Assembly: GCF_001422445.1 (NCBI RefSeq)
Contig: NZ_LMNA01000030.1
Span: 231-64,230 of the forward strand
Length of the DNA stretch: 64,000 bases
Direction: 5' to 3'
Source: Pseudorhodoferax sp. Leaf274
Lineage (GTDB): Bacteria; Pseudomonadota; Gammaproteobacteria; Burkholderiales; Burkholderiaceae_C
Below the pieces are notes generated by a model. The model did not search any database and was not told the DNA's origin. It worked only from the letters and a program-made list of their open reading frames with translations. Below, one piece after another: positions 1 through 64,000 of this stretch (position 1 is the first letter of the stretch; every line of letters begins with the position of its first letter). Position numbers and translations under genes: made by a program.

Positions 1-20
1 TGGAGACGGTGGTGTGCATG
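1..20 (-). CDS. possible 5' end of a gene continuing off the left edge
   Basis: An ATG on the minus strand ends at position 20. It is preceded at about 7 nt by a GAGG Shine-Dalgarno-like sequence (reverse complement of 26-32). Only six codons (M-H-T-T-V-S) are in the window, so the product cannot be named. It would lie downstream of and co-directional with the purine permease, so a further purine gene is conceivable, but that is only inference. Confidence 0.25.
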
Positions 21-185
21 GTGGACCTCGGTTGCGGTGGGTTGCAGGGGCCGGATCGCTGTGATCCGATGGGTTGGATTGTTCAACCCGGGGCCCCTGG
101 AACCGTGGCGCAACGGTGGCACTTTGCGGCGTGGCGCGTCACACTCGCGCCACATTCGGGGGCCGGCGCTGCCGGCCCCGGAGGG

Positions 186-1664
186 TCAATGCGCCTCGGC
201 GGCCTTGGCAGCCTCGATGGCGTCGGCCGTGCTGTCGCCCGTGCCGTTGAAGTAGATGTTGAGCAGCACCGCGGCGATGGCCGTGAGCAGGATGCCGGAC
301 TCCAGCAGCGGATGCAGGCCATGCGCCATCTGCTGCATCCAGCGCGGCGCCACCAGCGGGATCAGGCCGAAGCCGATGGCCAGCGCGACGATGTACAGGT
401 TGTTGCGGTTGCCCCGGAAGTCCACCGCCGACAGGATGCGGATGCCGGTGGCCGCGACCATGCCGAACATCACCAGGCCCGCGCCGCCCAGCACGAAGGT
501 GGGCACGCTTTCCACCAGCGCCCCCATCTTGGGCAGCAGGCCCAGCACCACCATGATCGCGCCGCCGGCCACGCAGACCCAGCGGCTGCGCACGCCGGTC
601 ACGCCGACCAAGCCCACGTTCTGGCTGAAGCTGGTGTAGGGGAAGGTGTTGAAGAAGCCGCCGATCACGGTGCCCAGGCCGTCCGTGCGCAGGCCCGCGG
701 CCAGCTCCGTCTGGGTGATCTTCTTGCCCGTGATGTCCGACAGCGCGAGGAACATGCCGGTGGACTCGATCATGACCACCACCATGACCAGCGTCATGGT
801 CAGGATCATCACGGGGTCGAAGGTCGGCATGCCGAAGGCCAGCGGCGTGACGATGTCGAACCAGGCCGCCTCGGCCACCTTGTGGAAGTCCATCTTGCCC
901 ATGGCCACGGCCACCGCGCAGCCGGCCACGATGCCCAGCAGCACCGAGATATTGGCCACGAAGCCGCGGCCGAAGCGCACCAGCAGCAGGATGAAGACCA
1001 GCACCGCGGCGGCGATGCCCATGGTGTCCAGCGCGCCGTAGCGGGGGTTGTCCACCATCGGGATCGGGCCGAGCAGCTGCCCCATGGGCACGCCCTTGGC
1101 CGCGGCGGCGGCGCGCGTGGCGTCGACCAGCCGGCCCAGGGCCTCGGCATCGACGGTCTGCGCCATCGTGGCCGGGCCGCCCATGGCCCAGCCCACGCCC
1201 ACCCGCATCAGGCTGATGCCGATGACGGCGATGATGGTGCCGGTGACCACGGGCGGGAAGAAGCGCAGCATCTTGCTGATGACCGGGGCGATCAGCATGG
1301 AGATGACGCCCGCGCCGATGATGGCGCCGAAGATCGCGCGGGCGCCCTCCACGCCAGGCATGGCGTTGGCGAACGCCACCATGGGGCCCACCGCCGCGAA
1401 GGTCACGCCCATCATCACGGGCAGCCGGATGCCGAACCAGCGCGTCATGCCGAAGGACTGGATCAACGTGACGATGCCGCAGCAGAACAGGTCGGCGCTG
1501 ATCAGCATGGCCACCTGGTGGGGCGTCAGCTGCAGCGCGCGGCCCACGATCAGCGGCACCGCGACGGCGCCCGCATAGATCACAAGGACGTGCTGCATGC
1601 CCAGCGCGGCCAGTCGGCCGGTGGGCAGGCGTTCGTCCACGGGGTGGACAGCGGGCGTGGTCAT
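186..1664 (-). CDS. NCS2 family purine (urate/xanthine-type) permease
   Basis: This is a 492-residue polytopic inner-membrane protein of the nucleobase:cation symporter-2 family, which imports uric acid, xanthine or uracil with a proton. After a short cytoplasmic leader it is hydrophobic throughout, consistent with 12-14 membrane segments. Family-type stretches include GMQHVLVIYAGAVAVPLIVG near residues 22-41, a Q-S-F-G-M region, and the GFFNTFPYTSFSQNVGLVG signature in the second half. The last gene of the minus-strand purine set, it lies downstream of uraH with a 238-bp leader. That context favours urate as substrate (UacT/YgfU-like), but sequence alone cannot separate urate from xanthine. 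The ATG at 1664 gives the usual family length. Confidence 0.88.
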   Translation of the reverse strand: MTTPAVHPVDERLPTGRLAALGMQHVLVIYAGAVAVPLIVGRALQLTPHQVAMLISADLFCCGIVTLIQSFGMTRWFGIRLPVMMGVTFAAVGPMVAFANAMPGVEGARAIFGAIIGAGVISMLIAPVISKMLRFFPPVVTGTIIAVIGISLMRVGVGWAMGGPATMAQTVDAEALGRLVDATRAAAAAKGVPMGQLLGPIPMVDNPRYGALDTMGIAAAVLVFILLLVRFGRGFVANISVLLGIVAGCAVAVAMGKMDFHKVAEAAWFDIVTPLAFGMPTFDPVMILTMTLVMVVVMIESTGMFLALSDITGKKITQTELAAGLRTDGLGTVIGGFFNTFPYTSFSQNVGLVGVTGVRSRWVCVAGGAIMVVLGLLPKMGALVESVPTFVLGGAGLVMFGMVAATGIRILSAVDFRGNRNNLYIVALAIGFGLIPLVAPRWMQQMAHGLHPLLESGILLTAIAAVLLNIYFNGTGDSTADAIEAAKAAEAH

Positions 1665-1838
1665 CGGGGGGTCTCCAGGACTTGCTAAAAGTGCACGCGC
1701 GCTGGGCGGCTTTCGGTGGGGGAAGCCGCGGCCAGTGCCGGCCGGTTCTTCCCCCCACCACAGCGGGTTCTGTGAGGAGCTGGGGTCGCAAAACCCCTTG
1801 GGAACAAGGAGACCCGCGGCGACCTGGATATAAGGCTT

Positions 1839-1852
1839 ATCGTATACACGAT
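1839..1852. promoter_or_regulatory. candidate operator A, ATCGTATACACGAT
   Basis: An inverted repeat (ATCGT-ATAC-ACGAT; the arms extend to TATCGT/ACGATA) lies in the 238-bp region between uraH and the permease gene, about 175 nt upstream of the permease ATG. A copy identical at 13 of 14 positions lies in front of uraH at 2302-2315. The GTATAC-centred symmetry resembles sites of FCD-type GntR regulators, and such a regulator is encoded at 7117-7842. Binding is inference. Confidence 0.5.
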
Positions 1853-1902
1853 AGAAGGATTTTGTCTCCGGAAAAACCCTTTGATCGCATACGAAGAAGG
1901 GC

Positions 1903-2262
1903 TCAGGAGCCGCGGTAGGTGCTGTAGCTGAAGGGGCTCACGAGCAGCGGCACGTGGTAGTGGCCGGCCTTGTCGGCGATGCCGAAGTCCAGCTGCACGC
2001 TGTCGACGAAGGGGTATTCGGGCAGCGCGACGCCGCGTGCGCGGAAGTACGGCGCCACCTCGAACACCAGGCGCCAGCGGCCGGTCTCCATGCTGGCGGC
2101 GTCGAGCAGCGGGCCGCCGTCGTTGCGCCCGTCGGCGTTCAGCGTGAGCGTCTTGACGGTCTGCGCGCTGCCGTCGGCCTGCACGCGCTGCAAGGTGACC
2201 CGCATGCCGGCGGCCGGGCAGCCGTGGGCGGTGTCGAGAACGTGCGTGCTGAGGTGTCCCAT
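1903..2262 (-). CDS. uraH: 5-hydroxyisourate hydrolase
   Basis: This 119-residue transthyretin-like enzyme hydrolyses 5-hydroxyisourate, the unstable product of urate oxidation, to OHCU. The N-terminal block GHLSTHVLDTAHG and the C-terminal tetrapeptide YRGS are the two diagnostic HIUase signatures that separate it from vertebrate transthyretin. Length matches the family, and there is no signal peptide, so it is cytoplasmic. The next pathway enzyme, UraD, is the N-terminal half of the fusion at 8832-10610. The gene sits between glxR and the permease on the same strand. A candidate operator centred about 45 nt upstream of the ATG suggests its own regulated promoter. The start at 2262 puts the conserved GHLSTH at residue 2, as expected. 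Confidence 0.95.
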   Translation of the reverse strand: MGHLSTHVLDTAHGCPAAGMRVTLQRVQADGSAQTVKTLTLNADGRNDGGPLLDAASMETGRWRLVFEVAPYFRARGVALPEYPFVDSVQLDFGIADKAGHYHVPLLVSPFSYSTYRGS

Positions 2263-2301
2263 GTTCGGTTTTCCTTGTCAAAGAGGGTTGTCGGGCTTCG
2301 G

Positions 2302-2315
2302 ATCGTATACGCGAT
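2302..2315. promoter_or_regulatory. candidate operator B, ATCGTATACGCGAT
   Basis: This is the second copy of the site at 1839-1852, differing at one base, and it ends 40 nt upstream of the uraH ATG. Its position in a short promoter region makes it a good candidate operator for a purine-responsive regulator. The GntR/FCD protein at 7117-7842 is the natural candidate, but nothing in the sequence proves the pairing. Confidence 0.5.
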
Positions 2316-2381
2316 GCGGCGCCTGCACCCCCTACGCTGTCGCGCAAGGCATGCAAGCGCCGTACCAGCAGGCGGTGGGGG

Positions 2382-3296
2382 TCAGGCCGGCTTGTCGCCG
2401 ATCTTGAACTGCGACAGGGTCTCGAGCGCGCGCACCATGCCCGAGTGGTCCCAGGCCGCGCCGCCCTGCGCCACGCAGGCCGAGAACAGCTGCTGCGCGC
2501 CGGCCGTGCCCGGCAGCGCCAGGCCCAGCTGGCGCGCGGCGCCCAGCGCGAGGTTCAGGTCCTTCTGGTGCAGGGCGATGCGAAAGCCCGGCTCCACCGT
2601 GCGCGCGACCATGCGTTCGCCCAGCACCTCGAGGATGCGCGAGCTGGCCAGGCCGCCCAGCAGCGCCTCGCGCACGCGGGCAGGGTCGGCGCCGGCGCGC
2701 GCGGCGAACAGCAGGCCCTCGGCCACGGCCTGGATGGTCAGCGCCACGACGATCTGGTTGGCCACCTTGCAGGACTGGCCGTCGCCGCTGCCGCCCACGC
2801 GCGTGATGTTCTTGCCCATCGCGGCCAGCACGGGCCGGGCGCGCTCGAACGCCTCGGGCTTGCCGCCGCACATGATGGACAGCGTGGCGTTGCGCGCGCC
2901 CACGTCGCCGCCGGAGACCGGCGCGTCCAGGTAGTCGGCGCCCAGCGCCTCGATGCGGCGCGCGAAGTCCTGCGTCTCCACCGGAGAGATGGAGGACATG
3001 TCGATCACGAGCTTGCCGGCGCCACCGTTCGACAGGCCGGCGGCCACGCCGTCCTCGCCGAACAGCACGGCCGCCACGTCGGGCGTGTCCGGCAGCATGG
3101 TGATGACGATGTCCGCGCGCTCGGCCACGCCGCGTGCCGAGGTGCATTGCGTGGCGCTGGTCTCGGCCAGCGCCGCCGGCACCTTGCCCAGCGTGTGCAG
3201 GAAGAGCTGGTGGCCGGCCTTGATGAGGTGGCCCGCCATGGGCGTGCCCATCACGCCCAGGCCGATGAAACCGATCTTGAGGGGAGAAGAAGTCAT
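2382..3296 (-). CDS. glxR: 2-hydroxy-3-oxopropionate (tartronate semialdehyde) reductase
   Basis: This 304-residue beta-hydroxyacid dehydrogenase of the GarR/GlxR group reduces tartronate semialdehyde to D-glycerate with NAD(P)H. The N-terminal Rossmann motif GFIGLGVMGTPMAGHL is at residues 9-24. A substrate-binding D-A-P-V-S-G-G-D-V-G loop follows near 120, and the catalytic Lys lies in the G-Q-S-C-K-V-A-N-Q motif near residue 170. It is third in the minus-strand set gcl-hyi-glxR, with a 19-bp gap after hyi, which is the classic glyoxylate-to-glycerate route. 3-hydroxyisobutyrate dehydrogenase is the main alternative for this family, but the gcl/hyi context makes it unlikely. Confidence 0.93.
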   Translation of the reverse strand: MTSSPLKIGFIGLGVMGTPMAGHLIKAGHQLFLHTLGKVPAALAETSATQCTSARGVAERADIVITMLPDTPDVAAVLFGEDGVAAGLSNGGAGKLVIDMSSISPVETQDFARRIEALGADYLDAPVSGGDVGARNATLSIMCGGKPEAFERARPVLAAMGKNITRVGGSGDGQSCKVANQIVVALTIQAVAEGLLFAARAGADPARVREALLGGLASSRILEVLGERMVARTVEPGFRIALHQKDLNLALGAARQLGLALPGTAGAQQLFSACVAQGGAAWDHSGMVRALETLSQFKIGDKPA

Positions 3297-3315
3297 GTCT
3301 TGGAGCTGGTCGTTG

Positions 3316-4089
3316 TCAGTGGTTGGGGATCCAGGAGAGGCCGTCCTCGGTGCGGCCGGCGGGCTTGTATTCGCAGCCGACCCAGCCGGCGTAGCCGATG
3401 CGGTCCAGGTGGGCGAACAGGAAGGGGTAGTTGATCTCGCCCGTGCCCGGCTCGTTGCGTCCGGGGTTGTCGGCCAGCTGGATGTGGGCGATGCGCGGCA
3501 GGTGCCGGGCGATGGTGGCCGCGAGCTCGCCCTCCATGCGCTGCATGTGGTAGATGTCGTACTGCAGGTAGGCGTTGGGCGCGCCGACCTCGTCGAGCAG
3601 CGCCAGCGTCGGCGCGCTGCGGTTCAGGTGGAAGCCCGGGATGTCGAAGCTGTTCACCGGCTCCACCAGCAGCTTCAGGCCCGCATCGGCCAGCTGCAGC
3701 GCGGCGTAGCGCAGGTTGTCCACCAGCGTGGCGTGCACCCTGGCGGCGTCCACCCCGGCGGGCGTCTTGCCGACCAGGCAGTTGAGCTGCTGCACGCCGA
3801 GCACGCGGGCGTACTCGATGGCCTGGCCCACGCCGGTGCGGAACTCGCGCTCGCGCCCCGGGATGCAGGCGATGCCGCGTTCGCCGGCGTCCCAGTCGCC
3901 GGCCGGCAGGTTGTGCAGTACCAGCTGCAGCCGGTGCTCTTGCAGGCGGCCCAGGATGTCGGCGGCCGAATACGGGTAGGGGAACATGAACTCGACGGCC
4001 TGGAAGCCGGCGTGCGCGGCGCGCTCGAAGCGGTCCAGGAACGGCACCTCGTTGAACAGCATCGTGAGGTTGGCGGCGAATCGGGGCAT
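3316..4089 (-). CDS. hyi: hydroxypyruvate isomerase
   Basis: This 257-residue protein of the xylose-isomerase-like TIM-barrel superfamily interconverts hydroxypyruvate and tartronate semialdehyde. Typical stretches are MPRFAANLTMLFNE at the N-terminus, EFMFPYPY near residue 35, EPVN near 143 and the Q-Y-D-I-Y-H-M-Q motif near 172. Metal-binding Glu, Asp and His residues sit at the barrel ends. The start at 4089 is preceded by GGAGGACGCC and lies 11 nt after the gcl stop, so the two are probably co-transcribed. The reading frame stays open upstream through gcl, but this is a shadow and not a fusion, because family homology begins at this ATG. Length matches E. coli Hyi (258 aa). Confidence 0.93.
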   Translation of the reverse strand: MPRFAANLTMLFNEVPFLDRFERAAHAGFQAVEFMFPYPYSAADILGRLQEHRLQLVLHNLPAGDWDAGERGIACIPGREREFRTGVGQAIEYARVLGVQQLNCLVGKTPAGVDAARVHATLVDNLRYAALQLADAGLKLLVEPVNSFDIPGFHLNRSAPTLALLDEVGAPNAYLQYDIYHMQRMEGELAATIARHLPRIAHIQLADNPGRNEPGTGEINYPFLFAHLDRIGYAGWVGCEYKPAGRTEDGLSWIPNH

Positions 4090-4100
4090 GGCGTCCTCCC

Positions 4101-5897
<1,797 letters not shown>

Positions 5898-5980
5898 TGC
5901 TGGTCTCCTGGTTGATGCAAGCTGGGGCGGATGATGGAGAGCGGGCCGCGCGGCGTGAACGCCTGGGGCCGGATATCAAC

Positions 5981-5997
5981 TATTCCGCGTTGGAATA
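5981..5997. promoter_or_regulatory. candidate LysR operator between gcl and its divergent regulator
   Basis: TATTCCGCGTTGGAATA is a perfect 6-bp inverted repeat with a 5-bp spacer and contains the LysR-type T-N11-A core. It lies 84 nt upstream of the gcl ATG and 19 nt before the divergent regulator's ATG. This fits autoregulation together with control of gcl. Binding is inferred from position and symmetry. Confidence 0.5.
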
Positions 5998-6016
5998 CAG
6001 CCCCTACACTGCGCCC

Positions 6017-6949
6017 ATGGACCGACTCATGACCATGCAGGTCTTCGTGCGCGTCGTGGAGACCGGCAGCTTCAGCAAGGCCGCGGCCGAGCTCGGCACC
6101 ACCCAGCCCACCGCCACCAAGGCCGTGGCCGAGGCCGAGCGCCGCCTGGGCGCGCGTCTCCTGCACCGCAGCACGCGCGGCGTGGCGCCGACCGAGGTGG
6201 GCCTGCTGTACTACGAGCGCTGCAAGGCACTGGTGCGCGATGCCGACGAGGCCGACAGCGTGGCCGCGCTGGTGCAGGGCGGCGGCAGCGGCCTGCTGCG
6301 CATCAACACCTCGGTGGCCTTCGGGCGGCGCGTGCTGGTGCCGCTGGTGCTGCGCTACATGCAGGCGCATCCGCAGCTGCAGGTCGAGCTGTCCTTCGAC
6401 GACCGCTACGTGAACCTCGTGGAGCAGGGTGTGGACCTGGCCGTGCGCATGGGCCGGCTGGCCGATTCGGCGCTGGGCGCGCGCTACCTGGGCCGCAATC
6501 CCTGGATGCTGGCCGGCGCGCCGGCCTACCTGGCCGCGCGCGGCATGCCGCACGGCCCGGGCGACCTGGCCGGGCACGACTGCCTGGTCTACAGCACCGT
6601 GCAAGGCGATGCGCGCTGGCCCTTCGTCGCCCCCTCGGGCGAGGAGCTGGCCGTGCCGGTGCGCGCGGTGCTCAAGTCCAACAACCTGTCGGCGCTGCTG
6701 GCGGCCTGCCGTGCGGGCATGGGGCTGGCGGTGCTGCCCTGGTACGTGGCCAACACCTCGTGCGCCGACGGCAGCATCGTGCAGCTGCTGGCCGACCACG
6801 CGCTGCCTTCGCAAGAGGTGCATGCGGTGTTCCCCTCGCCCAAGCTGGTGCCTGCCAAGGTCTCGGCCTTCATCGCCTGGCTGCAGCAGCAGCTGCAGGG
6901 CGAGTGGTGGCTGCGCGAGCGCAGCGCCGACGCTGCGCGGACCGAATAG
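6017..6949 (+). CDS. LysR family transcriptional regulator, divergent from gcl
   Basis: This is a 310-residue LysR-type regulator. The N-terminal winged helix-turn-helix covers roughly residues 1-62 (FVRVVETGSFSKAAAELG, then a Q-P-T-A-T-K recognition helix). A co-inducer-binding periplasmic-protein-like domain follows to the C-terminus. The ATG at 6017 was chosen because homology begins at MDRLMTMQVF; the frame is open further upstream but only into the intergenic region. Its divergence from gcl, with a symmetrical T-N11-A site between them, suggests it controls glyoxylate assimilation. A second ATG at 6029 is possible. The inducer is unknown. Confidence 0.88.
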   Translation: MDRLMTMQVFVRVVETGSFSKAAAELGTTQPTATKAVAEAERRLGARLLHRSTRGVAPTEVGLLYYERCKALVRDADEADSVAALVQGGGSGLLRINTSVAFGRRVLVPLVLRYMQAHPQLQVELSFDDRYVNLVEQGVDLAVRMGRLADSALGARYLGRNPWMLAGAPAYLAARGMPHGPGDLAGHDCLVYSTVQGDARWPFVAPSGEELAVPVRAVLKSNNLSALLAACRAGMGLAVLPWYVANTSCADGSIVQLLADHALPSQEVHAVFPSPKLVPAKVSAFIAWLQQQLQGEWWLRERSADAARTE

Positions 6950-7116
6950 GGCGATTGCCGCTCTCGGCTGTATTCAGTTTCGAGCGGCATCTGCAGCCAC
7001 GATCCGGCAGCTTCCGAGAGAGCGGGGCGGCAACGGATACCCATTGCAGCGTCCAGGGCTTGCGTCGCCTCGGATTACTGTACACAATCAAGCCAGTCAA
7101 TCGTCTTCAATCCATC

Positions 7117-7842
7117 ATGCCCCGCAAGCCCGCTTCATCCCTGCGTCTGGTGGATCCGGTGCGCACGCCGCGCGATGCGCCCAGCACCACGGACCAGATC
7201 GTCGAGTCCATCACCAGTGCCATCGTGGAGCAGCGCCTGATGCCCGGCACCAAGCTGGTGGAGCAGCAGATCGCCGACGTGTTCTCGGTCTCGCGCACCG
7301 TGGTGCGCCAGGCGCTGAACCAGCTCAGCCGCAGCCGCCTGGTCACGCTGATGCCCGCGCGCGGCGCCTTCGTGGCCACCATGTCGGCCGAGGAGGCGCG
7401 CCAGGTGTTCGAGCTGCGCCGCCTCGTGGAAGGCGGCATGGCGCGCGAGCTGGCGGCCCGCATCACCGACGCGCAGATCGCACAGCTGCGTGCGCACCTG
7501 CAGGACGAGCGCAACGCCGTCGCGCGTGCCGACGTGACCGGCCGCACGCGGCTGCTGGCCGATTTCCACGTGATCCTGGCGCGGCTGCTCGGCAACGAGG
7601 TGCTGGCCGAATTGATCGCCGACCTGCTGTCGCGTTCGCAGCTGATCGCGCTGATGTTCCAGAGCGGCCATTCGGCCGAGCACTCGCAGTCCGAGCACAT
7701 CGAGATCGTCGAGGCGCTGGAAAAGCGCGACGGCCGCGCCGCCGCCAGGCTCATGGAGCAGCACGTCACGAGCGTGGAACGCAACTTGCGGCTCGACCCG
7801 CGCACCCCCGACCTGGCCGCCGTGCTGCGGCCCAAGCACTGA
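7117..7842 (+). CDS. GntR family regulator with FCD ligand domain
   Basis: This is a 241-residue GntR/FadR-type regulator. An unstructured N-terminal tail (about 23 residues) precedes the winged helix (residues 24-95), with the recognition region FSVSRTVVRQALNQLSRSRLV. An all-helical FCD domain follows, with its metal-type histidines in DFHVILARLLGN near residue 150 and in the later S-E-H-I-E-I and E-Q-H motifs. It sits 18 nt before puuE and is probably the purine-pathway regulator. Related FCD regulators respond to intermediates such as allantoin or urate (family knowledge, not proven here). The ATG at 7117 follows a 167-bp leader; upstream extension of the frame lies inside the LysR gene and is rejected. 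Confidence 0.9.
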   Translation: MPRKPASSLRLVDPVRTPRDAPSTTDQIVESITSAIVEQRLMPGTKLVEQQIADVFSVSRTVVRQALNQLSRSRLVTLMPARGAFVATMSAEEARQVFELRRLVEGGMARELAARITDAQIAQLRAHLQDERNAVARADVTGRTRLLADFHVILARLLGNEVLAELIADLLSRSQLIALMFQSGHSAEHSQSEHIEIVEALEKRDGRAAARLMEQHVTSVERNLRLDPRTPDLAAVLRPKH

Positions 7843-7860
7843 AAGAGACAAAGCTCGACC

Positions 7861-8829
7861 ATGGCTTCCCCGAACGCTTCTTCCCGCGATCCACGCTACC
7901 CGCGCGACCTGCGCGGCTACGGCCGCAACCCGCCGCATGCGCAATGGCCCGGCAACGCCCGCGTGGCCGTGCAGTTCGTGCTGAACTACGAGGAGGGCGG
8001 CGAGAACTCCGTGCTGCACGGCGATGCCGGCAGCGAGCAGTTCCTCTCCGAGATGTTCAACCCCGCCGCCTATCCGGAACGCCACCTGAGCATGGAGGGC
8101 ATCTACGAGTACGGTGCGCGCGTGGGCGTGTGGCGGCTGCTACGCGAGTTCGAGCGCCGCGGGCTGCCGCTCACGGTGTTCGGCGTGTCCATGGCGCTGG
8201 AGCGCTGCCCCGAGGTCACGGCCGCCTTCGTCGAGCTGGGCCACGAGATCGCCTGCCACGGCTGGCGCTGGATCCACTACCAGAACCTGGCGCCCTCGGT
8301 GGAACGCGAGCACCTGGAGCGCGGCATGGAGATCATCCAGCGCATCACGGGCCAGACCCCGCTGGGCTGGTACACCGGCCGCGACAGCCCCAACACGCGC
8401 CGCCTGGTGGCCGACCACGGCGGTTTCGAATACGACAGCGACTACTACGGCGACGACCTGCCGTTCTGGCTGCGCGTGAAGAAGACCGACGGCAGCCTGG
8501 CCCCGCACCTGGTAGTGCCCTACACGCTGGACTGCAACGACATGCGCTTCGCGCTGCCGCAGGGCTTCAGCCACGGCGACGAGTTCTTCGAGTACCTGCG
8601 CGATGCCTTCGACGTGCACTACGCCGAGGGCGACGAACGGCCCTCGATGATGAGCATCGGCATGCACTGCCGTCTGCTCGGCCGGCCCGGCCGCATGCGC
8701 GCGCTGCAGCGCTTCCTGGACCACGTGCAGGCGCACGACCGGGTCTGGGTCACGCGCCGCATCGACATCGCGCGCCACTGGAAGCAGGTGCATCCCTTCG
8801 ATGCCAACACCGCCTTTGTCTGGGAGTGA
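7861..8829 (+). CDS. puuE: allantoinase, polysaccharide-deacetylase type
   Basis: This 322-residue enzyme hydrolyses allantoin to allantoate. It is a metal-independent allantoinase of the NodB/polysaccharide deacetylase fold, not the amidohydrolase type. Diagnostic stretches are QFVLNYEEGGE near residue 39, GARVGVWRLLREFERRGLP near 85, and the HEIACHGWRWIHYQNL block near 130. It is the first enzyme gene of a plus-strand operon. The UraD-AllC fusion starts 2 nt after its stop, so the operon encodes successive pathway steps (OHCU to allantoin to allantoate to ureidoglycolate). There is no signal peptide. Length is slightly above the Pseudomonas PuuE (308 aa). Confidence 0.95.
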   Translation: MASPNASSRDPRYPRDLRGYGRNPPHAQWPGNARVAVQFVLNYEEGGENSVLHGDAGSEQFLSEMFNPAAYPERHLSMEGIYEYGARVGVWRLLREFERRGLPLTVFGVSMALERCPEVTAAFVELGHEIACHGWRWIHYQNLAPSVEREHLERGMEIIQRITGQTPLGWYTGRDSPNTRRLVADHGGFEYDSDYYGDDLPFWLRVKKTDGSLAPHLVVPYTLDCNDMRFALPQGFSHGDEFFEYLRDAFDVHYAEGDERPSMMSIGMHCRLLGRPGRMRALQRFLDHVQAHDRVWVTRRIDIARHWKQVHPFDANTAFVWE

Positions 8830-8831
8830 AC

Positions 8832-10610
8832 ATGCCGCTCACGCTGGAGCAACTCAACGCCGCCACGCAGGCCGACTTCGTCGCCTTGCTGGAAGGCACC
8901 TACGAACACTCGCCCTGGGTCGCCGAGGGCGCCTGGGCGGCGCGGCCGTTCGCCTCGCTGCCCGCGCTCAAGCACGCACTGGCCGAGTCCGTGCGCCGCG
9001 CCGGGCGCGAGCAGCAGATGGCGCTGGTGCGCGCCCACCCGGAGCTGGCGGGCAAGGGCATGGCCAGCAACACGCTGACGGCCGAGTCGACCCACGAGCA
9101 GGGCAAGGCGGGCCTGACCCAGTGCACGCCCGATGAGCTTGCGCTGATCGGCCAGCTCAACGCGGCGTACAACGCGCGCTTCGGCTTCCCGTTCATCATG
9201 CCCGTGCGCGGGCCGCGCGGCACCGGCCTGTCCAAGCAGCAGATCATCGCCACGGTGCAGCGCCGGCTGCACCACCATCCCGACTACGAATTCGCCGAGG
9301 CGCTGCGGGCCATCCACCGCATCGCCGAGATCCGGCTGGACGACAAGTTCGGCCAGACGCCCGTGCTGGGCAACCTGGTCTGGGACTGGGCCGAGCAGCT
9401 GGCCGTGCACACCGACCCCGGCTACGCCGAGCGCGGCGAACTCACCGTCACCTACCTCACCGACGCCCACCGCGCCTGCGCCGCGCAGCTGGCCACCTGG
9501 ATGCGCGAGGACTGCGGCTTCGACGAGGTGTCGATCGACGCGGTGGGCAACGTGGTCGGCATCTACCACGGCACGGACCGCAAGGCCCCGCGCCTGCTCA
9601 CGGGCAGCCACTACGACACCGTGCGCAACGGCGGCAAGTACGACGGCCGGCTCGGCATCCTGGTGCCCATGGCCTGCGTGCGCGAACTGCACCGCGCGGG
9701 CCGGCGCCTGCCCTACGGCTTCGAGGTCGTCGGCTTCGCGGAGGAAGAAGGCCAGCGCTACAAGGCCGTGTTCCTGGGCTCGGGCGCGCTCACTGGCGAC
9801 TTCGACCCGGCCTGGCTGGACCAGCAGGACGCCGACGGCATCAGCATGCGCGCGGCCATCGCGCACGCCGGCCTGCGCGCCGAGGACATCGCCGGCCTGC
9901 AGCGCGACGCGTCGCGGTACCAGGGCTTCGTCGAGGTGCACATCGAGCAGGGCCCCGTGCTCAACGAGATCGACCTGCCGCTGGGCATCGTCACCTCGAT
10001 CAACGGCAGCGTGCGCTACGTGGGCGAGGTTGTTGGCATGGCCAGCCACGCAGGCACCACGCCGATGGACCGGCGCCGCGACGCGGCCGCGGCCGTGGCC
10101 GAGCTCGTGCTGTTCATGGAAAAGCGCGCCGCGGCCGAGCCGCACCTGGTCGCCACCGTGGGCATGCTCGAAGTGCCGAACGGTTCGATCAACGTGGTGC
10201 CGGGGCGCTGCAAATTCAGCCTGGACATCCGCGCCACCACCAACGACGCGCGCGACGCCTGCGAGCGCGACGTGCTGGCCGAACTGCGTGCCATCTGCGA
10301 ACGCCGCGGCGTGCACCACCAGGTCGAGCAGACCATGCGCGCCTCGGCCGCGCCCAGCGCGGCCGGCTGGCAGCACCGCTGGGAGCGTGCCGTGCAGGCC
10401 CTGGGCCTGCCGCTGTACCGCATGCCCAGCGGCGCCGGCCACGATGCCATGAAGCTGCACGAGCGCATGCCCCAGGCCATGCTGTTCGTGCGCGGCGAGA
10501 ACGCCGGCATCAGCCACAACCCGCTGGAATCGACCACCAACCACGACATGGAACTCAGCGTGCGCGCGTTCCAGAACCTTCTCGACCAACTCGCGAGCGA
10601 ACAACGATGA
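8832..10610 (+). CDS. uraD-allC: bifunctional OHCU decarboxylase / allantoate amidohydrolase
   Basis: This is a 592-residue two-domain enzyme. Residues 1-165 are a complete OHCU decarboxylase: the R-A-H-P-E-L-A-G-K-G motif holds catalytic His69, and TLTAESTHEQ follows near 81-90. Residues 175-592 are an M20-type allantoate amidohydrolase. Its metal-site motifs are GSHYDTVRNGGKYDG, E-E-E-G-Q-R, HIEQGPVLNE and AGTTPMDRRRDA, with a C-terminal SHNPLEST block. The first domain makes S-allantoin from OHCU. The second cleaves allantoate two steps later, so PuuE (2 nt upstream) acts in between. No stop or frameshift lies in the linker. The ATG at 8832 is the only start matching UraD; the longer open frame upstream is spurious. 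The gene overlaps the next ATG by 4 nt. Confidence 0.94.
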   Translation: MPLTLEQLNAATQADFVALLEGTYEHSPWVAEGAWAARPFASLPALKHALAESVRRAGREQQMALVRAHPELAGKGMASNTLTAESTHEQGKAGLTQCTPDELALIGQLNAAYNARFGFPFIMPVRGPRGTGLSKQQIIATVQRRLHHHPDYEFAEALRAIHRIAEIRLDDKFGQTPVLGNLVWDWAEQLAVHTDPGYAERGELTVTYLTDAHRACAAQLATWMREDCGFDEVSIDAVGNVVGIYHGTDRKAPRLLTGSHYDTVRNGGKYDGRLGILVPMACVRELHRAGRRLPYGFEVVGFAEEEGQRYKAVFLGSGALTGDFDPAWLDQQDADGISMRAAIAHAGLRAEDIAGLQRDASRYQGFVEVHIEQGPVLNEIDLPLGIVTSINGSVRYVGEVVGMASHAGTTPMDRRRDAAAAVAELVLFMEKRAAAEPHLVATVGMLEVPNGSINVVPGRCKFSLDIRATTNDARDACERDVLAELRAICERRGVHHQVEQTMRASAAPSAAGWQHRWERAVQALGLPLYRMPSGAGHDAMKLHERMPQAMLFVRGENAGISHNPLESTTNHDMELSVRAFQNLLDQLASEQR

Positions 10611-11845
10611 CCACGAACACCACCTACGAGCTTCTCGACCGCTGGGTCGACGCGCATTTCGACGAGCAGGTCGGCTTCCTGCAGGCCCTGGTGCAGGTGC
10701 CCACCGACACGCCGCCCGGCAACAACACGCCGCACGCCGTGCGCACGGCCGCGCTGCTGAAGGACTTCGGCTTCGAGGCGCAGGCGCACGAGGTGCCGGC
10801 CGCGACCGTGCAGGCGCATGGCCTGGAGTCGATCACCAACCTGGTGGTGCAGCGCCGCTACGGCAAGGGTGGCCGTGTCGTCGCACTCAATGCCCACGGC
10901 GACGTGGTGCCGCCCGGCGAAGGCTGGACGCGCAAGCCCTACGGCGGCGAGGTCGTGGACGGCAAGCTCTACGGCCGTGCAGCGGCCGTCAGCAAGTGCG
11001 ATTTCTCCACCTTCAGCTTCGCCACGCGCGCGCTGGAGGCGGCCGGCGTGCCGCTGGCCGGCGGCGTGGACCTGCTGTTCACCTACGACGAGGAATTCGG
11101 CGGCGAGCTCGGCCCGGCCTGGCTGCTCGAGAAGGGCCTGACCAAGCCCGACCTGGAGATCGCGGCCGGCTTCAGCTACCAGGTGGTGACGGCGCACAAC
11201 GGCTGCCTGCAACTGGAGGTCACGGTGCACGGCAAGATGGGCCACGCGGCCGTGCCCGAGACCGCGGTGGACGCGCTGCAGGCCGCCAACCGCATCCTGA
11301 CCGCGCTGTACGCCGAGAACGGCGAGCTGCGCAAGACCAAGAGCGCGGTCGAGGGCATCAACCACGGCTACATCAACGTGGGCCAGATCAACGGCGGCAC
11401 CAACACCAACGTGGTGCCCGGCAAGGTCGTGCTCAAGGTGGACCGCCGCATGATCCCCGAGGAAGACCCGGTGGCGGTCGAAGCCCGCCTGCGCGGTCTG
11501 ATCGAGCAGGCCGCTGCAGGCCAGGCCGGCATCAGCGTGGAGATCAAGCGCCTGCTGATGGCCCATGCCATGAAGCCCCTGGCCGGCAATGCGCCCCTGG
11601 TCGAGTCGCTGTGCAGCCACGCCACCGCGCTGTTCGGCGAGCCCGTGAAGGCCTCGGGCACGCCGCTGTACACCGACGCCCGGCTGTTCAGCGAGCGCGG
11701 CATTCCGGCCGTGATCTACGGCGCCGGCCCGCGCACGGTGCTCGAGTCCAACGCCAAGCGCGCCGACGAGCACATCGTGCTGGAAGACCTGCGCCGCGCC
11801 ACCAAGGTGGTGGCGCGCACGCTGTTCGACCTGCTCAAGGCGTGA
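10607..11845 (+). CDS. M20 family (ArgE/DapE-like) hydrolase homologue with altered metal site
   Basis: This is a 412-residue M20-fold protein that overlaps the UraD-AllC gene by ATGA. The first-metal motif is seen (LNAHGDVVPP), as are the catalytic-acid region TYDEEFGGE and the lid-domain His (GKMGHAAVPE). Other expected ligands differ. The usual bridging Asp in GRGxxD is Val (GRAAAVSK). The usual Glu of the GEP motif is Gly (AAGFSYQ). The usual C-terminal His before x-x-D-E is Lys (NAKRADEH). It may be a divergent subfamily with a different metal site, or inactive. Translational coupling suggests a role on ureidoglycolate, ureidoglycine or a carbamoyl amino acid, but the substrate is unknown. 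Confidence 0.75.
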   Translation: MTTNTTYELLDRWVDAHFDEQVGFLQALVQVPTDTPPGNNTPHAVRTAALLKDFGFEAQAHEVPAATVQAHGLESITNLVVQRRYGKGGRVVALNAHGDVVPPGEGWTRKPYGGEVVDGKLYGRAAAVSKCDFSTFSFATRALEAAGVPLAGGVDLLFTYDEEFGGELGPAWLLEKGLTKPDLEIAAGFSYQVVTAHNGCLQLEVTVHGKMGHAAVPETAVDALQAANRILTALYAENGELRKTKSAVEGINHGYINVGQINGGTNTNVVPGKVVLKVDRRMIPEEDPVAVEARLRGLIEQAAAGQAGISVEIKRLLMAHAMKPLAGNAPLVESLCSHATALFGEPVKASGTPLYTDARLFSERGIPAVIYGAGPRTVLESNAKRADEHIVLEDLRRATKVVARTLFDLLKA

Positions 11846-12078
11846 TCCAGATCAAGGCCTGCAGGTCCTTCTGCGCGTTCCCCGGCCACCCGGCCATCGT
11901 GAAGGGCATGCTGGCGCCGGCCCAGTAGTCCGGCGCCGTGCGGTGCAAGCGGCTGCGGGCCTGGCCCGCGCATAAGCTTGCGCGAAAAGCTTCGTTGGGC
12001 TGGCGCTGCTTGCTTCGAACAATGGCCCGCTGCGTGCCCAGCACCGCCGCCGGCGGTGGCGGCGCGCCAGGAGCCCGC

Positions 12079-12675
12079 ATGTCCGATCTCTCACCGCTGT
12101 CCGATGCCGCGCTGGACCGCCTGTTCCGCCAGGCCCGCACGGTGCATGCCTTCCAGCCCGTGCCCGTGCCCGACGCCACGCTGCACCAGCTGTACGACCT
12201 GCTCAAGTGGGGCCCGACGGCCTTCAACGCCCAGCCCGCGCGCTACGTGTTCGTGCGCAGCGCCGAGGCCAAGGCCAGGCTGCTGCCTGCCGTGTCCAAG
12301 GGCAACCTGCAGCAGACCCAATCGGCCGCCGTGACCGTGATCGTGGCGCAGGACCGGCGCTTCCAGGACCATCTGCCCACGCAGTTCCCGGCCTACGACG
12401 CCAAGCCGCTGTTCGACGGCAACGCGCAGCTGGCCGACACCACGGCGCTGCGCAACGCCAGCCTGCAGGGCGCCTACCTGATCCTGGCGGCGCGTGCGCT
12501 GGGTCTGGACGCCGGCCCGCAGTCGGGCTTCGACGCCAAGGCCGTGGACGCGGCCTTCTTCCCCGATGGCCGCTGGCAGAGCAACTTCCTCGTGAACCTG
12601 GGCGTGGCCGACCACGGCGCCACGTTTGCACGCGGCCCGCGCCTGCCGTTCGACGAAGCCGCGAGGATCGTGTGA
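12079..12675 (+). CDS. rutE: malonic semialdehyde reductase/nitroreductase family protein, RutE-like
   Basis: This is a 198-residue FMN-binding nitroreductase-fold protein. RutE reduces malonic semialdehyde to 3-hydroxypropionate in the Rut pyrimidine pathway. RutE-like stretches are [17 protein letters not shown] near residue 16, [16 protein letters not shown] near 46, [13 protein letters not shown] near 141 and NFLVNLG near 174. A CAGGAG Shine-Dalgarno sequence is 5-6 nt upstream of the ATG. The gene overlaps the following LLM monooxygenase by one base (TGATG). No rutA, rutB or rutD is visible in the window. The protein may therefore act on a different aldehyde, or provide reduced flavin to the monooxygenase. 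The symbol is by similarity only. Confidence 0.8.
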
Positions 12676-14027
12676 TGGCACAACGCAAGCTTCGCCTGGG
12701 CGCCTTCATCATGGCCACGGGCCACCACATCGCGGCCTGGCGGCACCCGGGCTCGCAGATCGACTCGGGCGTCAACATCGACCACTACATCGAGGTCGCG
12801 CAGACGGCCGAGCGCGGGCTCTTCGACCAGGTCTTCGTGGCCGACAGCCCCGGCATCGGCTTCCGCGGCGACGAGGAGGCGCTGCGCCGCCAGGGCCGCG
12901 TGTCCTACTTCGAACCCGTCACGCTGTGGGCCGCGCTGTCGGCCGTCACCAAGCACATCGGCTTCGTCGCCACGGCCTCGACCACCTACGAAGACCCCTA
13001 CCTGCTGGCGCGCAAGTTCGCCTCGCTGGACCACATCAGCAAGGGCCGCGCGGCCTGGAACGTGGTGACCACCAGCGCCGACAACGTGCACGGCAACTTC
13101 GGCCTGGATGCGCACCCCGATCCGGCCCTGCGGTACGAGCGCGCGCACGAGTTCGTGCAGGTGGTCAAGGGCCTGTGGGACAGCTTCGAGGACGACGCCT
13201 TCGTGCGCGACGCGGGCTCGGGCGTGTACTTCGACCCGGCCAGGCTGCATGCGTTGAACCACGTGGGCAAGCACTTCAAGGTCAAGGGCCCGCTGAACCT
13301 GGAGCGCCCGCCGCAGGGCTACCCCGTGATCGTGCAGGCCGGCTCGTCCGAAGACGGCAAGGAACTGGCCGCCGCCACGGCCGAGGCCATCTTCACGGCC
13401 TGGACCAGCCTGGCGGAGGCCCAGGCCTTCTACCGCGACGTCAAGGGCCGCATGGCCAAGTATGGCCGCCGGCCCGAGCAACTGCTGGTGCTGCCCGGCA
13501 TCTCCCCCGTGATCGGCCGCACCGAGGAGGAGGCGCAGGCCAAGTGGGCCGAGCTGCAATCGCTGATCCATCCCGCGGTGGGCCTGGCCGCGATCGCGCC
13601 GTTCTGGCCCGGCGAGGACCTCGCCCGCTGGGATTTGGACGCGCCGCCGCCGTACATCCCCGAAGCGCCGAAGGGCATCCAGAGCCGTACCCAGGTGGTG
13701 CTGGAACTGGCGCGGCGCGAGCGCTTCACGGTGCGCCAGCTCTACGAGTACCTGGCAGGCGCCCGCGGCCACTGGGTCGTGGTGGGCACGCCGGCGCAGA
13801 TCGCCGACCGCATGCAGGAGTGGTTCGAGAACGGCGCTGCCGATGGCTTCAACGTGATGCCGCCCGTGCTGCCGGCCTCGCTGAACGAGTTCGTCGACCT
13901 GGTGGTGCCCGAGCTTCAGCGGCGCGGCCTGTTCCGCACGGCCTACGAGGGCCGCACGCTGCGCGAGAACCTGGGGCTGGAGCGGCCAGCCAACGCGTTC
14001 GCGCAGGCGCAGCGGCAGGCGGCTTGA
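12675..14027 (+). CDS. LLM class flavin-dependent monooxygenase, NtaA/SnaA/DmoA type
   Basis: This is a 450-residue bacterial luciferase-like TIM-barrel flavoprotein of the NtaA/SnaA/SoxA group, two-component monooxygenases that use FMNH2 supplied by a partner. Family stretches are GAFIMATGHHIAAWRHP at residues 9-25, the Y-F-E-P-V-T-L block near 80, DHISKGRAAWNVVTTS near 120, and GSSEDGKELAAATAEAIF near 223. Known members attack N-substituted carboxylates, dimethyl sulfide or polycyclic thiophenes, so the substrate cannot be read from sequence. The one-base overlap with the RutE-like reductase implies they work together. Proximity to ureide genes suggests an N-containing substrate (inference). 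The downstream gene is convergent, 39 nt away. Confidence 0.87.
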   Translation: MAQRKLRLGAFIMATGHHIAAWRHPGSQIDSGVNIDHYIEVAQTAERGLFDQVFVADSPGIGFRGDEEALRRQGRVSYFEPVTLWAALSAVTKHIGFVATASTTYEDPYLLARKFASLDHISKGRAAWNVVTTSADNVHGNFGLDAHPDPALRYERAHEFVQVVKGLWDSFEDDAFVRDAGSGVYFDPARLHALNHVGKHFKVKGPLNLERPPQGYPVIVQAGSSEDGKELAAATAEAIFTAWTSLAEAQAFYRDVKGRMAKYGRRPEQLLVLPGISPVIGRTEEEAQAKWAELQSLIHPAVGLAAIAPFWPGEDLARWDLDAPPPYIPEAPKGIQSRTQVVLELARRERFTVRQLYEYLAGARGHWVVVGTPAQIADRMQEWFENGAADGFNVMPPVLPASLNEFVDLVVPELQRRGLFRTAYEGRTLRENLGLERPANAFAQAQRQAA

Positions 14028-14066
14028 GGCGGCCTGTTGCCGCGGCTGGCGGCGCACAGGCGGCCG

Positions 14067-15032
14067 CTAGGCGGCGGCCGTGATGCCCGCCGCCTGCGTT
14101 CGGATCCAGCGCCGGAACGCCGTCAGCGGCGGGTACCAGGCCCGGTTGGCGGCGCAGGCCAGGTAGTAGCGCCCGGCGCTGCGGCAGCGCACGTCGACGG
14201 CCGGCACCAGGCTGCCGCGCGCCAGTTCTTCCTGGAACAGGAACTCCGGCAGCAGCGCCACGCCCAGGCCGGCCGCGGCCGCCTGCATGGCGGTGGCGAA
14301 CTGGTCGGTGCTGACGGACGTGCCGGCGCGCTGCGCGCTGCGGTGCTGGGCACCCTGGGGCGGACCGGCGGCGGCCATTCCTGCATCGGCATGCAAGGCC
14401 AGGCCCTGGCCTTCGAACCATTCGGCCCAGGCCTGCGGGCGCGAGGCCAGGTGCAGCAGCGGCGCGCCGAGCAGGTCGGCCGGTGCCGCGAAGCCGTGTT
14501 GCGCCTTGAGCGCGCGCGAGCAGGCGGGCACCACGGTCTCCTCGAACAGGAAGTCGAGCTCGGCGCGCGGCCACTCGGGCGCACCGTAGTGCAGGGCGGC
14601 GTCCACGCCGTCGGTCTCCATGTTGAAGGGCTCCAGCCGCGTCACGAGGTTCAGCGTCACGCCGGGGTTCTGCTGCGTGAAGTCGGGCAGCAGCGGCGCG
14701 AGCCAGCGCGTGCCCATGGTGGGCAGGATGGCCAGCGTGAGCGTGCCGGCGTCCGGGCTGGCCTTCAGGCGCAGCGTGGCGTGGGAGATGGCGCGCAAGG
14801 CCTGCCGCACCTCCGCCGCATAGGCCTCGCCGGCGGGGGTCAGGCGCACGGTCTGGCGCTCGCGGGCGAACAGCTCGACGCCGACGATCTCCTCCAGTGC
14901 GCGGATCTGCCGGCTCACGGCGCTCTGGGTCAGGCTCAGCTCGTCGGCGGCCGCGGTGAACTTCTGCAACCGGGCGCAGGCCTCGAAGGCCACCAGCAGG
15001 CCCATGGAGGGGAGATATTTCCGTGCGTGCAT
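14067..15032 (-). CDS. LysR family regulator, GcvA-like, divergent from the tctC-D2HGDH-hglS operon
   Basis: This is a 321-residue LysR protein of the GcvA/AmpR-like subgroup. The N-terminal block Y-L-P-S-M-G-L-L-V-A-F-E-A is followed by the helix-turn-helix FTAAADELSLTQSAVSRQI near residues 25-43. The effector domain contains ILPTMGTRWLAPLLPDF near 96 and GVALLPEFLFQEE near 260. The ATG at 15032 was chosen because homology begins there. The frame stays open for 51 more codons into the divergent promoter region. A perfect 9-bp inverted repeat lies 115 nt upstream. The most likely target is the divergent operon at 15276-19114. Confidence 0.88.
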   Translation of the reverse strand: MHARKYLPSMGLLVAFEACARLQKFTAAADELSLTQSAVSRQIRALEEIVGVELFARERQTVRLTPAGEAYAAEVRQALRAISHATLRLKASPDAGTLTLAILPTMGTRWLAPLLPDFTQQNPGVTLNLVTRLEPFNMETDGVDAALHYGAPEWPRAELDFLFEETVVPACSRALKAQHGFAAPADLLGAPLLHLASRPQAWAEWFEGQGLALHADAGMAAAGPPQGAQHRSAQRAGTSVSTDQFATAMQAAAAGLGVALLPEFLFQEELARGSLVPAVDVRCRSAGRYYLACAANRAWYPPLTAFRRWIRTQAAGITAAA

Positions 15033-15147
15033 GAACTGGTGTGCGCTGAGGCCGACCGCCCAGGCGCCAGAAACGGCGCGCGCCGAGAGGGGATTTGATG
15101 AGAGCCGCGCGATTCTAGCCACGGCGTTGCTACGTATTTCCCGCAAT

Positions 15148-15172
15148 GGTTCATTCTGGTTTGGAATGAACC
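15148..15172. promoter_or_regulatory. perfect 9-bp inverted repeat, likely LysR operator
   Basis: GGTTCATTC (15148-15156) and GAATGAACC (15164-15172) are perfect inverted arms around a 7-bp spacer, with an internal T-N11-A LysR core. The site lies in the 243-bp divergent region between the LysR gene at 14067-15032 and the tctC gene starting at 15276. That is the expected place for an operator controlling both. Confidence 0.6.
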
Positions 15173-15275
15173 TCTTCCGAAACATTGATTGATCTCTGGG
15201 CAGGTTGTCGCAACCATGCGTGGCTTTGCGGCGTGCCGCCTGCCGCTGCGCCACCGATTTCCGGAGCCCCCTTCG

Positions 15276-16280
15276 ATGACCCGATCCACCCTGTTCCAGA
15301 CCCTCCCGCGCAAGCATTTCCTCGCCACGCTGGCGCTGCTGGCCACCGGCCTCGCGGCGCCTGCGTGGGCCCAGGGCGACTACCCGAGCAAGCCCGTCAA
15401 GCTGGTCGTGCCCTTTTCGCCGGGCGGCAACACCGACCTCATCGCGCGCATGCTGGCGCAGGGCCTGGGCGAGCAGTTGGGCCAGCCCGTGATCGTGGAG
15501 AACCTGGCGGGCGCCAACGGCTCCATCGGCGCCAGCCGCGTCGCAGGCGCCCCCAACGACGGCTACACGCTGCTGTTCGGCACGGCCGGCACCCAGGCCA
15601 TCAACCAGAGCCTGTACCGCAACCTGGGCGAGAAGAACCTGGCCGACTACGAGTACGTGGCGCTCGTGACCAGCATCCCCAACGTGCTGGTCGTCAATGA
15701 AAGCAAGACGCCGGTGCGCACGGTGGCCGACTTCGTGGCGGCCGAGCGCAAGCGTGGCGCCGGCCTGAGCTATGGCTCGCCGGGCACGGGCTCGACGGTG
15801 CACCTGTCGGGCGAGCTGTTCAAGACCGCCACCAAACTGGACCTGCTGCACGTGCCCTACAAGGGCAGCGCACCGGCGCTGACCGACCTCATGGGCGGGC
15901 AGATCGACTTCATCTTCGAGAACGTCACGCCTGCGCTGCCGTTCGTGCAGTCGGGCAAGCTGCGCGCGCTGGCCGTGACCTCGGCCGAGCGCCTGCCCGC
16001 GCTGCCCAACGTGCCGACCATGAAGGAGAGCGGCTACCCCGACTTCGTGACGGCCACCTGGAACGGCGTGCTGGCGCCCAAGGGCACGGCACCGGCCATC
16101 CTCAAGCGGCTGCAGGACGCCACGCTCAAGGTGGCCGGCAGCGCCGACTTCAAGACCCGCGTGACGGCGCTGGGCGGCGAGGTGCGCCTGCTCGAGTCCA
16201 CCGCGTTCCGCGACTTCACGCGCACCGAGTACCAGCACTGGGGCGCCATCATCAAGAACGCCGGCGTGACGGTGCAATGA
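15276..16280 (+). CDS. tripartite tricarboxylate transporter (Bug/TctC) binding protein
   Basis: This is a 334-residue periplasmic binding protein of the TctC/Bug family. A signal peptide (about residues 1-29, ending APAWAQ) is followed by the mature start GDYPSKPVKLVVPFSPGGNTD. VIVENLAGANGSIG and LLHVPYKGSAPALTDLMGG are also family signatures. Bug proteins bind carboxylates such as citrate, glutamate or nicotinate. No TctA or TctB membrane subunit is nearby. The stop overlaps the next gene's ATG (ATGA), so it is translationally coupled to a D-2-hydroxyglutarate dehydrogenase-like gene and an HglS homologue. Its ligand may therefore be a C5-C6 dicarboxylate (inference). Confidence 0.9.
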   Translation: MTRSTLFQTLPRKHFLATLALLATGLAAPAWAQGDYPSKPVKLVVPFSPGGNTDLIARMLAQGLGEQLGQPVIVENLAGANGSIGASRVAGAPNDGYTLLFGTAGTQAINQSLYRNLGEKNLADYEYVALVTSIPNVLVVNESKTPVRTVADFVAAERKRGAGLSYGSPGTGSTVHLSGELFKTATKLDLLHVPYKGSAPALTDLMGGQIDFIFENVTPALPFVQSGKLRALAVTSAERLPALPNVPTMKESGYPDFVTATWNGVLAPKGTAPAILKRLQDATLKVAGSADFKTRVTALGGEVRLLESTAFRDFTRTEYQHWGAIIKNAGVTVQ

Positions 16281-17695
16281 GCTCTTTGATCGAGACCCTG
16301 GCCGGCATCGTCGGCGCGGCCCATGTGCTGACGGGCGAGGACGCAGCCGGCTACGAGCAGGACTGGCGCCGCCGTGCCCAGGGCCGCGCGCTGTGCGTGG
16401 TGCGGCCGGGCTCCACGCAGGAGGTGGCCGCGGTGGTGCAGGCCTGCGCCGGGGCCGGCGTGGCCATCGTGCCGCAGGGCGGCAACACCGGCCTGGTGGC
16501 CGGCTCCGTGCCCGACGGTTCGGGCACGCAGGTGTTGCTGAGCCTGCGCCGCATGGCGGCCGTGCGCGCTGTCGATCCGCACAACATGACCATCACGGTC
16601 GAGGCCGGCTGCATCCTGCAGACGCTGCAGGAGGCGGCCGACGCGGCGGGTTTCCTGTTCCCGCTGAGCCTGGGTGCCGAGGGCAGCTGCACGATCGGCG
16701 GCAACCTCGCCACCAACGCGGGCGGCACCCAGGTGGTGCGCTACGGCAATGCGCGCGAGCTGTGCCTGGGCCTGGAGGTCGTCACGGCCCAGGGTCGCAC
16801 CTGGGACGGGCTGGCCGGCCTGCGCAAGGACAACACGGGCTACGACCTGCGCGACCTGTTCGTCGGCAGCGAGGGCACGCTGGGCATCATCACGGCCGCC
16901 ACGCTGCGGCTGTACCCCAAGCCGGCCGCGCAGCTGACGGCCTGGGCGGCCGTGCCGTCGCTGGAGGACGCCAACCGGCTGCTGGGCCTGGCGCACCAGC
17001 ACCTGGCCGCGGGCCTCACGGGCTTCGAGCTCATGAACCGGTTCGCGCTGGGCCTGGTGGACAAGCACTACCCGCAGCTGCGCGTGCCGATGTGGCAGGA
17101 CACGCCCTGGTGCGTGCTGCTGGAAATCTCCGACCACGAATCCGAAGCGCATGCGCGCGGCCTGTTCGAGCGGCTGCTGGAGACCGCGTTCGAGCAGGGC
17201 ACCGTGGCCGACGCCATCGTGGCCGAGAGCATGAAGCAGGCACACGACCTCTGGCACATCCGCGAGAGCATCACGCTGGCCCAGGCCGAGGAGGGCTTGA
17301 ACATCAAGCACGACATCTCGATCCCGGTCTCGCGCATCCCCGACTTCGTGCGCGCGGCCGATGCCGCGCTGCTGGCGGCCGTGCCGGGCGTGCGCTTCGT
17401 CAACTTCGGGCACCTGGGCGACGGCAACCTGCACTACAACATCCAGGCGCCCGCCGAGGGCGATTCCAGGGCGTTCGTGCAGCAGCACGAGGAGCAGATC
17501 ACGGGCATCGTCTACGACACCGTGAGCGCGTACGGCGGCTCGATCTCGGCCGAGCACGGCATCGGCGAGCTCAAGCGCCACAAGCTGCCGCTGCACAAGT
17601 CGCCCGTGGCGCTGGACCTCATGCACGCCGTCAAGAACGCCTTCGACCCGCTGGGCACCATGAACCCGGGCCGGGTTCTGGCGCCGCAACGCTGA
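16277..17695 (+). CDS. FAD-linked 2-hydroxyacid dehydrogenase, likely D-2-hydroxyglutarate dehydrogenase
   Basis: This is a 472-residue flavoprotein of the GlcD/D2HGDH type. The PCMH FAD-binding domain covers roughly residues 35-215, with IVPQGGNTGLVAGSVP near 69 and GGNLATNAGGTQVVRYGNA near 141. FVGSEGTLGIITAATLRL lies near 194. The C-terminal FAD-oxidase domain has the family signatures KHDISIPVS near 344, NFGHLGDGNLHYN near 376 and S-A-E-H-G-I-G near 425. The family includes D-lactate, glycolate and D-2-hydroxyglutarate dehydrogenases. The HglS-like gene 36 nt downstream would make D-2-hydroxyglutarate from 2-oxoadipate, so oxidation of that product to 2-oxoglutarate is the favoured role. 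It overlaps tctC by 4 nt. Confidence 0.85.
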   Translation: MSSLIETLAGIVGAAHVLTGEDAAGYEQDWRRRAQGRALCVVRPGSTQEVAAVVQACAGAGVAIVPQGGNTGLVAGSVPDGSGTQVLLSLRRMAAVRAVDPHNMTITVEAGCILQTLQEAADAAGFLFPLSLGAEGSCTIGGNLATNAGGTQVVRYGNARELCLGLEVVTAQGRTWDGLAGLRKDNTGYDLRDLFVGSEGTLGIITAATLRLYPKPAAQLTAWAAVPSLEDANRLLGLAHQHLAAGLTGFELMNRFALGLVDKHYPQLRVPMWQDTPWCVLLEISDHESEAHARGLFERLLETAFEQGTVADAIVAESMKQAHDLWHIRESITLAQAEEGLNIKHDISIPVSRIPDFVRAADAALLAAVPGVRFVNFGHLGDGNLHYNIQAPAEGDSRAFVQQHEEQITGIVYDTVSAYGGSISAEHGIGELKRHKLPLHKSPVALDLMHAVKNAFDPLGTMNPGRVLAPQR

Positions 17696-17731
17696 CCCAC
17701 CGTTTTCCCCCATCCCCACGTTTCCATCGCC

Positions 17732-19114
17732 ATGCCAACGTTTGCCAGTTCGGACCAGATCCGCGACCTGTTCTCCCGGTCCATGTCGGCCATGTACAAG
17801 ACCGAGGTGCCGCAGTACGGCATCTTGCTCGACCTGGTCGCGGACATCAACCGCGCGACGCTCGAGGCGGACCCCGGCCTGCGCGGGCAGCTGGAGGCCG
17901 CCGACGAGCTGCGCCGCCTGGATGTCGAGCGCCACGGCGCGATCCGGCTGGGCACGGCCCGCGAGCTGGCCGACATGCGGCGCATCTTCTGCGTGATGGG
18001 CATGCACCCGGTCGGCTACTACGACCTGTCGGTCGCCGGCGTGCCCGTGCACGCGACGGCCTTCCGCCCGGTGGACGACGCGGCGCTGCGCAACAACCCG
18101 TTCCGCGTGTTCACCTCGCTGCTGCGCCTGGACCTGGTGGCCGATGCCGCCGTGCGCGAGCAGGCCCAGGCCATCCTGGCCCGGCGCGCGATCTTCACGC
18201 CGCGCGCGCTCGAACTCACGGCGCTGGCCGAGCAGGCCGGCGGCCTCTCGGCGCAGCAGGCCGCGGAGTTCGTGCAGGAGGTGACGCAGACCTTCCGCTG
18301 GCACAGCGAGGCCACCGTGAGCCACGCCAGCTACCGCCAGCTGCACGGCGCGCACCGGCTGGTGGCCGACGTGGTCTCGTTCAAGGGGCCGCACATCAAC
18401 CACCTGACGCCGCGCACGCTGGACATCGACGCGGCCCAGGCCGAGATGCCCCGCCGCGGCATCGCCGCCAAGGACGTGGTGGAAGGCCCGCCGCGCCGCC
18501 GGCACGCCATCTTGCTGCGCCAGACCAGCTTCAAGGCGCTGGAAGAACCCATCGTGTTCGCCGGGGATGGCGCCGATGGCTCGCACACCGCGCGCTTCGG
18601 CGAGATCGAGCAGCGCGGCATGGCGCTCACGCGGGCGGGCCGCGCGCTGTACGACCGCTTGCTGGCGGGCGTGCGGTCGATGCAGGGCGCCGGCAGCGCC
18701 TCGGCCGACTACAGCGAGCGGCTGGCAGCGGCGTTCCGCGAATTCCCGGACGACCTGGACACGCTGCTGTCGCAGGGCCTGGCCTTCTTCCGCTGGCGCG
18801 TGGCCGATGCGGACGGCCTGGCCCGCGTGGCCCGAAGCGGCGCCGCGTTCGACCTGGACGCGCTGCGCGGCCAGGGCATCGTGGCGGCCAGCCCCATCGT
18901 CTACGAGGACTTCCTGCCCGTCAGCGCGGCCGGCATCTTCCAGTCCAACCTGGGCGGGGCCGAGCAGAAGAGCTATGCCGCCAACGCCGCCCAGGAGGCC
19001 TTCGAGGCGGCCCTGGGCGCCCCGGTGGCCGACGAGATCGCGCTGTACGCGCAGAGCCAGCAGGCCTCCATCGAGGCCGTGCGGCAGCAGTACCTGGCGC
19101 GGCAGGCCGGCTGA
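17732..19114 (+). CDS. hglS: 2-oxoadipate dioxygenase/decarboxylase family protein (DUF1338, HglS-like)
   Basis: This is a 460-residue protein of the DUF1338/YdcJ family. HglS of Pseudomonas putida is an Fe(II) enzyme of VOC fold that turns 2-oxoadipate, O2 and water into D-2-hydroxyglutarate and CO2 in D-lysine catabolism. Metal ligands reported for that enzyme map plausibly to His68 (LDVERHGAIRLG), His224 (GPHINHLTPRTLDID) and a Glu of FGEIEQRG (291 or 293). The substrate-guiding Arg maps to Arg72. It is the last gene of the tctC-dehydrogenase-hglS operon. The next gene is convergent, 15 nt away. The family assignment is firm; the substrate is inferred from family and neighbour. Confidence 0.87.
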   Translation: MPTFASSDQIRDLFSRSMSAMYKTEVPQYGILLDLVADINRATLEADPGLRGQLEAADELRRLDVERHGAIRLGTARELADMRRIFCVMGMHPVGYYDLSVAGVPVHATAFRPVDDAALRNNPFRVFTSLLRLDLVADAAVREQAQAILARRAIFTPRALELTALAEQAGGLSAQQAAEFVQEVTQTFRWHSEATVSHASYRQLHGAHRLVADVVSFKGPHINHLTPRTLDIDAAQAEMPRRGIAAKDVVEGPPRRRHAILLRQTSFKALEEPIVFAGDGADGSHTARFGEIEQRGMALTRAGRALYDRLLAGVRSMQGAGSASADYSERLAAAFREFPDDLDTLLSQGLAFFRWRVADADGLARVARSGAAFDLDALRGQGIVAASPIVYEDFLPVSAAGIFQSNLGGAEQKSYAANAAQEAFEAALGAPVADEIALYAQSQQASIEAVRQQYLARQAG

Positions 19115-19129
19115 CCTGCGGCGACGGCG

Positions 19130-20731
19130 TCACGCGCTGACGCCGACCTGGTTGCGGCCCTTGCGCTTGGCCTCGTAGAGCGCGGCGTCGGCCGCCTTCA
19201 GCAGTGCCTGCTCGGTGTCCTGCGGGCCGGGCACGGCGGCCGCCACGCCCAGGCTGATGGTCACCTTGCCCGCCACCACGGCGGCGTGCGGGATGTCCAT
19301 GGCGGCCACCGCGGTACGCGCCGCCTCGGCCACCATGGTGGCGCCGAGCACGTCGGTCTGCGGCAGCAGCAGCACCATCTCCTCGCCGCCGTAGCGCGCG
19401 ACGAAGTCCTCGGGCCGCTTGACGGTGGCGCGCAGCGCCGCGGACACGCGGCGCAGGCATTCGTCGCCCTCGACATGGCCGTAGTGGTCGTTGTACTTCT
19501 TGAACGCGTCCACATCGACCATGACCACCGCCAGCGGGCCGCCCTCGCGCTGCGCCTGGCGAAAGACGCGCGCGAAGCGACGGTCGAAGTAGCGCCGGTT
19601 GGGCAGCCGGGTGAGGTCGTCGAAACGGGCCAGCGCGGCCAGTTTCTCGTTGGCGTTGGCCAGCGCATCGCGCGCCTCGCGCAGGCCGGCCTCGGCCTGC
19701 AGGCGCTGCGCCATCATGCGGCGCGTGTAGGCGCCGGCGCGCTCCAGCAGCAGGCACAGGAAGACGACCCAGACCGTCTGCAGCGCCGAGTTGAGGCGCC
19801 AGTTGGCCAGCACCTGGTTCTTGCCGGCCGCGACACTCACCTGCAAGGGGTAGCTGCGCGCGTGCTCGAAGCTGATCAGCCGTTCCACGCCGTCCAGCGG
19901 CGAGCGCGCCTCGGTCGTGCCGGAGCGGTGCGTCTCCAGGGTGGTGCGCACCGCCGACGGCGGCAGCGGCTTGCCGATGTCAGCGTCGATCGAGGGGTTG
20001 CGCGCCACCATGCGGCCGGCCACCGTGAGCAGGATCGCGCCCTCGCCGACGTCGAACCGCTCCAGCACGCCGCGCAGGTGCGGCACGCTCAGCGTGGCCA
20101 GCGCCACGCCCGCGAAGCGGCCGTCGATGTCGTTGAGCCGGCGCGAGACCGGCACGATCCACTCGCCGGACGAACGGCTCAGGATCGGCGGGCTGACGAG
20201 GACCGAGGCGCTCTGGCTGTCCCGGTGGTGGATGAAGTAGGCGCGGTCGGCGTTGTTCCAGCTGGGGTCCCACTGCGGCACCGAGGTGGCGATCCACGCA
20301 CCTTTCGCGTCGTAGACGAACAGGCCCTTGAGCTGCGCCGTCCGCGCCACGTGGTTGACCATCAGCGGCTGCATGTCGTCCAGCGCTGACTGCGAGAAGT
20401 CCGTGCGCTCGATCTCGTAGACCAGGCTGTCCAGGATGTGGTCGGTCTCGGACACGGACGCTTCCATGCGTTCCGCCACGGCGCGTGCCAGGTTGGTGCT
20501 GGCCAGGTGCGCCTGCGCGATGGCATGGGCGCGCGCGTCGACGATGAACCAGACGTTGGTGGCCAGCAGCGCCAGGCAGACAAAGACCACCATCAGCCGC
20601 GCGCGCCGGATCGGGTCGCGCGCCGGCGCGGGCGCGTCCGGCTGCGAGCCCAGGGGTGCAAGGTCGCTGAAGCCCGAAGCGGGGCCCAGGCGGGATTGCG
20701 GTGGAGGTTGAACGCCTTGTGGGGTGGGCAT
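19130..20731 (-). CDS. membrane diguanylate cyclase with periplasmic sensor domain
   Basis: This 533-residue protein is predicted to make c-di-GMP. Membrane segment 1 is at about residues 46-64. A periplasmic dCache-like sensor region spans about 70-305, with repeated W-I and R-D-S motifs typical of double-Cache domains. Membrane segment 2 lies near 310-330, then a short helix, then a GGDEF domain from about 360. The active-site motif is GGEEM near 446-450, a tolerated variant of GGEEF. The inhibitory I-site RPED lies exactly five residues before it, so product inhibition is likely. The ATG at 20731 leaves a 45-residue cytoplasmic tail; longer upstream starts are low-complexity and were not used. 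No partner gene is adjacent. Confidence 0.9.
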   Translation of the reverse strand: MPTPQGVQPPPQSRLGPASGFSDLAPLGSQPDAPAPARDPIRRARLMVVFVCLALLATNVWFIVDARAHAIAQAHLASTNLARAVAERMEASVSETDHILDSLVYEIERTDFSQSALDDMQPLMVNHVARTAQLKGLFVYDAKGAWIATSVPQWDPSWNNADRAYFIHHRDSQSASVLVSPPILSRSSGEWIVPVSRRLNDIDGRFAGVALATLSVPHLRGVLERFDVGEGAILLTVAGRMVARNPSIDADIGKPLPPSAVRTTLETHRSGTTEARSPLDGVERLISFEHARSYPLQVSVAAGKNQVLANWRLNSALQTVWVVFLCLLLERAGAYTRRMMAQRLQAEAGLREARDALANANEKLAALARFDDLTRLPNRRYFDRRFARVFRQAQREGGPLAVVMVDVDAFKKYNDHYGHVEGDECLRRVSAALRATVKRPEDFVARYGGEEMVLLLPQTDVLGATMVAEAARTAVAAMDIPHAAVVAGKVTISLGVAAAVPGPQDTEQALLKAADAALYEAKRKGRNQVGVSA

Positions 20732-20932
20732 GGCCTGAGCCGCGCAAGGTGAGTGCCAGGGCCCTGGGCGGCGCAACATGGCCGCTGGTCCAGGATTCGC
20801 TCGCTCAACGCGCGCTTGTTGTGATATTAGCGCACGCGAAACAGCACAAGTCAGTGGGGCGATCCGGCATGCCGCGCGGTATGGTGGCACCGGCCCGGGC
20901 AACCGCGTCGGCGGGGCGCTCCGGGCGGCTTT

Positions 20933-21250
20933 TCACGCATCCAGCGGGTCGTACCGCGAGACCACCCAGGGCAGGCCGGAACGCTCCGTGAGCTCCTTGT
21001 GTCCTTCGGCCTCGGCCTGGGCGCCGGCGATCTCGGCCAGCGGGGCCACCACGCGTTCCAGCGCCTCGATGCCCTCGAAGGCCCGCATCGACAGCTGCAG
21101 GAAGGCCGGTGTCAGGCGGCGCGCATCGTGCAGCTGGATCAGGTGGTCGATCAGGTCGGCCGCCAGGCCGTCCAGTTCGGGCGGGACGGCGATGGTGCCG
21201 AGAAGGCGTTGGCAATGTTCGAGGCGGGTGCGGATTTCAAGACTCTGCAT
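20933..21250 (-). CDS. conserved hypothetical protein, 105 aa
   Basis: I do not recognise this small protein. It is predicted to be helical and soluble, with no signal peptide or membrane segment. A leading Q-S-L-E-I-R-T-R-L helix is followed by leucine-rich helices and a C-terminal ERSGLPWVVSRYDPLDA. The codon pattern (strong G/C at third positions) matches true genes in the window. The ATG at 21250 was chosen because the frame upstream of it is Pro/Ala/Arg-rich and looks non-coding. It stands alone between the diguanylate cyclase and tRNA-Arg. Confidence 0.55.
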   Translation of the reverse strand: MQSLEIRTRLEHCQRLLGTIAVPPELDGLAADLIDHLIQLHDARRLTPAFLQLSMRAFEGIEALERVVAPLAEIAGAQAEAEGHKELTERSGLPWVVSRYDPLDA

Positions 21251-21444
21251 GGTGCCCGGCGACTGTATGCGCGGCCATGCGGGCCGCGCCCGCCCGAGCC
21301 TGCCTGCGGTCGCCCCGGCGGCACCGCCGGGCGCGTTTGCGCGGGGAGCGCGCAGCACGGGAGCGTGCGTCTGGCGATGGCGGCGTTCGTGTTCGTGGGG
21401 GGCGGGCCGATGGCGGCGCAGCCGGTGGGGCGGGCCTGTCCCGA

Positions 21445-21521
21445 TGGCCTGCCCGACAGGAATCGAACCTGTGACCCACAGCTTAGAAGGCTGTTGCTCT
21501 ATCCAACTGAGCTACGGGCAG
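21445..21521 (-). tRNA. tRNA-Arg, anticodon UCU
   Basis: A complete cloverleaf reads on the minus strand. The acceptor CTGCCCG pairs with CGGGCAG. The D-stem is GCTC/GAGC and the anticodon stem is ACAGC/GCTGT around the loop CTTCTAA (anticodon TCT, reading AGA). The T-stem is ACAGG/CCTGT around TTCGATT. Discriminator G is followed by an encoded CCA at 21445-21447. Total length is 77 nt with CCA. Its 5' 23 nt (21499-21521) also form the 3' end of the upstream coding sequence on the same strand. Confidence 0.97.
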
Positions 21522-22299
21522 ATTGGCTTGCCGGGTGGTCCGGCGCCAGGGCCGCGATCATAGCCTCCTGGTATGCCTGGGCCTTGGGCGGCGTGAACAG
21601 CAGGATGCACTCCGCCCCCTGCGGCCCGGCCTGCAATGGCGGCGGCGCTTCGTCCGCCCACCAGGCCAGGCTGTCCCAGCGCTGCAGCGTGCGACCGCCT
21701 TGCGCCAGGCTGCCGCCCAGCACCACGGCGAACGTGCAATCAGTGGCCGGCGGCACGGCCGGCTGCAGCCAGGCATGCGGCGGCAGGCGGTGGACGCGGG
21801 CGCCCAGGCCGTCCTGCGCCACGGCGATCACGTCCTCGCTCTGGGGCGCCTGCAGGGCGGCCAGGGAGCCGGGCGGCATGCATGCGATGGGGCCGGCCTG
21901 CACATGGCGCTTGGGGCCGCGCACCATCTGCTCGCGTGCCTGCCCGGCCGGGATGGCGCCGCTTTCGCACACGGGCCGGATCGTGAAGTAGTGGATGCCT
22001 TCGGCCCCGGCCACCAGCGGGCCATAGCCGGTGTAGGCGCCAGCGTAGTGCACGGTGACCGGCGCCAGCGTGTCGCGGCCGATGGTGCCGCCGCCGTGCA
22101 CGAACAGCTGGAACTGGTTCTGCCGGTGGAAGTGCGTGCCCAGCGTGCTGTGGGGCGCCTGCTCGATCAGCGAGATCGTGGGCGAGCGCAGCGGGTCGTC
22201 GCCGCTCTCCATCCATTCGCTCTTGAAGAATGGCACGCCCATGGCCGTGATGGCGCGGCGCTTCGATGCGCCATGCTGGCGGGTTCCGACATGGGTCAT
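21499..22299 (-). CDS. cupin-like conserved protein; stop codon lies inside tRNA-Arg
   Basis: This is a 266-residue protein that I cannot name. The region G-T-H-F-H-R-Q-N-Q-F-Q-L-F-V-H-G-G-G near residues 54-71 looks like a cupin metal-binding motif (G-x-H-x-H), with a second barrel-like half after residue 150, so a bicupin or single-cupin fold is plausible. The final codons (Q-S-A-R-S-S-V-G, TAG) are read from the acceptor stem and D-loop of tRNA-Arg, a 23-nt same-strand overlap. It starts 25 nt after the stop of a TctC gene and is probably co-transcribed with the two TctC genes. The native C-terminus may have been replaced when the tRNA came to lie here. Confidence 0.65.
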   Translation of the reverse strand: MTHVGTRQHGASKRRAITAMGVPFFKSEWMESGDDPLRSPTISLIEQAPHSTLGTHFHRQNQFQLFVHGGGTIGRDTLAPVTVHYAGAYTGYGPLVAGAEGIHYFTIRPVCESGAIPAGQAREQMVRGPKRHVQAGPIACMPPGSLAALQAPQSEDVIAVAQDGLGARVHRLPPHAWLQPAVPPATDCTFAVVLGGSLAQGGRTLQRWDSLAWWADEAPPPLQAGPQGAECILLFTPPKAQAYQEAMIAALAPDHPASQSARSSVG

Positions 22300-22324
22300 G
22301 CCAAGCTCCTGTGGATGGTGGTGT

Positions 22325-23287
22325 TCATTCTGGCCGGATGCCGGCCTGGCGCGCCACCTGCTGCCAGCGTGCGCTTTCCTGGGCGATGTACTGGGCGAAG
22401 GCCTGCGGCGTGGAGGGCGCGGCGGCCACACCCTGCCGGGCGAACTGCGCCTGCACCTCGGGCTGGGCCAGCACCCTGGCCAGCGCGCGTTCGAGCCGCG
22501 CCACGGCCTCGGGCGGGGTGCCGCGCGGCGCCACGATGCCTTGCCAGGAACTCACGTCGTAGCCGGCCAGGCCCGATTCGGCAACCGTCGGCAGCTCCGG
22601 CGCCACCGCCGATCGCGTGGCCGTGCTGACCGCCAGCGCACGCACCTTGCCGCTGCGTGCCTGCGGGTACAGCGTGGAGATCGGGTCGAACAGCACCTGC
22701 ACCTGGCCTCCGATGAGGTCGGCGATGGCGGGCGCGCTGCCCTTGTAGGGCACATGCGTCATGCGGATGCCGGCCATGTGGTTGAACTGCTCCACCGCCA
22801 GCTGGACCGAACTGCCGGCCGTGCCGAAGTTCAGCGCGCCGGGCCGGTCGCGGGCCAGCGCGATGAGCTCGGCCAGGGTCCTGGCCGGCACCTCGGGATG
22901 CACGGCCACGAGCAGCGGCTGCAACGCCACCATGCCCACCGGCGTGAAGCTGGCCACCGGATCGTAGGGCAGCTGCGCGAAGGTGGCGCCGTTGACGGCC
23001 AGCGTGGAGATGTTGCCCATCAGCAGCGTGTGCCCGTCGGGCGCGGCCTTGGCGGCGATGCCGCTGCCCAGGATGCCGCTCGCGCCGGCGCGGTTGTCCA
23101 CCACCACGCTCTGGCCCAGTTCCGTGCCCAGGCGGGCGGCGACGATGCGCGAGACCAGGTCGGTCACGCCGCCGGCGGGGAAGGGCACGATGAGCTGGAT
23201 CGGCCGGCCCGTGGCGTCCTGCGCCAGGGCCGTGCCGCCGCACAGCAGCGCAGCGCCGTGCAGCAGGAAGGTTCGGCGGCCCCGCAT
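22325..23287 (-). CDS. Bug/TctC binding protein, second of a tandem pair
   Basis: This is a 320-residue periplasmic carboxylate-binding protein. The signal peptide is at about residues 1-23 (GRRTFLLHGAALLCGGTALA). The mature part has the family motifs PIQLIVPFPAGGVTDLVSRI, VVDNRAGASGILG and MTHVPYKGSAPAIADLIGG. The RR near the N-terminus is Tat-like but weak. The ATG at 23287 is one base before the stop of the preceding TctC gene (23289-24290), giving tight coupling. An in-frame start 24 nt upstream would overlap that gene. No membrane subunits are visible. The ligand is unknown; the nearby CoA-transferase suggests a carboxylic acid that is later CoA-activated. Confidence 0.9.
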   Translation of the reverse strand: MRGRRTFLLHGAALLCGGTALAQDATGRPIQLIVPFPAGGVTDLVSRIVAARLGTELGQSVVVDNRAGASGILGSGIAAKAAPDGHTLLMGNISTLAVNGATFAQLPYDPVASFTPVGMVALQPLLVAVHPEVPARTLAELIALARDRPGALNFGTAGSSVQLAVEQFNHMAGIRMTHVPYKGSAPAIADLIGGQVQVLFDPISTLYPQARSGKVRALAVSTATRSAVAPELPTVAESGLAGYDVSSWQGIVAPRGTPPEAVARLERALARVLAQPEVQAQFARQGVAAAPSTPQAFAQYIAQESARWQQVARQAGIRPE

Positions 23288-23288
23288 G

Positions 23289-24290
23289 TCAGGCCACCTG
23301 CAGGCGCGCATCCTTGGCCACCTGCGTCCAGCGCGCGATCTCCTGGCGCACGTAGCGGTCGTAGGCCTCGGGCGTGCTGGTCACGGTGTCGGTGCCGAGC
23401 TCGGCCAGTTGCTTGCGCACGCCCTCGTTCGCCAGCACGTCTGCCATGGCCTGGTGCAGCCGCGCGACGATGGGCGCGGGCGTCTGCGCATGCACCATGA
23501 GCCCCTGCCAGGCGCTGGCCTCGTAGCCGGGCATCCAGCGCTCGGTGACGGTGGGCACGTCGGGCAGCGCGGGCAGGCGCTGCGCGCTGGTCACGGCCAG
23601 CGCACGCACGCGGCCGTCGCGGATGAAGGGCAGGGCGGAACTCATCGCATCCACGGCGAACTGGATCTGGCCGCCGGCCAGGTCCACCAGCGCCGGCGCG
23701 CTGCCCTTGTAGGGGATGTGCGTGGCCCGCAGCCCGTTGGCCTGCAGCAGCTGCACCGGGATCACGTGGGTGATGGTGCCGTTGCCGGCCGAGCCGTAGT
23801 TGTAGCGGTCCGGCGCCTGGCGCACGGCCTCGATGAACTCCTGCACGCTGTGCGCCGGGAAGGACGGGTGCACGATCAGCACCGTGGGCGCGGCCGCCGT
23901 CAGCGTCACGCCGCGCAACTGTGCCGGCTCGTAGGGCAGCTTGGGCGAGAGCGCTGCCGACAGCGCGAACGACGAGGTGTTGTAGAGCAGGGTGTGGCCG
24001 TCGGCAGGCGCCTTGGCCACCGCATCGGCCGCCAGCACCGCGTTGGCGCCGGGCTTGTTGTCCACCACCACGGGCTGGCCCAGCAGCGGCCCCAGGCGCG
24101 CGCCGACGATGCGCGCCACCACGTCGGTCGGGCCGCCGGCGGAAAAGCCGATGACCATGCGCAGCGGCTTGGACGGATAGCCCACCTGCGCCAGCACGGG
24201 CAGGGCCAGCGCGGCAGCGCCGCCGGCCAGGGTCTTCAAGGCGGTGCGGCGCCCCAGGGCTGGGGGTGGGGGCGCGGATCGGGTCGTCAT
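23289..24290 (-). CDS. Bug/TctC binding protein, first of a tandem pair
   Basis: This is a 333-residue TctC-family binding protein. The N-terminus carries LGRRTALKTLAGGAAALALP and a cleavage region at LPVLAQ, resembling a Tat or long Sec signal. The mature start GYPSKPLRMVIGFSAGGPTDVVARI, VVVDNKPGANAVLAADAV and THIPYKGSAPALVDLAGGQ are characteristic. It is only distantly similar to the neighbouring paralogue, so the duplication is old. Its gene is divergent from the LysR regulator at 24397, and the 106-bp spacer contains a 13-bp AT-rich site that recurs inverted in front of the CoA-transferase. Probably first gene of a three-gene operon. Confidence 0.9.
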   Translation of the reverse strand: MTTRSAPPPPALGRRTALKTLAGGAAALALPVLAQVGYPSKPLRMVIGFSAGGPTDVVARIVGARLGPLLGQPVVVDNKPGANAVLAADAVAKAPADGHTLLYNTSSFALSAALSPKLPYEPAQLRGVTLTAAAPTVLIVHPSFPAHSVQEFIEAVRQAPDRYNYGSAGNGTITHVIPVQLLQANGLRATHIPYKGSAPALVDLAGGQIQFAVDAMSSALPFIRDGRVRALAVTSAQRLPALPDVPTVTERWMPGYEASAWQGLMVHAQTPAPIVARLHQAMADVLANEGVRKQLAELGTDTVTSTPEAYDRYVRQEIARWTQVAKDARLQVA

Positions 24291-24355
24291 GCCTGCTTGT
24301 CTCCGGATCTGTCTTGTTCGAAGACGCGATGCTATGCAGCCGCGCTCGAATCATA

Positions 24356-24368
24356 AAATTAATTATTC
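24356..24368. promoter_or_regulatory. AT-rich site AAATTAATTATTC, copy 1
   Basis: This 13-bp sequence lies between the divergent tctC gene and the LysR gene. Its exact reverse complement occurs at 25327-25339, in front of the CoA-transferase gene. In a very GC-rich genome, two exact copies at both control regions flanking the regulator mark it as a probable LysR operator. Confidence 0.6.
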
Positions 24369-24396
24369 AGAGCCTGTCATAAGCAGAGAAGAGCCC

Positions 24397-25302
24397 ATGA
24401 TCGATGTGTCCACCCGCGTGCTGCGCGCCATGATCGCGCTGGACGAGCTGCGCCACTTCTCGCTGGCGGCCGAGCGCTGCAACGTCACCCAGTCGGCGCT
24501 GAGCCAGATGGTGGCCAAGCTCGAGCGCGACGTGGACCTGCGCCTGGTCGACCGCGACCGGCGCCGCGTCTCGCTGACGCCCGAGGGCGAGCGCTTCGTC
24601 GCGGTGGCGCGCCGCGTGATGGTCGACCTGGAGGAGATCGACGCCGACCTGCGCCAGCATGTGAGCCTGCACCGCGGCCGGCTGTCGATCAGTGCGCTGC
24701 CCTCGCTGGCGGCGCACTGGCTGCCGCCGCTGCTGGCGCAGTACCGCGCGCGCTTCCCCGAGATCCGCGTGGAGCTGTTCGACACGCCGCCCGAGCGCGC
24801 GCTGGAGCTGGTGCGCCAGCGCCGCGTGGACTTCGCGCTCACCGGCGTGGGCCCCGGCCTGGCCGGGCTGCAGAGCCAGCTGCTGTTCGCCGAGCGCTTC
24901 TACCTGGTCTGCCGGCACGACCACCGGCTGGCCGCGCGCAAGCGCATCGCGCTGGCGCAGCTGGCGGGCTGCGACCTGATCCGGCTGATCCGCACCGGCA
25001 GCATCGCGCAGCACCTGGACCACGCGCTGCGCGCGGTGGCCGTGCGCGACACCGGGCTGGAGGTGGAGCAACTGGCCACGTTGTCGGGCCTGGTCGCCAG
25101 CGGACTGGGCGTGGGCATCGTGCCGCAGGCGGCGGTGGACTACTTCGACGGTGCGCGCGTGGCCATGGTGCCGATCAGCGACGCGCAGCTCACGCGTTCC
25201 ATCTACATGGTCTGGCCCGCGGCCGGCGCTTGGTCGCCGGCGGCCAAGGGCTTCATCGAGCTGATGCAGGCCGGCGTGCCTCCGGCGGCGCGTGCCAAGT
25301 GA
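24397..25302 (+). CDS. LysR family regulator of the tctC pair and CoA-transferase
   Basis: This is a 301-residue LysR-type regulator. The helix-turn-helix lies at residues 18-40 (FSLAAERCNVTQSALSQMV), followed by the ERDVDLRLVDRDRRRVSLTPEGE wing region. The effector domain contains GRLSISALPSLAAHWLPPLL near 93 and GLVASGLGVGIVPQAAV near 230. The ATG at 24397 is followed at once by family homology (IDVSTRVLRAMIALDEL). Identical 13-bp AT-rich sites in opposite orientation lie 29 nt upstream of this gene and 54 nt before the CoA-transferase ATG. One regulator probably controls both flanking units. The effector is unknown. Confidence 0.9.
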   Translation: MIDVSTRVLRAMIALDELRHFSLAAERCNVTQSALSQMVAKLERDVDLRLVDRDRRRVSLTPEGERFVAVARRVMVDLEEIDADLRQHVSLHRGRLSISALPSLAAHWLPPLLAQYRARFPEIRVELFDTPPERALELVRQRRVDFALTGVGPGLAGLQSQLLFAERFYLVCRHDHRLAARKRIALAQLAGCDLIRLIRTGSIAQHLDHALRAVAVRDTGLEVEQLATLSGLVASGLGVGIVPQAAVDYFDGARVAMVPISDAQLTRSIYMVWPAAGAWSPAAKGFIELMQAGVPPAARAK

Positions 25303-25326
25303 TGGGCGTTGCTGATGACAGCCGCA

Positions 25327-25339
25327 GAATAATTAATTT
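25327..25339. promoter_or_regulatory. AT-rich site GAATAATTAATTT, copy 2 (inverted)
   Basis: This is the exact reverse complement of the site at 24356-24368. It lies 25 nt after the LysR stop codon and ends 54 nt upstream of the CoA-transferase ATG, as expected for a promoter-proximal operator. Confidence 0.6.
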
Positions 25340-25393
25340 CCCTTGCGGTGCGGGCCGGCCTAGCATGGCCGCCGACTTCCTGGCTCCGCACGC

Positions 25394-26596
25394 ATGCAAT
25401 CCACCACTTCGCAAACGCCGGCCGGCGCGCTGGACGGCATCCGCGTCCTCGACCTCACGAGCGTGATCATGGGGCCGTACGGCACCCGCATCCTGGCCGA
25501 CATGGGCGCGGACGTGGTCAAGATCGAGCCGCCCGAGGGCGACACCTTCCGCCGCTACGGCCCGAGCCGGCACGCGGGCATGGGCGGCTCGGTGCTGAAC
25601 CTGCACCGCAACAAGCGCAGCGTGGTGCTGGACCTGAAGCAACCCGCCGCGCGCGCCGCGCTCGACCGGTTGCTGGCCGGGGCCGACGTGCTGGTGCACA
25701 ACCTGCGGCCCCAGGTGGCGGCGCGGCTTGGCCTGGACTGGGAGGGTGTGGCCGCGGTCAACCCGCGCATCGTGGTCTGCGCGGCGCGCGGCTTCGGCGA
25801 GGACGGGCCCTACGGCCACAAGCCCGCCTACGACGACCTCATGCAGGCCGGCTCGGGCTTCGCGGCGCTCAACGCGCAGCTGTACGGCACGCCGCGCTAC
25901 GCGCCCACGGCCTGGTGCGACAAGATCGCTGGCCAGGCCATCGCCTACGCGGTGCTGGGTGCGCTGCTGCACCGCGAGCGCGGCGGCAGCGGCCAGCAGG
26001 TGGAGGTGCCGATGTTCGAGACCGCCATCGACTTCATGCTGGTCGAGCACCACGGCCCGGGCGCCTTCGAGCCGCCGCTGGGGCCCATCGGCTTTCCGCG
26101 CCAGCTCTCCCCGCAGCGCAAGCCCTACCGCACGCGCGATGGCTGGGCCTGCATCCTGCCGTACTCCGACCGCAACTGGCAGGACTTCTTCGCCTTCGTC
26201 GGCCAGGCGCAGTGGCTGGAGGACGCGCGCTTCGCCGATGTGGCCCGGCGTGTGGAGCATGTGGACGCGCTCTACGCCATCGTCGAGGCCTGCGCGGCCG
26301 AGCGCAGCACGGCTGAGTGGGTCGCCTTCTGCGACCGCGTGGGCATTCCCTGCATGCCTGTGCTGGGTTTGGAGGAGCTGCAGCACGACGCCCATGTGCA
26401 GGCCGTGGGTCTCATGGGCACGGCCGAGCATCCCACCGAGGGCCGCTACCAGGCGCTGCGTTCGCCGCTGCGCTTCTCGGCCACGCCCTATGCCTTGCAG
26501 CGGCATGCGCCGCGCACCGGCGAGCACACGGCCGAGGTGCTGCGCGAGGCCGGCCTTTCGGCCGACGAAGTGCAGGCCTTGCTCGCCGCGCATTGA
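25394..26596 (+). CDS. class III CoA-transferase (CaiB/BaiF family)
   Basis: This 400-residue family III CoA-transferase moves CoA between carboxylic acids through an aspartyl anhydride. Visible signatures are LDLTSVIMGPYGTRILADMG near residue 18, V-V-K-I-E-P-P-E-G-D near 40, NKRSVVLDLK near 72, and the catalytic-Asp region TAWCDKIAGQAIAY near 172. Length is typical. It lies downstream of the LysR regulator with an inverted copy of the regulator's putative site in front. The likely role is CoA activation of the acid imported by the TctC-linked system (inference). Its stop codon overlaps the -35 element of the thiamine-operon promoter. Confidence 0.9.
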   Translation: MQSTTSQTPAGALDGIRVLDLTSVIMGPYGTRILADMGADVVKIEPPEGDTFRRYGPSRHAGMGGSVLNLHRNKRSVVLDLKQPAARAALDRLLAGADVLVHNLRPQVAARLGLDWEGVAAVNPRIVVCAARGFGEDGPYGHKPAYDDLMQAGSGFAALNAQLYGTPRYAPTAWCDKIAGQAIAYAVLGALLHRERGGSGQQVEVPMFETAIDFMLVEHHGPGAFEPPLGPIGFPRQLSPQRKPYRTRDGWACILPYSDRNWQDFFAFVGQAQWLEDARFADVARRVEHVDALYAIVEACAAERSTAEWVAFCDRVGIPCMPVLGLEELQHDAHVQAVGLMGTAEHPTEGRYQALRSPLRFSATPYALQRHAPRTGEHTAEVLREAGLSADEVQALLAAH

Positions 26597-26622
26597 CACC
26601 GCTTGCGCCACGCCGCTAGACT
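26593..26622 (+). promoter_or_regulatory. sigma-70 type promoter of the thiamine operon
   Basis: A consensus -35 TTGACA (26593-26598) is followed after 18 bp by TAGACT (26617-26622). The predicted start lies just before the TPP aptamer, so the aptamer begins almost at the mRNA 5' end. The -35 hexamer overlaps the stop codon of the CoA-transferase gene. Confidence 0.6.
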
Positions 26623-26629
26623 CGCCCCC

Positions 26630-28665
<2,036 letters not shown>

Positions 28666-28666
<1 letters not shown>

Positions 28667-29769
28667 TGGCCCGCATCGGCATTGCAGGCGCCGGCCTGCT
28701 GGGCCGGCTGCTGGCCTGGCGGCTGGCACGCGCGGGCGCGCAGGTGGCGGTGTTCGACGCCGCGCCCGGGCCGGCGCCGCAGTTCGACGCGCGGGGCCCG
28801 GCCGCGTTCAGCGCGGCCGGCATGCTGTGCCCGCTGGCCGAGCGCGACCATGCGGATGCGCGCGTGGCGGCGTGGGGCTGGCGTTCGATCGCGCTGTGGC
28901 GCGGCATCGTCGCCGAACTGCCCGCGCCGCGGCCGTTCTTCGCGGAACGCGGCAGCTTGCTGGTGGCGCACCGCAGCGACCTGGCCAGCGCGCAGCGCGT
29001 GCTGGCGCGGCTGGCCGACGAGACGCGCGCGGCGCCCGAGCCGCTGGACGCCGCCGCGCTGGCCCGGCTGGAGCCTGCGCTGCCGCCGCCGGCCCATGCC
29101 TGGCTGCTGCCGGGCGAGGCGCAGATCGATCCGCTGGCCACCATGGCAGCCCTGCATGCGTCGGCCGAGGGCGTGGCCTGGCACTGGCAGCGGCCGGTGG
29201 CGCGGGCGCTGCCGGGGCGGCTGCAGTTCGAGGACGGCAGCGGTGCGGCCTTCGACTGCGTGGTCGACGTGCGCGGCCTGGGCGCCCGCCACGGCACGCC
29301 GCTGCGCGGCGAGCAGACGGAGTGCATGCCGCCGCGCGGCGAGCAGACGGAGTGCATGCCGCTGCGCGGCGTGCGGGGCGAGACCGTCTGGCTGCACGCC
29401 CCGGGCCACGGCCTCACGCGGCCCGTGCGCCTGGTGCACCCGCGCCACCGCGTGTACCTGGTGCCGCGCCCGGACGACCTGCTGTTCCTGGGCGCGACCG
29501 AGATCGAGAGCGAAGACCGCTCGCCGGTCTCGCTCAAGAGCGCGGTGGAGCTCATGAGCGCGGCGCACAGCGTGCTGCCCATGCTGGCCGAGGCGCGCAT
29601 CCTGCGGCTGGACCGGCACCTGCGTCCGGCGCTGCCGGACCACCTGCCGCGCACCGCGCACGAAGACGGGCTGCTGCGCATCAACGGCCTGTTCCGCCAT
29701 GGCTGGCTGATGGCGCCCGCGCTGGTCGAGGACGCCCTCGCGCTGCTGGCGCAATGGCAGGCCGCATGA
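28666..29769 (+). CDS. thiO: glycine oxidase/FAD-dependent oxidoreductase of thiamine synthesis
   Basis: This 367-residue FAD-dependent oxidase supplies dehydroglycine for the thiazole moiety. The Rossmann motif GIAGAGLLGRLLAWRLARAG is at residues 5-24. The D-C-V-V-D-V-R-G-L-G-A-R motif lies near 199-210. The substrate/FAD region F-L-G-A-T-E-I-E-S and the C-terminal I-N-G-L-F-R-H-G-W block follow. Residues about 213-232 hold an odd insertion: the decapeptide L-R-G-E-Q-T-E-C-M-P is duplicated by a 30-bp tandem repeat, after which the normal L-R-G-V-R-G-E resumes. The frame is intact. The gene overlaps thiC by one base and thiS by 4 nt. Confidence 0.92.
29301..29370 (+). repeat. 30-bp in-frame tandem repeat inside thiO
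   Basis: Units at 29301-29330 and 29331-29360 differ at one base (GCTG versus GCCG at the start), and the first 10 bases recur at 29361-29370. The array adds 20 residues to ThiO without breaking the frame. The unit contains CGGAGTGCATGC, which also occurs on the minus strand at 45597-45608 between kdsB and adk. Confidence 0.9.
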
Positions 29770-29981
29770 CGGCAGTCACCGTGCAGATCGTGCTGGACGG
29801 TGCGCCGCATGCGCTGCCGGCCAGCACCACGCTGGCCGCGCTGGTGGCCGCGCTGGGCCACCGGCCCGAGGCCGTGGGCACGGCCGTCAACGGCGTCTTC
29901 GTCGCCCGCGGCCACCGCCACGACCACGCATTGCAGGACGGCGATGCCGTCGTGCTGTTCCAACCCATCACCGGAGGATGA
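29766..29981 (+). CDS. thiS: sulfur carrier protein ThiS
   Basis: This 71-residue ubiquitin-like sulfur carrier donates sulfur as a C-terminal thiocarboxylate to the thiazole synthase. It ends in the required Gly-Gly (P-I-T-G-G). The A-L-V-A-A-L-G and G-T-A-V-N-G-V-F-V segments match the beta-grasp core. It overlaps thiO by ATGA and is followed 3 nt later by thiG. The protein is slightly longer at the N-terminus than E. coli ThiS (66 aa). The adenylyltransferase ThiF is not in the window. Confidence 0.95.
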   Translation: MTAVTVQIVLDGAPHALPASTTLAALVAALGHRPEAVGTAVNGVFVARGHRHDHALQDGDAVVLFQPITGG

Positions 29982-29984
29982 GCC

Positions 29985-30809
29985 ATGCATGACGCTGGAC
30001 CACCGAACGACGACAGCTGGCAGGTCGCCGGCACCACGCTTGCCAGCCGCTTCCTGCTCGGCACGGCCGGCTATCCCTCGCCCCAGGTGCTGGGCCTGGC
30101 CATCGAGGCCTCCGGCGCCCAGGTCGTCACCGTGGGCCTGCGGCGCGCACTGGCGGCCGGGGGCGACAACGGCTTCGTCGCCACCGTGCGCGAGGCCGTG
30201 CAGCAGCAGGGCGCGCGCCTGCTGCCCAACACCGCCGGCTGCCGCACGGCGCGCGAGGCCGTGCAGCTGGCGCAGATGGCGCGCGAACTCTACGGCACGC
30301 CCTGGCTCAAGCTCGAGGTGGTGGGCGACGAGCACACGCTGCAGCCCGACCCGTTCGAGTTGCTGCAGGCCGCGCAGCAGCTGGTGCGCGACGGCTTCGT
30401 GGTCTGGCCCTATTGCACCGACGACCTGGTGCTGTGCCGCCGCCTGCTGGACGCGGGCTGCCCGGTGCTGATGCCCTGGGGCGCGCCCATCGGCTCGGGC
30501 CAGGGCCTGTTGAACCCCTTCGCGCTGCGCACGCTGCGCGAGCGGCTGCCCGATGCCACGCTGATCGTCGACGCCGGCATCGGCGCGCCCTCGCACGCGG
30601 CGCAGGCGCTGGAGCTGGGCTTCGACGCGGTGCTGCTCAATTCGGCCGTGGCGCAGGCGCGCGACCCCGTGCGCATGGCCGGTGCGTTCCGCGCGGCCGT
30701 GCAGGCGGGCAGGGCGGCCTGGCAGGCCGGCGTGATGGCGCGCCAGGACTTTGCCGTGCCCAGCACGCAGGTCGGCGGCGCGCCGCTGCTGATCGGGGGC
30801 ATGGCATGA
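29985..30809 (+). CDS. thiG: thiazole synthase
   Basis: This 274-residue TIM-barrel enzyme builds the thiazole phosphate from DXP, dehydroglycine and ThiS thiocarboxylate. Typical motifs are SRFLLGTAGYPS near residue 21, PNTAGCRTAREAV near 81, W-L-K-L-E-V-V-G-D-E near 105 (Schiff-base Lys) and VLMPWGAPIGSGQGLLNP near 161. The usual I-V-D-A-G-I-G-A-P-S-H-A-A segment follows near 195. A GGAGGATGAGCC leader overlapping the thiS stop supplies the ribosome binding site. The final codons overlap the thiDE ATG. Confidence 0.96.
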   Translation: MHDAGPPNDDSWQVAGTTLASRFLLGTAGYPSPQVLGLAIEASGAQVVTVGLRRALAAGGDNGFVATVREAVQQQGARLLPNTAGCRTAREAVQLAQMARELYGTPWLKLEVVGDEHTLQPDPFELLQAAQQLVRDGFVVWPYCTDDLVLCRRLLDAGCPVLMPWGAPIGSGQGLLNPFALRTLRERLPDATLIVDAGIGAPSHAAQALELGFDAVLLNSAVAQARDPVRMAGAFRAAVQAGRAAWQAGVMARQDFAVPSTQVGGAPLLIGGMA

Positions 30810-32389
30810 AGCGCGTCTGGAGCATCGCCGGCACCGACAGCAGCGGCGGCGCGGGCCTCGCGGCCGACCAGCGTGCGCTGGATGCCTGGCCCGGCACGCA
30901 CTACTGCGGCGTGGTGGCCGCGGTGACGGCGCAGAACTCGCAGGCCGTCACGCGGGTCGAGGCGGTCAGCCCGCAGCTGCTGCAAGCCCAGCTGGCCGCG
31001 CTGGAGGCCGACATGCCGCCGGCCGCGCTCAAGACCGGCCTCCTGGCCGACGCCGCGCAGATGCGCAGCGTGGCCGCCTGGACCGACCGCCTGCGCGAGG
31101 CCACGCCCGGCCTGCCGCTGGTGGTCGATCCGGTGCTGGGCGCCAGCAGCGGCGCGAACTTCGCCGACGATGCCGCCGTGGCCGGCTACCGCGCGCACCT
31201 GCTGCCGCGTGCCACGCTGGTCACGCCCAACCGGCGCGAGGCCGCACGCCTTCTGGGTTGGCCCGCGCTGCGCCGCGACGAGGTGCCAGCTGCCGCGCAA
31301 GCGCTGCGTGCGCTGGGCGCGCAATCCGTCTGCATCACGGGCGGCGATCCGGCCGACACACCCGACGACGCCACGGCGGCGGAAGCCGGGCTGGCGCTGG
31401 ACTGGCTGGACAGCCCGCACGCCGGCGGCTGGCTGGCGCTGCCGCGCATCGGAACCGGCAACACCCACGCCACGGGCTGCACCTTCGCCAGCAGCGCGGC
31501 AGCGGCGCTGGCGCATGGTTTCGTCGCGGCCGACGCCGTGGTGCTGGCGAAGATGGCGGCCACGCACGCGTTGCGCCATGGCCATGCGGCGGGGCGCGGC
31601 CCGGGCCAGGTCCTGGCGCGCGCGGGTTTCCATGCCGAACCGGCGTTGCTGCCGCAGATGGGCTGGGACGCCGAGCCGGTGTTCGCCGCCGCACCCGCCG
31701 AGCGCGCGGCGCCGCTGGGCCTGTACGCCATCGTCGACAGCGCGGCGCGCGTGCAGGCCGTGCTGGCGTGCGGCGTGCGCAGCGTGCAGCTGCGCATCAA
31801 GCAGACCGAGGCGGCGACGCCGGCCTGGTGGGATGCACTGCACGCCCAGGTGGCCGAGGCCGCAGCGGCGTGCCGTGCCGCGGGCGCGCGCCTGTTCGTC
31901 AACGACCATTGGCGGCTGGCGGCCCGGCACGGCGCGCACGGCGTGCACCTGGGCCAGGAAGACCTGCTGGCGCTGGGCGCCGCCGAGCGTGCGGCCCTGC
32001 GTGCCAGCGGCCTGGCACTGGGCATCAGCTCGCACAGCCTGTGGGAGCTGGCCCGTGCGCGCAGCCTGTCGCCGGCCTACATCGCCTGCGGCCCGGTGTG
32101 GCCCACGTTGACCAAAGCCATGCCCTGGCGGCCCCAGGGCCTGGACAACCTGGCCTGGTGGTGCGCCATGGCCGGCGCACCCGTGGTGGCCATCGGCGGC
32201 ATCCTGGAACACGCGCAGATCGGCGCGGCCGCCGCGACTGGGGCCGACGGCATCTGCGTCGTGCGCATGCTGGGCGACGACCCGGCGGCCACGGTGCCGG
32301 CCATGCACGCCGCGCTGGCCAGCTATCGGGCCGACGCGGCCCTGGCGGGCGCTGCCATGGCCTGGCCGCACCCCAGCCTTGCGGCTTGA
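30806..32389 (+). CDS. thiDE: bifunctional HMP-P kinase / thiamine-phosphate synthase
   Basis: This is a 527-residue fusion of two consecutive pathway enzymes. Residues 1-275 are ThiD, an HMP-phosphate kinase of ribokinase-like fold, with IAGTDSSGGAGLAADQRA near 7 and the ATP-site block GTGNTHATGCTFASS near 214. A linker covers about 275-300. Residues 300-510 are ThiE, with SVQLRIKQTE near 327, FVNDHWRLAARHGAHGVHLGQ near 362-382, GPVWPTLTKAMPWRPQG near 430 and a V-V-A-I-G-G-I phosphate loop near 459. ThiE joins HMP-PP and thiazole phosphate. It overlaps thiG by ATGA and is the last operon gene; no clear terminator follows. Gene fusions of thiD with thiE are known in other organisms. Confidence 0.94.
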   Translation: MKRVWSIAGTDSSGGAGLAADQRALDAWPGTHYCGVVAAVTAQNSQAVTRVEAVSPQLLQAQLAALEADMPPAALKTGLLADAAQMRSVAAWTDRLREATPGLPLVVDPVLGASSGANFADDAAVAGYRAHLLPRATLVTPNRREAARLLGWPALRRDEVPAAAQALRALGAQSVCITGGDPADTPDDATAAEAGLALDWLDSPHAGGWLALPRIGTGNTHATGCTFASSAAAALAHGFVAADAVVLAKMAATHALRHGHAAGRGPGQVLARAGFHAEPALLPQMGWDAEPVFAAAPAERAAPLGLYAIVDSAARVQAVLACGVRSVQLRIKQTEAATPAWWDALHAQVAEAAAACRAAGARLFVNDHWRLAARHGAHGVHLGQEDLLALGAAERAALRASGLALGISSHSLWELARARSLSPAYIACGPVWPTLTKAMPWRPQGLDNLAWWCAMAGAPVVAIGGILEHAQIGAAAATGADGICVVRMLGDDPAATVPAMHAALASYRADAALAGAAMAWPHPSLAA

Positions 32390-32692
32390 TGGGCGTCAAA
32401 CTGTTTCTCTGAATCAACAAATGGGCGAACTCATTTGATTCATATTTAGTGCACTGTTAGACTTCCCGACAGCAAACGCAATGAGAGTTGCGCACGCAAA
32501 GCCACAGGCCCTCAGCCGGCGCACGCGCGCCGGGTCGGGCAGCTGGGTTGCATCCCACAGGGGTCACCGGGGATCGGGCACCGTGCGCGCGTCTTGCGTT
32601 GCACTGGTCGACCGTCCTCAACCCGCAGGGATTCCCATGCACTTACTTGCCCTTTCTCCCGCCCTGCGCGCCGCGCGCCTGGAGTGCCAACC
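32390..32692. other. 303-bp intergenic region between thiDE and a chemoreceptor gene
   Basis: It is AT-richer at its left end than the surroundings. It holds an imperfect hairpin GAATCAA (32411-32417) / TTGATTC (32435-32441) that could be a weak transcription end or an operator. There is no T-run after the stem. I see no convincing sigma-28 flagellar promoter before the chemoreceptor and no additional gene. Confidence 0.4.
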
Positions 32693-34309
32693 ATGAGCGG
32701 CCTGCGCAATCTGCGCATCGGCGCGCGGCTGGGGCTGGCGTTCGGCGTGATCCTGTTGATCGTGGCGGCCAGCGCGGCCATGGGCGTGTGGCGGCTGGAG
32801 CAGTCCGATACCGCCACCCAGCAGCTGGGCACGGTGGACAAGGAGCGGCAGGAGGTCGCGATCCGCTGGCGCCAGACCATCGACCTGAACTGGGTGCGCA
32901 CCGAGGCGGCGCTGCTGGATTCGGACACCACGCACATCCCGCGCTGGCAGGCCGACATGGACAAGACCTCGCAGGTCACGGCGGCCTCGCGCGAGCGCCT
33001 GCACCAGCTGGTACAGACCGAGACCGGCAAGCGCATGCTGAAGGACATCGACGACCGCCGGGAGGCCTACCGCACGCCGCGGGCGGCGCTGGTCAAGCGC
33101 CGCCAGGCCGGCGAAGATGTCTCGGCCGAGCTGGAGCGCACGCTGCGCCCGCTGGCCGCGGCCTACAGCGACAGCATCCTGACGCTGGAAAAGCGCCAGC
33201 AGGAGCTGTATGCCGAGGCGCTGCGCGACGCCGCGGACGCCGCCGCGCAGGGGCAGACGGTGCTGGTCACCAGCGGCATCGCGGCGGTGCTGCTGGGCGC
33301 GCTGTTCGCCTGGACCATTTCGCGCTCGATCACGCAGCCGCTGGCCCAGGCCGGCGTCGTGGCGCGGCGCATCGCCGACGGCGACCTCACGCAGCCCGTG
33401 CACGTGGAGGGCCGCGACGAGGCCGCCGACCTCGCCACGGCGCTGCGAGACATGCAGCAGCAACTGGCCAGCGTGGTGGCCGGCGTGCGGCGCAATGCCG
33501 ATGGCGTGGCCACGGCCAGCGCGGAGATCGCGCACGGCAACAACGACCTGTCGGCGCGCACGGAGCAGCAGGCCTCGGCGCTGGAGGAGACGGCCGCGTC
33601 GATGGAGCAGCTCAGCTCCACCGTGCGGCAGAACGCCGACAACGCGCGCCAGGCCAAGAGCCTGGCCGAGAACGCATCGAGCGTGGCCGGCCGCGGCGGC
33701 GATGTGGTTGCGCGCGTGGTCGACACCATGAAGGGCATCGACGAGAGCTCGGGCAAGATCGCCAGCATCATCGGCACCATCGATTCCATCGCGTTCCAGA
33801 CCAACATCCTGGCGCTGAACGCGGCCGTCGAGGCGGCGCGCGCGGGAGACCAGGGCCGCGGCTTCGCGGTGGTGGCGAGCGAGGTGCGCAGCCTGGCCGG
33901 CCGTTCGGCCGAGGCGGCGCGCGAGATCAAGGCCCTGATCGGCACCAGCGTGGAGCGCGTGCAGCAGGGCACGGTGCTGGTGGGCGAGGCCGGCAGCACC
34001 ATGCAGGAGGTGGTCCACGCGATCCAGCGCGTGAGCGACCTGGTGGGCGAGATCAGCGCGGCCAGCAGCGAGCAGAGCGCGGGCGTGTCGCAGGTGGGCG
34101 AGGCCGTCACGCAGATGGACCAGGCCACGCAGCAGAACGCGGCGCTGGTGGAGGAATCGGCCGCCGCCGCCGACAGCCTGCGCGGCCAGGCCGAGCAGCT
34201 GGTGCAGGCGATGGCGGTGTTCAAGCTGCGCGCGGGCGGGGCGCACGGCGCCGCAACGGAGCCGAGCCTGGGCTATGGGGGCCAGCCGGCCCTGCTGGGC
34301 GCGGCCTGA
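32693..34309 (+). CDS. methyl-accepting chemotaxis protein
   Basis: This is a 538-residue transmembrane chemoreceptor. Membrane segment 1 lies at about residues 11-31. A four-helix-bundle periplasmic ligand domain (about 32-189) is followed by membrane segment 2 (about 190-210) and a HAMP domain to about 265 (T-Q-P-L, then G-D-L-T-Q-P-V). The signalling domain has Q/E-rich adaptation helices ([19 protein letters not shown]) and the hairpin tip [20 protein letters not shown]. There is no C-terminal CheR-binding pentapeptide. The sensed compound is unknown. It is an orphan receptor, with no che genes nearby. The next gene is convergent. Confidence 0.95.
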
Positions 34310-34360
34310 CGGGGCCACGCACCGGCTGAGCGCTTCGAGGATTCAGCGCGGCCGGCGGCT

Positions 34361-35053
34361 TCAGCGCCGCTGGTACTGCGTGGCGCCGAACAGGTTCTCG
34401 CGCGCCTTGCCGTCGGTGATGGGCTTGCGCAGGTCGGCCAGCACGGCCATGCCGCGCTGCACGGCTGGGCGCCCCGCGATGCGGTCGAACCAGGCCTTCA
34501 GGTGGGGGTAGTCGGCCCAGGCGATGCCCTGGTTCTGCCAGTTGCGCAGCCAGGGAAAGACGGCGATGTCGGCAATGCTGTAGTCGGGCCCGGCGATGTG
34601 CGCGCTCTCGGCCAATTGCCGGTCCATCACGCCGTACAGGCGCCGCGCCTCGTCGGTGTAGCGCTGGACCGCGTAGCCGATCTTCTCGGGCGCGTACTGC
34701 CGGAAGTGGTGGTTCTGGCCCAGCATGGGGCCGACGCCGCCCATCTGGAACATTAGCCACTGCAGCACCGCATAGCGGGCACGGTCGCCCTCGGGCAGCA
34801 GCTGGCCGGTCTTGCCGGCCAGGTACAGCAGGATGGCGCCCGATTCGAACAGCGTGACGGGCTGGCCGTCCGGCCCGTCGGTATCGACGATGGCCGGGAT
34901 CTTGTTGTTGGGACTGATGCGCAGGAAGTCGGGCTGGAACTGCGCGCCCGCCCCGATGTCGACCGGCACCACCGCGTAGGGCAGGCCGCACTCCTCCAGC
35001 ATGATGTGGACCTTGTGGCCGTTCGGCGTGGCCCAGCTGTAGAGCGTGATCAT
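34361..35053 (-). CDS. glutathione S-transferase family protein (YghU/YfcG-like)
   Basis: This is a 230-residue cytosolic GST-fold protein. The N-terminal thioredoxin-like domain reads MITLYSWATPNGHKVHIML, with Asn and Thr in the position used by the YfcG/YghU disulfide-reductase group. The cis-Pro and glutathione-binding region I-S-P-N-N-K-I-P-A-I-V-D follows near 50, then D-G-Q-P-V-T-L-F-E-S-G-A-I-L-L-Y. The C-terminal helical domain has GPDYSIADIAVFPWL near 155. The ATG at 35053 replaces a longer GTG-started frame with a non-homologous Pro-rich tail. It lies 10 nt after the stop of the APH-like gene and may be co-transcribed. Confidence 0.88.
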   Translation of the reverse strand: MITLYSWATPNGHKVHIMLEECGLPYAVVPVDIGAGAQFQPDFLRISPNNKIPAIVDTDGPDGQPVTLFESGAILLYLAGKTGQLLPEGDRARYAVLQWLMFQMGGVGPMLGQNHHFRQYAPEKIGYAVQRYTDEARRLYGVMDRQLAESAHIAGPDYSIADIAVFPWLRNWQNQGIAWADYPHLKAWFDRIAGRPAVQRGMAVLADLRKPITDGKARENLFGATQYQRR

Positions 35054-35063
35054 CCGTAGCGGT

Positions 35064-36149
35064 TCAGGCCTGCTGCGCGAACTTCCAGGCAAGTTCGGCG
35101 AGCGGGCGGGCGCCGGCACCGGATGTGGCGGCGCGTTCGCTGGAGGCCGTGCCCGATTCGGCCCGCTTGGCGATGCCCTGCAGGATCGCGGCCAGGCGGA
35201 ACATGTTGTAGGCCAGGTAGAAGTTCCAGTCGCGCGCGAGTTCTTGCGGGGTGGCGAAGCCGGTGCGCTCGCAGTAGCGCGCGATGTAGTCGGCCTCGGC
35301 CGGGATGCCCAGCGCCTTCAGGTCGAGCCCGGCGATGCCGCGGAACTGGCCGGGGCTGATGTGCCAGGACATGCAGTGGTAGCTGAAGTCCGCCAGCGGG
35401 TGGCCCAGCGTGGACAGCTCCCAGTCCAGCACCGCGACGATGCGCGGCTCGCTGGCGTGGAACATGGTGTTGTCCAGCCGGTAGTCGCCGTGCACGATGC
35501 TCGTGAAGCGCTCGTCGCGCGCGCTGGCGGGCATGTTGCGCGGCAGCCAGTCGATGAGCTTGTCCATTTCGGGGATGGGCTGCGTGATCGAGGCGACGTA
35601 CTGCTTGCTCCAGCGGCCGATCTGGCGCTCGAAGTAGTTGCCGGGCTTGCCGTAGCCCGCGAGCCCGCGCGCGGCGAAGTCCACGCTGTGCAGCGCCGCG
35701 ATCACGCGGTTCATCTCGTCGTAGATGGCGGCGCGGCCGGCCGGCTCCATGCCGGCCAGGCCCTGGTCCCAGAGCACGCGACCTTCCTTGAACTCCATGA
35801 TGTAGAAGGCGCGGCCGATGACGGATTCGTCATCGCACAGGCACAGCATGGCTGGCACGGGCACGTCGGTTCCGGCCAGGCCGCGCATGACGGCGAACTC
35901 GCGCTCGATGGCGTGGGCCGAGGGCAGCAGCTTGGCCACCGGGCCGGGCTTGGAGCGCATCACGTAGCGCTGCGTGGGCGTGGTGAGCTTGTACGTGGGG
36001 TTGGACTGCCCGCCCTTGAACAGCGCGACCTCCAGCGGTCCGGCAAAGCCGGGCAGCTGCGCGGCCAGCCAGTCGGTCAGCCTTGCGGTGTCGAAGGCGT
36101 GCTGGCCGCTGACTTCCTTGGTGCCCTCGAAATGGTCGAATTCGCTCAT
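35064..36149 (-). CDS. APH-like phosphotransferase family protein (ACAD10-type kinase)
   Basis: This is a 361-residue aminoglycoside-phosphotransferase-fold protein. The catalytic loop is I-V-H-G-D-Y-R-L-D-N-T-M-F near residue 217, and the metal motif V-L-D-W-E-L-S-T-L-G-H-P-L-A-D lies near 238. The nucleotide-binding region F-K-G-G-Q-S-N-P-T-Y-K-L is near 44. Relatives are often found with acyl-CoA dehydrogenases and fatty-acid genes, like the kinase half of ACAD10, which phosphorylates 4-hydroxyacyl-CoA. Here the enoyl-CoA hydratase and 3-hydroxyacyl-CoA dehydrogenase are close by on the same strand, so a hydroxyacyl substrate is plausible. Antibiotic modification is unlikely. Confidence 0.85.
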   Translation of the reverse strand: MSEFDHFEGTKEVSGQHAFDTARLTDWLAAQLPGFAGPLEVALFKGGQSNPTYKLTTPTQRYVMRSKPGPVAKLLPSAHAIEREFAVMRGLAGTDVPVPAMLCLCDDESVIGRAFYIMEFKEGRVLWDQGLAGMEPAGRAAIYDEMNRVIAALHSVDFAARGLAGYGKPGNYFERQIGRWSKQYVASITQPIPEMDKLIDWLPRNMPASARDERFTSIVHGDYRLDNTMFHASEPRIVAVLDWELSTLGHPLADFSYHCMSWHISPGQFRGIAGLDLKALGIPAEADYIARYCERTGFATPQELARDWNFYLAYNMFRLAAILQGIAKRAESGTASSERAATSGAGARPLAELAWKFAQQA

Positions 36150-36180
36150 GCGGGTTGTCTCCCTGTGTCGGTGTTGTGGT

Positions 36181-36900
36181 TCAGCGGTCGGAGTCGACGA
36201 TGCGCATCAGCGCATCGCGGTCGCGCACGATGAGGCCGGTCGCTTCGATGCGGATGGCGTCCTCGCGCTCCATGGTCTTGAGTTCCTGGTTCACGCGCTG
36301 GCGCGAGGCGCCAAGCAGCTGGGCCAGCTCTTCCTGCGCCAGCTGCAGGCTGATGCGGACCTCGTTGCCGTCTTCCAGGCTGGGCACGCCATAGCTGCGC
36401 ACCAGGTGCAGCAGCTGCTTGGCCAGCCGCGCGCGCAGGGGCAGGGTGTTGAGGTCTTCCACCAGGCCGAAGAGCAGCCGGATGCGGCGCGACTGCAGCC
36501 ACATCAGCGCCTCGTAGAGCTCGCTGTGCGCGGCCAGGATCTTCTTGAAGTCGGCACGGGCCACGCAGACGATGGTGGTGGCGCCATGCGCATAGACGTC
36601 GTGCGTGCGGCGGTCGCTGTCGAAGAAGGCCACGTCGCCGAACCAGATGCCGGGCTCCACGTAGGTCAGCGTGATCTGCTTGCCCGAGATGGAGGTGGAG
36701 CTCACGCGGGCCGCGCCCTTGGCACAGGCGATCCACTCTTCCGCGATGTCGCCGCGGGCGGCGATCAGTTCGCCGTTCTTGTAGCGTCGGACATAAGCGC
36801 ATCGAAGAATGTCGTGCCGCAGCGAGGGGGAGAGGGATGAAAACCAGCGCCCGGCGTTGATCGCTTCGCGCTCGGCGATGTTAAGAATCGGTTCGTCCAT
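36181..36900 (-). CDS. Crp/Fnr family transcriptional regulator
   Basis: This is a 239-residue regulator with an N-terminal cyclic-nucleotide-binding-like beta-barrel (about residues 15-140: F-S-S-L-S-P-S-L-R, then I-W-F-G-D-V-A-F-F-D). A long dimerisation helix and a C-terminal winged helix follow, with LAQEELAQLLGASRQRVNQEL near 188-208. There is no N-terminal cysteine cluster, so it is not an oxygen-sensing Fnr. The cAMP-contact residues of Crp are not evident either, so the ligand is unknown. It lies 31 nt upstream of the APH-like gene and 43 nt downstream of the enoyl-CoA hydratase, all on the minus strand. Confidence 0.9.
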   Translation of the reverse strand: MDEPILNIAEREAINAGRWFSSLSPSLRHDILRCAYVRRYKNGELIAARGDIAEEWIACAKGAARVSSTSISGKQITLTYVEPGIWFGDVAFFDSDRRTHDVYAHGATTIVCVARADFKKILAAHSELYEALMWLQSRRIRLLFGLVEDLNTLPLRARLAKQLLHLVRSYGVPSLEDGNEVRISLQLAQEELAQLLGASRQRVNQELKTMEREDAIRIEATGLIVRDRDALMRIVDSDR

Positions 36901-36943
36901 GTTCTGTCTTTTGGGTGACTGCGGCCCGGCGGCCGGGCTGGGC

Positions 36944-37726
36944 TCAGGTCAGCGGTGCCGCGCCGCGCTGTTCACGGAACGCGGCGATGGCCGCGCCCGT
37001 ATCTGCGTGGTGCAGGTTGGCGACGAAGCGGTCGCGCTCGTGCGCCAGTTGCTCGGGCAGCGTGGCGGCCTCGGCGAGGGCCAGCAACTCCTTGCCGCTG
37101 GCCACGGCATGCGGCGCAAGCGCGTTGATCTGCCCGGCCAGGGCGAGGGCTTCATGCAGCGCCGTGCCCGGGCCGCAGACGCGGTTGACCACGCCCAGCG
37201 CGTGCAGCCGCTCGGCGTTCACGCGCGTGCCCAGCATCAGCAGTTCGCCGGCCAACTGGCGTGGCAGTGCCCGCGCCAGGCTCCAGCTCGCGCCCGCATC
37301 GGGCGACAGGCCCAGCGCGCTGCCTGCCAGCGCGAACTGCGCGTTGCGCGCGGCGACGATGAAGTCGCAGGCCAGGGCCAGCGCGAAGCCGGCATCGGCG
37401 GCCACGCCCTCGACGGCGGCGACCACGGGCTTGGGGAAGCTGCGGATGGCCTCGATCCAGCTGTGCAGGCCTTCGGTCAGCGCGACCTGGTGCGACGCGC
37501 TCTCGCGGCGGCTGGCCTGCAGCTGCTCCAGGTCGTGGCCCACGCTGAACACGGCGCCGGCGCCGGCGATGACCACGCTGGCCACCTCGTTGCTGGATTC
37601 GGCCACGTTCAGGGCCTCGACGCCGGCGGCCCAGATGTCCGGCCCCAGGGCGTTGTGGCGCTCCGGATGCGACAGGGTGAGCACCATGGTCGCGCCATGG
37701 CGGGTGCTGAGCAGGGCGGCGGGCAT
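36944..37726 (-). CDS. enoyl-CoA hydratase/isomerase family protein (PaaG-like)
   Basis: This is a 260-residue crotonase-fold protein. Signature regions are HPERHNALG near residue 19, the oxyanion-hole stretch F-S-V-G-H-D-L near 61, GVAADAGFALALACDFIVAA near 107, and GLSPDAGASWSLAR near 139. The acidic residue in the last motif matches the PaaG-type pattern. It follows the 3-hydroxyacyl-CoA dehydrogenase by 13 nt, so the pair forms a hydratase/dehydrogenase unit. The Gly-to-Asp change in V-A-A-D-A-G, near the second oxyanion Gly, is mildly unusual. The substrate (phenylacetate ring-cleavage product, dicarboxylic acyl-CoA or fatty acyl-CoA) is undetermined. Confidence 0.87.
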   Translation of the reverse strand: MPAALLSTRHGATMVLTLSHPERHNALGPDIWAAGVEALNVAESSNEVASVVIAGAGAVFSVGHDLEQLQASRRESASHQVALTEGLHSWIEAIRSFPKPVVAAVEGVAADAGFALALACDFIVAARNAQFALAGSALGLSPDAGASWSLARALPRQLAGELLMLGTRVNAERLHALGVVNRVCGPGTALHEALALAGQINALAPHAVASGKELLALAEAATLPEQLAHERDRFVANLHHADTGAAIAAFREQRGAAPLT

Positions 37727-37739
37727 GGGGCGGGTGGCT

Positions 37740-39260
37740 TCAGGTTTCTTCGTGCAGCAGGGACAGGCCGATCGCACCGCGGCGCCGCAGCCAGGGGCTG
37801 GGGCGGTAGCGCGCATCGCCGTAGACGGTCTGCAGGTTGAACAGCACTTCCAGTATGTTGGTCGGGCCGCAGCGGTCTCCCAGCGCCAGGGGGCCGGCGG
37901 GATAGCCCAGGCCCAGCGTGACGGCCAGTTCCAGGTCGCGCGGCGTGCAGATGGACTGCTGGCAGATGTCGGCCGCGATGTTGACGATGGTGGCCACCAC
38001 GCGCTGGGTGACGAAGCCGCCACTGTCGCGCACCACGCTGACGGCCTTGCCGTCGCGTGCAAACAACGCGTGCGCGGCATCGCGCATGTCGACGCGCGTG
38101 GCCGGGTTTGTTGCCAGGACGCGACGCTTGGTCGCGGCATCGTCGAGCAGCATGTCGATGCCGATGGTGCGTGCGGGATCCAGGCGCTCGACCACGGCGA
38201 CGGTGGTGATGTCGAAACCCAGCGGCGCGACCAGGGTCAGCGCTTCCATCGAGGGCGACTGGCCGGTCTCGATGCGGGCGCCCAGGTCCTTGAGCAGCTG
38301 GAACAGCTCGGCCCGGCGTGCGGCGCGCGGCGACACCCACACCGGCGGAATCTGGTCGACCTGCGGCACCGGCGGTTCGGCCGGCACCTGCGCCACGCCG
38401 TCGACATAGCGGTAGAAGCCCTCGCCGACCTTGCGGCCGACCACGCCGCCGGCCACACGCTGGGCCGCCAGCGCACTGGGGCGGTAGCGCGGCTCGTCGT
38501 AGTACTGCCGGTAAATGGACTCCATGACCGGGTGTGAAACGTCCAGCCCGGTCAGGTCCATCAATTCGAAGGGCCCCAGCTTGAAGCCGACCTGGTCCTT
38601 GAGGATGCGGTCGATGGTGGCGAAATCGGCGACCGATTCGCTGACGATGCGCAGTGCTTCCGTGCCGTAGCCGCGCCCGGCATGGTTGACGATGAAGCCA
38701 GGCGTGTCGGCCGCCTGCACGGGCGTGTGGCCCATGGCACGCGCGAACTGGGTCAGGCCGGCGCAGACGGCGGCATCCGTCTTGAGCCCGGCGATGACCT
38801 CGACCACCTTCATGAGCGGCACGGGGTTGAAGAAGTGGTAGCCGGCGAAACGCCCGGGATGCTGGAGCGCCGCGGCAATGGCCGTGATCGACAGCGAGGA
38901 GGTGTTGCTGGCCAGCACCGCGTCCGGCCGCACGATGGTTTCGAGTTCTGCGAACAGGCGCTGCTTCACGTCCAGCCGCTCGACGACCGCCTCGATGACC
39001 AGATCACAGTCGGCCAGATCGGCCAGCGCCGCTACCTCGGTCAGGGCTTCGCGCTGCGCATGGAGCGCCGGTGTGTCCAACCGGCCTTTTTCGTGCAGCT
39101 TGGCCCACTGTGCATACACGGCTTCCCGGGCCTTGGCGGCGGCGCCCGGCGCCACGTCGAAGAGTTTGACGGTACTACCTGCTTGTGCTGCAATTTGGCC
39201 GATTCCGCGGCCCATTGCGCCGGCGCCGACCACGCCGACAACGCGATATGCTGTGTCCAT
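37740..39260 (-). CDS. 3-hydroxyacyl-CoA dehydrogenase (PaaH-like, two-domain)
   Basis: This is a 506-residue NAD-dependent dehydrogenase. The Rossmann motif is GVVGAGAMGRGIGQIAAQAG at residues 9-28. N-T-S-S-L-S-I-T-A-I-A follows near 118, and the catalytic-His region G-Y-H-F-F-N-P-V-P-L-M-K-V-V-E-V lies near 141. Two tandem C-terminal helical domains follow, the second with L-G-L-G-Y-P-A-G-P-L-A-L-G-D. This length and duplicated C-terminus match PaaH (3-hydroxyadipyl-CoA dehydrogenase) rather than the 280-residue short form. The enoyl-CoA hydratase downstream completes a beta-oxidation unit. No other paa genes are in the window, so a fatty or dicarboxylic acid role is equally possible. Confidence 0.9.
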   Translation of the reverse strand: MDTAYRVVGVVGAGAMGRGIGQIAAQAGSTVKLFDVAPGAAAKAREAVYAQWAKLHEKGRLDTPALHAQREALTEVAALADLADCDLVIEAVVERLDVKQRLFAELETIVRPDAVLASNTSSLSITAIAAALQHPGRFAGYHFFNPVPLMKVVEVIAGLKTDAAVCAGLTQFARAMGHTPVQAADTPGFIVNHAGRGYGTEALRIVSESVADFATIDRILKDQVGFKLGPFELMDLTGLDVSHPVMESIYRQYYDEPRYRPSALAAQRVAGGVVGRKVGEGFYRYVDGVAQVPAEPPVPQVDQIPPVWVSPRAARRAELFQLLKDLGARIETGQSPSMEALTLVAPLGFDITTVAVVERLDPARTIGIDMLLDDAATKRRVLATNPATRVDMRDAAHALFARDGKAVSVVRDSGGFVTQRVVATIVNIAADICQQSICTPRDLELAVTLGLGYPAGPLALGDRCGPTNILEVLFNLQTVYGDARYRPSPWLRRRGAIGLSLLHEET

Positions 39261-39322
39261 CGATCAATTATGACGTGCCGATCCGAGTGGTATGGTGCGC
39301 AAATGATTCATACGCACTCACT

Positions 39323-41539
39323 GTGAAACTACAACACAAGCTGGTGGGGCTGGGGCTGCTGGGGGTGGCTGTCGGCAGTTCGGCATTGAGTCTGGGCCGC
39401 GCACGCGGCAACGTGGTTCTGGGCCAGCCGTTGAGCCTGGCAGTGGAAGTCCGGGTCGACCAGCCGGAAGACGCCACGGTGCAGTGTTTCCGTGTCGAGG
39501 TGTTCCATGGCGACACGCTGATCGAGTCCTCGCGCGTGCGGCTGGTCATGCAGGCGCCGGCGGCCGGCGCGCAGGAGGCGGTGCTGCGCATCCGCTCCAG
39601 CGCCGTCATCGACGAACCTGTCGTGGGTCTCGTGTTGCACGCGCTGTGCGGCCAGGGGGGCTCTCGGCGCTATGACTTCCTGCCCGAGTTTCCGGCCGAG
39701 TTGAAGGCAGCGGCAGGGCCGGTGGACCTGTCCAGGACGGCGCCCGCACCGTCGGCGGCAGCGCCACCTGTTGCTGCTGCACCACTGCCTCCGGTCGAAG
39801 CCGTGCGGCCTGCGCCCGCGCCGGCACCGCCGCGTGCAGCCGCCGCGCCGGCGCCGCGTCCGCCCCAACGCCAGGCGCCGGCGCGTCCGCCGGCCAAGGC
39901 CACTGCGCCAAAGGCGGCCCCCGCGCCTGCGCCACGGCCCGCCGAACCCAGGCCGCAGGCGGCTGCATCGGCCCCCGCGGTCGCCGCGGCTGGTGCGCCC
40001 CGGTTGACGCTGGATGCTCCGGCAGGCCCCGTCGCCGGCATGCAGCCCAGCCCGGCCCTGAATTCGCAGATCGTCGACGATGCGGCGCAGCGCGAAGCCG
40101 TTGCCGCCATGTGGCGTGCCTTGCGGACCACGCCGGAAGAGATCGTCCGTGACAAGCAGCGCCTGGAGGCCCTGGAAGCGCAGCAGGCGGTGCAGAGCAA
40201 ACAGGCGGCAGAGCCCAGCGCGGCCGAACGCGAACTGCGGGCCCGGCTCGAGCGTGCGGAGCGCCGGCTGGACGAAGCGGAGAGCGGCCGCGTCGACATC
40301 CTGCTCGTCTACGGCCTGCTGGCCCTGTTGGTGCTGATGGTCGGCCTGGCCGCGTACTTCTGGCAGCGTGCCCGCCATGCTGCACTGGCTGCCGCGCACT
40401 GGAGTGGCGATGCCGCGCCGCCCGTCGTGGTGGCTGTGCCGGAGCCGTCGCCTGTCGCGCCACCTGCGGTGACGCGCCCGCCCGTGGTGTCCAGGCCATC
40501 GCTGGCCGATGAGTTCCTGGACAGCGAGCCCGCTTCTGCGCTCGGCATCGGGCGCCCGTCGACGGTGGACACCGGCGCCGTGGCCGCCGCGGTGTTCGCG
40601 CACGACCGTGCCTTGCCGGTGGACGCCTCGCGGCCGGTGCGTCCGGACGAGTTCGTCGACGTGCAGCAACATGCCGACTTCTTCGTCTCGCTGGGCCAGT
40701 ACGAACAGGCCATCGAGGTGCTGCAGCAGCACCTGGACGAGCACCAGGACATGAGCCCGCTGGCCTTCCTGGAACTGTTCGGCATCTACCACCAGCAGGG
40801 CCGCAAGGACGACTTCAATGCCTTGCGCGCGCGCTTCCAGCGCCGCTTTAACGCGCATGTGCCCAATTTCGCGGCCTTCGCGGACGAAGGCCTGGCCCTG
40901 GAGGACTATCCCGCAACGCTGCTCAGCATCGAGACGGTCTGGGGCCATGTGCGTGTGCTGGACACGATCGAAGCCAACCTGCTGCGCCATCCGGAAGATA
41001 CCGGCCGCCCGCTGGACCTGGCGGCTTACCGCGATCTGCTGATGCTCTACGGCGTGGCGCAGGACGTCTTCGTCCCGGCCGGCGGCACACGTTCGCCTTC
41101 GGGTTTCGGCGTCATCGCGCCGCCGGAGTCCGTGGCTTCCACGGGCCGTGGGCTGGGCACCGGCCTGGCGGCGGCGGGCACGCCGCTGGCCGCCGCCGCT
41201 GCGGTGGATTCGATGCTGGAATTCGTGCCCGATTCCGGGGTGGCCCCATTGCCGACCACCCACGACGGCAGCGGCCTGGAACTGGACATCGATCTGTCGA
41301 CGAGCAGCGGAGACATTGCCGCAGCACCGGCCCTGTCGCTGGTCGATATCGACATCGACCTGCCCTTGCTGGACGACGACGCGCTGGCCGAAGTGCCTGC
41401 GTCGGCGCCGACCCCGATCGCGCCTGCGGGCGATGTGCCGGCCAGGTCCGACAAGCCCGAGATCGACAGCGGGCTGATCGACTTCGACCTGTTCGACCCG
41501 AACACCGAAGCGCGCATCGCCCCCAAGTCCACCCGTTGA
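39323..41539 (+). CDS. fimV: FimV/HubP-like membrane protein
   Basis: This is a 738-residue protein, assigned a GTG start because the signal-like sequence K-L-Q-H-K-L-V-G-L-G-L-L-G-V-A follows directly and no in-frame ATG fits. The periplasmic N-terminal domain contains R-G-N-V-V-L-G-Q-P-L, like the FimV start. A long Pro/Ala-rich linker follows (about 135-240), then a short coiled coil before one membrane segment at about 322-345. The cytoplasmic part has a tetratricopeptide-like segment D-F-F-V-S-L-G-Q-Y-E-Q-A-I-E-V-L near 451 and an acidic tail ending D-L-F-D-P-N. FimV proteins organise the cell pole and type IV pili. I cannot see the usual LysM peptidoglycan-binding domain. Confidence 0.75.
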   Translation: MKLQHKLVGLGLLGVAVGSSALSLGRARGNVVLGQPLSLAVEVRVDQPEDATVQCFRVEVFHGDTLIESSRVRLVMQAPAAGAQEAVLRIRSSAVIDEPVVGLVLHALCGQGGSRRYDFLPEFPAELKAAAGPVDLSRTAPAPSAAAPPVAAAPLPPVEAVRPAPAPAPPRAAAAPAPRPPQRQAPARPPAKATAPKAAPAPAPRPAEPRPQAAASAPAVAAAGAPRLTLDAPAGPVAGMQPSPALNSQIVDDAAQREAVAAMWRALRTTPEEIVRDKQRLEALEAQQAVQSKQAAEPSAAERELRARLERAERRLDEAESGRVDILLVYGLLALLVLMVGLAAYFWQRARHAALAAAHWSGDAAPPVVVAVPEPSPVAPPAVTRPPVVSRPSLADEFLDSEPASALGIGRPSTVDTGAVAAAVFAHDRALPVDASRPVRPDEFVDVQQHADFFVSLGQYEQAIEVLQQHLDEHQDMSPLAFLELFGIYHQQGRKDDFNALRARFQRRFNAHVPNFAAFADEGLALEDYPATLLSIETVWGHVRVLDTIEANLLRHPEDTGRPLDLAAYRDLLMLYGVAQDVFVPAGGTRSPSGFGVIAPPESVASTGRGLGTGLAAAGTPLAAAAAVDSMLEFVPDSGVAPLPTTHDGSGLELDIDLSTSSGDIAAAPALSLVDIDIDLPLLDDDALAEVPASAPTPIAPAGDVPARSDKPEIDSGLIDFDLFDPNTEARIAPKSTR

Positions 41540-41564
41540 TGCCGCGGGGCAGGGGCGGCGCCTT

Positions 41565-42572
41565 TCAGCGCCGCACTTGCAGCGAGCCCGGGTTGACGAT
41601 GTTGGTGGGCGTGCCGCGGATGTAGTTCAGCACGTTGTCGAACGCCGCATTGAAGTACATCTCGTAGCTCTGCAGTTCCACATAACCAATGTGCGGCGTG
41701 CAGATGCAGTTCTCCAGGCGCAGCAAGGCATGGCCCTGCAGGATGGGCTCGCTTTCGAACACGTCGACGGCTGCCATGCCGGGGCGTCCGCGGTTCAGCC
41801 CGGCCAGCAGCGCATCGGGCTCGATGAGTTCGGCGCGCGAGGTGTTGACCAGCAGCGAAGTCGGCTTCATGCGCGCCAGATCGTCGAGCTTGACGATGCC
41901 GCGCGTCTCCTCGTTGAGCCGCAGGTGCAGCGAAAGCACGTCGCTGTTGGCGAACAGCTCGTCCTGGCTGGCCGCGATCTGGTGGCCGTCTGCCAGTGCC
42001 CGCTCGCACGAGCCGGCACGCCCCCAGACCAGCACACGCATGCCGAAGGCACGTGCATAGGTGCTGACGATCTGCCCAATGCGGCCGTAGCCGAAGATGC
42101 CCATGGTGCGTTCGCGCAGCACGGTGCCCAGGCCGAAATTGGGGGGCATGGACGCTGTCTTCATGCCGGACTGCTGCCAGGCGCCATGCTTGAGGTTGCC
42201 GATGTACTGGGGCAGGCGCCGGGTTGCGGCCATGATCAGCGCCCAGGTCAGCTCGGCAGGTGCGACAGGCGAGCCCACGCCTTCGGCCACGGCCACCCCA
42301 CGTTCGGTGCAGGCGGCGACGTCGATGTGCGGGCCGACACGGCCGGTCTGGGCGATCAGCTTGAGCTTGGGGAGCTTTTCGATCAGCGCACGGTTCAGGT
42401 GGGTACGCTCGCGGATCAGCACGAGGATGTCGGCATCGCGCAGCCGGACCGACAACTGCCCCAGGCCCTTCACGGTGTTGGTGTAGACCTTGGCCGCATA
42501 GGGTTCGAGCTTGGCTGCGCAGTCGAGCTTGCGCACCGCATCCTGGTAGTCATCGAGGATCACAATGTTCAT
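41565..42572 (-). CDS. D-2-hydroxyacid dehydrogenase family protein
   Basis: This is a 335-residue NAD-dependent D-isomer hydroxyacid dehydrogenase of the SerA/formate dehydrogenase-like fold. The catalytic Arg lies in Q-T-G-R-V-G-P-H-I-D near residue 84. The nucleotide loop is M-G-I-F-G-Y-G-R-I-G near 152. The Glu/His pair lies in the A-A-V-D-V-F-E-S-E-P and T-P-H-I-G-Y segments near 270-300. The ATG at 42572 starts at N-I-V-I-L-D-D-Y-Q. The frame extends upstream only into Arg-rich, non-homologous sequence. Phosphoglycerate, glyoxylate/hydroxypyruvate or lactate are possible substrates. It is convergent with the FimV-like gene (25-nt gap). Confidence 0.87.
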   Translation of the reverse strand: MNIVILDDYQDAVRKLDCAAKLEPYAAKVYTNTVKGLGQLSVRLRDADILVLIRERTHLNRALIEKLPKLKLIAQTGRVGPHIDVAACTERGVAVAEGVGSPVAPAELTWALIMAATRRLPQYIGNLKHGAWQQSGMKTASMPPNFGLGTVLRERTMGIFGYGRIGQIVSTYARAFGMRVLVWGRAGSCERALADGHQIAASQDELFANSDVLSLHLRLNEETRGIVKLDDLARMKPTSLLVNTSRAELIEPDALLAGLNRGRPGMAAVDVFESEPILQGHALLRLENCICTPHIGYVELQSYEMYFNAAFDNVLNYIRGTPTNIVNPGSLQVRR

Positions 42573-42655
42573 GCGGCCATTGTGCCTCGCGCCTCCATGG
42601 CGCCCGGGCCGCAGCGGGCAGGGAACCCGTTGCCGCCGCCGCTCTGCCTGCTGCT

Positions 42656-42967
42656 TCAGTGCCGTGCTGGCGCGGATTCGGCGGCGGCCAGCCGGTCGAG
42701 CTCGGCACACACATCGGCCATGCGGCCCGAGATGACCATGCGGCCTGCCGCGGCACGGGGCTGGTGCGGCTCGAACACACGCAGCACCCGCAGCGCCGGT
42801 GCCGGCCGCACGGAGGCCGGTGCCACATGCGAGGGGCTGCGGCGCAGCCGTTTGTTCAGGCGGGCGCTCAGGCGCGCGCCCAGGCGGTCCGCCAGCCGCG
42901 GGCCGAATTCTTCAAACCATTGCGGCAGCCGGGCCACGCGCACGGCGGTCAGCATTGCGATTCCCAT
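42656..42967 (-). CDS. small basic protein downstream of lexA, unknown function
   Basis: This is a 103-residue Arg-rich protein that I do not recognise. A GAAGGAGTTT ribosome binding site precedes the ATG at 42967. Residues 13-45 form an amphipathic basic helix (L-P-Q-W-F-E-E-F-G-P-R-L-A-D-R-L), and a V-F-E-P-H-Q-P region follows near 67. It starts 125 nt after the lexA stop on the same strand, the position where many bacteria carry a LexA-controlled cell-division inhibitor or mutagenesis gene. A damage-response role is a hypothesis only; I see no SulA or ImuA domain and no LexA box in the 125-bp gap. Confidence 0.6.
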   Translation of the reverse strand: MGIAMLTAVRVARLPQWFEEFGPRLADRLGARLSARLNKRLRRSPSHVAPASVRPAPALRVLRVFEPHQPRAAAGRMVISGRMADVCAELDRLAAAESAPARH

Positions 42968-43092
42968 TTCAAACTCCTTCCGTCCATCGGGCGGATTGGG
43001 GCAGGATTGGTTGAAAGGCACAGCACCAGGGTTGCCGCGCGCTGCGCGCGGCGGACGCCCGCCACCTGGCATTGTGCGAACAGCGGTGCGAC

Positions 43093-43782
43093 CTACATCA
43101 GCATGGTGTTGCGGATCAGCCCCACGGCCAGGCCTTCGATCTCGAAGGGCTCGCCGGGCTCCACGAAGATGGTGGGGTAGTCGGGGTTTTCGGGGTGGAG
43201 CTCGATGCTGTCGGAGGTGCGCTTGTAGCGCTTGACCGTGACCTCGTCGCCAAGCCGGGCCACGACGATCTGGCCGTTCTTGGCGTCCTTGGTGGCACGC
43301 ACCGCGAGCAGGTCGCCATCCATGATGCCGGCGTCGCGCATGGACATGCCACGCACGCGCAACAGGTAGTCGGGCTTGTGCTGGAACAGGCTGCTTTCCA
43401 CGTAGTAGGTCTGGTCGACATGTTCCTGCGCCAGGATGGGCGAGCCAGCCGCCACACGGCCGACCAGCGGCAACGCCAGCTGCGCCAATTCCTGAAGGGG
43501 CAGGCTGAACTGCTTGCTGCGTCGCTCGTTGACCGAGCGCAGCATGTCGCTGCGCAGGCGGATGCCGCGCGAGGTGCCGCTCACGAGTTCGATGACGCCC
43601 TTGCGCGCCAGGGCTTGCAGATGCTCTTCTGCGGCATTGGCCGACTTGAAGCCCAGTTCGGCGGCGATTTCGGCACGGGTCGGCGGGGCGCCTGTGTTTG
43701 CGATGGCGGCCTGGATCAGTTCCAGAATCTGTTGCTGGCGCGCCGTGAGCTTGGCCGGGAAGGCAGGAGAGGCGTCTGACAT
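43093..43782 (-). CDS. lexA: SOS repressor LexA
   Basis: This is a 229-residue transcriptional repressor and self-cleaving serine peptidase. The N-terminal winged helix-turn-helix covers residues 11-72 ([13 protein letters not shown], then [20 protein letters not shown]). The autoproteolysis bond is Ala112-Gly113 in V-A-A-G-S. The catalytic dyad is Ser147 (RGMSM) and Lys184 (VTVKRYK), spaced 37 residues as in E. coli. It is longer than E. coli LexA (202 aa) through the linker around S-V-N-E-R-R-S-K. Two 16-bp CTGT-N8-xCAG sites lie 62-96 nt upstream, between lexA and a divergent asparaginase gene, so it is probably autoregulated. Confidence 0.97.
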
Positions 43783-43804
43783 GGCAGTTCCTTGTGCGTC
43801 TTGG

Positions 43805-43819
43805 TACAGCTACCCTGTA
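43805..43819. promoter_or_regulatory. palindrome TACAGctaccCTGTA in the lexA leader
   Basis: A perfect 5-bp inverted repeat with a 5-bp spacer lies 23 nt upstream of the lexA ATG. Its arms are the LexA half-sites but in the reverse order (ACAG before CTGT). It may be an extra operator or an mRNA hairpin close to the ribosome binding site. Function is unproven. Confidence 0.35.
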
Positions 43820-43843
43820 GGCTGGAGCGATGGACACAGTGGT

Positions 43844-43859
43844 CTGTGTAAATTTCCAG
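43844..43859. promoter_or_regulatory. candidate LexA box, CTGTGTAAATTTCCAG
   Basis: This 16-bp site fits CTGT-N8-ACAG with one mismatch (CCAG). It is the first of two sites whose starts are 19 bp apart in the lexA/asparaginase divergent region, as in doubly operated lexA promoters. Confidence 0.6.
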
Positions 43860-43862
43860 TAC

Positions 43863-43878
43863 CTGTATTTTCAATCAG
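43863..43878. promoter_or_regulatory. candidate LexA box, CTGTATTTTCAATCAG
   Basis: This is the second 16-bp site fitting CTGT-N8-ACAG with one mismatch (TCAG). It ends 11 nt before the asparaginase ATG at 43890, so LexA bound here would also block transcription or ribosome-proximal DNA of that gene. Confidence 0.6.
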
Positions 43879-43889
43879 TTTCTACAAGC

Positions 43890-44855
<966 letters not shown>

Positions 44856-44856
44856 A

Positions 44857-46390
<1,534 letters not shown>

Positions 46391-46419
46391 CGCAGCACCT
46401 TGGGGCGGCGCGGCGTTGC

Positions 46420-46602
46420 TCACAGCCCCAGTTCCTCGTCGCTCAGCGTGCGCGCCTCGTTCTCCAGCAGGATGGGAATGCCGTCGCGCACGGGGTAGGC
46501 CAGCCGCGCGCTGCGCGACACCAGTTCCTGGCGTTCGCGCTCGTACTGCAGCGGGCCCTTGGTCACGGGGCAGACCAGCAGTTCCAGAAGCTTGCTGTCC
46601 AT
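46420..46602 (-). CDS. Trm112 family protein
   Basis: This 60-residue Trm112/YcaR-type small protein has the core [15 protein letters not shown] at residues 4-18 and [11 protein letters not shown] near 36. Only one Cys of the zinc-knuckle-type pair is present, as in many bacterial members. The family partners methyltransferases in eukaryotes; the bacterial role is unclear. It lies between lpxK and kdsB, a conserved order in Gram-negative envelope operons. Confidence 0.9.
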
Positions 46603-46632
46603 GGATGAAGAGGTGGAAGGATCGAAAGGGCG

Positions 46633-47628
46633 CTATGGTACCTGCGGTGTTCCGAGCGCCGCGAGCCGGGCGTCCAGCACCTGCCAGGCGCCGGCCTCGA
46701 GCTCCACCTGCAGCGGCACGGCCCAGGCGCCGGGGTGTTGCGCCCACAGCTTGACGGCATCCTTTTCGGTGCAGAGCCAGACAGCCGGCGCCCCGGGCGG
46801 CGGCTGCCAGCCCTGGAAATCCTGGTGGTCGGCCAGCGGCAGTTCATGGATCCGGTGCAGGCCGGCCGCGCGCAGCATGGTGAAGAAACGCTCGGGCCGG
46901 GCGATGCCGGCCAGCGCCAGCACCGGCGTATCTGCCAGTTCGGCCAGCGCCAGGCGCTGGCCGTCGGCCCGCCGCGCGTGCGCCGCAAGCAGGCGGCGTG
47001 CGCGAAAGCCTGCGAACGCCGGCCGCTCGCCGCTGTGCAGCACGAGGTCGGCGGGCCGCGGCCAGGGTTCGCGCAGCGGGCCGGCCGGCAGCAGCCAGCC
47101 ATTGCCGGTGCCGCGGTCGTCGAACACGCAGACTTCCAGGTCGCGCGCCAGTGCCAGGTGCTGCAGGCCGTCGTCGCAGACCAGCACATTGGTCTCGGGA
47201 TGGCGTGCCAGCAGTGCCTGGCCGGCCTCGGCCCGGCGCGCCGCGACGAACACCGGCACGCCGCAGTGGCGCCGGATCAGCGCGGGCTCGTCGCCGACCT
47301 CTGCGGCGGGGCTGCCGGGCAGCACCTCGCGGCAGTCGGTCGTGCTGCGTCCGTAGCCGCGCGACAGCACGCCCACCTGCCAGCCCTGCGCCTGCAGGCG
47401 CTCGACCAGCGCCATGGTCACCGGCGTCTTGCCCGAGCCGCCGGCCACCACGTTGCCGACCACCAGCACCGGTACCGGCAGGCGCGTGCTGCGCCGCAGT
47501 CCGGTGCGGTAGAGCAGGCGGCGCAGGCCGGTCACCGCGCCGTAAAGCAGCGACAGCGGCCACAGCGGCCAGGCCCACACGCGCGACATCCACAGCCGCG
47601 GCAGCAGCGCAGAGAGCCAGCCACGCAT
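46633..47628 (-). CDS. lpxK: tetraacyldisaccharide 4'-kinase
   Basis: This 331-residue inner-membrane-associated kinase phosphorylates the lipid A disaccharide at the 4' position. A hydrophobic N-terminal helix (about residues 13-30) anchors it. The P-loop is [14 protein letters not shown] at residues 57-70. S-R-G-Y-G-R-S lies near 88, and [16 protein letters not shown] near 148, with the Asp pair of the catalytic site. It begins 18 nt after exbD and is followed by the Trm112-like gene. The placement exbB-exbD-lpxK is common in beta- and gammaproteobacteria, where the ExbB-like protein can be annotated as a lipid transport accessory. Confidence 0.95.
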
Positions 47629-47646
47629 GGGTCGTGCCGGCCGGCC

Positions 47647-48069
47647 TCAGCGCCCGCTGGCCGACCGCTGCGTGGCGAAGGTGAGCTGCTGCAAGCCGGC
47701 GCGGCGCGCCGCGTCTATGGCCGTGATGACAGCCTGGTGCGGCGTGCTGGCATCGGCGCTGATCACGACGATGGGGTCCTGCACACCCTTGGTGGCGCCC
47801 AGCAGCGCCTGCACCAGCGCTTCCACGCTGCGGCCGTCCAGCGGCTGCCGATCAATGGCATAGCGGCCGTCCGCGGCGATGGCCACCACCACCTCGCGCG
47901 GGCGCTCGCGCTGCGCTTCGGCGTTGGCCAGCGGCAGGCGGATCTGCAGTTCGGCGTACTTGCTGTAGGTGGTGGACAGCATCAGGAAGATCAGCACGAC
48001 CAGCAGCACGTCGATGAACGGGATCAGGTTGATCTCGGGCTCCTCCGCCCCGCGGCGACGGAAGTTCAT
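47647..48069 (-). CDS. exbD: ExbD/TolR family biopolymer transporter
   Basis: This 140-residue protein has a short cytoplasmic tail, one membrane segment (about 18-36, I-P-F-I-D-V-L-L-V-V-L-I-F-L-M) carrying the proton-channel Asp of the TolR/ExbD motif, and a periplasmic domain. It would work with ExbB as a proton-motive-force engine for energised outer-membrane transport. The ATG at 48069 overlaps the exbB stop by ATGA, so translation is coupled. No tonB is in the window; the partner TonB must be elsewhere. Confidence 0.94.
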   Translation of the reverse strand: MNFRRRGAEEPEINLIPFIDVLLVVLIFLMLSTTYSKYAELQIRLPLANAEAQRERPREVVVAIAADGRYAIDRQPLDGRSVEALVQALLGATKGVQDPIVVISADASTPHQAVITAIDAARRAGLQQLTFATQRSASGR

Positions 48070-48701
48070 GCGCTCTTGCGCAGGCCGTTCAGGTGGCGCG
48101 CGAAGCGCTCGCCCGACAGTTCCAGCGTCAGCAGGTAGCCGTCGACGCGGGCGCGGAAGTAGCGCCAGAAGATCAGCGAGGGGATGGCCACGATCAGCCC
48201 GAACGCGGTGTTGTACAGCGCGATCGAGATGCCCTGCGCCAGCTGCGCGGGGTTGCCGGCTGCACCGCCGGTGGCGCCGGGTTGCGAGCCGAAGATCTCG
48301 ATCATGCCGATCACCGTGCCCAGGAGCCCCAGCAGCGGCGCTGCCGAAGCGATGGTGGCCAGCGCCGTCAGGTACTTCTCGAGCCGGTGCGCGACCGCGC
48401 GGCCGGTGTTCTCGATGCTGGCCCGCAGGTCGTCCTCGGAACAGCGCGGATTGCTGCTCAGCGCCCGCAGGCCGCTGGCCAGCACCTCGCCCAGCGCCGA
48501 ATCCTGCGCCAGCTGCGTCACGATGCCCGGCTCGGGCACCGATTTCTGCGACACCGTGATCGCCTCGTCCAGCAGCCGCGGCGGCACGATGCGGCGGGCG
48601 TTCAGGTTGATGAAGCGTTCGATGACCAGGGCCAGCGCGAGAACCGAGCACGCAATCAGGGGCCAGATGGGCCAACCGGCGGCTTGTATGATCGAAAACA
48701 A
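48066..48701 (-). CDS. exbB: ExbB/MotA/TolQ family proton channel
   Basis: This is a 211-residue three-membrane-segment protein, segments near residues 9-27, 110-132 and 152-172. The TolQ/ExbB signature is seen in A-S-A-A-P-L-L-G-L-L-G-T-V-I-G-M. The start is assigned to TTG at 48701, not TTG at 48707: an AGGGGAG ribosome binding site sits 8 nt before 48701 but only 2 nt before 48707. It is the first gene of the minus-strand envelope/adk set, and the leader faces xseA. It forms the proton channel with ExbD. Confidence 0.92.
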   Translation of the reverse strand: MFSIIQAAGWPIWPLIACSVLALALVIERFINLNARRIVPPRLLDEAITVSQKSVPEPGIVTQLAQDSALGEVLASGLRALSSNPRCSEDDLRASIENTGRAVAHRLEKYLTALATIASAAPLLGLLGTVIGMIEIFGSQPGATGGAAGNPAQLAQGISIALYNTAFGLIVAIPSLIFWRYFRARVDGYLLTLELSGERFARHLNGLRKSA

Positions 48702-48707
48702 GAGCAA

Positions 48708-49048
48708 ATCTCCCCTGGCAATGGAACGCTGCGCGGATTATGGCGCAGTGTTTTCGGGCTTCTCGCCGCACTGCCCATGCCAGCGCCGTCTGTCGGCGTC
48801 CGTCGGACGGTACCCACAGGAGATGTGGATAACTTTGTGAAGAACTCGCTTCGCAGCGCGCCAAACCCAGCACTGGCGCGGCTCTTTGACACTTTGATTA
48901 AAACGCGGGCACAAAAAATCTCAATGAAATCAATGCATTGCTACATGGGTGCTGGACGGATCGGGTGTTCCCAGGGGCGGGAAGCACCTGGGCACGGCGC
49001 TGTGGAGTATTCGTCCGCCGAATGCTGTGGTGCAGCAAGGGCCAGCGC
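48708..49048. other. 341-bp divergent intergenic region exbB/xseA
   Basis: It contains a perfect DnaA-box 9-mer on the minus strand (TGTGGATAA on plus, 48824-48832) and a consensus TTGACA at 48886-48891 that could be the -35 of the xseA promoter. No gene of convincing codon usage is present. A GTGCTGGAC-rich stretch near 48950 has no recognisable structure. Confidence 0.5.
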
Positions 49049-50350
49049 ATGCATGCGCCGCTGATGCCTGCAACGGCGCCGTTTGTCTGGCAGGTCGGGG
49101 CGCTGTGCCGCGCCATTGCTGGGGCCCTGGAGCAGAAATTCAATCCCGTCGCGGTCCGTGGCGAGATTTCGGGCTTCTCGCGCGCATCCAGCGGGCACTG
49201 CTACTTCCAGATCAAGGATGGGCAAGGCCAGATCCGCTGTGCGATGTTCCGCCGCGCGGCCGCGCTGGTCGATTTTTCGCCGCGCGATGGCGACCTGGTG
49301 GAATTGCGCGGCCGCCTGTCGGTGTACGAGGCGCGGGGCGACCTGCAACTGGTGGTCGAGAGCCTGCAGCGCGCCGGCGCCGGCGCGCTCATGGAGCAGT
49401 TCCTGCGCCTGAAGGCAAGGCTGGAGTCGGAGGGCCTGTTCGACCCGGCCCGCAAACGCCCGCTGCCGGCCCTGCCGCGCGGCATCGGTCTCGTGACCTC
49501 GCCGGGAGCGGCGGCGCTGCACGACGTCGTCACCGCGCTCCGGCGCCGCCTGCCGCATGTGCCGGTGCTGCTGGCGCCCGCCCTGGTGCAGGGGGCCGAC
49601 GCACCGGCCGACCTGGTGCGTGCGCTGCAGCGCCTGTACGGCCACGCACGCGCCGGCAGCGGCACGCCGGTCGACCTGATCCTGCTGGTGCGGGGCGGCG
49701 GTTCGGTCGAAGACCTCTGGGCCTTCAACGACGAGGCGCTGGCCCGCTGCATCGTGCAGAGCCCGGTGCCGCTGGTCAGCGGTGTCGGCCACGAGACCGA
49801 CTTCAGCATCGCCGACTTCGTGGCCGACCTGCGCGCACCAACGCCCACGGCCGCCGCGGAACTGGCCGCGCAGCCGCGCGAAGTGTGGCTGGCCGTGCTG
49901 GACGGCATGGCCGCGCGCCTGCACGACGCCGCCACGCGTAGCCTGGATGCGCGCGCCCAGCGGCTGGACCAGGCCGCCGCACGGCTCGGCCGCCCGTCCC
50001 AGGGCGCCGGCCGCCAGCGCCTGCACCTGGCGCAGCTCGCCCAGCGCATGCAGCATGGCGTGGCCACGCAACTGGCGCAGCGGCGCCACCGGCTCGATGT
50101 GCAGCAGCCGCGGCTGGATGCCGCCTTGCAGGGCCGCGTGCAGCGCGCGCGCAGCGCGCTGGCGCATGCGGGCCGCGGCCTGGAGTTGCTGGACCCGCGC
50201 GTGGTGCTGCAGCGCGGCTACGCCTGGCTCACGGACGCGGCCGGCGGCACCGTCACCAGCGTCGCGCAACTGCCGCAGGGCGCCACCGTGCGCGCCACCC
50301 TTGCCGACGGCGAGGCCGATCTGCAGGTGCGCAAGACCGGTCGCGTTTAA
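49049..50350 (+). CDS. xseA: exodeoxyribonuclease VII large subunit
   Basis: This is the 433-residue large subunit of the single-strand DNA exonuclease that trims mismatch-repair and recombination intermediates. The N-terminal OB fold contains G-E-I-S-G-F-S-R-A-S-S-G-H-C-Y-F near residue 39. The central nuclease domain has G-L-V-T-S-P-G-A-A-A-L near 149, L-L-V-R-G-G-G-S-V-E-D-L-W near 212, and the catalytic block GHETDFSIADFVADLRAPTP near 247-266. A helical C-terminal region follows. The ATG at 49049 precedes PFVWQVGAL; upstream frame sequence lacks homology. The small subunit xseB is not adjacent. Confidence 0.95.
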   Translation: MHAPLMPATAPFVWQVGALCRAIAGALEQKFNPVAVRGEISGFSRASSGHCYFQIKDGQGQIRCAMFRRAAALVDFSPRDGDLVELRGRLSVYEARGDLQLVVESLQRAGAGALMEQFLRLKARLESEGLFDPARKRPLPALPRGIGLVTSPGAAALHDVVTALRRRLPHVPVLLAPALVQGADAPADLVRALQRLYGHARAGSGTPVDLILLVRGGGSVEDLWAFNDEALARCIVQSPVPLVSGVGHETDFSIADFVADLRAPTPTAAAELAAQPREVWLAVLDGMAARLHDAATRSLDARAQRLDQAAARLGRPSQGAGRQRLHLAQLAQRMQHGVATQLAQRRHRLDVQQPRLDAALQGRVQRARSALAHAGRGLELLDPRVVLQRGYAWLTDAAGGTVTSVAQLPQGATVRATLADGEADLQVRKTGRV

Positions 50351-50354
50351 TTCC

Positions 50355-50360
50355 TACAAT
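50355..50360 (+). promoter_or_regulatory. -10 element TACAAT for sodB
   Basis: TACAAT lies 53 nt before the sodB ATG and just after the xseA stop. The CCTACAAT context is a typical vegetative -10 in high-GC betaproteobacteria. A -35 match is weak. An independent sodB promoter is therefore probable but not certain. Confidence 0.45.
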
Positions 50361-50413
50361 GCCGCGTCCCCAGAGACCCCATCATTTCTCCAACCCACCC
50401 ACGAGGAAAGAAC

Positions 50414-50995
50414 ATGGAACACAAGCTGCCTGAACTGCCGTATGCCATCGATGCGCTGGCGCCCCACTACTCCAAGGAAACCCTGGAGTACCACCACGGC
50501 AAGCACCACAACGCCTATGTCGTGAACCTGAACAACCTGCAGAAGGGCACGGAGTTCGAGAACCTGACGCTCGAGGAAATCGTCAAGAAGTCCAGCGGCG
50601 GCATCTACAACAACGCCGCCCAGATCTGGAACCACACCTTCTTCTGGAACTGCATGAAGCCGGCCGGCGGTGGCGAGCCCAGCGGCAAGCTGATGGAGGC
50701 CATCAACGCCAAGTGGGGCAGCTACGCCGCGTTCAAGGAAGCCTTCGTCAAGTCGGCCGTGGGCAACTTCGGCTCGGGCTGGACCTGGCTCGTCAAGAAG
50801 GCCGACGGTTCGGTCGACATCGTCAACACCGGCGCCGCCGGCACGCCGCTGACCACCGCCGACAAGGCGCTGCTGACGGTCGACGTCTGGGAACATGCCT
50901 ACTACATCGACTACCGCAACCTGCGTCCCAAGTTCGTCGAGACCTTCCTCGACAAGCTCGTGAACTGGGAGTTCGCACAAGCCAACTTCGGCTGA
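50414..50995 (+). CDS. sodB: superoxide dismutase [Fe]
   Basis: This 193-residue cytoplasmic enzyme converts superoxide to peroxide and oxygen. Metal ligands are His27 (E-Y-H-H-G-K-H-H), the His of W-N-H-T-F-F-W, and Asp plus His of D-V-W-E-H-A-Y-Y. The pattern N-H-T-F-F-W-N-C-M with Q at the preceding N-N-A-A-Q marks the iron type. The usual S-G-W-T-W-L motif is also present. A strong AGGAAAG ribosome binding site precedes the ATG. A clear intrinsic terminator follows at 51014-51042. Confidence 0.98.
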
Positions 50996-51013
50996 TCGGC
51001 ACCAGCCGGCCAC

Positions 51014-51042
51014 AAAAAAGCCCCGCGACCGCGGGGCTTTTT
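51014..51042 (+). terminator. intrinsic terminator after sodB (bidirectional)
   Basis: GCCCCGC (51020-51026) and GCGGGGC (51031-51037) form a 7-bp stem around GACC, flanked by A5 (51015-51019) and T5 (51038-51042). It should end sodB transcripts, and also those of the convergent DUF3309 gene. Confidence 0.9.
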
Positions 51043-51056
51043 GCTGGGTCATGCCG

Positions 51057-51215
51057 TCAGATGCGTCCCATCAGCAGCAGGACCACGATGACGATCACGA
51101 CCAGGCCCAGGCCGCCGCTCGGGTAATAGCCCCAGCTGCGGCTGTGCGGCCACGAGGGCAAGGCCCCGATCAGCAGCAGGATCAGCACGATCAACAGAAT
51201 GGTCGACAGGGTCAT
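51057..51215 (-). CDS. DUF3309 family small membrane protein
   Basis: This 52-residue protein has two hydrophobic segments: residues about 2-16 (T-L-S-T-I-L-L-I-V-L-I-L-L) and 33-50 (G-L-V-V-I-V-I-V-V-L-L-L-M). Between them is the conserved loop P-S-W-P-H-S-R-S-W-G-Y-Y-P-S-G. This loop and length identify the DUF3309 family, whose function is unknown. The ATG at 51215 was chosen because the upstream frame loses homology. The gene stands alone between sodB and a tctC-family gene. A role in envelope or stress adaptation is sometimes assumed but not shown by the sequence. Confidence 0.85.
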   Translation of the reverse strand: MTLSTILLIVLILLLIGALPSWPHSRSWGYYPSGGLGLVVIVIVVLLLMGRI

Positions 51216-51382
51216 GGCCGTTCCCTCTATGGGATGTTGTGGTGCTGCGATGGTCTCCCGGTGCCGCGCCGCCGTCCGCCGGTCCGCGACGCGACACACG
51301 GTGAGGGTTTTCCTACGGTAGGCGCGCAGGCTTCGTCCCTACAGTGCGGCGACCTTCCACACTCCGACCGAGGACTGCACCC

Positions 51383-52354
51383 ATGACCGACCGCCGCCTG
51401 TTCCTGGCCCGCTCTGCCGGCGCACTGGCCGCCGTGGCCGCACCTGCCGTGCTGCGTGCGCAGGCCTATCCGGCGCGGCCGATCCGCTACATCTGCCCCT
51501 GGCCCGCGGGCGGCTCCACCGATGCCGTGATCCGTTCCCTCGCCGACAGCGCGGGCCGCATCCTGGGCACCAGCGTCATCGTGGACAACAAGCCAGGTGC
51601 CGGCGGCACGCTGGGCGCGCTCGAGCTCGTCAATGCCAAGCCCGATGGCTATGTGGTGTCGCAGCTGCCGCACGGCGTGTTCCGGATCCCGCACATGCAG
51701 AAGGTGTCGTTCGACGTGCTCAGGGACTTCACCTGGATCGCCTGCCTCACGGGCTACACCTTCGGGCTGGTGGTGCCGGCCACGTCGCCGATCAAGTCGA
51801 TCCAGGACTACGTGGCCTACGCCAAGGCCAACCCGGGCAGGATGACCTACGGCCACACCGGCGCCGGCACCAGCCCGCACCTGGCGATGGAAGAGTTCGC
51901 GCAGCGCGCCGGCATCCAGCTCGTGCACGTGCCGTTCAAGGGCAATGCCGACAACATGCAGGCGGTGCTGGGCGAGCACGTGATGTCGGCCAGCGATGCC
52001 ACGGGCTGGGGGCCGCATGTGGAGGCCGGCAAGCTGCGCCTCCTGGCCACCTACGGCAGCAAGCGCACCAAGCGCTGGCCGAACGTGCCCACGCTCGACG
52101 AGCTGGGCTACCAGACGGTGTCGGATTCGCCCTTCGGCGTGTGCGGCCCCAAGGGCATGGACCCGGCCGTGGTGCGCGTGCTGCACGATGCGTTCCGCAA
52201 AACGCTGGACGACCCGGCCGTGCTGGCCACCTTCGACAAGTTCGACCAGACCGTCATCTACAAGAACACCGAGGACTACACGCGCTTTGCGCGCGAGAGC
52301 TTCGCGTCGGAGAAGGCCACGATCGAGCGGCTCGGCCTGGCGGCCAAGACCTGA
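51383..52354 (+). CDS. Bug/TctC binding protein, solitary
   Basis: This is a 323-residue periplasmic binding protein. The N-terminus D-R-R-L-F-L-A-R-S-A-G followed by A-V-A-A-P-A-V-L-R-A-Q-A resembles a Tat signal. The mature motifs R-P-I-R-Y-I-C-P-W-P-A-G-G-S-T-D, VIVDNKPGAGGTLGALEL and IQLVHVPFKGNADN mark the family. The last replaces the usual P-Y-K-G-S by P-F-K-G-N. It has no neighbouring transporter membrane genes or enzyme partners. A TACAGT -10-like element lies upstream at 51350-51355. Its stop directly abuts the stop of the convergent aminotransferase gene. The ligand is unknown. Confidence 0.9.
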   Translation: MTDRRLFLARSAGALAAVAAPAVLRAQAYPARPIRYICPWPAGGSTDAVIRSLADSAGRILGTSVIVDNKPGAGGTLGALELVNAKPDGYVVSQLPHGVFRIPHMQKVSFDVLRDFTWIACLTGYTFGLVVPATSPIKSIQDYVAYAKANPGRMTYGHTGAGTSPHLAMEEFAQRAGIQLVHVPFKGNADNMQAVLGEHVMSASDATGWGPHVEAGKLRLLATYGSKRTKRWPNVPTLDELGYQTVSDSPFGVCGPKGMDPAVVRVLHDAFRKTLDDPAVLATFDKFDQTVIYKNTEDYTRFARESFASEKATIERLGLAAKT

Positions 52355-53521
52355 TCAGAGCCTGGCCAACCGGTCCAGGGCGGTGCGCAGCGTCGCGTCT
52401 TCCTTGGCGTAGCAAAAGCGCACCACGCGCTGGTCGAAGCCGTCGGCGTAGAAGGCCGACAGCGGGATCGCGGCCACGCCGATCTCGTTCGTGAGCCACT
52501 TGCAGAACTCGGCCTCGGGCAGGTCGCTGACGTCCGAGATGTCCACGCACTGGAAGAAGCTGCCCTCGCTGGGCAGCAGCTTGAAGCGCGTCTTGGCCTG
52601 CAGCCCTTCGCGGAACAGGTCGCGCTTGGCCTGGTAAAAGGCCGGCAGCGCCAGGTAGTGCCGCGGCTCGGCCATGTAGCGCGCCAGCCCGTGCTGCACG
52701 GGCGTGTTGACCGTGAACACGTTGAACTGGTGCACCTTGCGGAACTCGGCCGTCAAGGCAGCCGGCGCCGCCACCACGCCCACCTTCCAGCCCGTCACGT
52801 GGTAGGTCTTGCCGAAGCTGGACACCACGAAGGCGCGCGCCGCCAGGCCCGGGAAGCGCGCCGCGCTCTCGTGGGCGCGGCCGTCGTAGACCATGTGCTC
52901 GTAGACCTCGTCGCTGATCAGGAACACGTCTGTCGGTGCGAGCAGGTCTTGCAGCCGCTGCATGTCCTCGGCCGACCAGATCGTGGCACTCGGGTTGTGC
53001 GGCGAGTTGACAAGGATCGCGCGCGTGCGCGGGGAAAGGGCCGCGGCAATTTTGTCGAAATCGGGCCGGAACGTGCCCGGCACCAACGGCACGCGCACCA
53101 CCGTGCCGCCGGCCAGTTCGATGTTCGGGATGTAGCTGTCGTAGCAGGGTTCCAGCACGATGACCTCGTCGCCGGGCCGCACGATGGCCAGGATCGCGGT
53201 CAGGATCGCCTGCGTGGCGCCGGCCGTGATGGTGATCTCGTCCTGCGCGCTGTAGCGCTTGCCGTGCAGCGCTTCGATCTTGGCCGCCACAGCCTCGCGC
53301 AGCTGCAGCACGCCGGCCATGGGCGGGTACTGGTTCAGGCCCTCGCGCATGGCCCGGTCGACGGCGTCGACCAGCAGCGGGTCGCAGGCGAAATCAGGGA
53401 AGCCCTGGCCAAGGTTCACCGCGTTCTTCTCGGTCGCAAGCGCCGACATGACGGTGAAGATGGTGGTGCCCACCTTGGGCAGCTTGCTCTGGATCGTGGG
53501 GGTGCGGGGTGCGATCGGCAT
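52355..53521 (-). CDS. PLP-dependent aminotransferase, methionine aminotransferase (YbdL)-like
   Basis: This is a 388-residue class I/II aminotransferase. The N-terminal P-K-V-G-T-T-I-F-T-V-M-S-A-L-A is typical of the YbdL/KAT group. PLP site features are T-A-G-A-T-Q-A-I near residue 94, N-S-P-H-N-P-S near 170, S-D-E-V-Y near 205, and the Schiff-base Lys in S-S-F-G-K-T-Y-H-V-T-G-W near 237. The group prefers methionine, glutamine, aromatic amino acids or kynurenine. The ATG at 53521 is preferred to an upstream TTG. It is followed by the CysB-type regulator in the opposite sense of expression order (cysB ends 28 nt upstream). Confidence 0.88.
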   Translation of the reverse strand: MPIAPRTPTIQSKLPKVGTTIFTVMSALATEKNAVNLGQGFPDFACDPLLVDAVDRAMREGLNQYPPMAGVLQLREAVAAKIEALHGKRYSAQDEITITAGATQAILTAILAIVRPGDEVIVLEPCYDSYIPNIELAGGTVVRVPLVPGTFRPDFDKIAAALSPRTRAILVNSPHNPSATIWSAEDMQRLQDLLAPTDVFLISDEVYEHMVYDGRAHESAARFPGLAARAFVVSSFGKTYHVTGWKVGVVAAPAALTAEFRKVHQFNVFTVNTPVQHGLARYMAEPRHYLALPAFYQAKRDLFREGLQAKTRFKLLPSEGSFFQCVDISDVSDLPEAEFCKWLTNEIGVAAIPLSAFYADGFDQRVVRFCYAKEDATLRTALDRLARL

Positions 53522-53549
53522 GGCGATGGGCAAAGAGAGGGAAGGGGGG

Positions 53550-54491
53550 TCAGAGCTCGTAGTCGTTGGCCTGGCCGGACATCGCCCGGGCCACCAGGTT
53601 GCGGTCCAGCCGGTCGCTCAGCAGCTCGGCGAAACGGTAGACGAAGTTGCGCAGGTAGGCACCGCGCTTGAAGGCGACGCGCGCCACGTTCATGCCGAAC
53701 AGCTGGCCCATGGGGCGCGACACCAGTTCGCTGCCCGGGTCGTCGCGCACCGCCATCTCGGCCACGATGCCCAGGCCCAGGCCCAGCCGCACATAGGTCT
53801 TGATGACGTCGGAGTCGATCGCCTCCAGGGCAATGCGCGGCGTCAAATGGCGCTGCGCGAAGGCATGGTCCACGCGGGTGCGGCCCGTGAACGAGGGGTG
53901 GTAGGTGATGATGGGCTCGGCCGCGATGTCTTCCAGCGTCAGCCGCTCCTTGGCCGCCAGCGGGTGCTCCTTGGGCAGCACCAGCACGTGCTGCCACTCA
54001 TAGCAGGGCAGGGTCAGCAGCTCGGTGTAATTCGACAGCGATTCGGTGGCGATGCCGATCTCGGCCACCTCGTCGATCAGCATGCGCGCCACCTGGTCGG
54101 GCGCGCCCTGGTGCAGGCTCACGTTGACCTTGGGGTAGGCCTCGCGCAGCCTGGCCACGGGCACCGGCAGCACATAGCGCGCCTGCGTGTGGGTGGTGGC
54201 GATCGACAGCGTGCCGCTGTCTTCCGCGCTGAACTGCTCGCCGATGCGCTTGAGGTTGCCCACCTCGCGCATGATCAGCTCGATGCTGCGCAGCACGTGC
54301 TGGCCGGGTTCGGTGATGCGCTTCAGGCGCTTGCCATGCCGCGCAAAGATCTCGATGCCGAGTTCCTCTTCCAGTTCGATGATGGCCTTGGACACCCCGG
54401 GCTGCGAGGTGTGCAGGGCCTTGGCCGCTTCGGTGAGGTTGAGGTTGCGGCGCGCGGCTTCCTGGACAAAACGGAACTGGTGCAAATTCAT
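53550..54491 (-). CDS. cysB: CysB-type LysR transcriptional regulator
   Basis: This is a 313-residue LysR regulator of the CysB/Cbl group, which activates sulfate-starvation genes with N-acetylserine as inducer. The helix-turn-helix starts immediately: M-N-L-H-Q-F-R-F-V-Q-E-A-A-R, then NLTEAAKALHTSQPGVSKAI. The group-specific T-T-H-T-Q-A-R-Y and P-S-F-T-G-R motifs are present near residues 99 and 200. It ends with a Y-L-R-N-F-V-Y-R-F segment. An 11-bp perfect inverted repeat spans the leader, and its proximal arm contains the start codon. cbiX ends 43 nt upstream on the same strand. Confidence 0.93.
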   Translation of the reverse strand: MNLHQFRFVQEAARRNLNLTEAAKALHTSQPGVSKAIIELEEELGIEIFARHGKRLKRITEPGQHVLRSIELIMREVGNLKRIGEQFSAEDSGTLSIATTHTQARYVLPVPVARLREAYPKVNVSLHQGAPDQVARMLIDEVAEIGIATESLSNYTELLTLPCYEWQHVLVLPKEHPLAAKERLTLEDIAAEPIITYHPSFTGRTRVDHAFAQRHLTPRIALEAIDSDVIKTYVRLGLGLGIVAEMAVRDDPGSELVSRPMGQLFGMNVARVAFKRGAYLRNFVYRFAELLSDRLDRNLVARAMSGQANDYEL

Positions 54492-54523
54492 AATGATTTC
54501 GCCTAACGACGAAAATCATTATG
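54489..54523. repeat. 11-bp perfect inverted repeat overlapping the cysB start codon
   Basis: CATAATGATTT (54489-54499) and AAATCATTATG (54513-54523) are perfect inverted arms around a 13-bp spacer. In the cysB mRNA the proximal arm ends in the AUG itself. The element could be a CysB self-repression site or an mRNA hairpin that hides the start codon. CATAAT at the distal arm can also serve as a -10 element. Confidence 0.6.
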
Positions 54524-54533
54524 CCGCAATCAT

Positions 54534-54890
54534 CTATAGAGTCGCCAATTGGGCGAACAGGTCAAGTGCGCCCGGGTGCTCACCCACGGGCGGCAACACC
54601 TGAATGCTGAGATGGGGGCAGCGTTCCTGCAGTACATGCACCAAAGCGGGGAGATCCTCGCGCGCATGTCGGCCCATGCCCAGGAACATGGGCAGCACGC
54701 GCAACTCGGTCACGCCCAGTTCCACGAGCTCGGCGGTGGCGGTGGCGAAATCGGGCGCGCACAGTTCCAGATAAGCACAGCGCACCGCGGGCGCATCGGC
54801 TTGCGCCGCGATGCGCGCGGCCACGGCCTCGATGGGCTGGCGCCACGCCGCGTCGCGCGAACCATGGCCGAACAGCACGATGCCCTTCAT
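54534..54890 (-). CDS. cbiX: sirohydrochlorin chelatase (CbiX small type)
   Basis: This 118-residue single-domain chelatase inserts Co2+ or Fe2+ into sirohydrochlorin. The N-terminal L-F-G-H-G-S-R-D holds the metal-binding His and fits the CbiX-S signature. A-Y-L-E-L near 42 and V-L-P-M-F-L-G-M-G-R-H-A-R-E-D near 72 complete it. The ATG at 54890 overlaps the lptG stop (ATGA), so it is coupled to LPS export genes. The frame stays open upstream but only as a shadow of lptG. cysB follows 42 nt later. An iron chelatase would support siroheme for sulfite reductase; cobalt would imply B12. Confidence 0.92.
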   Translation of the reverse strand: MKGIVLFGHGSRDAAWRQPIEAVAARIAAQADAPAVRCAYLELCAPDFATATAELVELGVTELRVLPMFLGMGRHAREDLPALVHVLQERCPHLSIQVLPPVGEHPGALDLFAQLATL

Positions 54891-55987
54891 CGCCGCAGCA
54901 CCAGCCAGCCGAACGCACCGAGCGACACGGCGCTGTAGATCAGCCCCGGTGCCGCCGCTGTCAGCCACGGCTGCCAGTTCTGCAGGTTGCCGATGTAGCC
55001 GAACACGTTGTTGAGCAAGAAGAAGCTGATGCCGGCCATGACGCCGCCGAACACGTAGCCGGCGATGCCGGTGTTGCGGAAGTGCAGGTAGGCGAAGGGC
55101 AGGGCCAGCACCACCATCACCACGCAGCTGATCGGATAGAACACCTTGCGCCAGAACTCGATCTCGAAGCGCTGGGCCGATTGCTGGTTCGCGTTCAGGT
55201 GCTGGATGTACTGGAACAGGTCGATGGTGCGCATGCGGTCGGGCTTGAGCAGCGCCGTGGTGACCATCTCGTAGGTGATGCCAGTGGGCCACTGCAGCGT
55301 GGGCACGCGCTCGCGCTGCACGCTGGCCTCGTCGCCGACGTGCCGGTACACGGTGCGCTGCACGCCGTCCAGTTCCCAGGCGCCGCTCGCGAAGCGGGCG
55401 CCCGTGGCCTGCACAGTCGAGCGCAGCGTGTTGCTGCCGTCGAACTCGAAGATCCGGACGCCCTGCATCTGCCCTTCCGGGGTCAGCGCCGCGACGTTGA
55501 CCGCGTAGGAGTGTTCGCGCTGGCCTTCCTTGAGCCACGCGCCGGTCTGGCCGATCGTGATGCGGCCCTGGTAGCGCGCCTTCAGCAACTGCGCGGTGCG
55601 GTCGGCCGCCGGCGCCAGGTAGTCGCCCACGGCGAAGGTCAGCAGCACGAAGCCCAGGCCCAGTGCCACCAGCGTGCCGAGCGCGCGCCAGGGCCCCAGG
55701 CCGCTGGTGCGCAGGATGGTGTATTCGGAGCTCTGCGCAAAGCGTGCCATCACGAAGATGGTGCCGATCAGCAGCGTGATCGGCAGCAGCTCGTAGAGAT
55801 GGTTGGGCACCAGCAGCGTCACGTACAGCAGCGCATGCGTCAGCTGGTAGCCGGACGCACCGTACTTGCCGATGTCCGACAGCTCGTCGACGAAGTCGAA
55901 GAAGAAGAACAGCGCCAGAAAGCCCAGCGTGACGAAGGCCACGGCTGTCAGCTGCTCGCGGTAGATCAGGCGGCGGATGGTCTTCAT
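54887..55987 (-). CDS. lptG: LPS export ABC transporter permease LptG
   Basis: This 366-residue inner-membrane permease of the LptB2FG complex extracts lipopolysaccharide for outer-membrane delivery. The N-terminal K-T-I-R-R-L-I-Y-R-E precedes the first of three N-terminal membrane segments (about 13-33, 60-82, 98-118). A beta-jellyroll periplasmic domain (about 130-265) and three C-terminal segments follow. Its ATG overlaps the lptF stop, and its stop overlaps the cbiX ATG. The LptG-type E-Y-T-I-L-R-T-S-G coupling helix lies near 89. Confidence 0.95.
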   Translation of the reverse strand: MKTIRRLIYREQLTAVAFVTLGFLALFFFFDFVDELSDIGKYGASGYQLTHALLYVTLLVPNHLYELLPITLLIGTIFVMARFAQSSEYTILRTSGLGPWRALGTLVALGLGFVLLTFAVGDYLAPAADRTAQLLKARYQGRITIGQTGAWLKEGQREHSYAVNVAALTPEGQMQGVRIFEFDGSNTLRSTVQATGARFASGAWELDGVQRTVYRHVGDEASVQRERVPTLQWPTGITYEMVTTALLKPDRMRTIDLFQYIQHLNANQQSAQRFEIEFWRKVFYPISCVVMVVLALPFAYLHFRNTGIAGYVFGGVMAGISFFLLNNVFGYIGNLQNWQPWLTAAAPGLIYSAVSLGAFGWLVLRR

Positions 55988-57099
55988 GTGGCTTGCGCAG
56001 GGTCGGGCAGGGCGCGGCCGCGGCGCAGCCAGGCGCGCAGGCTGAAGCGGTGGTGCCGCTGCGCCAGCGCCAGCAGGCCCAGCAGCAGCACGCCGCCATG
56101 CACCAGCACGACGAAGGTGGCAAAGCCGATGCGCCCGCTGGCGATCCAGTTCTGCCCCAGGTTGATCAGGTTGTAGTAGACGACGAAGGCGAACAGCGAC
56201 AGCACCAGGTTGCCGCTGCGTGCCGAGCGCGGGTTGCCGCTGGACAGCACCAGCGACAGCAGCAGGAAGTTGAAGGCCGCGATCGCAAAGCCGATGCGCC
56301 AGGACAGCTCGGCCTGGTTCGCGGGCGTGGGCTCGGCCAGCAGCGCCATGGTGGACAGCGTGCGCGGGTTCACGCGCTGCGCGCCGCCGGCCTTGCTGTC
56401 GCCGATGCGCGTGCCGTACTCCTGGAATTCGCTGATGCGCAGCGACTCCTTGCCAGCGGTGGTCTCCAGCCGCTGCCCGTCGGTCAGCAGCACGAAGCGG
56501 TCGTCACCGCGGATCTCGGTGCGGGCCGAACGGGCCGAGGTCACCGACTCCTTGTTCGCATCCTGCGCCGACATGAACACGTTGTTCACGTTCATCGCGT
56601 CGGGCGAATCCTTGTCGACGAAGAACACGCGGCTGCCGTCGGCCGACTCCTGGAACTGGCCCGGCGTCACGCGTTCCACGTCGCTGCGCTGCTCGAAGCG
56701 CGTGCGCAGTTCCTGGATCTGCTGGTTCGACCAGGGCCACACCACCAGCGCCATGCTCGCCACCACCAGCAGCATCGGCCAGGCGAAGCGCAGCAGCGGC
56801 ACGAACAGCCGCGCCGGGCCCTGGCCCGAGGTGAACCAGATCACCATCTCGCTGTCACGGTACATGCGCGACAACGTGGCCACGCAGGCGACGAACAGGC
56901 TCAGCGTGAGGATGGTGGGCAGGTGGCCGAGGATGGTGTAGCCCAGCACCTGCAGCACGTCCGAAGGATTCACGCGCCCGCGCGAGGCCAGCCGCAGCGT
57001 GCTGATGAGCAGCATGGTCATCACGATGGTGATGAGGGCGACGAAGGTCGCGCCGAAGCCCCTGGCCAACTCCTTGCGTAGGGAGGAATGGAATAACAT
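55984..57099 (-). CDS. lptF: LPS export ABC transporter permease LptF
   Basis: This is a 371-residue permease, the partner of LptG. It starts M-L-F-H-S-S-L-R-K-E-L, then a first membrane segment (about 15-37). The coupling helix D-S-E-M-V-I-W-F-T-S-G lies near 86. A periplasmic domain and three C-terminal segments follow, ending in an Arg-rich tail. The ATG at 57099 is the first start with homology. The longer upstream frame is the antisense shadow of pepA. It is divergent from pepA with only 24 bp between the two start codons. lptG overlaps its end by 4 nt. Confidence 0.95.
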   Translation of the reverse strand: MLFHSSLRKELARGFGATFVALITIVMTMLLISTLRLASRGRVNPSDVLQVLGYTILGHLPTILTLSLFVACVATLSRMYRDSEMVIWFTSGQGPARLFVPLLRFAWPMLLVVASMALVVWPWSNQQIQELRTRFEQRSDVERVTPGQFQESADGSRVFFVDKDSPDAMNVNNVFMSAQDANKESVTSARSARTEIRGDDRFVLLTDGQRLETTAGKESLRISEFQEYGTRIGDSKAGGAQRVNPRTLSTMALLAEPTPANQAELSWRIGFAIAAFNFLLLSLVLSSGNPRSARSGNLVLSLFAFVVYYNLINLGQNWIASGRIGFATFVVLVHGGVLLLGLLALAQRHHRFSLRAWLRRGRALPDPAQAT

Positions 57100-57101
57100 C
57101 G

Positions 57102-57120
57102 CCAGCCGAAAAAAGGCTGG
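57102..57120. promoter_or_regulatory. hairpin in the 24-bp lptF/pepA divergent gap
   Basis: CCAGCC (57102-57107) and GGCTGG (57115-57120) flank a GAAAAAA loop and fill nearly the whole gap between the two start codons. Classic promoters for both genes cannot fit in the gap, so they must lie inside the opposite coding sequence. The hairpin would be in both 5' leaders. Confidence 0.45.
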
Positions 57121-57123
57121 ATT

Positions 57124-58617
<1,494 letters not shown>

Positions 58618-58639
58618 TGCGCCGGCGCGGCCAGCGGGC

Positions 58640-59068
58640 ATGACCGAGATCGCCTTCCACTTCAACGCCCCGGACAAGCTGGCCTACGCCTGCCGGCTGC
58701 TGCGCAAAGCCGTGGCCGGCGGTGCGCGCGCCGTCGTCAGCGGCCCGGACGACATGCTCGCCCGGCTCGACCAGCAGCTCTGGACCTTCTCTGCGCTGGA
58801 CTTCGTGCCGCATTGCATGGCGGGCAGTCCGGCGCGCGTGCTGGCCGCCTCGCCGGTGGTGCTGGCCGTGGACGTGCTGCAGGCACCCGCGCTGCCGGTG
58901 CTCGTGAACCTGGGCGACCTGGTTCCGGCCGGCTTCGAGCGTTTCGAGCGCCTGATCGAGGTGGTTGCCAACGACGAGGACGACCGCGCCCTGGCGCGCG
59001 GGCGCTGGAAGCACTATGTGGCGCGCGGCTACGCCATCGTGCGGCACGACCTGGAACTCAAGGAGTGA
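58640..59068 (+). CDS. holC: DNA polymerase III chi subunit
   Basis: This 142-residue chi subunit bridges the clamp loader and single-strand binding protein at the replication fork. The N-terminal I-A-F-H-F-N-A-P-D-K-L-A-Y-A-C-R-L-L-R-K-A near residues 4-24 and the W-T-F-S-A-L-D-F-V-P-H region near 52-62 match the HolC fold. The C-terminal W-K-H-Y-V-A-R-G-Y block is typical. It sits behind pepA, its usual neighbour. The ATG at 58640 is the only start with homology. Confidence 0.94.
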   Translation: MTEIAFHFNAPDKLAYACRLLRKAVAGGARAVVSGPDDMLARLDQQLWTFSALDFVPHCMAGSPARVLAASPVVLAVDVLQAPALPVLVNLGDLVPAGFERFERLIEVVANDEDDRALARGRWKHYVARGYAIVRHDLELKE

Positions 59069-59075
59069 TGCGGCC

Positions 59076-59450
59076 ATGAACGATGCGCCCCGCGTGCCGC
59101 CGCGCTACGTGCCGGTGCTGACCGAAGTCGTCGGCGCCGCGGCGCGCGTGGAGCCGGTTCCCGTCGCGGTGCCGGCCCCCGCGCCGGTGGTTGCCGGTGC
59201 GCCGGTGCCGGCCCGCGCCCCGGTGGCTGCGCTGCCCAGCGCGGAGGCGCTCGAAGACCAGCTGCTGCACCGTGTCATGCAGCGCGTGGACGTCGCGCTG
59301 GAGCAGCAGCTGCACGACGCGGTGGCCAGCATGGTGCTGCAGCACACGCACGCGCTGGTGCCGCGGCTGCGCGAGGAGATCGAGTTCGTCGTACGGCAGG
59401 CGGTTGCCGAGGCCGTGGCGGCCGAACTGGCCCAGCGCCCCCCTGCGTGA
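59076..59450 (+). CDS. conserved hypothetical protein (DUF2486-like), downstream of holC
   Basis: This 124-residue protein has a Pro/Ala/Val-rich first half, starting P-R-V-P-P-R-Y-V-P-V-L-T-E-V-V. An amphipathic second half (residues 55-120: L-L-H-R-V-M-Q-R-V-D-V-A-L-E-Q-Q-L, then V-V-R-Q-A-V-A-E) is predicted to form a coiled coil. The P-V-L-T-E-V-V start is typical of small proteins found after holC in Burkholderiales. The ATG is 7 nt after the holC stop, so the two are probably one transcript. The function is unknown; a replication-related partner of chi is only a guess. Confidence 0.7.
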   Translation: MNDAPRVPPRYVPVLTEVVGAAARVEPVPVAVPAPAPVVAGAPVPARAPVAALPSAEALEDQLLHRVMQRVDVALEQQLHDAVASMVLQHTHALVPRLREEIEFVVRQAVAEAVAAELAQRPPA

Positions 59451-59555
59451 AACCCCTAGTGGCGTTTCTGCCGACCGGCTCGGCTGGGCCCGTAAATTGC
59501 ATACCGGTCGATGTATAAACCTGTTCTCTCGTTTTTCCCTGTTTGGAGGATTCTT

Positions 59556-60758
59556 ATGCAGTTGAAATGGACCGCTGTTGCCCTGGCCGCCATGGTGCTC
59601 GTCGCGTGCGGCAAGAAGGAAGAACCGGCGCCAGCGCCCGCATCTGCGCCAGCCGCTGCAGCCCCCGCTGCCGCACCCGCCGGTGAGACCATCACCGTCA
59701 AGATCGGCCACGTCGGTCCCACCAGCGGTCCCATCGCCCACCTGGGCAAGGACAACGAGCTGGGCGCCCGCATGGCCATCGAAGAACTCAATGCCGCCGG
59801 CTTCAAGATCGGCGACAAGGTGGCCAAGTTCGAACTGCTGGCCGAAGACGATGCCGCCGATCCCAAGCAGGGCACCTCGGTCGCCCAGAAGCTCGTGGAC
59901 AGCAAGGTCCAGGGCGTGGTCGGCCACCTGAACTCGGGCACCACCATCCCGGCCTCCAAGATCTACAGCGACGCGGGCATTCCGCAGATCTCGCCGTCCG
60001 CCACCAACCCCAAGTACACGCGCCAGGGCTTCAAGACCGCCTTCCGCGTGGTGGCCGACGATGTGCACCTGGGCAGCACACTGGGCAAGTACGCCGTGGG
60101 CGAGCTGGCCGGCAAGTCCGTCGCCGTGATCGACGACCGCACGGCCTATGGCCAGGGCGTGGCCGAGGAATTCGAGAAGGCCGTCAAGGCCGCCAACGGC
60201 AACCTGATCGGCCACGAGTTCACGACCGACAAGTCCACCGACTTCAACGCCATCCTGACCAAGCTCAAGGGCGCTAAGCCCGATGTGCTGTTCTACGGCG
60301 GCATGGACGCCGTGGCCGGCCCGATGCTGCGCCAGGCCAAGCAACTGGGCCTGACGGTCAAGTTCATGGGCGGCGACGGCATCTGCACGAACGAGCTGTC
60401 CAAGCTGGCGGGCGACGCGATGGCCGACGGCCAGGTCGTGTGCGCCGAGGCCGGCGGTGTGGACGGCGACCTCAAGCCGGGCCTGGACAAGTTCAAGGCC
60501 GACTTCCAGGCCAAGTACAACGTCGACGTGAAGCTGTACGCGCCTTACGTGTACGACGCCGTGAAGGTCATCGCCACGGCCATGCAGAAGGCCGGTTCGC
60601 CCGAGCCGGAGAAGTACCTGCCCGAGCTCGCGAAGATCGAATACAAGGGCATCACCGGCAACATCGCCTTCGACGAGAAGGGCGACATCAAGAACGGCGC
60701 GCTGACGCTGTACACCTACAAGGGTGGCCAGCGCGAGCAACTCGCCGTGGTGCGCTGA
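59556..60758 (+). CDS. branched-chain amino-acid-type ABC transporter binding lipoprotein (LivK family)
   Basis: This is a 400-residue type I periplasmic binding protein. The lipobox L-V-A-C-G lies at residues 15-19, making it a lipoprotein, and is followed by an Ala/Pro-rich linker (about 20-46). The mature domain begins T-V-K-I-G-H-V-G-P-T-S-G-P-I-A-H-L-G-K-D-N-E-L-G near 48. S-G-T-T-I-P-A-S near 130 forms the ligand cleft. A strong GGAGGA ribosome binding site is 5 nt before the ATG. No LivH, LivM, LivG or LivF genes are nearby, so it is an orphan receptor that may serve a distant transporter. A strong terminator follows at 60779-60808. Confidence 0.92.
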   Translation: MQLKWTAVALAAMVLVACGKKEEPAPAPASAPAAAAPAAAPAGETITVKIGHVGPTSGPIAHLGKDNELGARMAIEELNAAGFKIGDKVAKFELLAEDDAADPKQGTSVAQKLVDSKVQGVVGHLNSGTTIPASKIYSDAGIPQISPSATNPKYTRQGFKTAFRVVADDVHLGSTLGKYAVGELAGKSVAVIDDRTAYGQGVAEEFEKAVKAANGNLIGHEFTTDKSTDFNAILTKLKGAKPDVLFYGGMDAVAGPMLRQAKQLGLTVKFMGGDGICTNELSKLAGDAMADGQVVCAEAGGVDGDLKPGLDKFKADFQAKYNVDVKLYAPYVYDAVKVIATAMQKAGSPEPEKYLPELAKIEYKGITGNIAFDEKGDIKNGALTLYTYKGGQREQLAVVR

Positions 60759-60778
60759 TCGCAGCCTGCCACGCCAAC

Positions 60779-60808
60779 GACAAGGGGCCTTCGGGCCCCT
60801 TGTCTTTT
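60779..60808 (+). terminator. intrinsic terminator after the LivK-type gene
   Basis: GACAAGGGGCC (60779-60789) and GGCCCCTTGTC (60794-60804) form an 11-bp stem with a stable TTCG tetraloop, followed by TTTT (60805-60808). It separates this gene from the convergent mnmC. Confidence 0.92.
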
Positions 60809-60813
60809 GGTGC

Positions 60814-62637
60814 TCACGCCGTCCGCAGCCGCCGCGGGTCGAGCGCCGCCACCAGGCGGGCCGGCAATGGCAGGGGTTCGCCGTGCAGGCGCGCGGCCAG
60901 CAGTTCGGCGGCCAGTGGCGCAAGCGTGAGGCCGCGCGCGCCCAGCGCGGTCAGCACCCACAGGCCGGGAGCCCAGGGGCCGGCCAGCGGCAGCCGGTCC
61001 GGCGAGGCGCAGCGCACGCCGGCCCAGGCGGCGGGCGCAGGGCCCTGGGCGATGGCCTGCGCAGTTGCGGGCAGCAAGGCCTGCAGCCGTTCGAGGTTGT
61101 AGCGCTGGTCGGTCTCGCGCAGGTCGGTGGCGGTGTCGCCCCGCTCGAAGCTGGAGCCGCTGAGCCAGAGCGGTCCCTGCGCACCCGGCACGGCCGGGAT
61201 GAAGTGGCCGTGGCCATTGACCGGCATGGCCGGCAGGGGCAGCGCAGGCGGGCAGGGCCCCAGGCTGACCTGTCCGCGCACGTTCTGCAGCGCGTCCAGT
61301 TCCAGCAATGCCGCACTGCCGATGCCGGCCGTCACCACCAGCAGGGGCGTGCTGTGCAGTTCCCGGCCGTCGGCATCGCGCAGCGACCAGCCCTGGGGCG
61401 TGGCCTGCACCGTGGTGGTGCGGCAGCCGCCGCGAAAGCGGATTGCCGGATGCGCGAGCAGCGCCTGCACCAGCCGGGCCGGGCGCACCCAGCCGGCCAC
61501 CGCATGCCATTGCGCGGGTGCGTCCGCGGGCAGGCCCGCGGCCTGCAACTGCGCCGCATCGGCGGCTGCGCTGAACGCATCGCCCGGCGCGGTCGGCGTC
61601 CGCGCGCCGCGCATGCGGCGCTCCAGCACGCCGCTCAGCGCGTAGTCGCTGTCCGCTTGCAGCAGCGCCTGCAGCAGGTCGGCCGTGCAGCGTGCGCCCG
61701 CGCGCGACAACTGCGTGGGCAGGGTGTCGTTGGCGGCGTCGTGTGGCGAGAACAGGCCCACGGGCAGGCCGGAGGCGCCGGCCGCAGGGGCTTGGCCTGC
61801 ATCCAGCACCTGGACCTGCCAGCCACGCTCGGCCAGCTGGCGCGCCACGCTGGCGCCGGCCAGGCCCGCGCCCAGGACCGTGCAGTGGCCAGGCACGGCG
61901 GGCAGGGCATCGTCGTCGTGCCAGGGCTGCGGGCGCTGCCTGGGCGTCCACGCGGGCGCATAGCTGGCTTCCAGCCGGTCGCGCTTGGGCGGCACCCCGG
62001 CCACGCGCTGCACCGTGAAGCCGCACTGCGCCAGGCTGTCGCGCACGGCGCGCGCGATGGTCCAGGTGGCCAGCCGCGTGCCGGCGCGGCAGCAGCGCGC
62101 CACGGCCTTGAGCGTGTCCAGGCTCCAGATGCCGGGGTTGCACGCGGGGCTGAAGCCGTCGAGGAACACGCTGTCGGCCGGGCACACCAGTTCGCGCAGC
62201 ATGGGCTGGGCTTCGCCGATGGCCAGCGTCAGCAGCACGCGGCCCCGGTCCAGCCGCAGCCGGTGCACACCGGGCCGCAGGCCCCAGCATTGCGCGGCGA
62301 GCTCGTCGGCCAGGGGCTGCAGTTCCGGGAAGGCGTGCGCGCTGCGGCGCAGGTCGTCGGCCGAAGCGGGGTAGGCCTCGACCGAGACGAAGTGCAGCCG
62401 TGCGGGCCGCTGCGGATCGGAGCGCCAGGCGGCCCACGCCACCAGGAAGTTCAGGCCCAGGCCGAAGCCGGTCTCCAGGATGGTCCAGTGCGCCCGTCCG
62501 GCCCAGGCCTGCGGCAGGCCGCAGCCCTGCAGGAACACGCCGCGCGCCTGCGCCAGGCCCGCCTCGGAGCGGTAGCGGTCACCGAAGCGCGGGTTGTAGG
62601 GAGCGCCATCGGCGAGCCACTCGATGGGCTCGGCCAT
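60814..62637 (-). CDS. mnmC: bifunctional tRNA mnm5s2U biosynthesis protein MnmC
   Basis: This 607-residue bifunctional enzyme finishes 5-methylaminomethyl-2-thiouridine at the tRNA wobble base. The N-terminal MnmD methyltransferase domain (about 1-245) has the SAM motif I-L-E-T-G-F-G-L-G-L-N near residue 53 and D-G-F-S-P-A-C-N-P near 160. The C-terminal FAD oxidase domain starts with VLGAGLAGASVARQLAERG near 253. GRELHSTPLLVVTAG lies near 424 and V-R-C-A-S-P-D-R-L-P near 545. Both functions are present, as in E. coli (668 aa). It heads a minus-strand pair with yggX upstream, 6 nt apart. Confidence 0.95.
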   Translation of the reverse strand: MAEPIEWLADGAPYNPRFGDRYRSEAGLAQARGVFLQGCGLPQAWAGRAHWTILETGFGLGLNFLVAWAAWRSDPQRPARLHFVSVEAYPASADDLRRSAHAFPELQPLADELAAQCWGLRPGVHRLRLDRGRVLLTLAIGEAQPMLRELVCPADSVFLDGFSPACNPGIWSLDTLKAVARCCRAGTRLATWTIARAVRDSLAQCGFTVQRVAGVPPKRDRLEASYAPAWTPRQRPQPWHDDDALPAVPGHCTVLGAGLAGASVARQLAERGWQVQVLDAGQAPAAGASGLPVGLFSPHDAANDTLPTQLSRAGARCTADLLQALLQADSDYALSGVLERRMRGARTPTAPGDAFSAAADAAQLQAAGLPADAPAQWHAVAGWVRPARLVQALLAHPAIRFRGGCRTTTVQATPQGWSLRDADGRELHSTPLLVVTAGIGSAALLELDALQNVRGQVSLGPCPPALPLPAMPVNGHGHFIPAVPGAQGPLWLSGSSFERGDTATDLRETDQRYNLERLQALLPATAQAIAQGPAPAAWAGVRCASPDRLPLAGPWAPGLWVLTALGARGLTLAPLAAELLAARLHGEPLPLPARLVAALDPRRLRTA

Positions 62638-62643
62638 GGGCGC

Positions 62644-62916
62644 TCAGGCGGCGGGCGGCACGTAGCCCTGGACAGCGTCGGCGCCGGCGCCGAAGAAGTG
62701 GTTCTCCATCTGGCGCGACAGGTACTGGCGCGCGCGCTGGTCGGCCATGTTGAGCTTGTTCTCGTTGATCAGCATGGTCTGCTGCTTGAGCCAGGCGGCC
62801 CAGGCCTCCTTGCTGACGCTCTGCCAGATGCGCTTGCCCAGTTCGCCCGGATAGGGCGGCAGGTCCAGGCCTTCGGCCTCGCGGCCCAGTTTGATGCAGT
62901 TGACCATGCGTGCCAT
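62644..62916 (-). CDS. yggX: oxidative damage protection / Fe(2+)-trafficking protein
   Basis: This 90-residue YggX-family protein protects Fe-S enzymes from oxidative damage. The N-terminus [17 protein letters not shown] with Cys7 is the family hallmark, followed by [13 protein letters not shown] and L-I-N-E-N-K-L-N near 49. The M-E-N-H-F-F-G segment near 70 completes the match. The ATG at 62916 was set by homology; the longer frame upstream is a shadow of the EVE gene. It is followed 6 nt later by mnmC. Confidence 0.96.
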
Positions 62917-62981
62917 GTCGAGTGTTTCCTTGGGGATGCAGGCCGTGGGCGGCCTTGTTGGATGCGGATTGCGGGCGCGGA

Positions 62982-63464
62982 TTATCGGCCGGCCAGCAAG
63001 CCATCGGCGATCAGGGCCCAATGCACGGGATCGACCGGCGTGATCGACAGCCGGCTGCCGCGCTGCAGCACCAGCATCTCCGCCAGGCCGGGGTGCGCAC
63101 GCAGCTCGGCCAGCGGCAGCAGGCGCGTCTTGCGCACGGCCTGCACATCGCGCAGCAGCCAGCGCGGCGCCTCGGGCCGGGAGGCGGCGTCGTGGTAGGG
63201 CGAGGCAGGGTCGAACTGCGTCGGGTCCGGCCGCGGCCCGGAGGCCACGCGCGCGATGCCGGCGATGCCGGGCGCGGGGCAGCTGGAGTGGTAGAACAGC
63301 ACGCCGTCGCCGACCTGCATGCCATCGCGCATGAAGTTGCGGGCCTGGTAGTTGCGCACGCCGGTCCAGGGCACGGTGCGGTCCGGCGCGGCCAGCGCGT
63401 CGTCGATGGAGCATTCGTCGGGCTCGGACTTCATCAGCCAGTAGCGGTGGGATGCGGCGTTCAT
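62982..63464 (-). CDS. EVE domain-containing protein
   Basis: This is a 160-residue EVE-fold protein (thymocyte nuclear protein 1-like). The signature [13 protein letters not shown] lies at residues 8-20, followed by [14 protein letters not shown] near 33-46 and F-Y-H-S-S-C near 58. EVE domains are PUA-like and bind modified cytosines in DNA or RNA in characterised cases (family knowledge). The ATG at 63464 was chosen because the frame upstream is a Cys/Arg-rich non-homologous tail. It is 65 bp upstream of yggX and divergent from the phytochrome-like gene. Confidence 0.9.
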
Positions 63465-63595
63465 GGCGTGGACTGTGGTGTGAAAGCCGCGAGAGGATGC
63501 CACATCGGGCCGCGACCTTCTCCTACAGGGCGGCGGCTCGCCACAATGGCACACTCCGCTCGCCCGAACGATCCATCCGTGTACACAACCGCTCC

Positions 63596-64000
63596 ATGAC
63601 AGCGGACGTCAACCCTCCCGACCTCACCTCCTGCGACCTGGAGCCGATCCGCTGGCCGGGTGCCGTCCAGCCGCATGGCCGGATGCTGGTGCTGCACGCG
63701 CAGACGCTGGCGCCCCTGGCCGCCAGCGCGCGCTGGCCTGCGGCCGAACGCGCCGCCGTGCTGGCCCAGCTCAACCGCACGGCGCTGGCCTCGCTGCCGG
63801 CCATCGGCGCCGGCAGCTCGCCGATCAGCCTCGGCCGGCTGCAGCTGCCCGGCGGCGTGGCGCAGGAGGTGTCGGCCCACCGCACGCCGGCCCACGTCAT
63901 CGTCGAGTGCGAAGACGCCGGCCCCGAGAACCACAGCCCGGCACCCATCTACGAATTGGCGCGCAGCTTCCTGCCGCTGCTGCAGCGTGCGCGCGACCTG
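63596..64000 (+). CDS. bacteriophytochrome-like sensor, 5' end only
   Basis: The frame is open from the ATG at 63596 through the window end (135 codons seen). Residues 13-27 (C-D-L-E-P-I-R-W-P-G-A-V-Q-P-H-G) match the start of bacteriophytochromes, including the N-terminal Cys that binds biliverdin in the PAS domain. Residues 73-78 and 80-90 continue the PAS-2 core (S-S-P-I-S-L). A GAF/PHY and an output domain should follow beyond the window. It is divergent from the EVE gene across a 131-bp spacer. Red/far-red light sensing is the expected role; whether chromophore synthesis genes are adjacent cannot be seen. Confidence 0.8.
   Translation, partial: MTADVNPPDLTSCDLEPIRWPGAVQPHGRMLVLHAQTLAPLAASARWPAAERAAVLAQLNRTALASLPAIGAGSSPISLGRLQLPGGVAQEVSAHRTPAHVIVECEDAGPENHSPAPIYELARSFLPLLQRARDL

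Follow-up and report, generated by a model that had tools for sequence, protein, structure and literature searches.

A putative LysR operator shared by hglS and an orphan TctC-type binding protein gene in Pseudorhodoferax and related bacteria

Background

The metal and substrate residues of the 2-oxoadipate dioxygenase/decarboxylase HglS have been published as His70, Arg74, His226, Glu294, Val402 and Ser403 (PMC7286885). For the D-2-hydroxyglutarate dehydrogenases (D2HGDH), the available part of PMC7801405 describes Thr390 and Tyr432 as highly conserved and Lys401 and Asn443 as strictly conserved, with replacement of the C5-carboxylate residues in GlcD/D-LDHs, and reports that the human enzyme also oxidises D-malate well. 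In Bordetella pertussis most TctC-type solute-binding proteins are orphans without nearby membrane partners, according to the portion of PMC5812351 available, and TphC is encoded with catabolic genes, away from its membrane partners, in the accessible text of PMC8556258. The same two partial sources present AdpC as an orphan binding C6-C8 or C6-C9 dicarboxylates, and an oxoadipate complex of AdpC is mentioned in that text of PMC8556258. A dicarboxylate RB-TnSeq paper (PMC12543098) makes no mention of TctC or oxoadipate.

Organisation of the locus

The window is the whole analysed stretch of 64,000 nucleotides from Pseudorhodoferax sp. Leaf274. The initial annotation described a LysR gene and a perfect 9-bp inverted repeat facing an operon of tctC, a D2HGDH-type flavoprotein gene and a DUF1338 gene, and all of these parts were found where it had placed them:

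14067 to 15032, minus strand: LysR-type regulator gene, divergent from the operon (Pfam HTH_1 and LysR_substrate)
15148 to 15172, no strand: putative operator, a perfect 9-bp inverted repeat, GGTTCATTC-N7-GAATGAACC, containing a T-N11-A LysR box
15276 to 16280, plus strand: tctC, orphan periplasmic solute-binding protein of the tripartite tricarboxylate transporter family (Pfam TctC 223 bits, cut-off 27)
16277 to 17695, plus strand: D-2-hydroxyglutarate dehydrogenase-type FAD/metal flavoprotein gene (FAD_binding_4 and FAD-oxidase_C; human D2HGDH 306 bits)
17732 to 19114, plus strand: hglS, 2-oxoadipate dioxygenase/decarboxylase (hydroxyglutarate synthase, former DUF1338; Pfam HGLS 531 bits, NCBIfam NF049974 702 bits)

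The LysR gene lies just beyond the coordinates of the initial annotation. The tctC and flavoprotein genes overlap by four bases (ATGA), the tightest coupling within the operon; scans of 15030 to 19300 for sigma-70 promoters and terminators found none.

We infer that the operon may serve import of a C5-C6 dicarboxylate. Its description as self-contained is not supported, because neither tctA nor tctB occurs in it; the seven tctA genes of the source genome all lie elsewhere, and in a relative of the Pseudacidovorax group (G204) tctB-tctA adjoin the locus. Nor was the suggestion of a portable route borne out. The gene downstream of hglS is common to all four other Pseudorhodoferax loci, the gene upstream of LysR is kept in three of the four as called (a duplicate record of the fourth has it too), and GC content is flat at 70-73% across the locus; a mobile island was rejected on the flat GC and the flanks shared within the genus. 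A tRNA-Arg gene is present 2.3 kb past hglS.

The two enzymes

The HglS protein scores 702 bits against the NCBIfam equivalog model HGlSynHglS (NF049974), for which the cut-off is 550. In a near full-length alignment with P. putida HglS (6w1g), the published residues His70, Arg74, His226, Glu294, Val402 and Ser403 correspond to H68, R72, H224, E291, V397 and S398, so that the His-His-Glu metal triad (H68/H224/E291) and the specificity residues R72 and V397/S398 are all present. The likely iron ligands proposed initially are thus upheld for H68 and H224, and the Glu of FGEIEQRG is the first Glu of that motif, E291. Among 100 aligned HglS rows, which include duplicate records, H224, E291, V397 and S398 are identical in every row, and H68 and R72 in 99, the remaining row having a gap.

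The flavoprotein has eight of nine published active-site residues of human D2HGDH at aligned positions (Arg386, Thr390, Lys401, His434, His441, Asn443, Glu475 and His476), the ninth, Tyr432, being Phe (F377). Its metal ligands H379, H386 and E426 correspond to human His434, His441 and Glu475, and within the C5-carboxylate set T333, K344 (human Lys401) and N388 are present. Assignment as a glycolate or D-lactate enzyme was rejected, since the protein falls far under the cut-off of the NCBIfam GlcD model TIGR00387 (261 bits against 568) and keeps the equivalents of Lys401 and Asn443. A second flavoprotein, 72% identical, is encoded elsewhere in the source genome. The GlcD-type flavoproteins of the same cluster that neighbour hglS in the Comamonas group and elsewhere were not counted as D2HGDH, because Ala stands at the position of the key lysine (11 loci). 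A predicted two-step route from 2-oxoadipate through D-2-hydroxyglutarate to 2-oxoglutarate is well supported, because HglS passes the equivalog model and keeps the published residues and the flavoprotein retains the lysine characteristic of D2HGDHs.

The regulator and its operator

The regulator carries HTH_1 and LysR_substrate domains, is divergent from its presumed target and faces a T-N11-A palindrome, as is usual for LysR-type proteins. By sequence it is a member of the LysR family that accompanies hglS in other Alpha- and Betaproteobacteria, and its identity to regulators transcribed directly away from hglS is often 48-61%. The repeat at 15148-15172 is the sole match in the window at up to three mismatches (0 of 100 shuffles matched), and its TCATTC-N7-GAATGA core occurs once in the 6.7-Mb source genome. 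When presence is defined as 11 or more of the 14 arm bases, the operator TTCATTC-N7-GAATGAA is found in 53 of 56 gaps between related LysR genes and their divergent neighbours in Alpha- and Betaproteobacteria, versus 5 of 118 other divergent gaps drawn from the same loci; weaker boxes (10/14) are reached by 26 of the 118 control gaps. The new part is regulatory, namely a putative operator shared across these loci, of which the repeat at the source locus is one case.

Association of the binding protein with hglS

The source genome encodes at least 150 tctC genes, and therefore mere adjacency to tctC means little. The lineage of the source tctC is nevertheless distinct, with orthologues 62-95% identical and next-best paralogues at 49% or less. 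In surveys that each drew 399 genomes of the family, the two draws being taken as the same set, with four or five first-look candidates scored per genome, this lineage (E <= 1e-95) was found in nine genomes, all of them among the 23 with hglS; within the genus, hglS is missing from one genome (G001), and so is this tctC. The hypergeometric probability of this co-occurrence is 1.3e-12 by genomes and 6e-5 by genera, values that ignore kinship.

Moreover, in seven genomes of the Delftia/Comamonas group, representing two lineages only, tctC is unlinked to hglS and is preceded at similar distance by a full or degenerate box, the best matching 10-13 of 14 arm bases. In three of them (G246, G447, G451) the right arm is altered, and one box scores just 10/14, a level also reached by 3 of 11 paralogous tctC genes. 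In a Delftia-group genome (G315) tctC is preceded by the sole exact genome-wide copy of the operator, and a copy with one mismatch is found in the hglS promoter. The two unlinked Delftia-group tctC genes examined have no common neighbours. A LodA-type gene (lysine oxidase family) lies convergently about 1.2 kb from one and is absent beside the other.

A search of DUF1338 neighbourhoods for tctC, as suggested in the initial annotation, showed the link recurring. It recurs in Lampropedia in a different order (HglS-TctC-D2HGDH), and in Variovorax sp. E3 and Achromobacter with other tctC lineages, as seen from the gene neighbourhoods and a quick tree without bootstrap, from which HglS calls below 400 or above 520 residues were left out. 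Neither LysR nor operator adjoins the Lampropedia cluster, and the one exact operator copy there sits some 20 kb off, within an unrelated gene. The functional tie proposed between tctC, HglS and a D2HGDH-type enzyme is thus backed by co-occurrence and a shared operator. Since the tctC lineage co-occurs with hglS and carries the box upstream even when unlinked, the binding protein is very likely part of a predicted hglS regulon. The pairing had been called unusual; an orphan tctC in a catabolic operon is already documented (TphC, in the available text of PMC8556258), and what holds is that, in the genomes sampled, this lineage turned up only alongside hglS.

Among structures in the PDB, the closest relative of TctC is the glutamate binder BugE (228 bits), followed by AdpC (5oei/5oku; 223 bits). 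Over 16 aligned pocket and hinge positions, 11 match AdpC and 9 match BugE, a small difference; AdpC is departed from at 31, 35, 150, 156 and 242. The favoured putative ligand is 2-oxoadipate; the likeness to AdpC counts for it, and the higher score of BugE, the narrow margin and the five changed positions count against it.

Proposed function and alternatives

The locus is probably a LysR-controlled catabolic operon for 2-oxoadipate comprising capture by TctC, HglS and the flavoprotein, a reading that draws on gene order, family memberships, active-site residues, operator conservation and tctC/hglS co-occurrence, all read from the DNA. We infer its ligand, inducer, direction of regulation and transport step as follows. 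In the periplasm, TctC would capture a dicarboxylate of six (or five) carbons; 2-oxoadipate is the likeliest, with 2-aminoadipate or D-2-hydroxyglutarate as alternatives. The bound acid would then pass to one of the small number of TctAB membrane units whose genes lie elsewhere in the genome. HglS would convert 2-oxoadipate and O2, with Fe(II), to D-2-hydroxyglutarate and CO2, and the flavoprotein would oxidise D-2-hydroxyglutarate to 2-oxoglutarate, which would enter the TCA cycle. LysR bound to the TCATTC-N7-GAATGA operator may activate transcription when the pathway acid is present.

The strongest competing explanation, which we consider unlikely, is that the operon makes up the final steps of lysine/pipecolate catabolism, following the P. 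putida pattern, with 2-oxoadipate made intracellularly and TctC either importing a precursor of the lysine pathway or being a bystander from a very large family. Across the 95 called HglS loci, the enzymes met most often as neighbours are indeed AmaB-type (37) and AmaA-like (33). These counts come from a home-made codon-usage gene caller, which recovered HglS in 95 of the 98 loci left once five duplicate records had been excluded; one representative of each neighbour cluster was scanned, AmaB scoring above its cut-off, AmaA-like below (447 bits against 600) and YdiJ-like also below the NCBIfam cut-off. The 80 named loci lean to close relatives because they are the best 80 of at least 567 confirmed matches. 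AmaB was found in all six Pseudorhodoferax genomes searched, the source included, so that 2-oxoadipate could arise inside the cell from pipecolate or lysine and import would be unnecessary, a point against uptake of 2-oxoadipate. In addition, with at least 150 tctC genes, the chance of finding one within 2-3 kb of a random gene is estimated at roughly one in ten. Against this, the gene calls covering about 5.5 kb to each side of the source hglS include no amaA, amaB or equivalent; the source genome has its AmaB gene on a different contig, where the neighbours include NMT1-type ABC transporter genes and a TauD-family gene, and the 15 kb examined there contain nothing AmaA-like. AmaB (E <= 1e-100) was not found in G204, G215 (Lampropedia) or G315, despite their hglS and source tctC lineage. 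A bystander role is unlikely, because the operator accompanies tctC even where that gene is unlinked.

It is improbable that the operon scavenges D-2-hydroxyglutarate (or D-malate), with TctC binding D-2-hydroxyglutarate, the flavoprotein as main enzyme and HglS as a secondary feeder. The D2HGDH-type flavoprotein, the good oxidation of D-malate by the human enzyme (available part of PMC7801405) and the tight tctC/flavoprotein overlap would suit such a role, but two Delftia-group tctC loci (L160, L161) have an hglS-type box and no flavoprotein relative matched within the surrounding 13 kb, and the source genome has its second flavoprotein. That TctC is a sensor signalling the presence of the acid, and not a transporter part, is very improbable: the excess of tctC over tctA and the many orphans of B. 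pertussis (accessible portion of PMC5812351) would agree with it, but the operon genes include no membrane sensor and tctB-tctA adjoin the locus in G204.

If, as preferred here, TctC captures 2-oxoadipate, the acid would be a nutrient imported from outside, beyond its place as an intermediate of lysine breakdown. More tentatively, and somewhat short of an even chance, oxidation of 2-oxoadipate may be under the control of the conserved LysR and its TCATTC-N7-GAATGA operator across Alpha- and Betaproteobacteria, and several Comamonadaceae may have brought under the same control a dedicated receptor that binds 2-oxoadipate with high affinity, whether linked or unlinked, for acid supplied, for example, by fungi or plants. 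Many TctC-type proteins are without an assigned ligand, and here operator sharing and co-occurrence pick one lineage from well over a hundred paralogues and suggest its ligand. Further genes of the hglS regulon could be sought through the operator, and the regulator itself is a candidate sensor of 2-oxoadipate.

Comparison with known systems

The HglS protein resembles that of P. putida in exceeding the family cut-off and in keeping every published metal and substrate residue, and is 57% identical to E. coli YdcJ. In contrast to these two, the source gene shares an operon with tctC and a D2HGDH-type gene, without adjoining amaA/amaB. YdcI, the LysR protein beside ydcJ, was rejected as the same regulator, being only 26% identical to the source LysR, with no box better than 9/14 in its gap. 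The flavoprotein has the eight active-site residues of human and bacterial D2HGDHs, but differs from the human enzyme in having Phe for Tyr432, in its catabolic operon and in its 72% identical copy. TctC belongs to the same family of orphan binding proteins as AdpC (R. palustris RPA4515) and TphC. Like tphC, as described in the available text of PMC8556258, its gene lies among catabolic genes without membrane partner genes, whereas the ligand of TphC is terephthalate; relative to AdpC, five of the 16 aligned positions in the pocket or hinge carry a different residue. The LysR of Rhizobium and other LysR-HglS-AmaA/AmaB loci is of the same lineage, often at 55-60% identity, and the operator is shared, but there LysR directly faces hglS, followed by lysine/pipecolate-type genes, whereas here tctC and the flavoprotein gene lie between. 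The enzymes are already known; the placing of a binding protein and the regulator's DNA switch within one control unit appears to be undescribed.

Organisation of the locus and its enzymes

The gene order proposed in the initial annotation was confirmed in this 6.7 Mb genome, with clear family assignments for all four genes:

14067-15032, minus strand: LysR gene
15148-15172: 25-base inverted repeat, between the LysR gene and tctC
15276-16280, plus strand: tctC, encoding a solute-binding protein
16277-17695, plus strand: FAD flavoprotein gene, with an ATGA overlap with tctC
17732-19114, plus strand: hglS, encoding 2-oxoadipate dioxygenase/decarboxylase

A tRNA-Arg (tct) gene at 21445-21521 (minus strand), ~2.3 kb 3' of hglS, is the one tRNA detected across the window. 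Two more tctC genes stand in tandem at 22325-24290 (minus strand), with a 23-base mutual overlap, and are part of a genomic family of at least 150 (150 scored out of 173 candidates). With so many tctC genes and seven tctA genes in the genome, tctC adjacency alone is weak evidence.

With 702 bits, HglS clears the 550-bit cut-off of the curated model for 2-oxoadipate dioxygenase/decarboxylase. In alignment to 6w1g, the likely iron ligands initially assigned to His68, His224 and a Glu of FGEIEQRG (E291) match the published His70, His226 and Glu294 of Pseudomonas putida HglS, and Arg74, Val402 and Ser403 correspond to R72, V397 and S398. These six P. putida residues are described in PMC7286885, according to which the R74A mutation abolishes activity and, of seven 2-oxoacids, 2-oxoadipate alone gave activity. 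Relatives of the flavoprotein include 3pm9, at 458 bits, and human D2HGDH, at 306 bits; its similarity to glycolate oxidase and D-lactate dehydrogenases is lower. Eight of the nine D2HGDH active-site residues named in PMC7801405 are identical, Tyr432 being replaced by Phe. Judged by their residues, both enzymes very probably carry out the reactions so indicated.

Two flavoprotein paralogues in the same genome (40-42%) have Ser or Asn at the Lys401 position, which is Ala in flavoproteins adjoining hglS in Comamonas and others. GlcD-like flavoproteins with this Ala but with Asn443 retained lie beside hglS at loci L046, L069, L071, L075-L077, L082, L102, L116, L121 and L131, and may have a substrate different from that of D2HGDH.

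Neighbourhoods of hglS in relatives

hglS is present in five of six genomes of the genus and in 23 of 399 genomes of the family. The survey comprised 98 loci, namely 22 from the family, 80 named hglS loci (the best 80 of 567 confirmed matches) and the window, less five duplicates; neighbour clusters C2, C3, C5 and C11 were named by NCBIfam from one representative each. HglS was called at 95 loci. Of these, 65 have a same-cluster LysR near hglS, 37 an AmaB-type dehydrogenase, and 22 each an aminotransferase-like protein and a D2HGDH/GlcD-type flavoprotein, together with AmaA-like oxidases in 33 and YdiJ-like flavoproteins in ten, the last two named from representatives that score under their NCBIfam cut-offs. 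On these counts, lysine/pipecolate breakdown is the most frequent setting of hglS among the surveyed loci.

Searching DUF1338 neighbourhoods for tctC plus GlcD-type genes, as initially suggested, recovered a cluster-C6 TctC within 4.2 kb of hglS at 16 of 94 loci. Ten of these also have a D2HGDH-type gene (five Pseudorhodoferax, three of the Pseudacidovorax group, a record titled Pantoea sp. 18069 and Lampropedia); of the other six, five are Achromobacter loci carrying an FMN-dependent dehydrogenase and one is from Variovorax sp. E3. Because the Lampropedia order is HglS-TctC-D2HGDH and its HglS clusters with those of Comamonas and Delftia (quick tree, support 92-93), the association does not appear to be a single inherited block. 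The Pantoea label of L064, which has the operon, is probably wrong, since both its HglS and its TctC fall among those of Comamonadaceae.

In Achromobacter (L110, L126, L135, L141, L142), a gene of the FMN-dependent 2-hydroxyacid dehydrogenase type and a different tctC (46-47%) come after hglS, and the LysR upstream is just 31-33% identical; this is possibly a parallel solution to 2-hydroxyglutarate oxidation. In G204, of the Pseudacidovorax group, tctA and tctB lie beyond LysR (L041:642-2652, minus strand) with one called ORF between, so that a complete transporter adjoins the operon; the remaining two Pseudacidovorax loci have different genes, as called, at that place.

A tctC lineage linked to hglS

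The Lampropedia orthologue of this tctC is 63% identical and those of Pseudacidovorax, Delftia, Comamonas and the Pantoea-labelled record are 72-77% identical, with a sharp gap to the next-best relatives (≤49%). In a tree, a branch with full support sets all eleven paralogues apart, with long branches flagged at that split and the Lampropedia placement flagged as uncertain. At E ≤ 1e-95 the lineage occurs in nine of 399 family genomes, all nine among the 23 with hglS; tctC adjoins hglS in seven and lies elsewhere in G246 and G315 (Delftia/Comamonas group). TctC very likely works in the same pathway as HglS.

A probable operator

Of 56 gaps between LysR and its divergent neighbour, 53 contain a site that agrees with TTCATTC-N7-GAATGAA at 11 or more of its 14 arm bases, vs 5 of 118 other divergent gaps from these loci and 1.4% of shuffles (at ≥10/14: 55/56, 26/118 and 10.5%). 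Conservation holds for the arms and not for the spacer. The exact core, TCATTC-N7-GAATGA, is present in eight of ten genomes searched, vs no occurrence of the reversed control pattern, and in seven of the eight it lies upstream of this tctC lineage (G003 has one extra copy). The repeat initially noted proved to be the sole exact core copy in its genome, and the full operator is matched nowhere else in the window. In G315, where tctC is unlinked, the sole exact copy precedes that gene by ~120 bp; the sole copy in Lampropedia is inside an unrelated gene.

With up to one mismatch, G315 has five core sites (one in the hglS promoter), G246 ten (one upstream of hglS, one upstream of tctC), G204 ten and the window's genome two. 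Of 22 other one-mismatch sites, 11 were inspected, and ten of these start within an ORF of 120 codons or more, although such a test has little power where GC content is high.

In seven genomes with unlinked tctC, best boxes score 10, 11, 11, 11, 12, 12 and 13 of 14 (chance expectation per 400 bp, ~0.09 at ≥10 and 0.03 at ≥11), lie 126-147 bp ahead of the first aligned codon (126 bp in the window) and precede a shared AAACATTGATTGA-like stretch. Three of the 11 paralogous genes score ≥10 and one ≥11, the latter being the Variovorax sp. E3 gene, itself divergent from hglS. Three observations count against this picture: the right arm is altered in three of the seven unlinked boxes, the best palindrome of the Pantoea-labelled record is a variant, GGCATTC-N7-GAATGCC, and neither box nor LysR was found at the Lampropedia cluster. 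It is highly likely that LysR regulates the operon through the 15148-15172 repeat.

Source and identity of the acid

The acid may be taken up from the surroundings or may derive from pipecolate/lysine. AmaB was found in all six Pseudorhodoferax genomes and was not found in genome searches (E ≤ 1e-100) of G204, Lampropedia (G215) and G315. The AmaB gene of the window's genome (L162, G000:C27) adjoins NMT1-type ABC transporter genes and a TauD-family dioxygenase, a setting that looks odd for an L-piperidine-6-carboxylate dehydrogenase.

The solved structures closest to TctC are 2dvz (228 bits), which is BugE according to PMC5812351, and AdpC (5oei/5oku, 223 bits). AdpC ligands are given as C6-C8 dicarboxylates in PMC8556258, which mentions an oxoadipate-AdpC complex, and as C6-C9 in PMC5812351. 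Over 16 pocket or hinge positions taken from alignments, with 8hka standing in for TphC numbering, TctC is the same as AdpC at 11 (differing at 31, 35, 150, 156 and 242) and as BugE at nine; Ser154 and Thr155 are common to TctC and AdpC but absent from BugE. Position 156 is not the serine that PMC8556258 links to C4 ligands. The pocket comparison hints weakly at a C6 ligand, and the chances that this is 2-oxoadipate itself are about even.

Comparison with known systems

A literature search, with many subscription papers outside its reach, returned no report of an hglS-tied TctC or of a TTCATTC-N7-GAATGAA operator. Both enzymes are already known, as are orphan TctC proteins within catabolic operons: TphC, like most such proteins reported, is encoded apart from its membrane partners, and tphC sits within the tph catabolic operon (PMC8556258).
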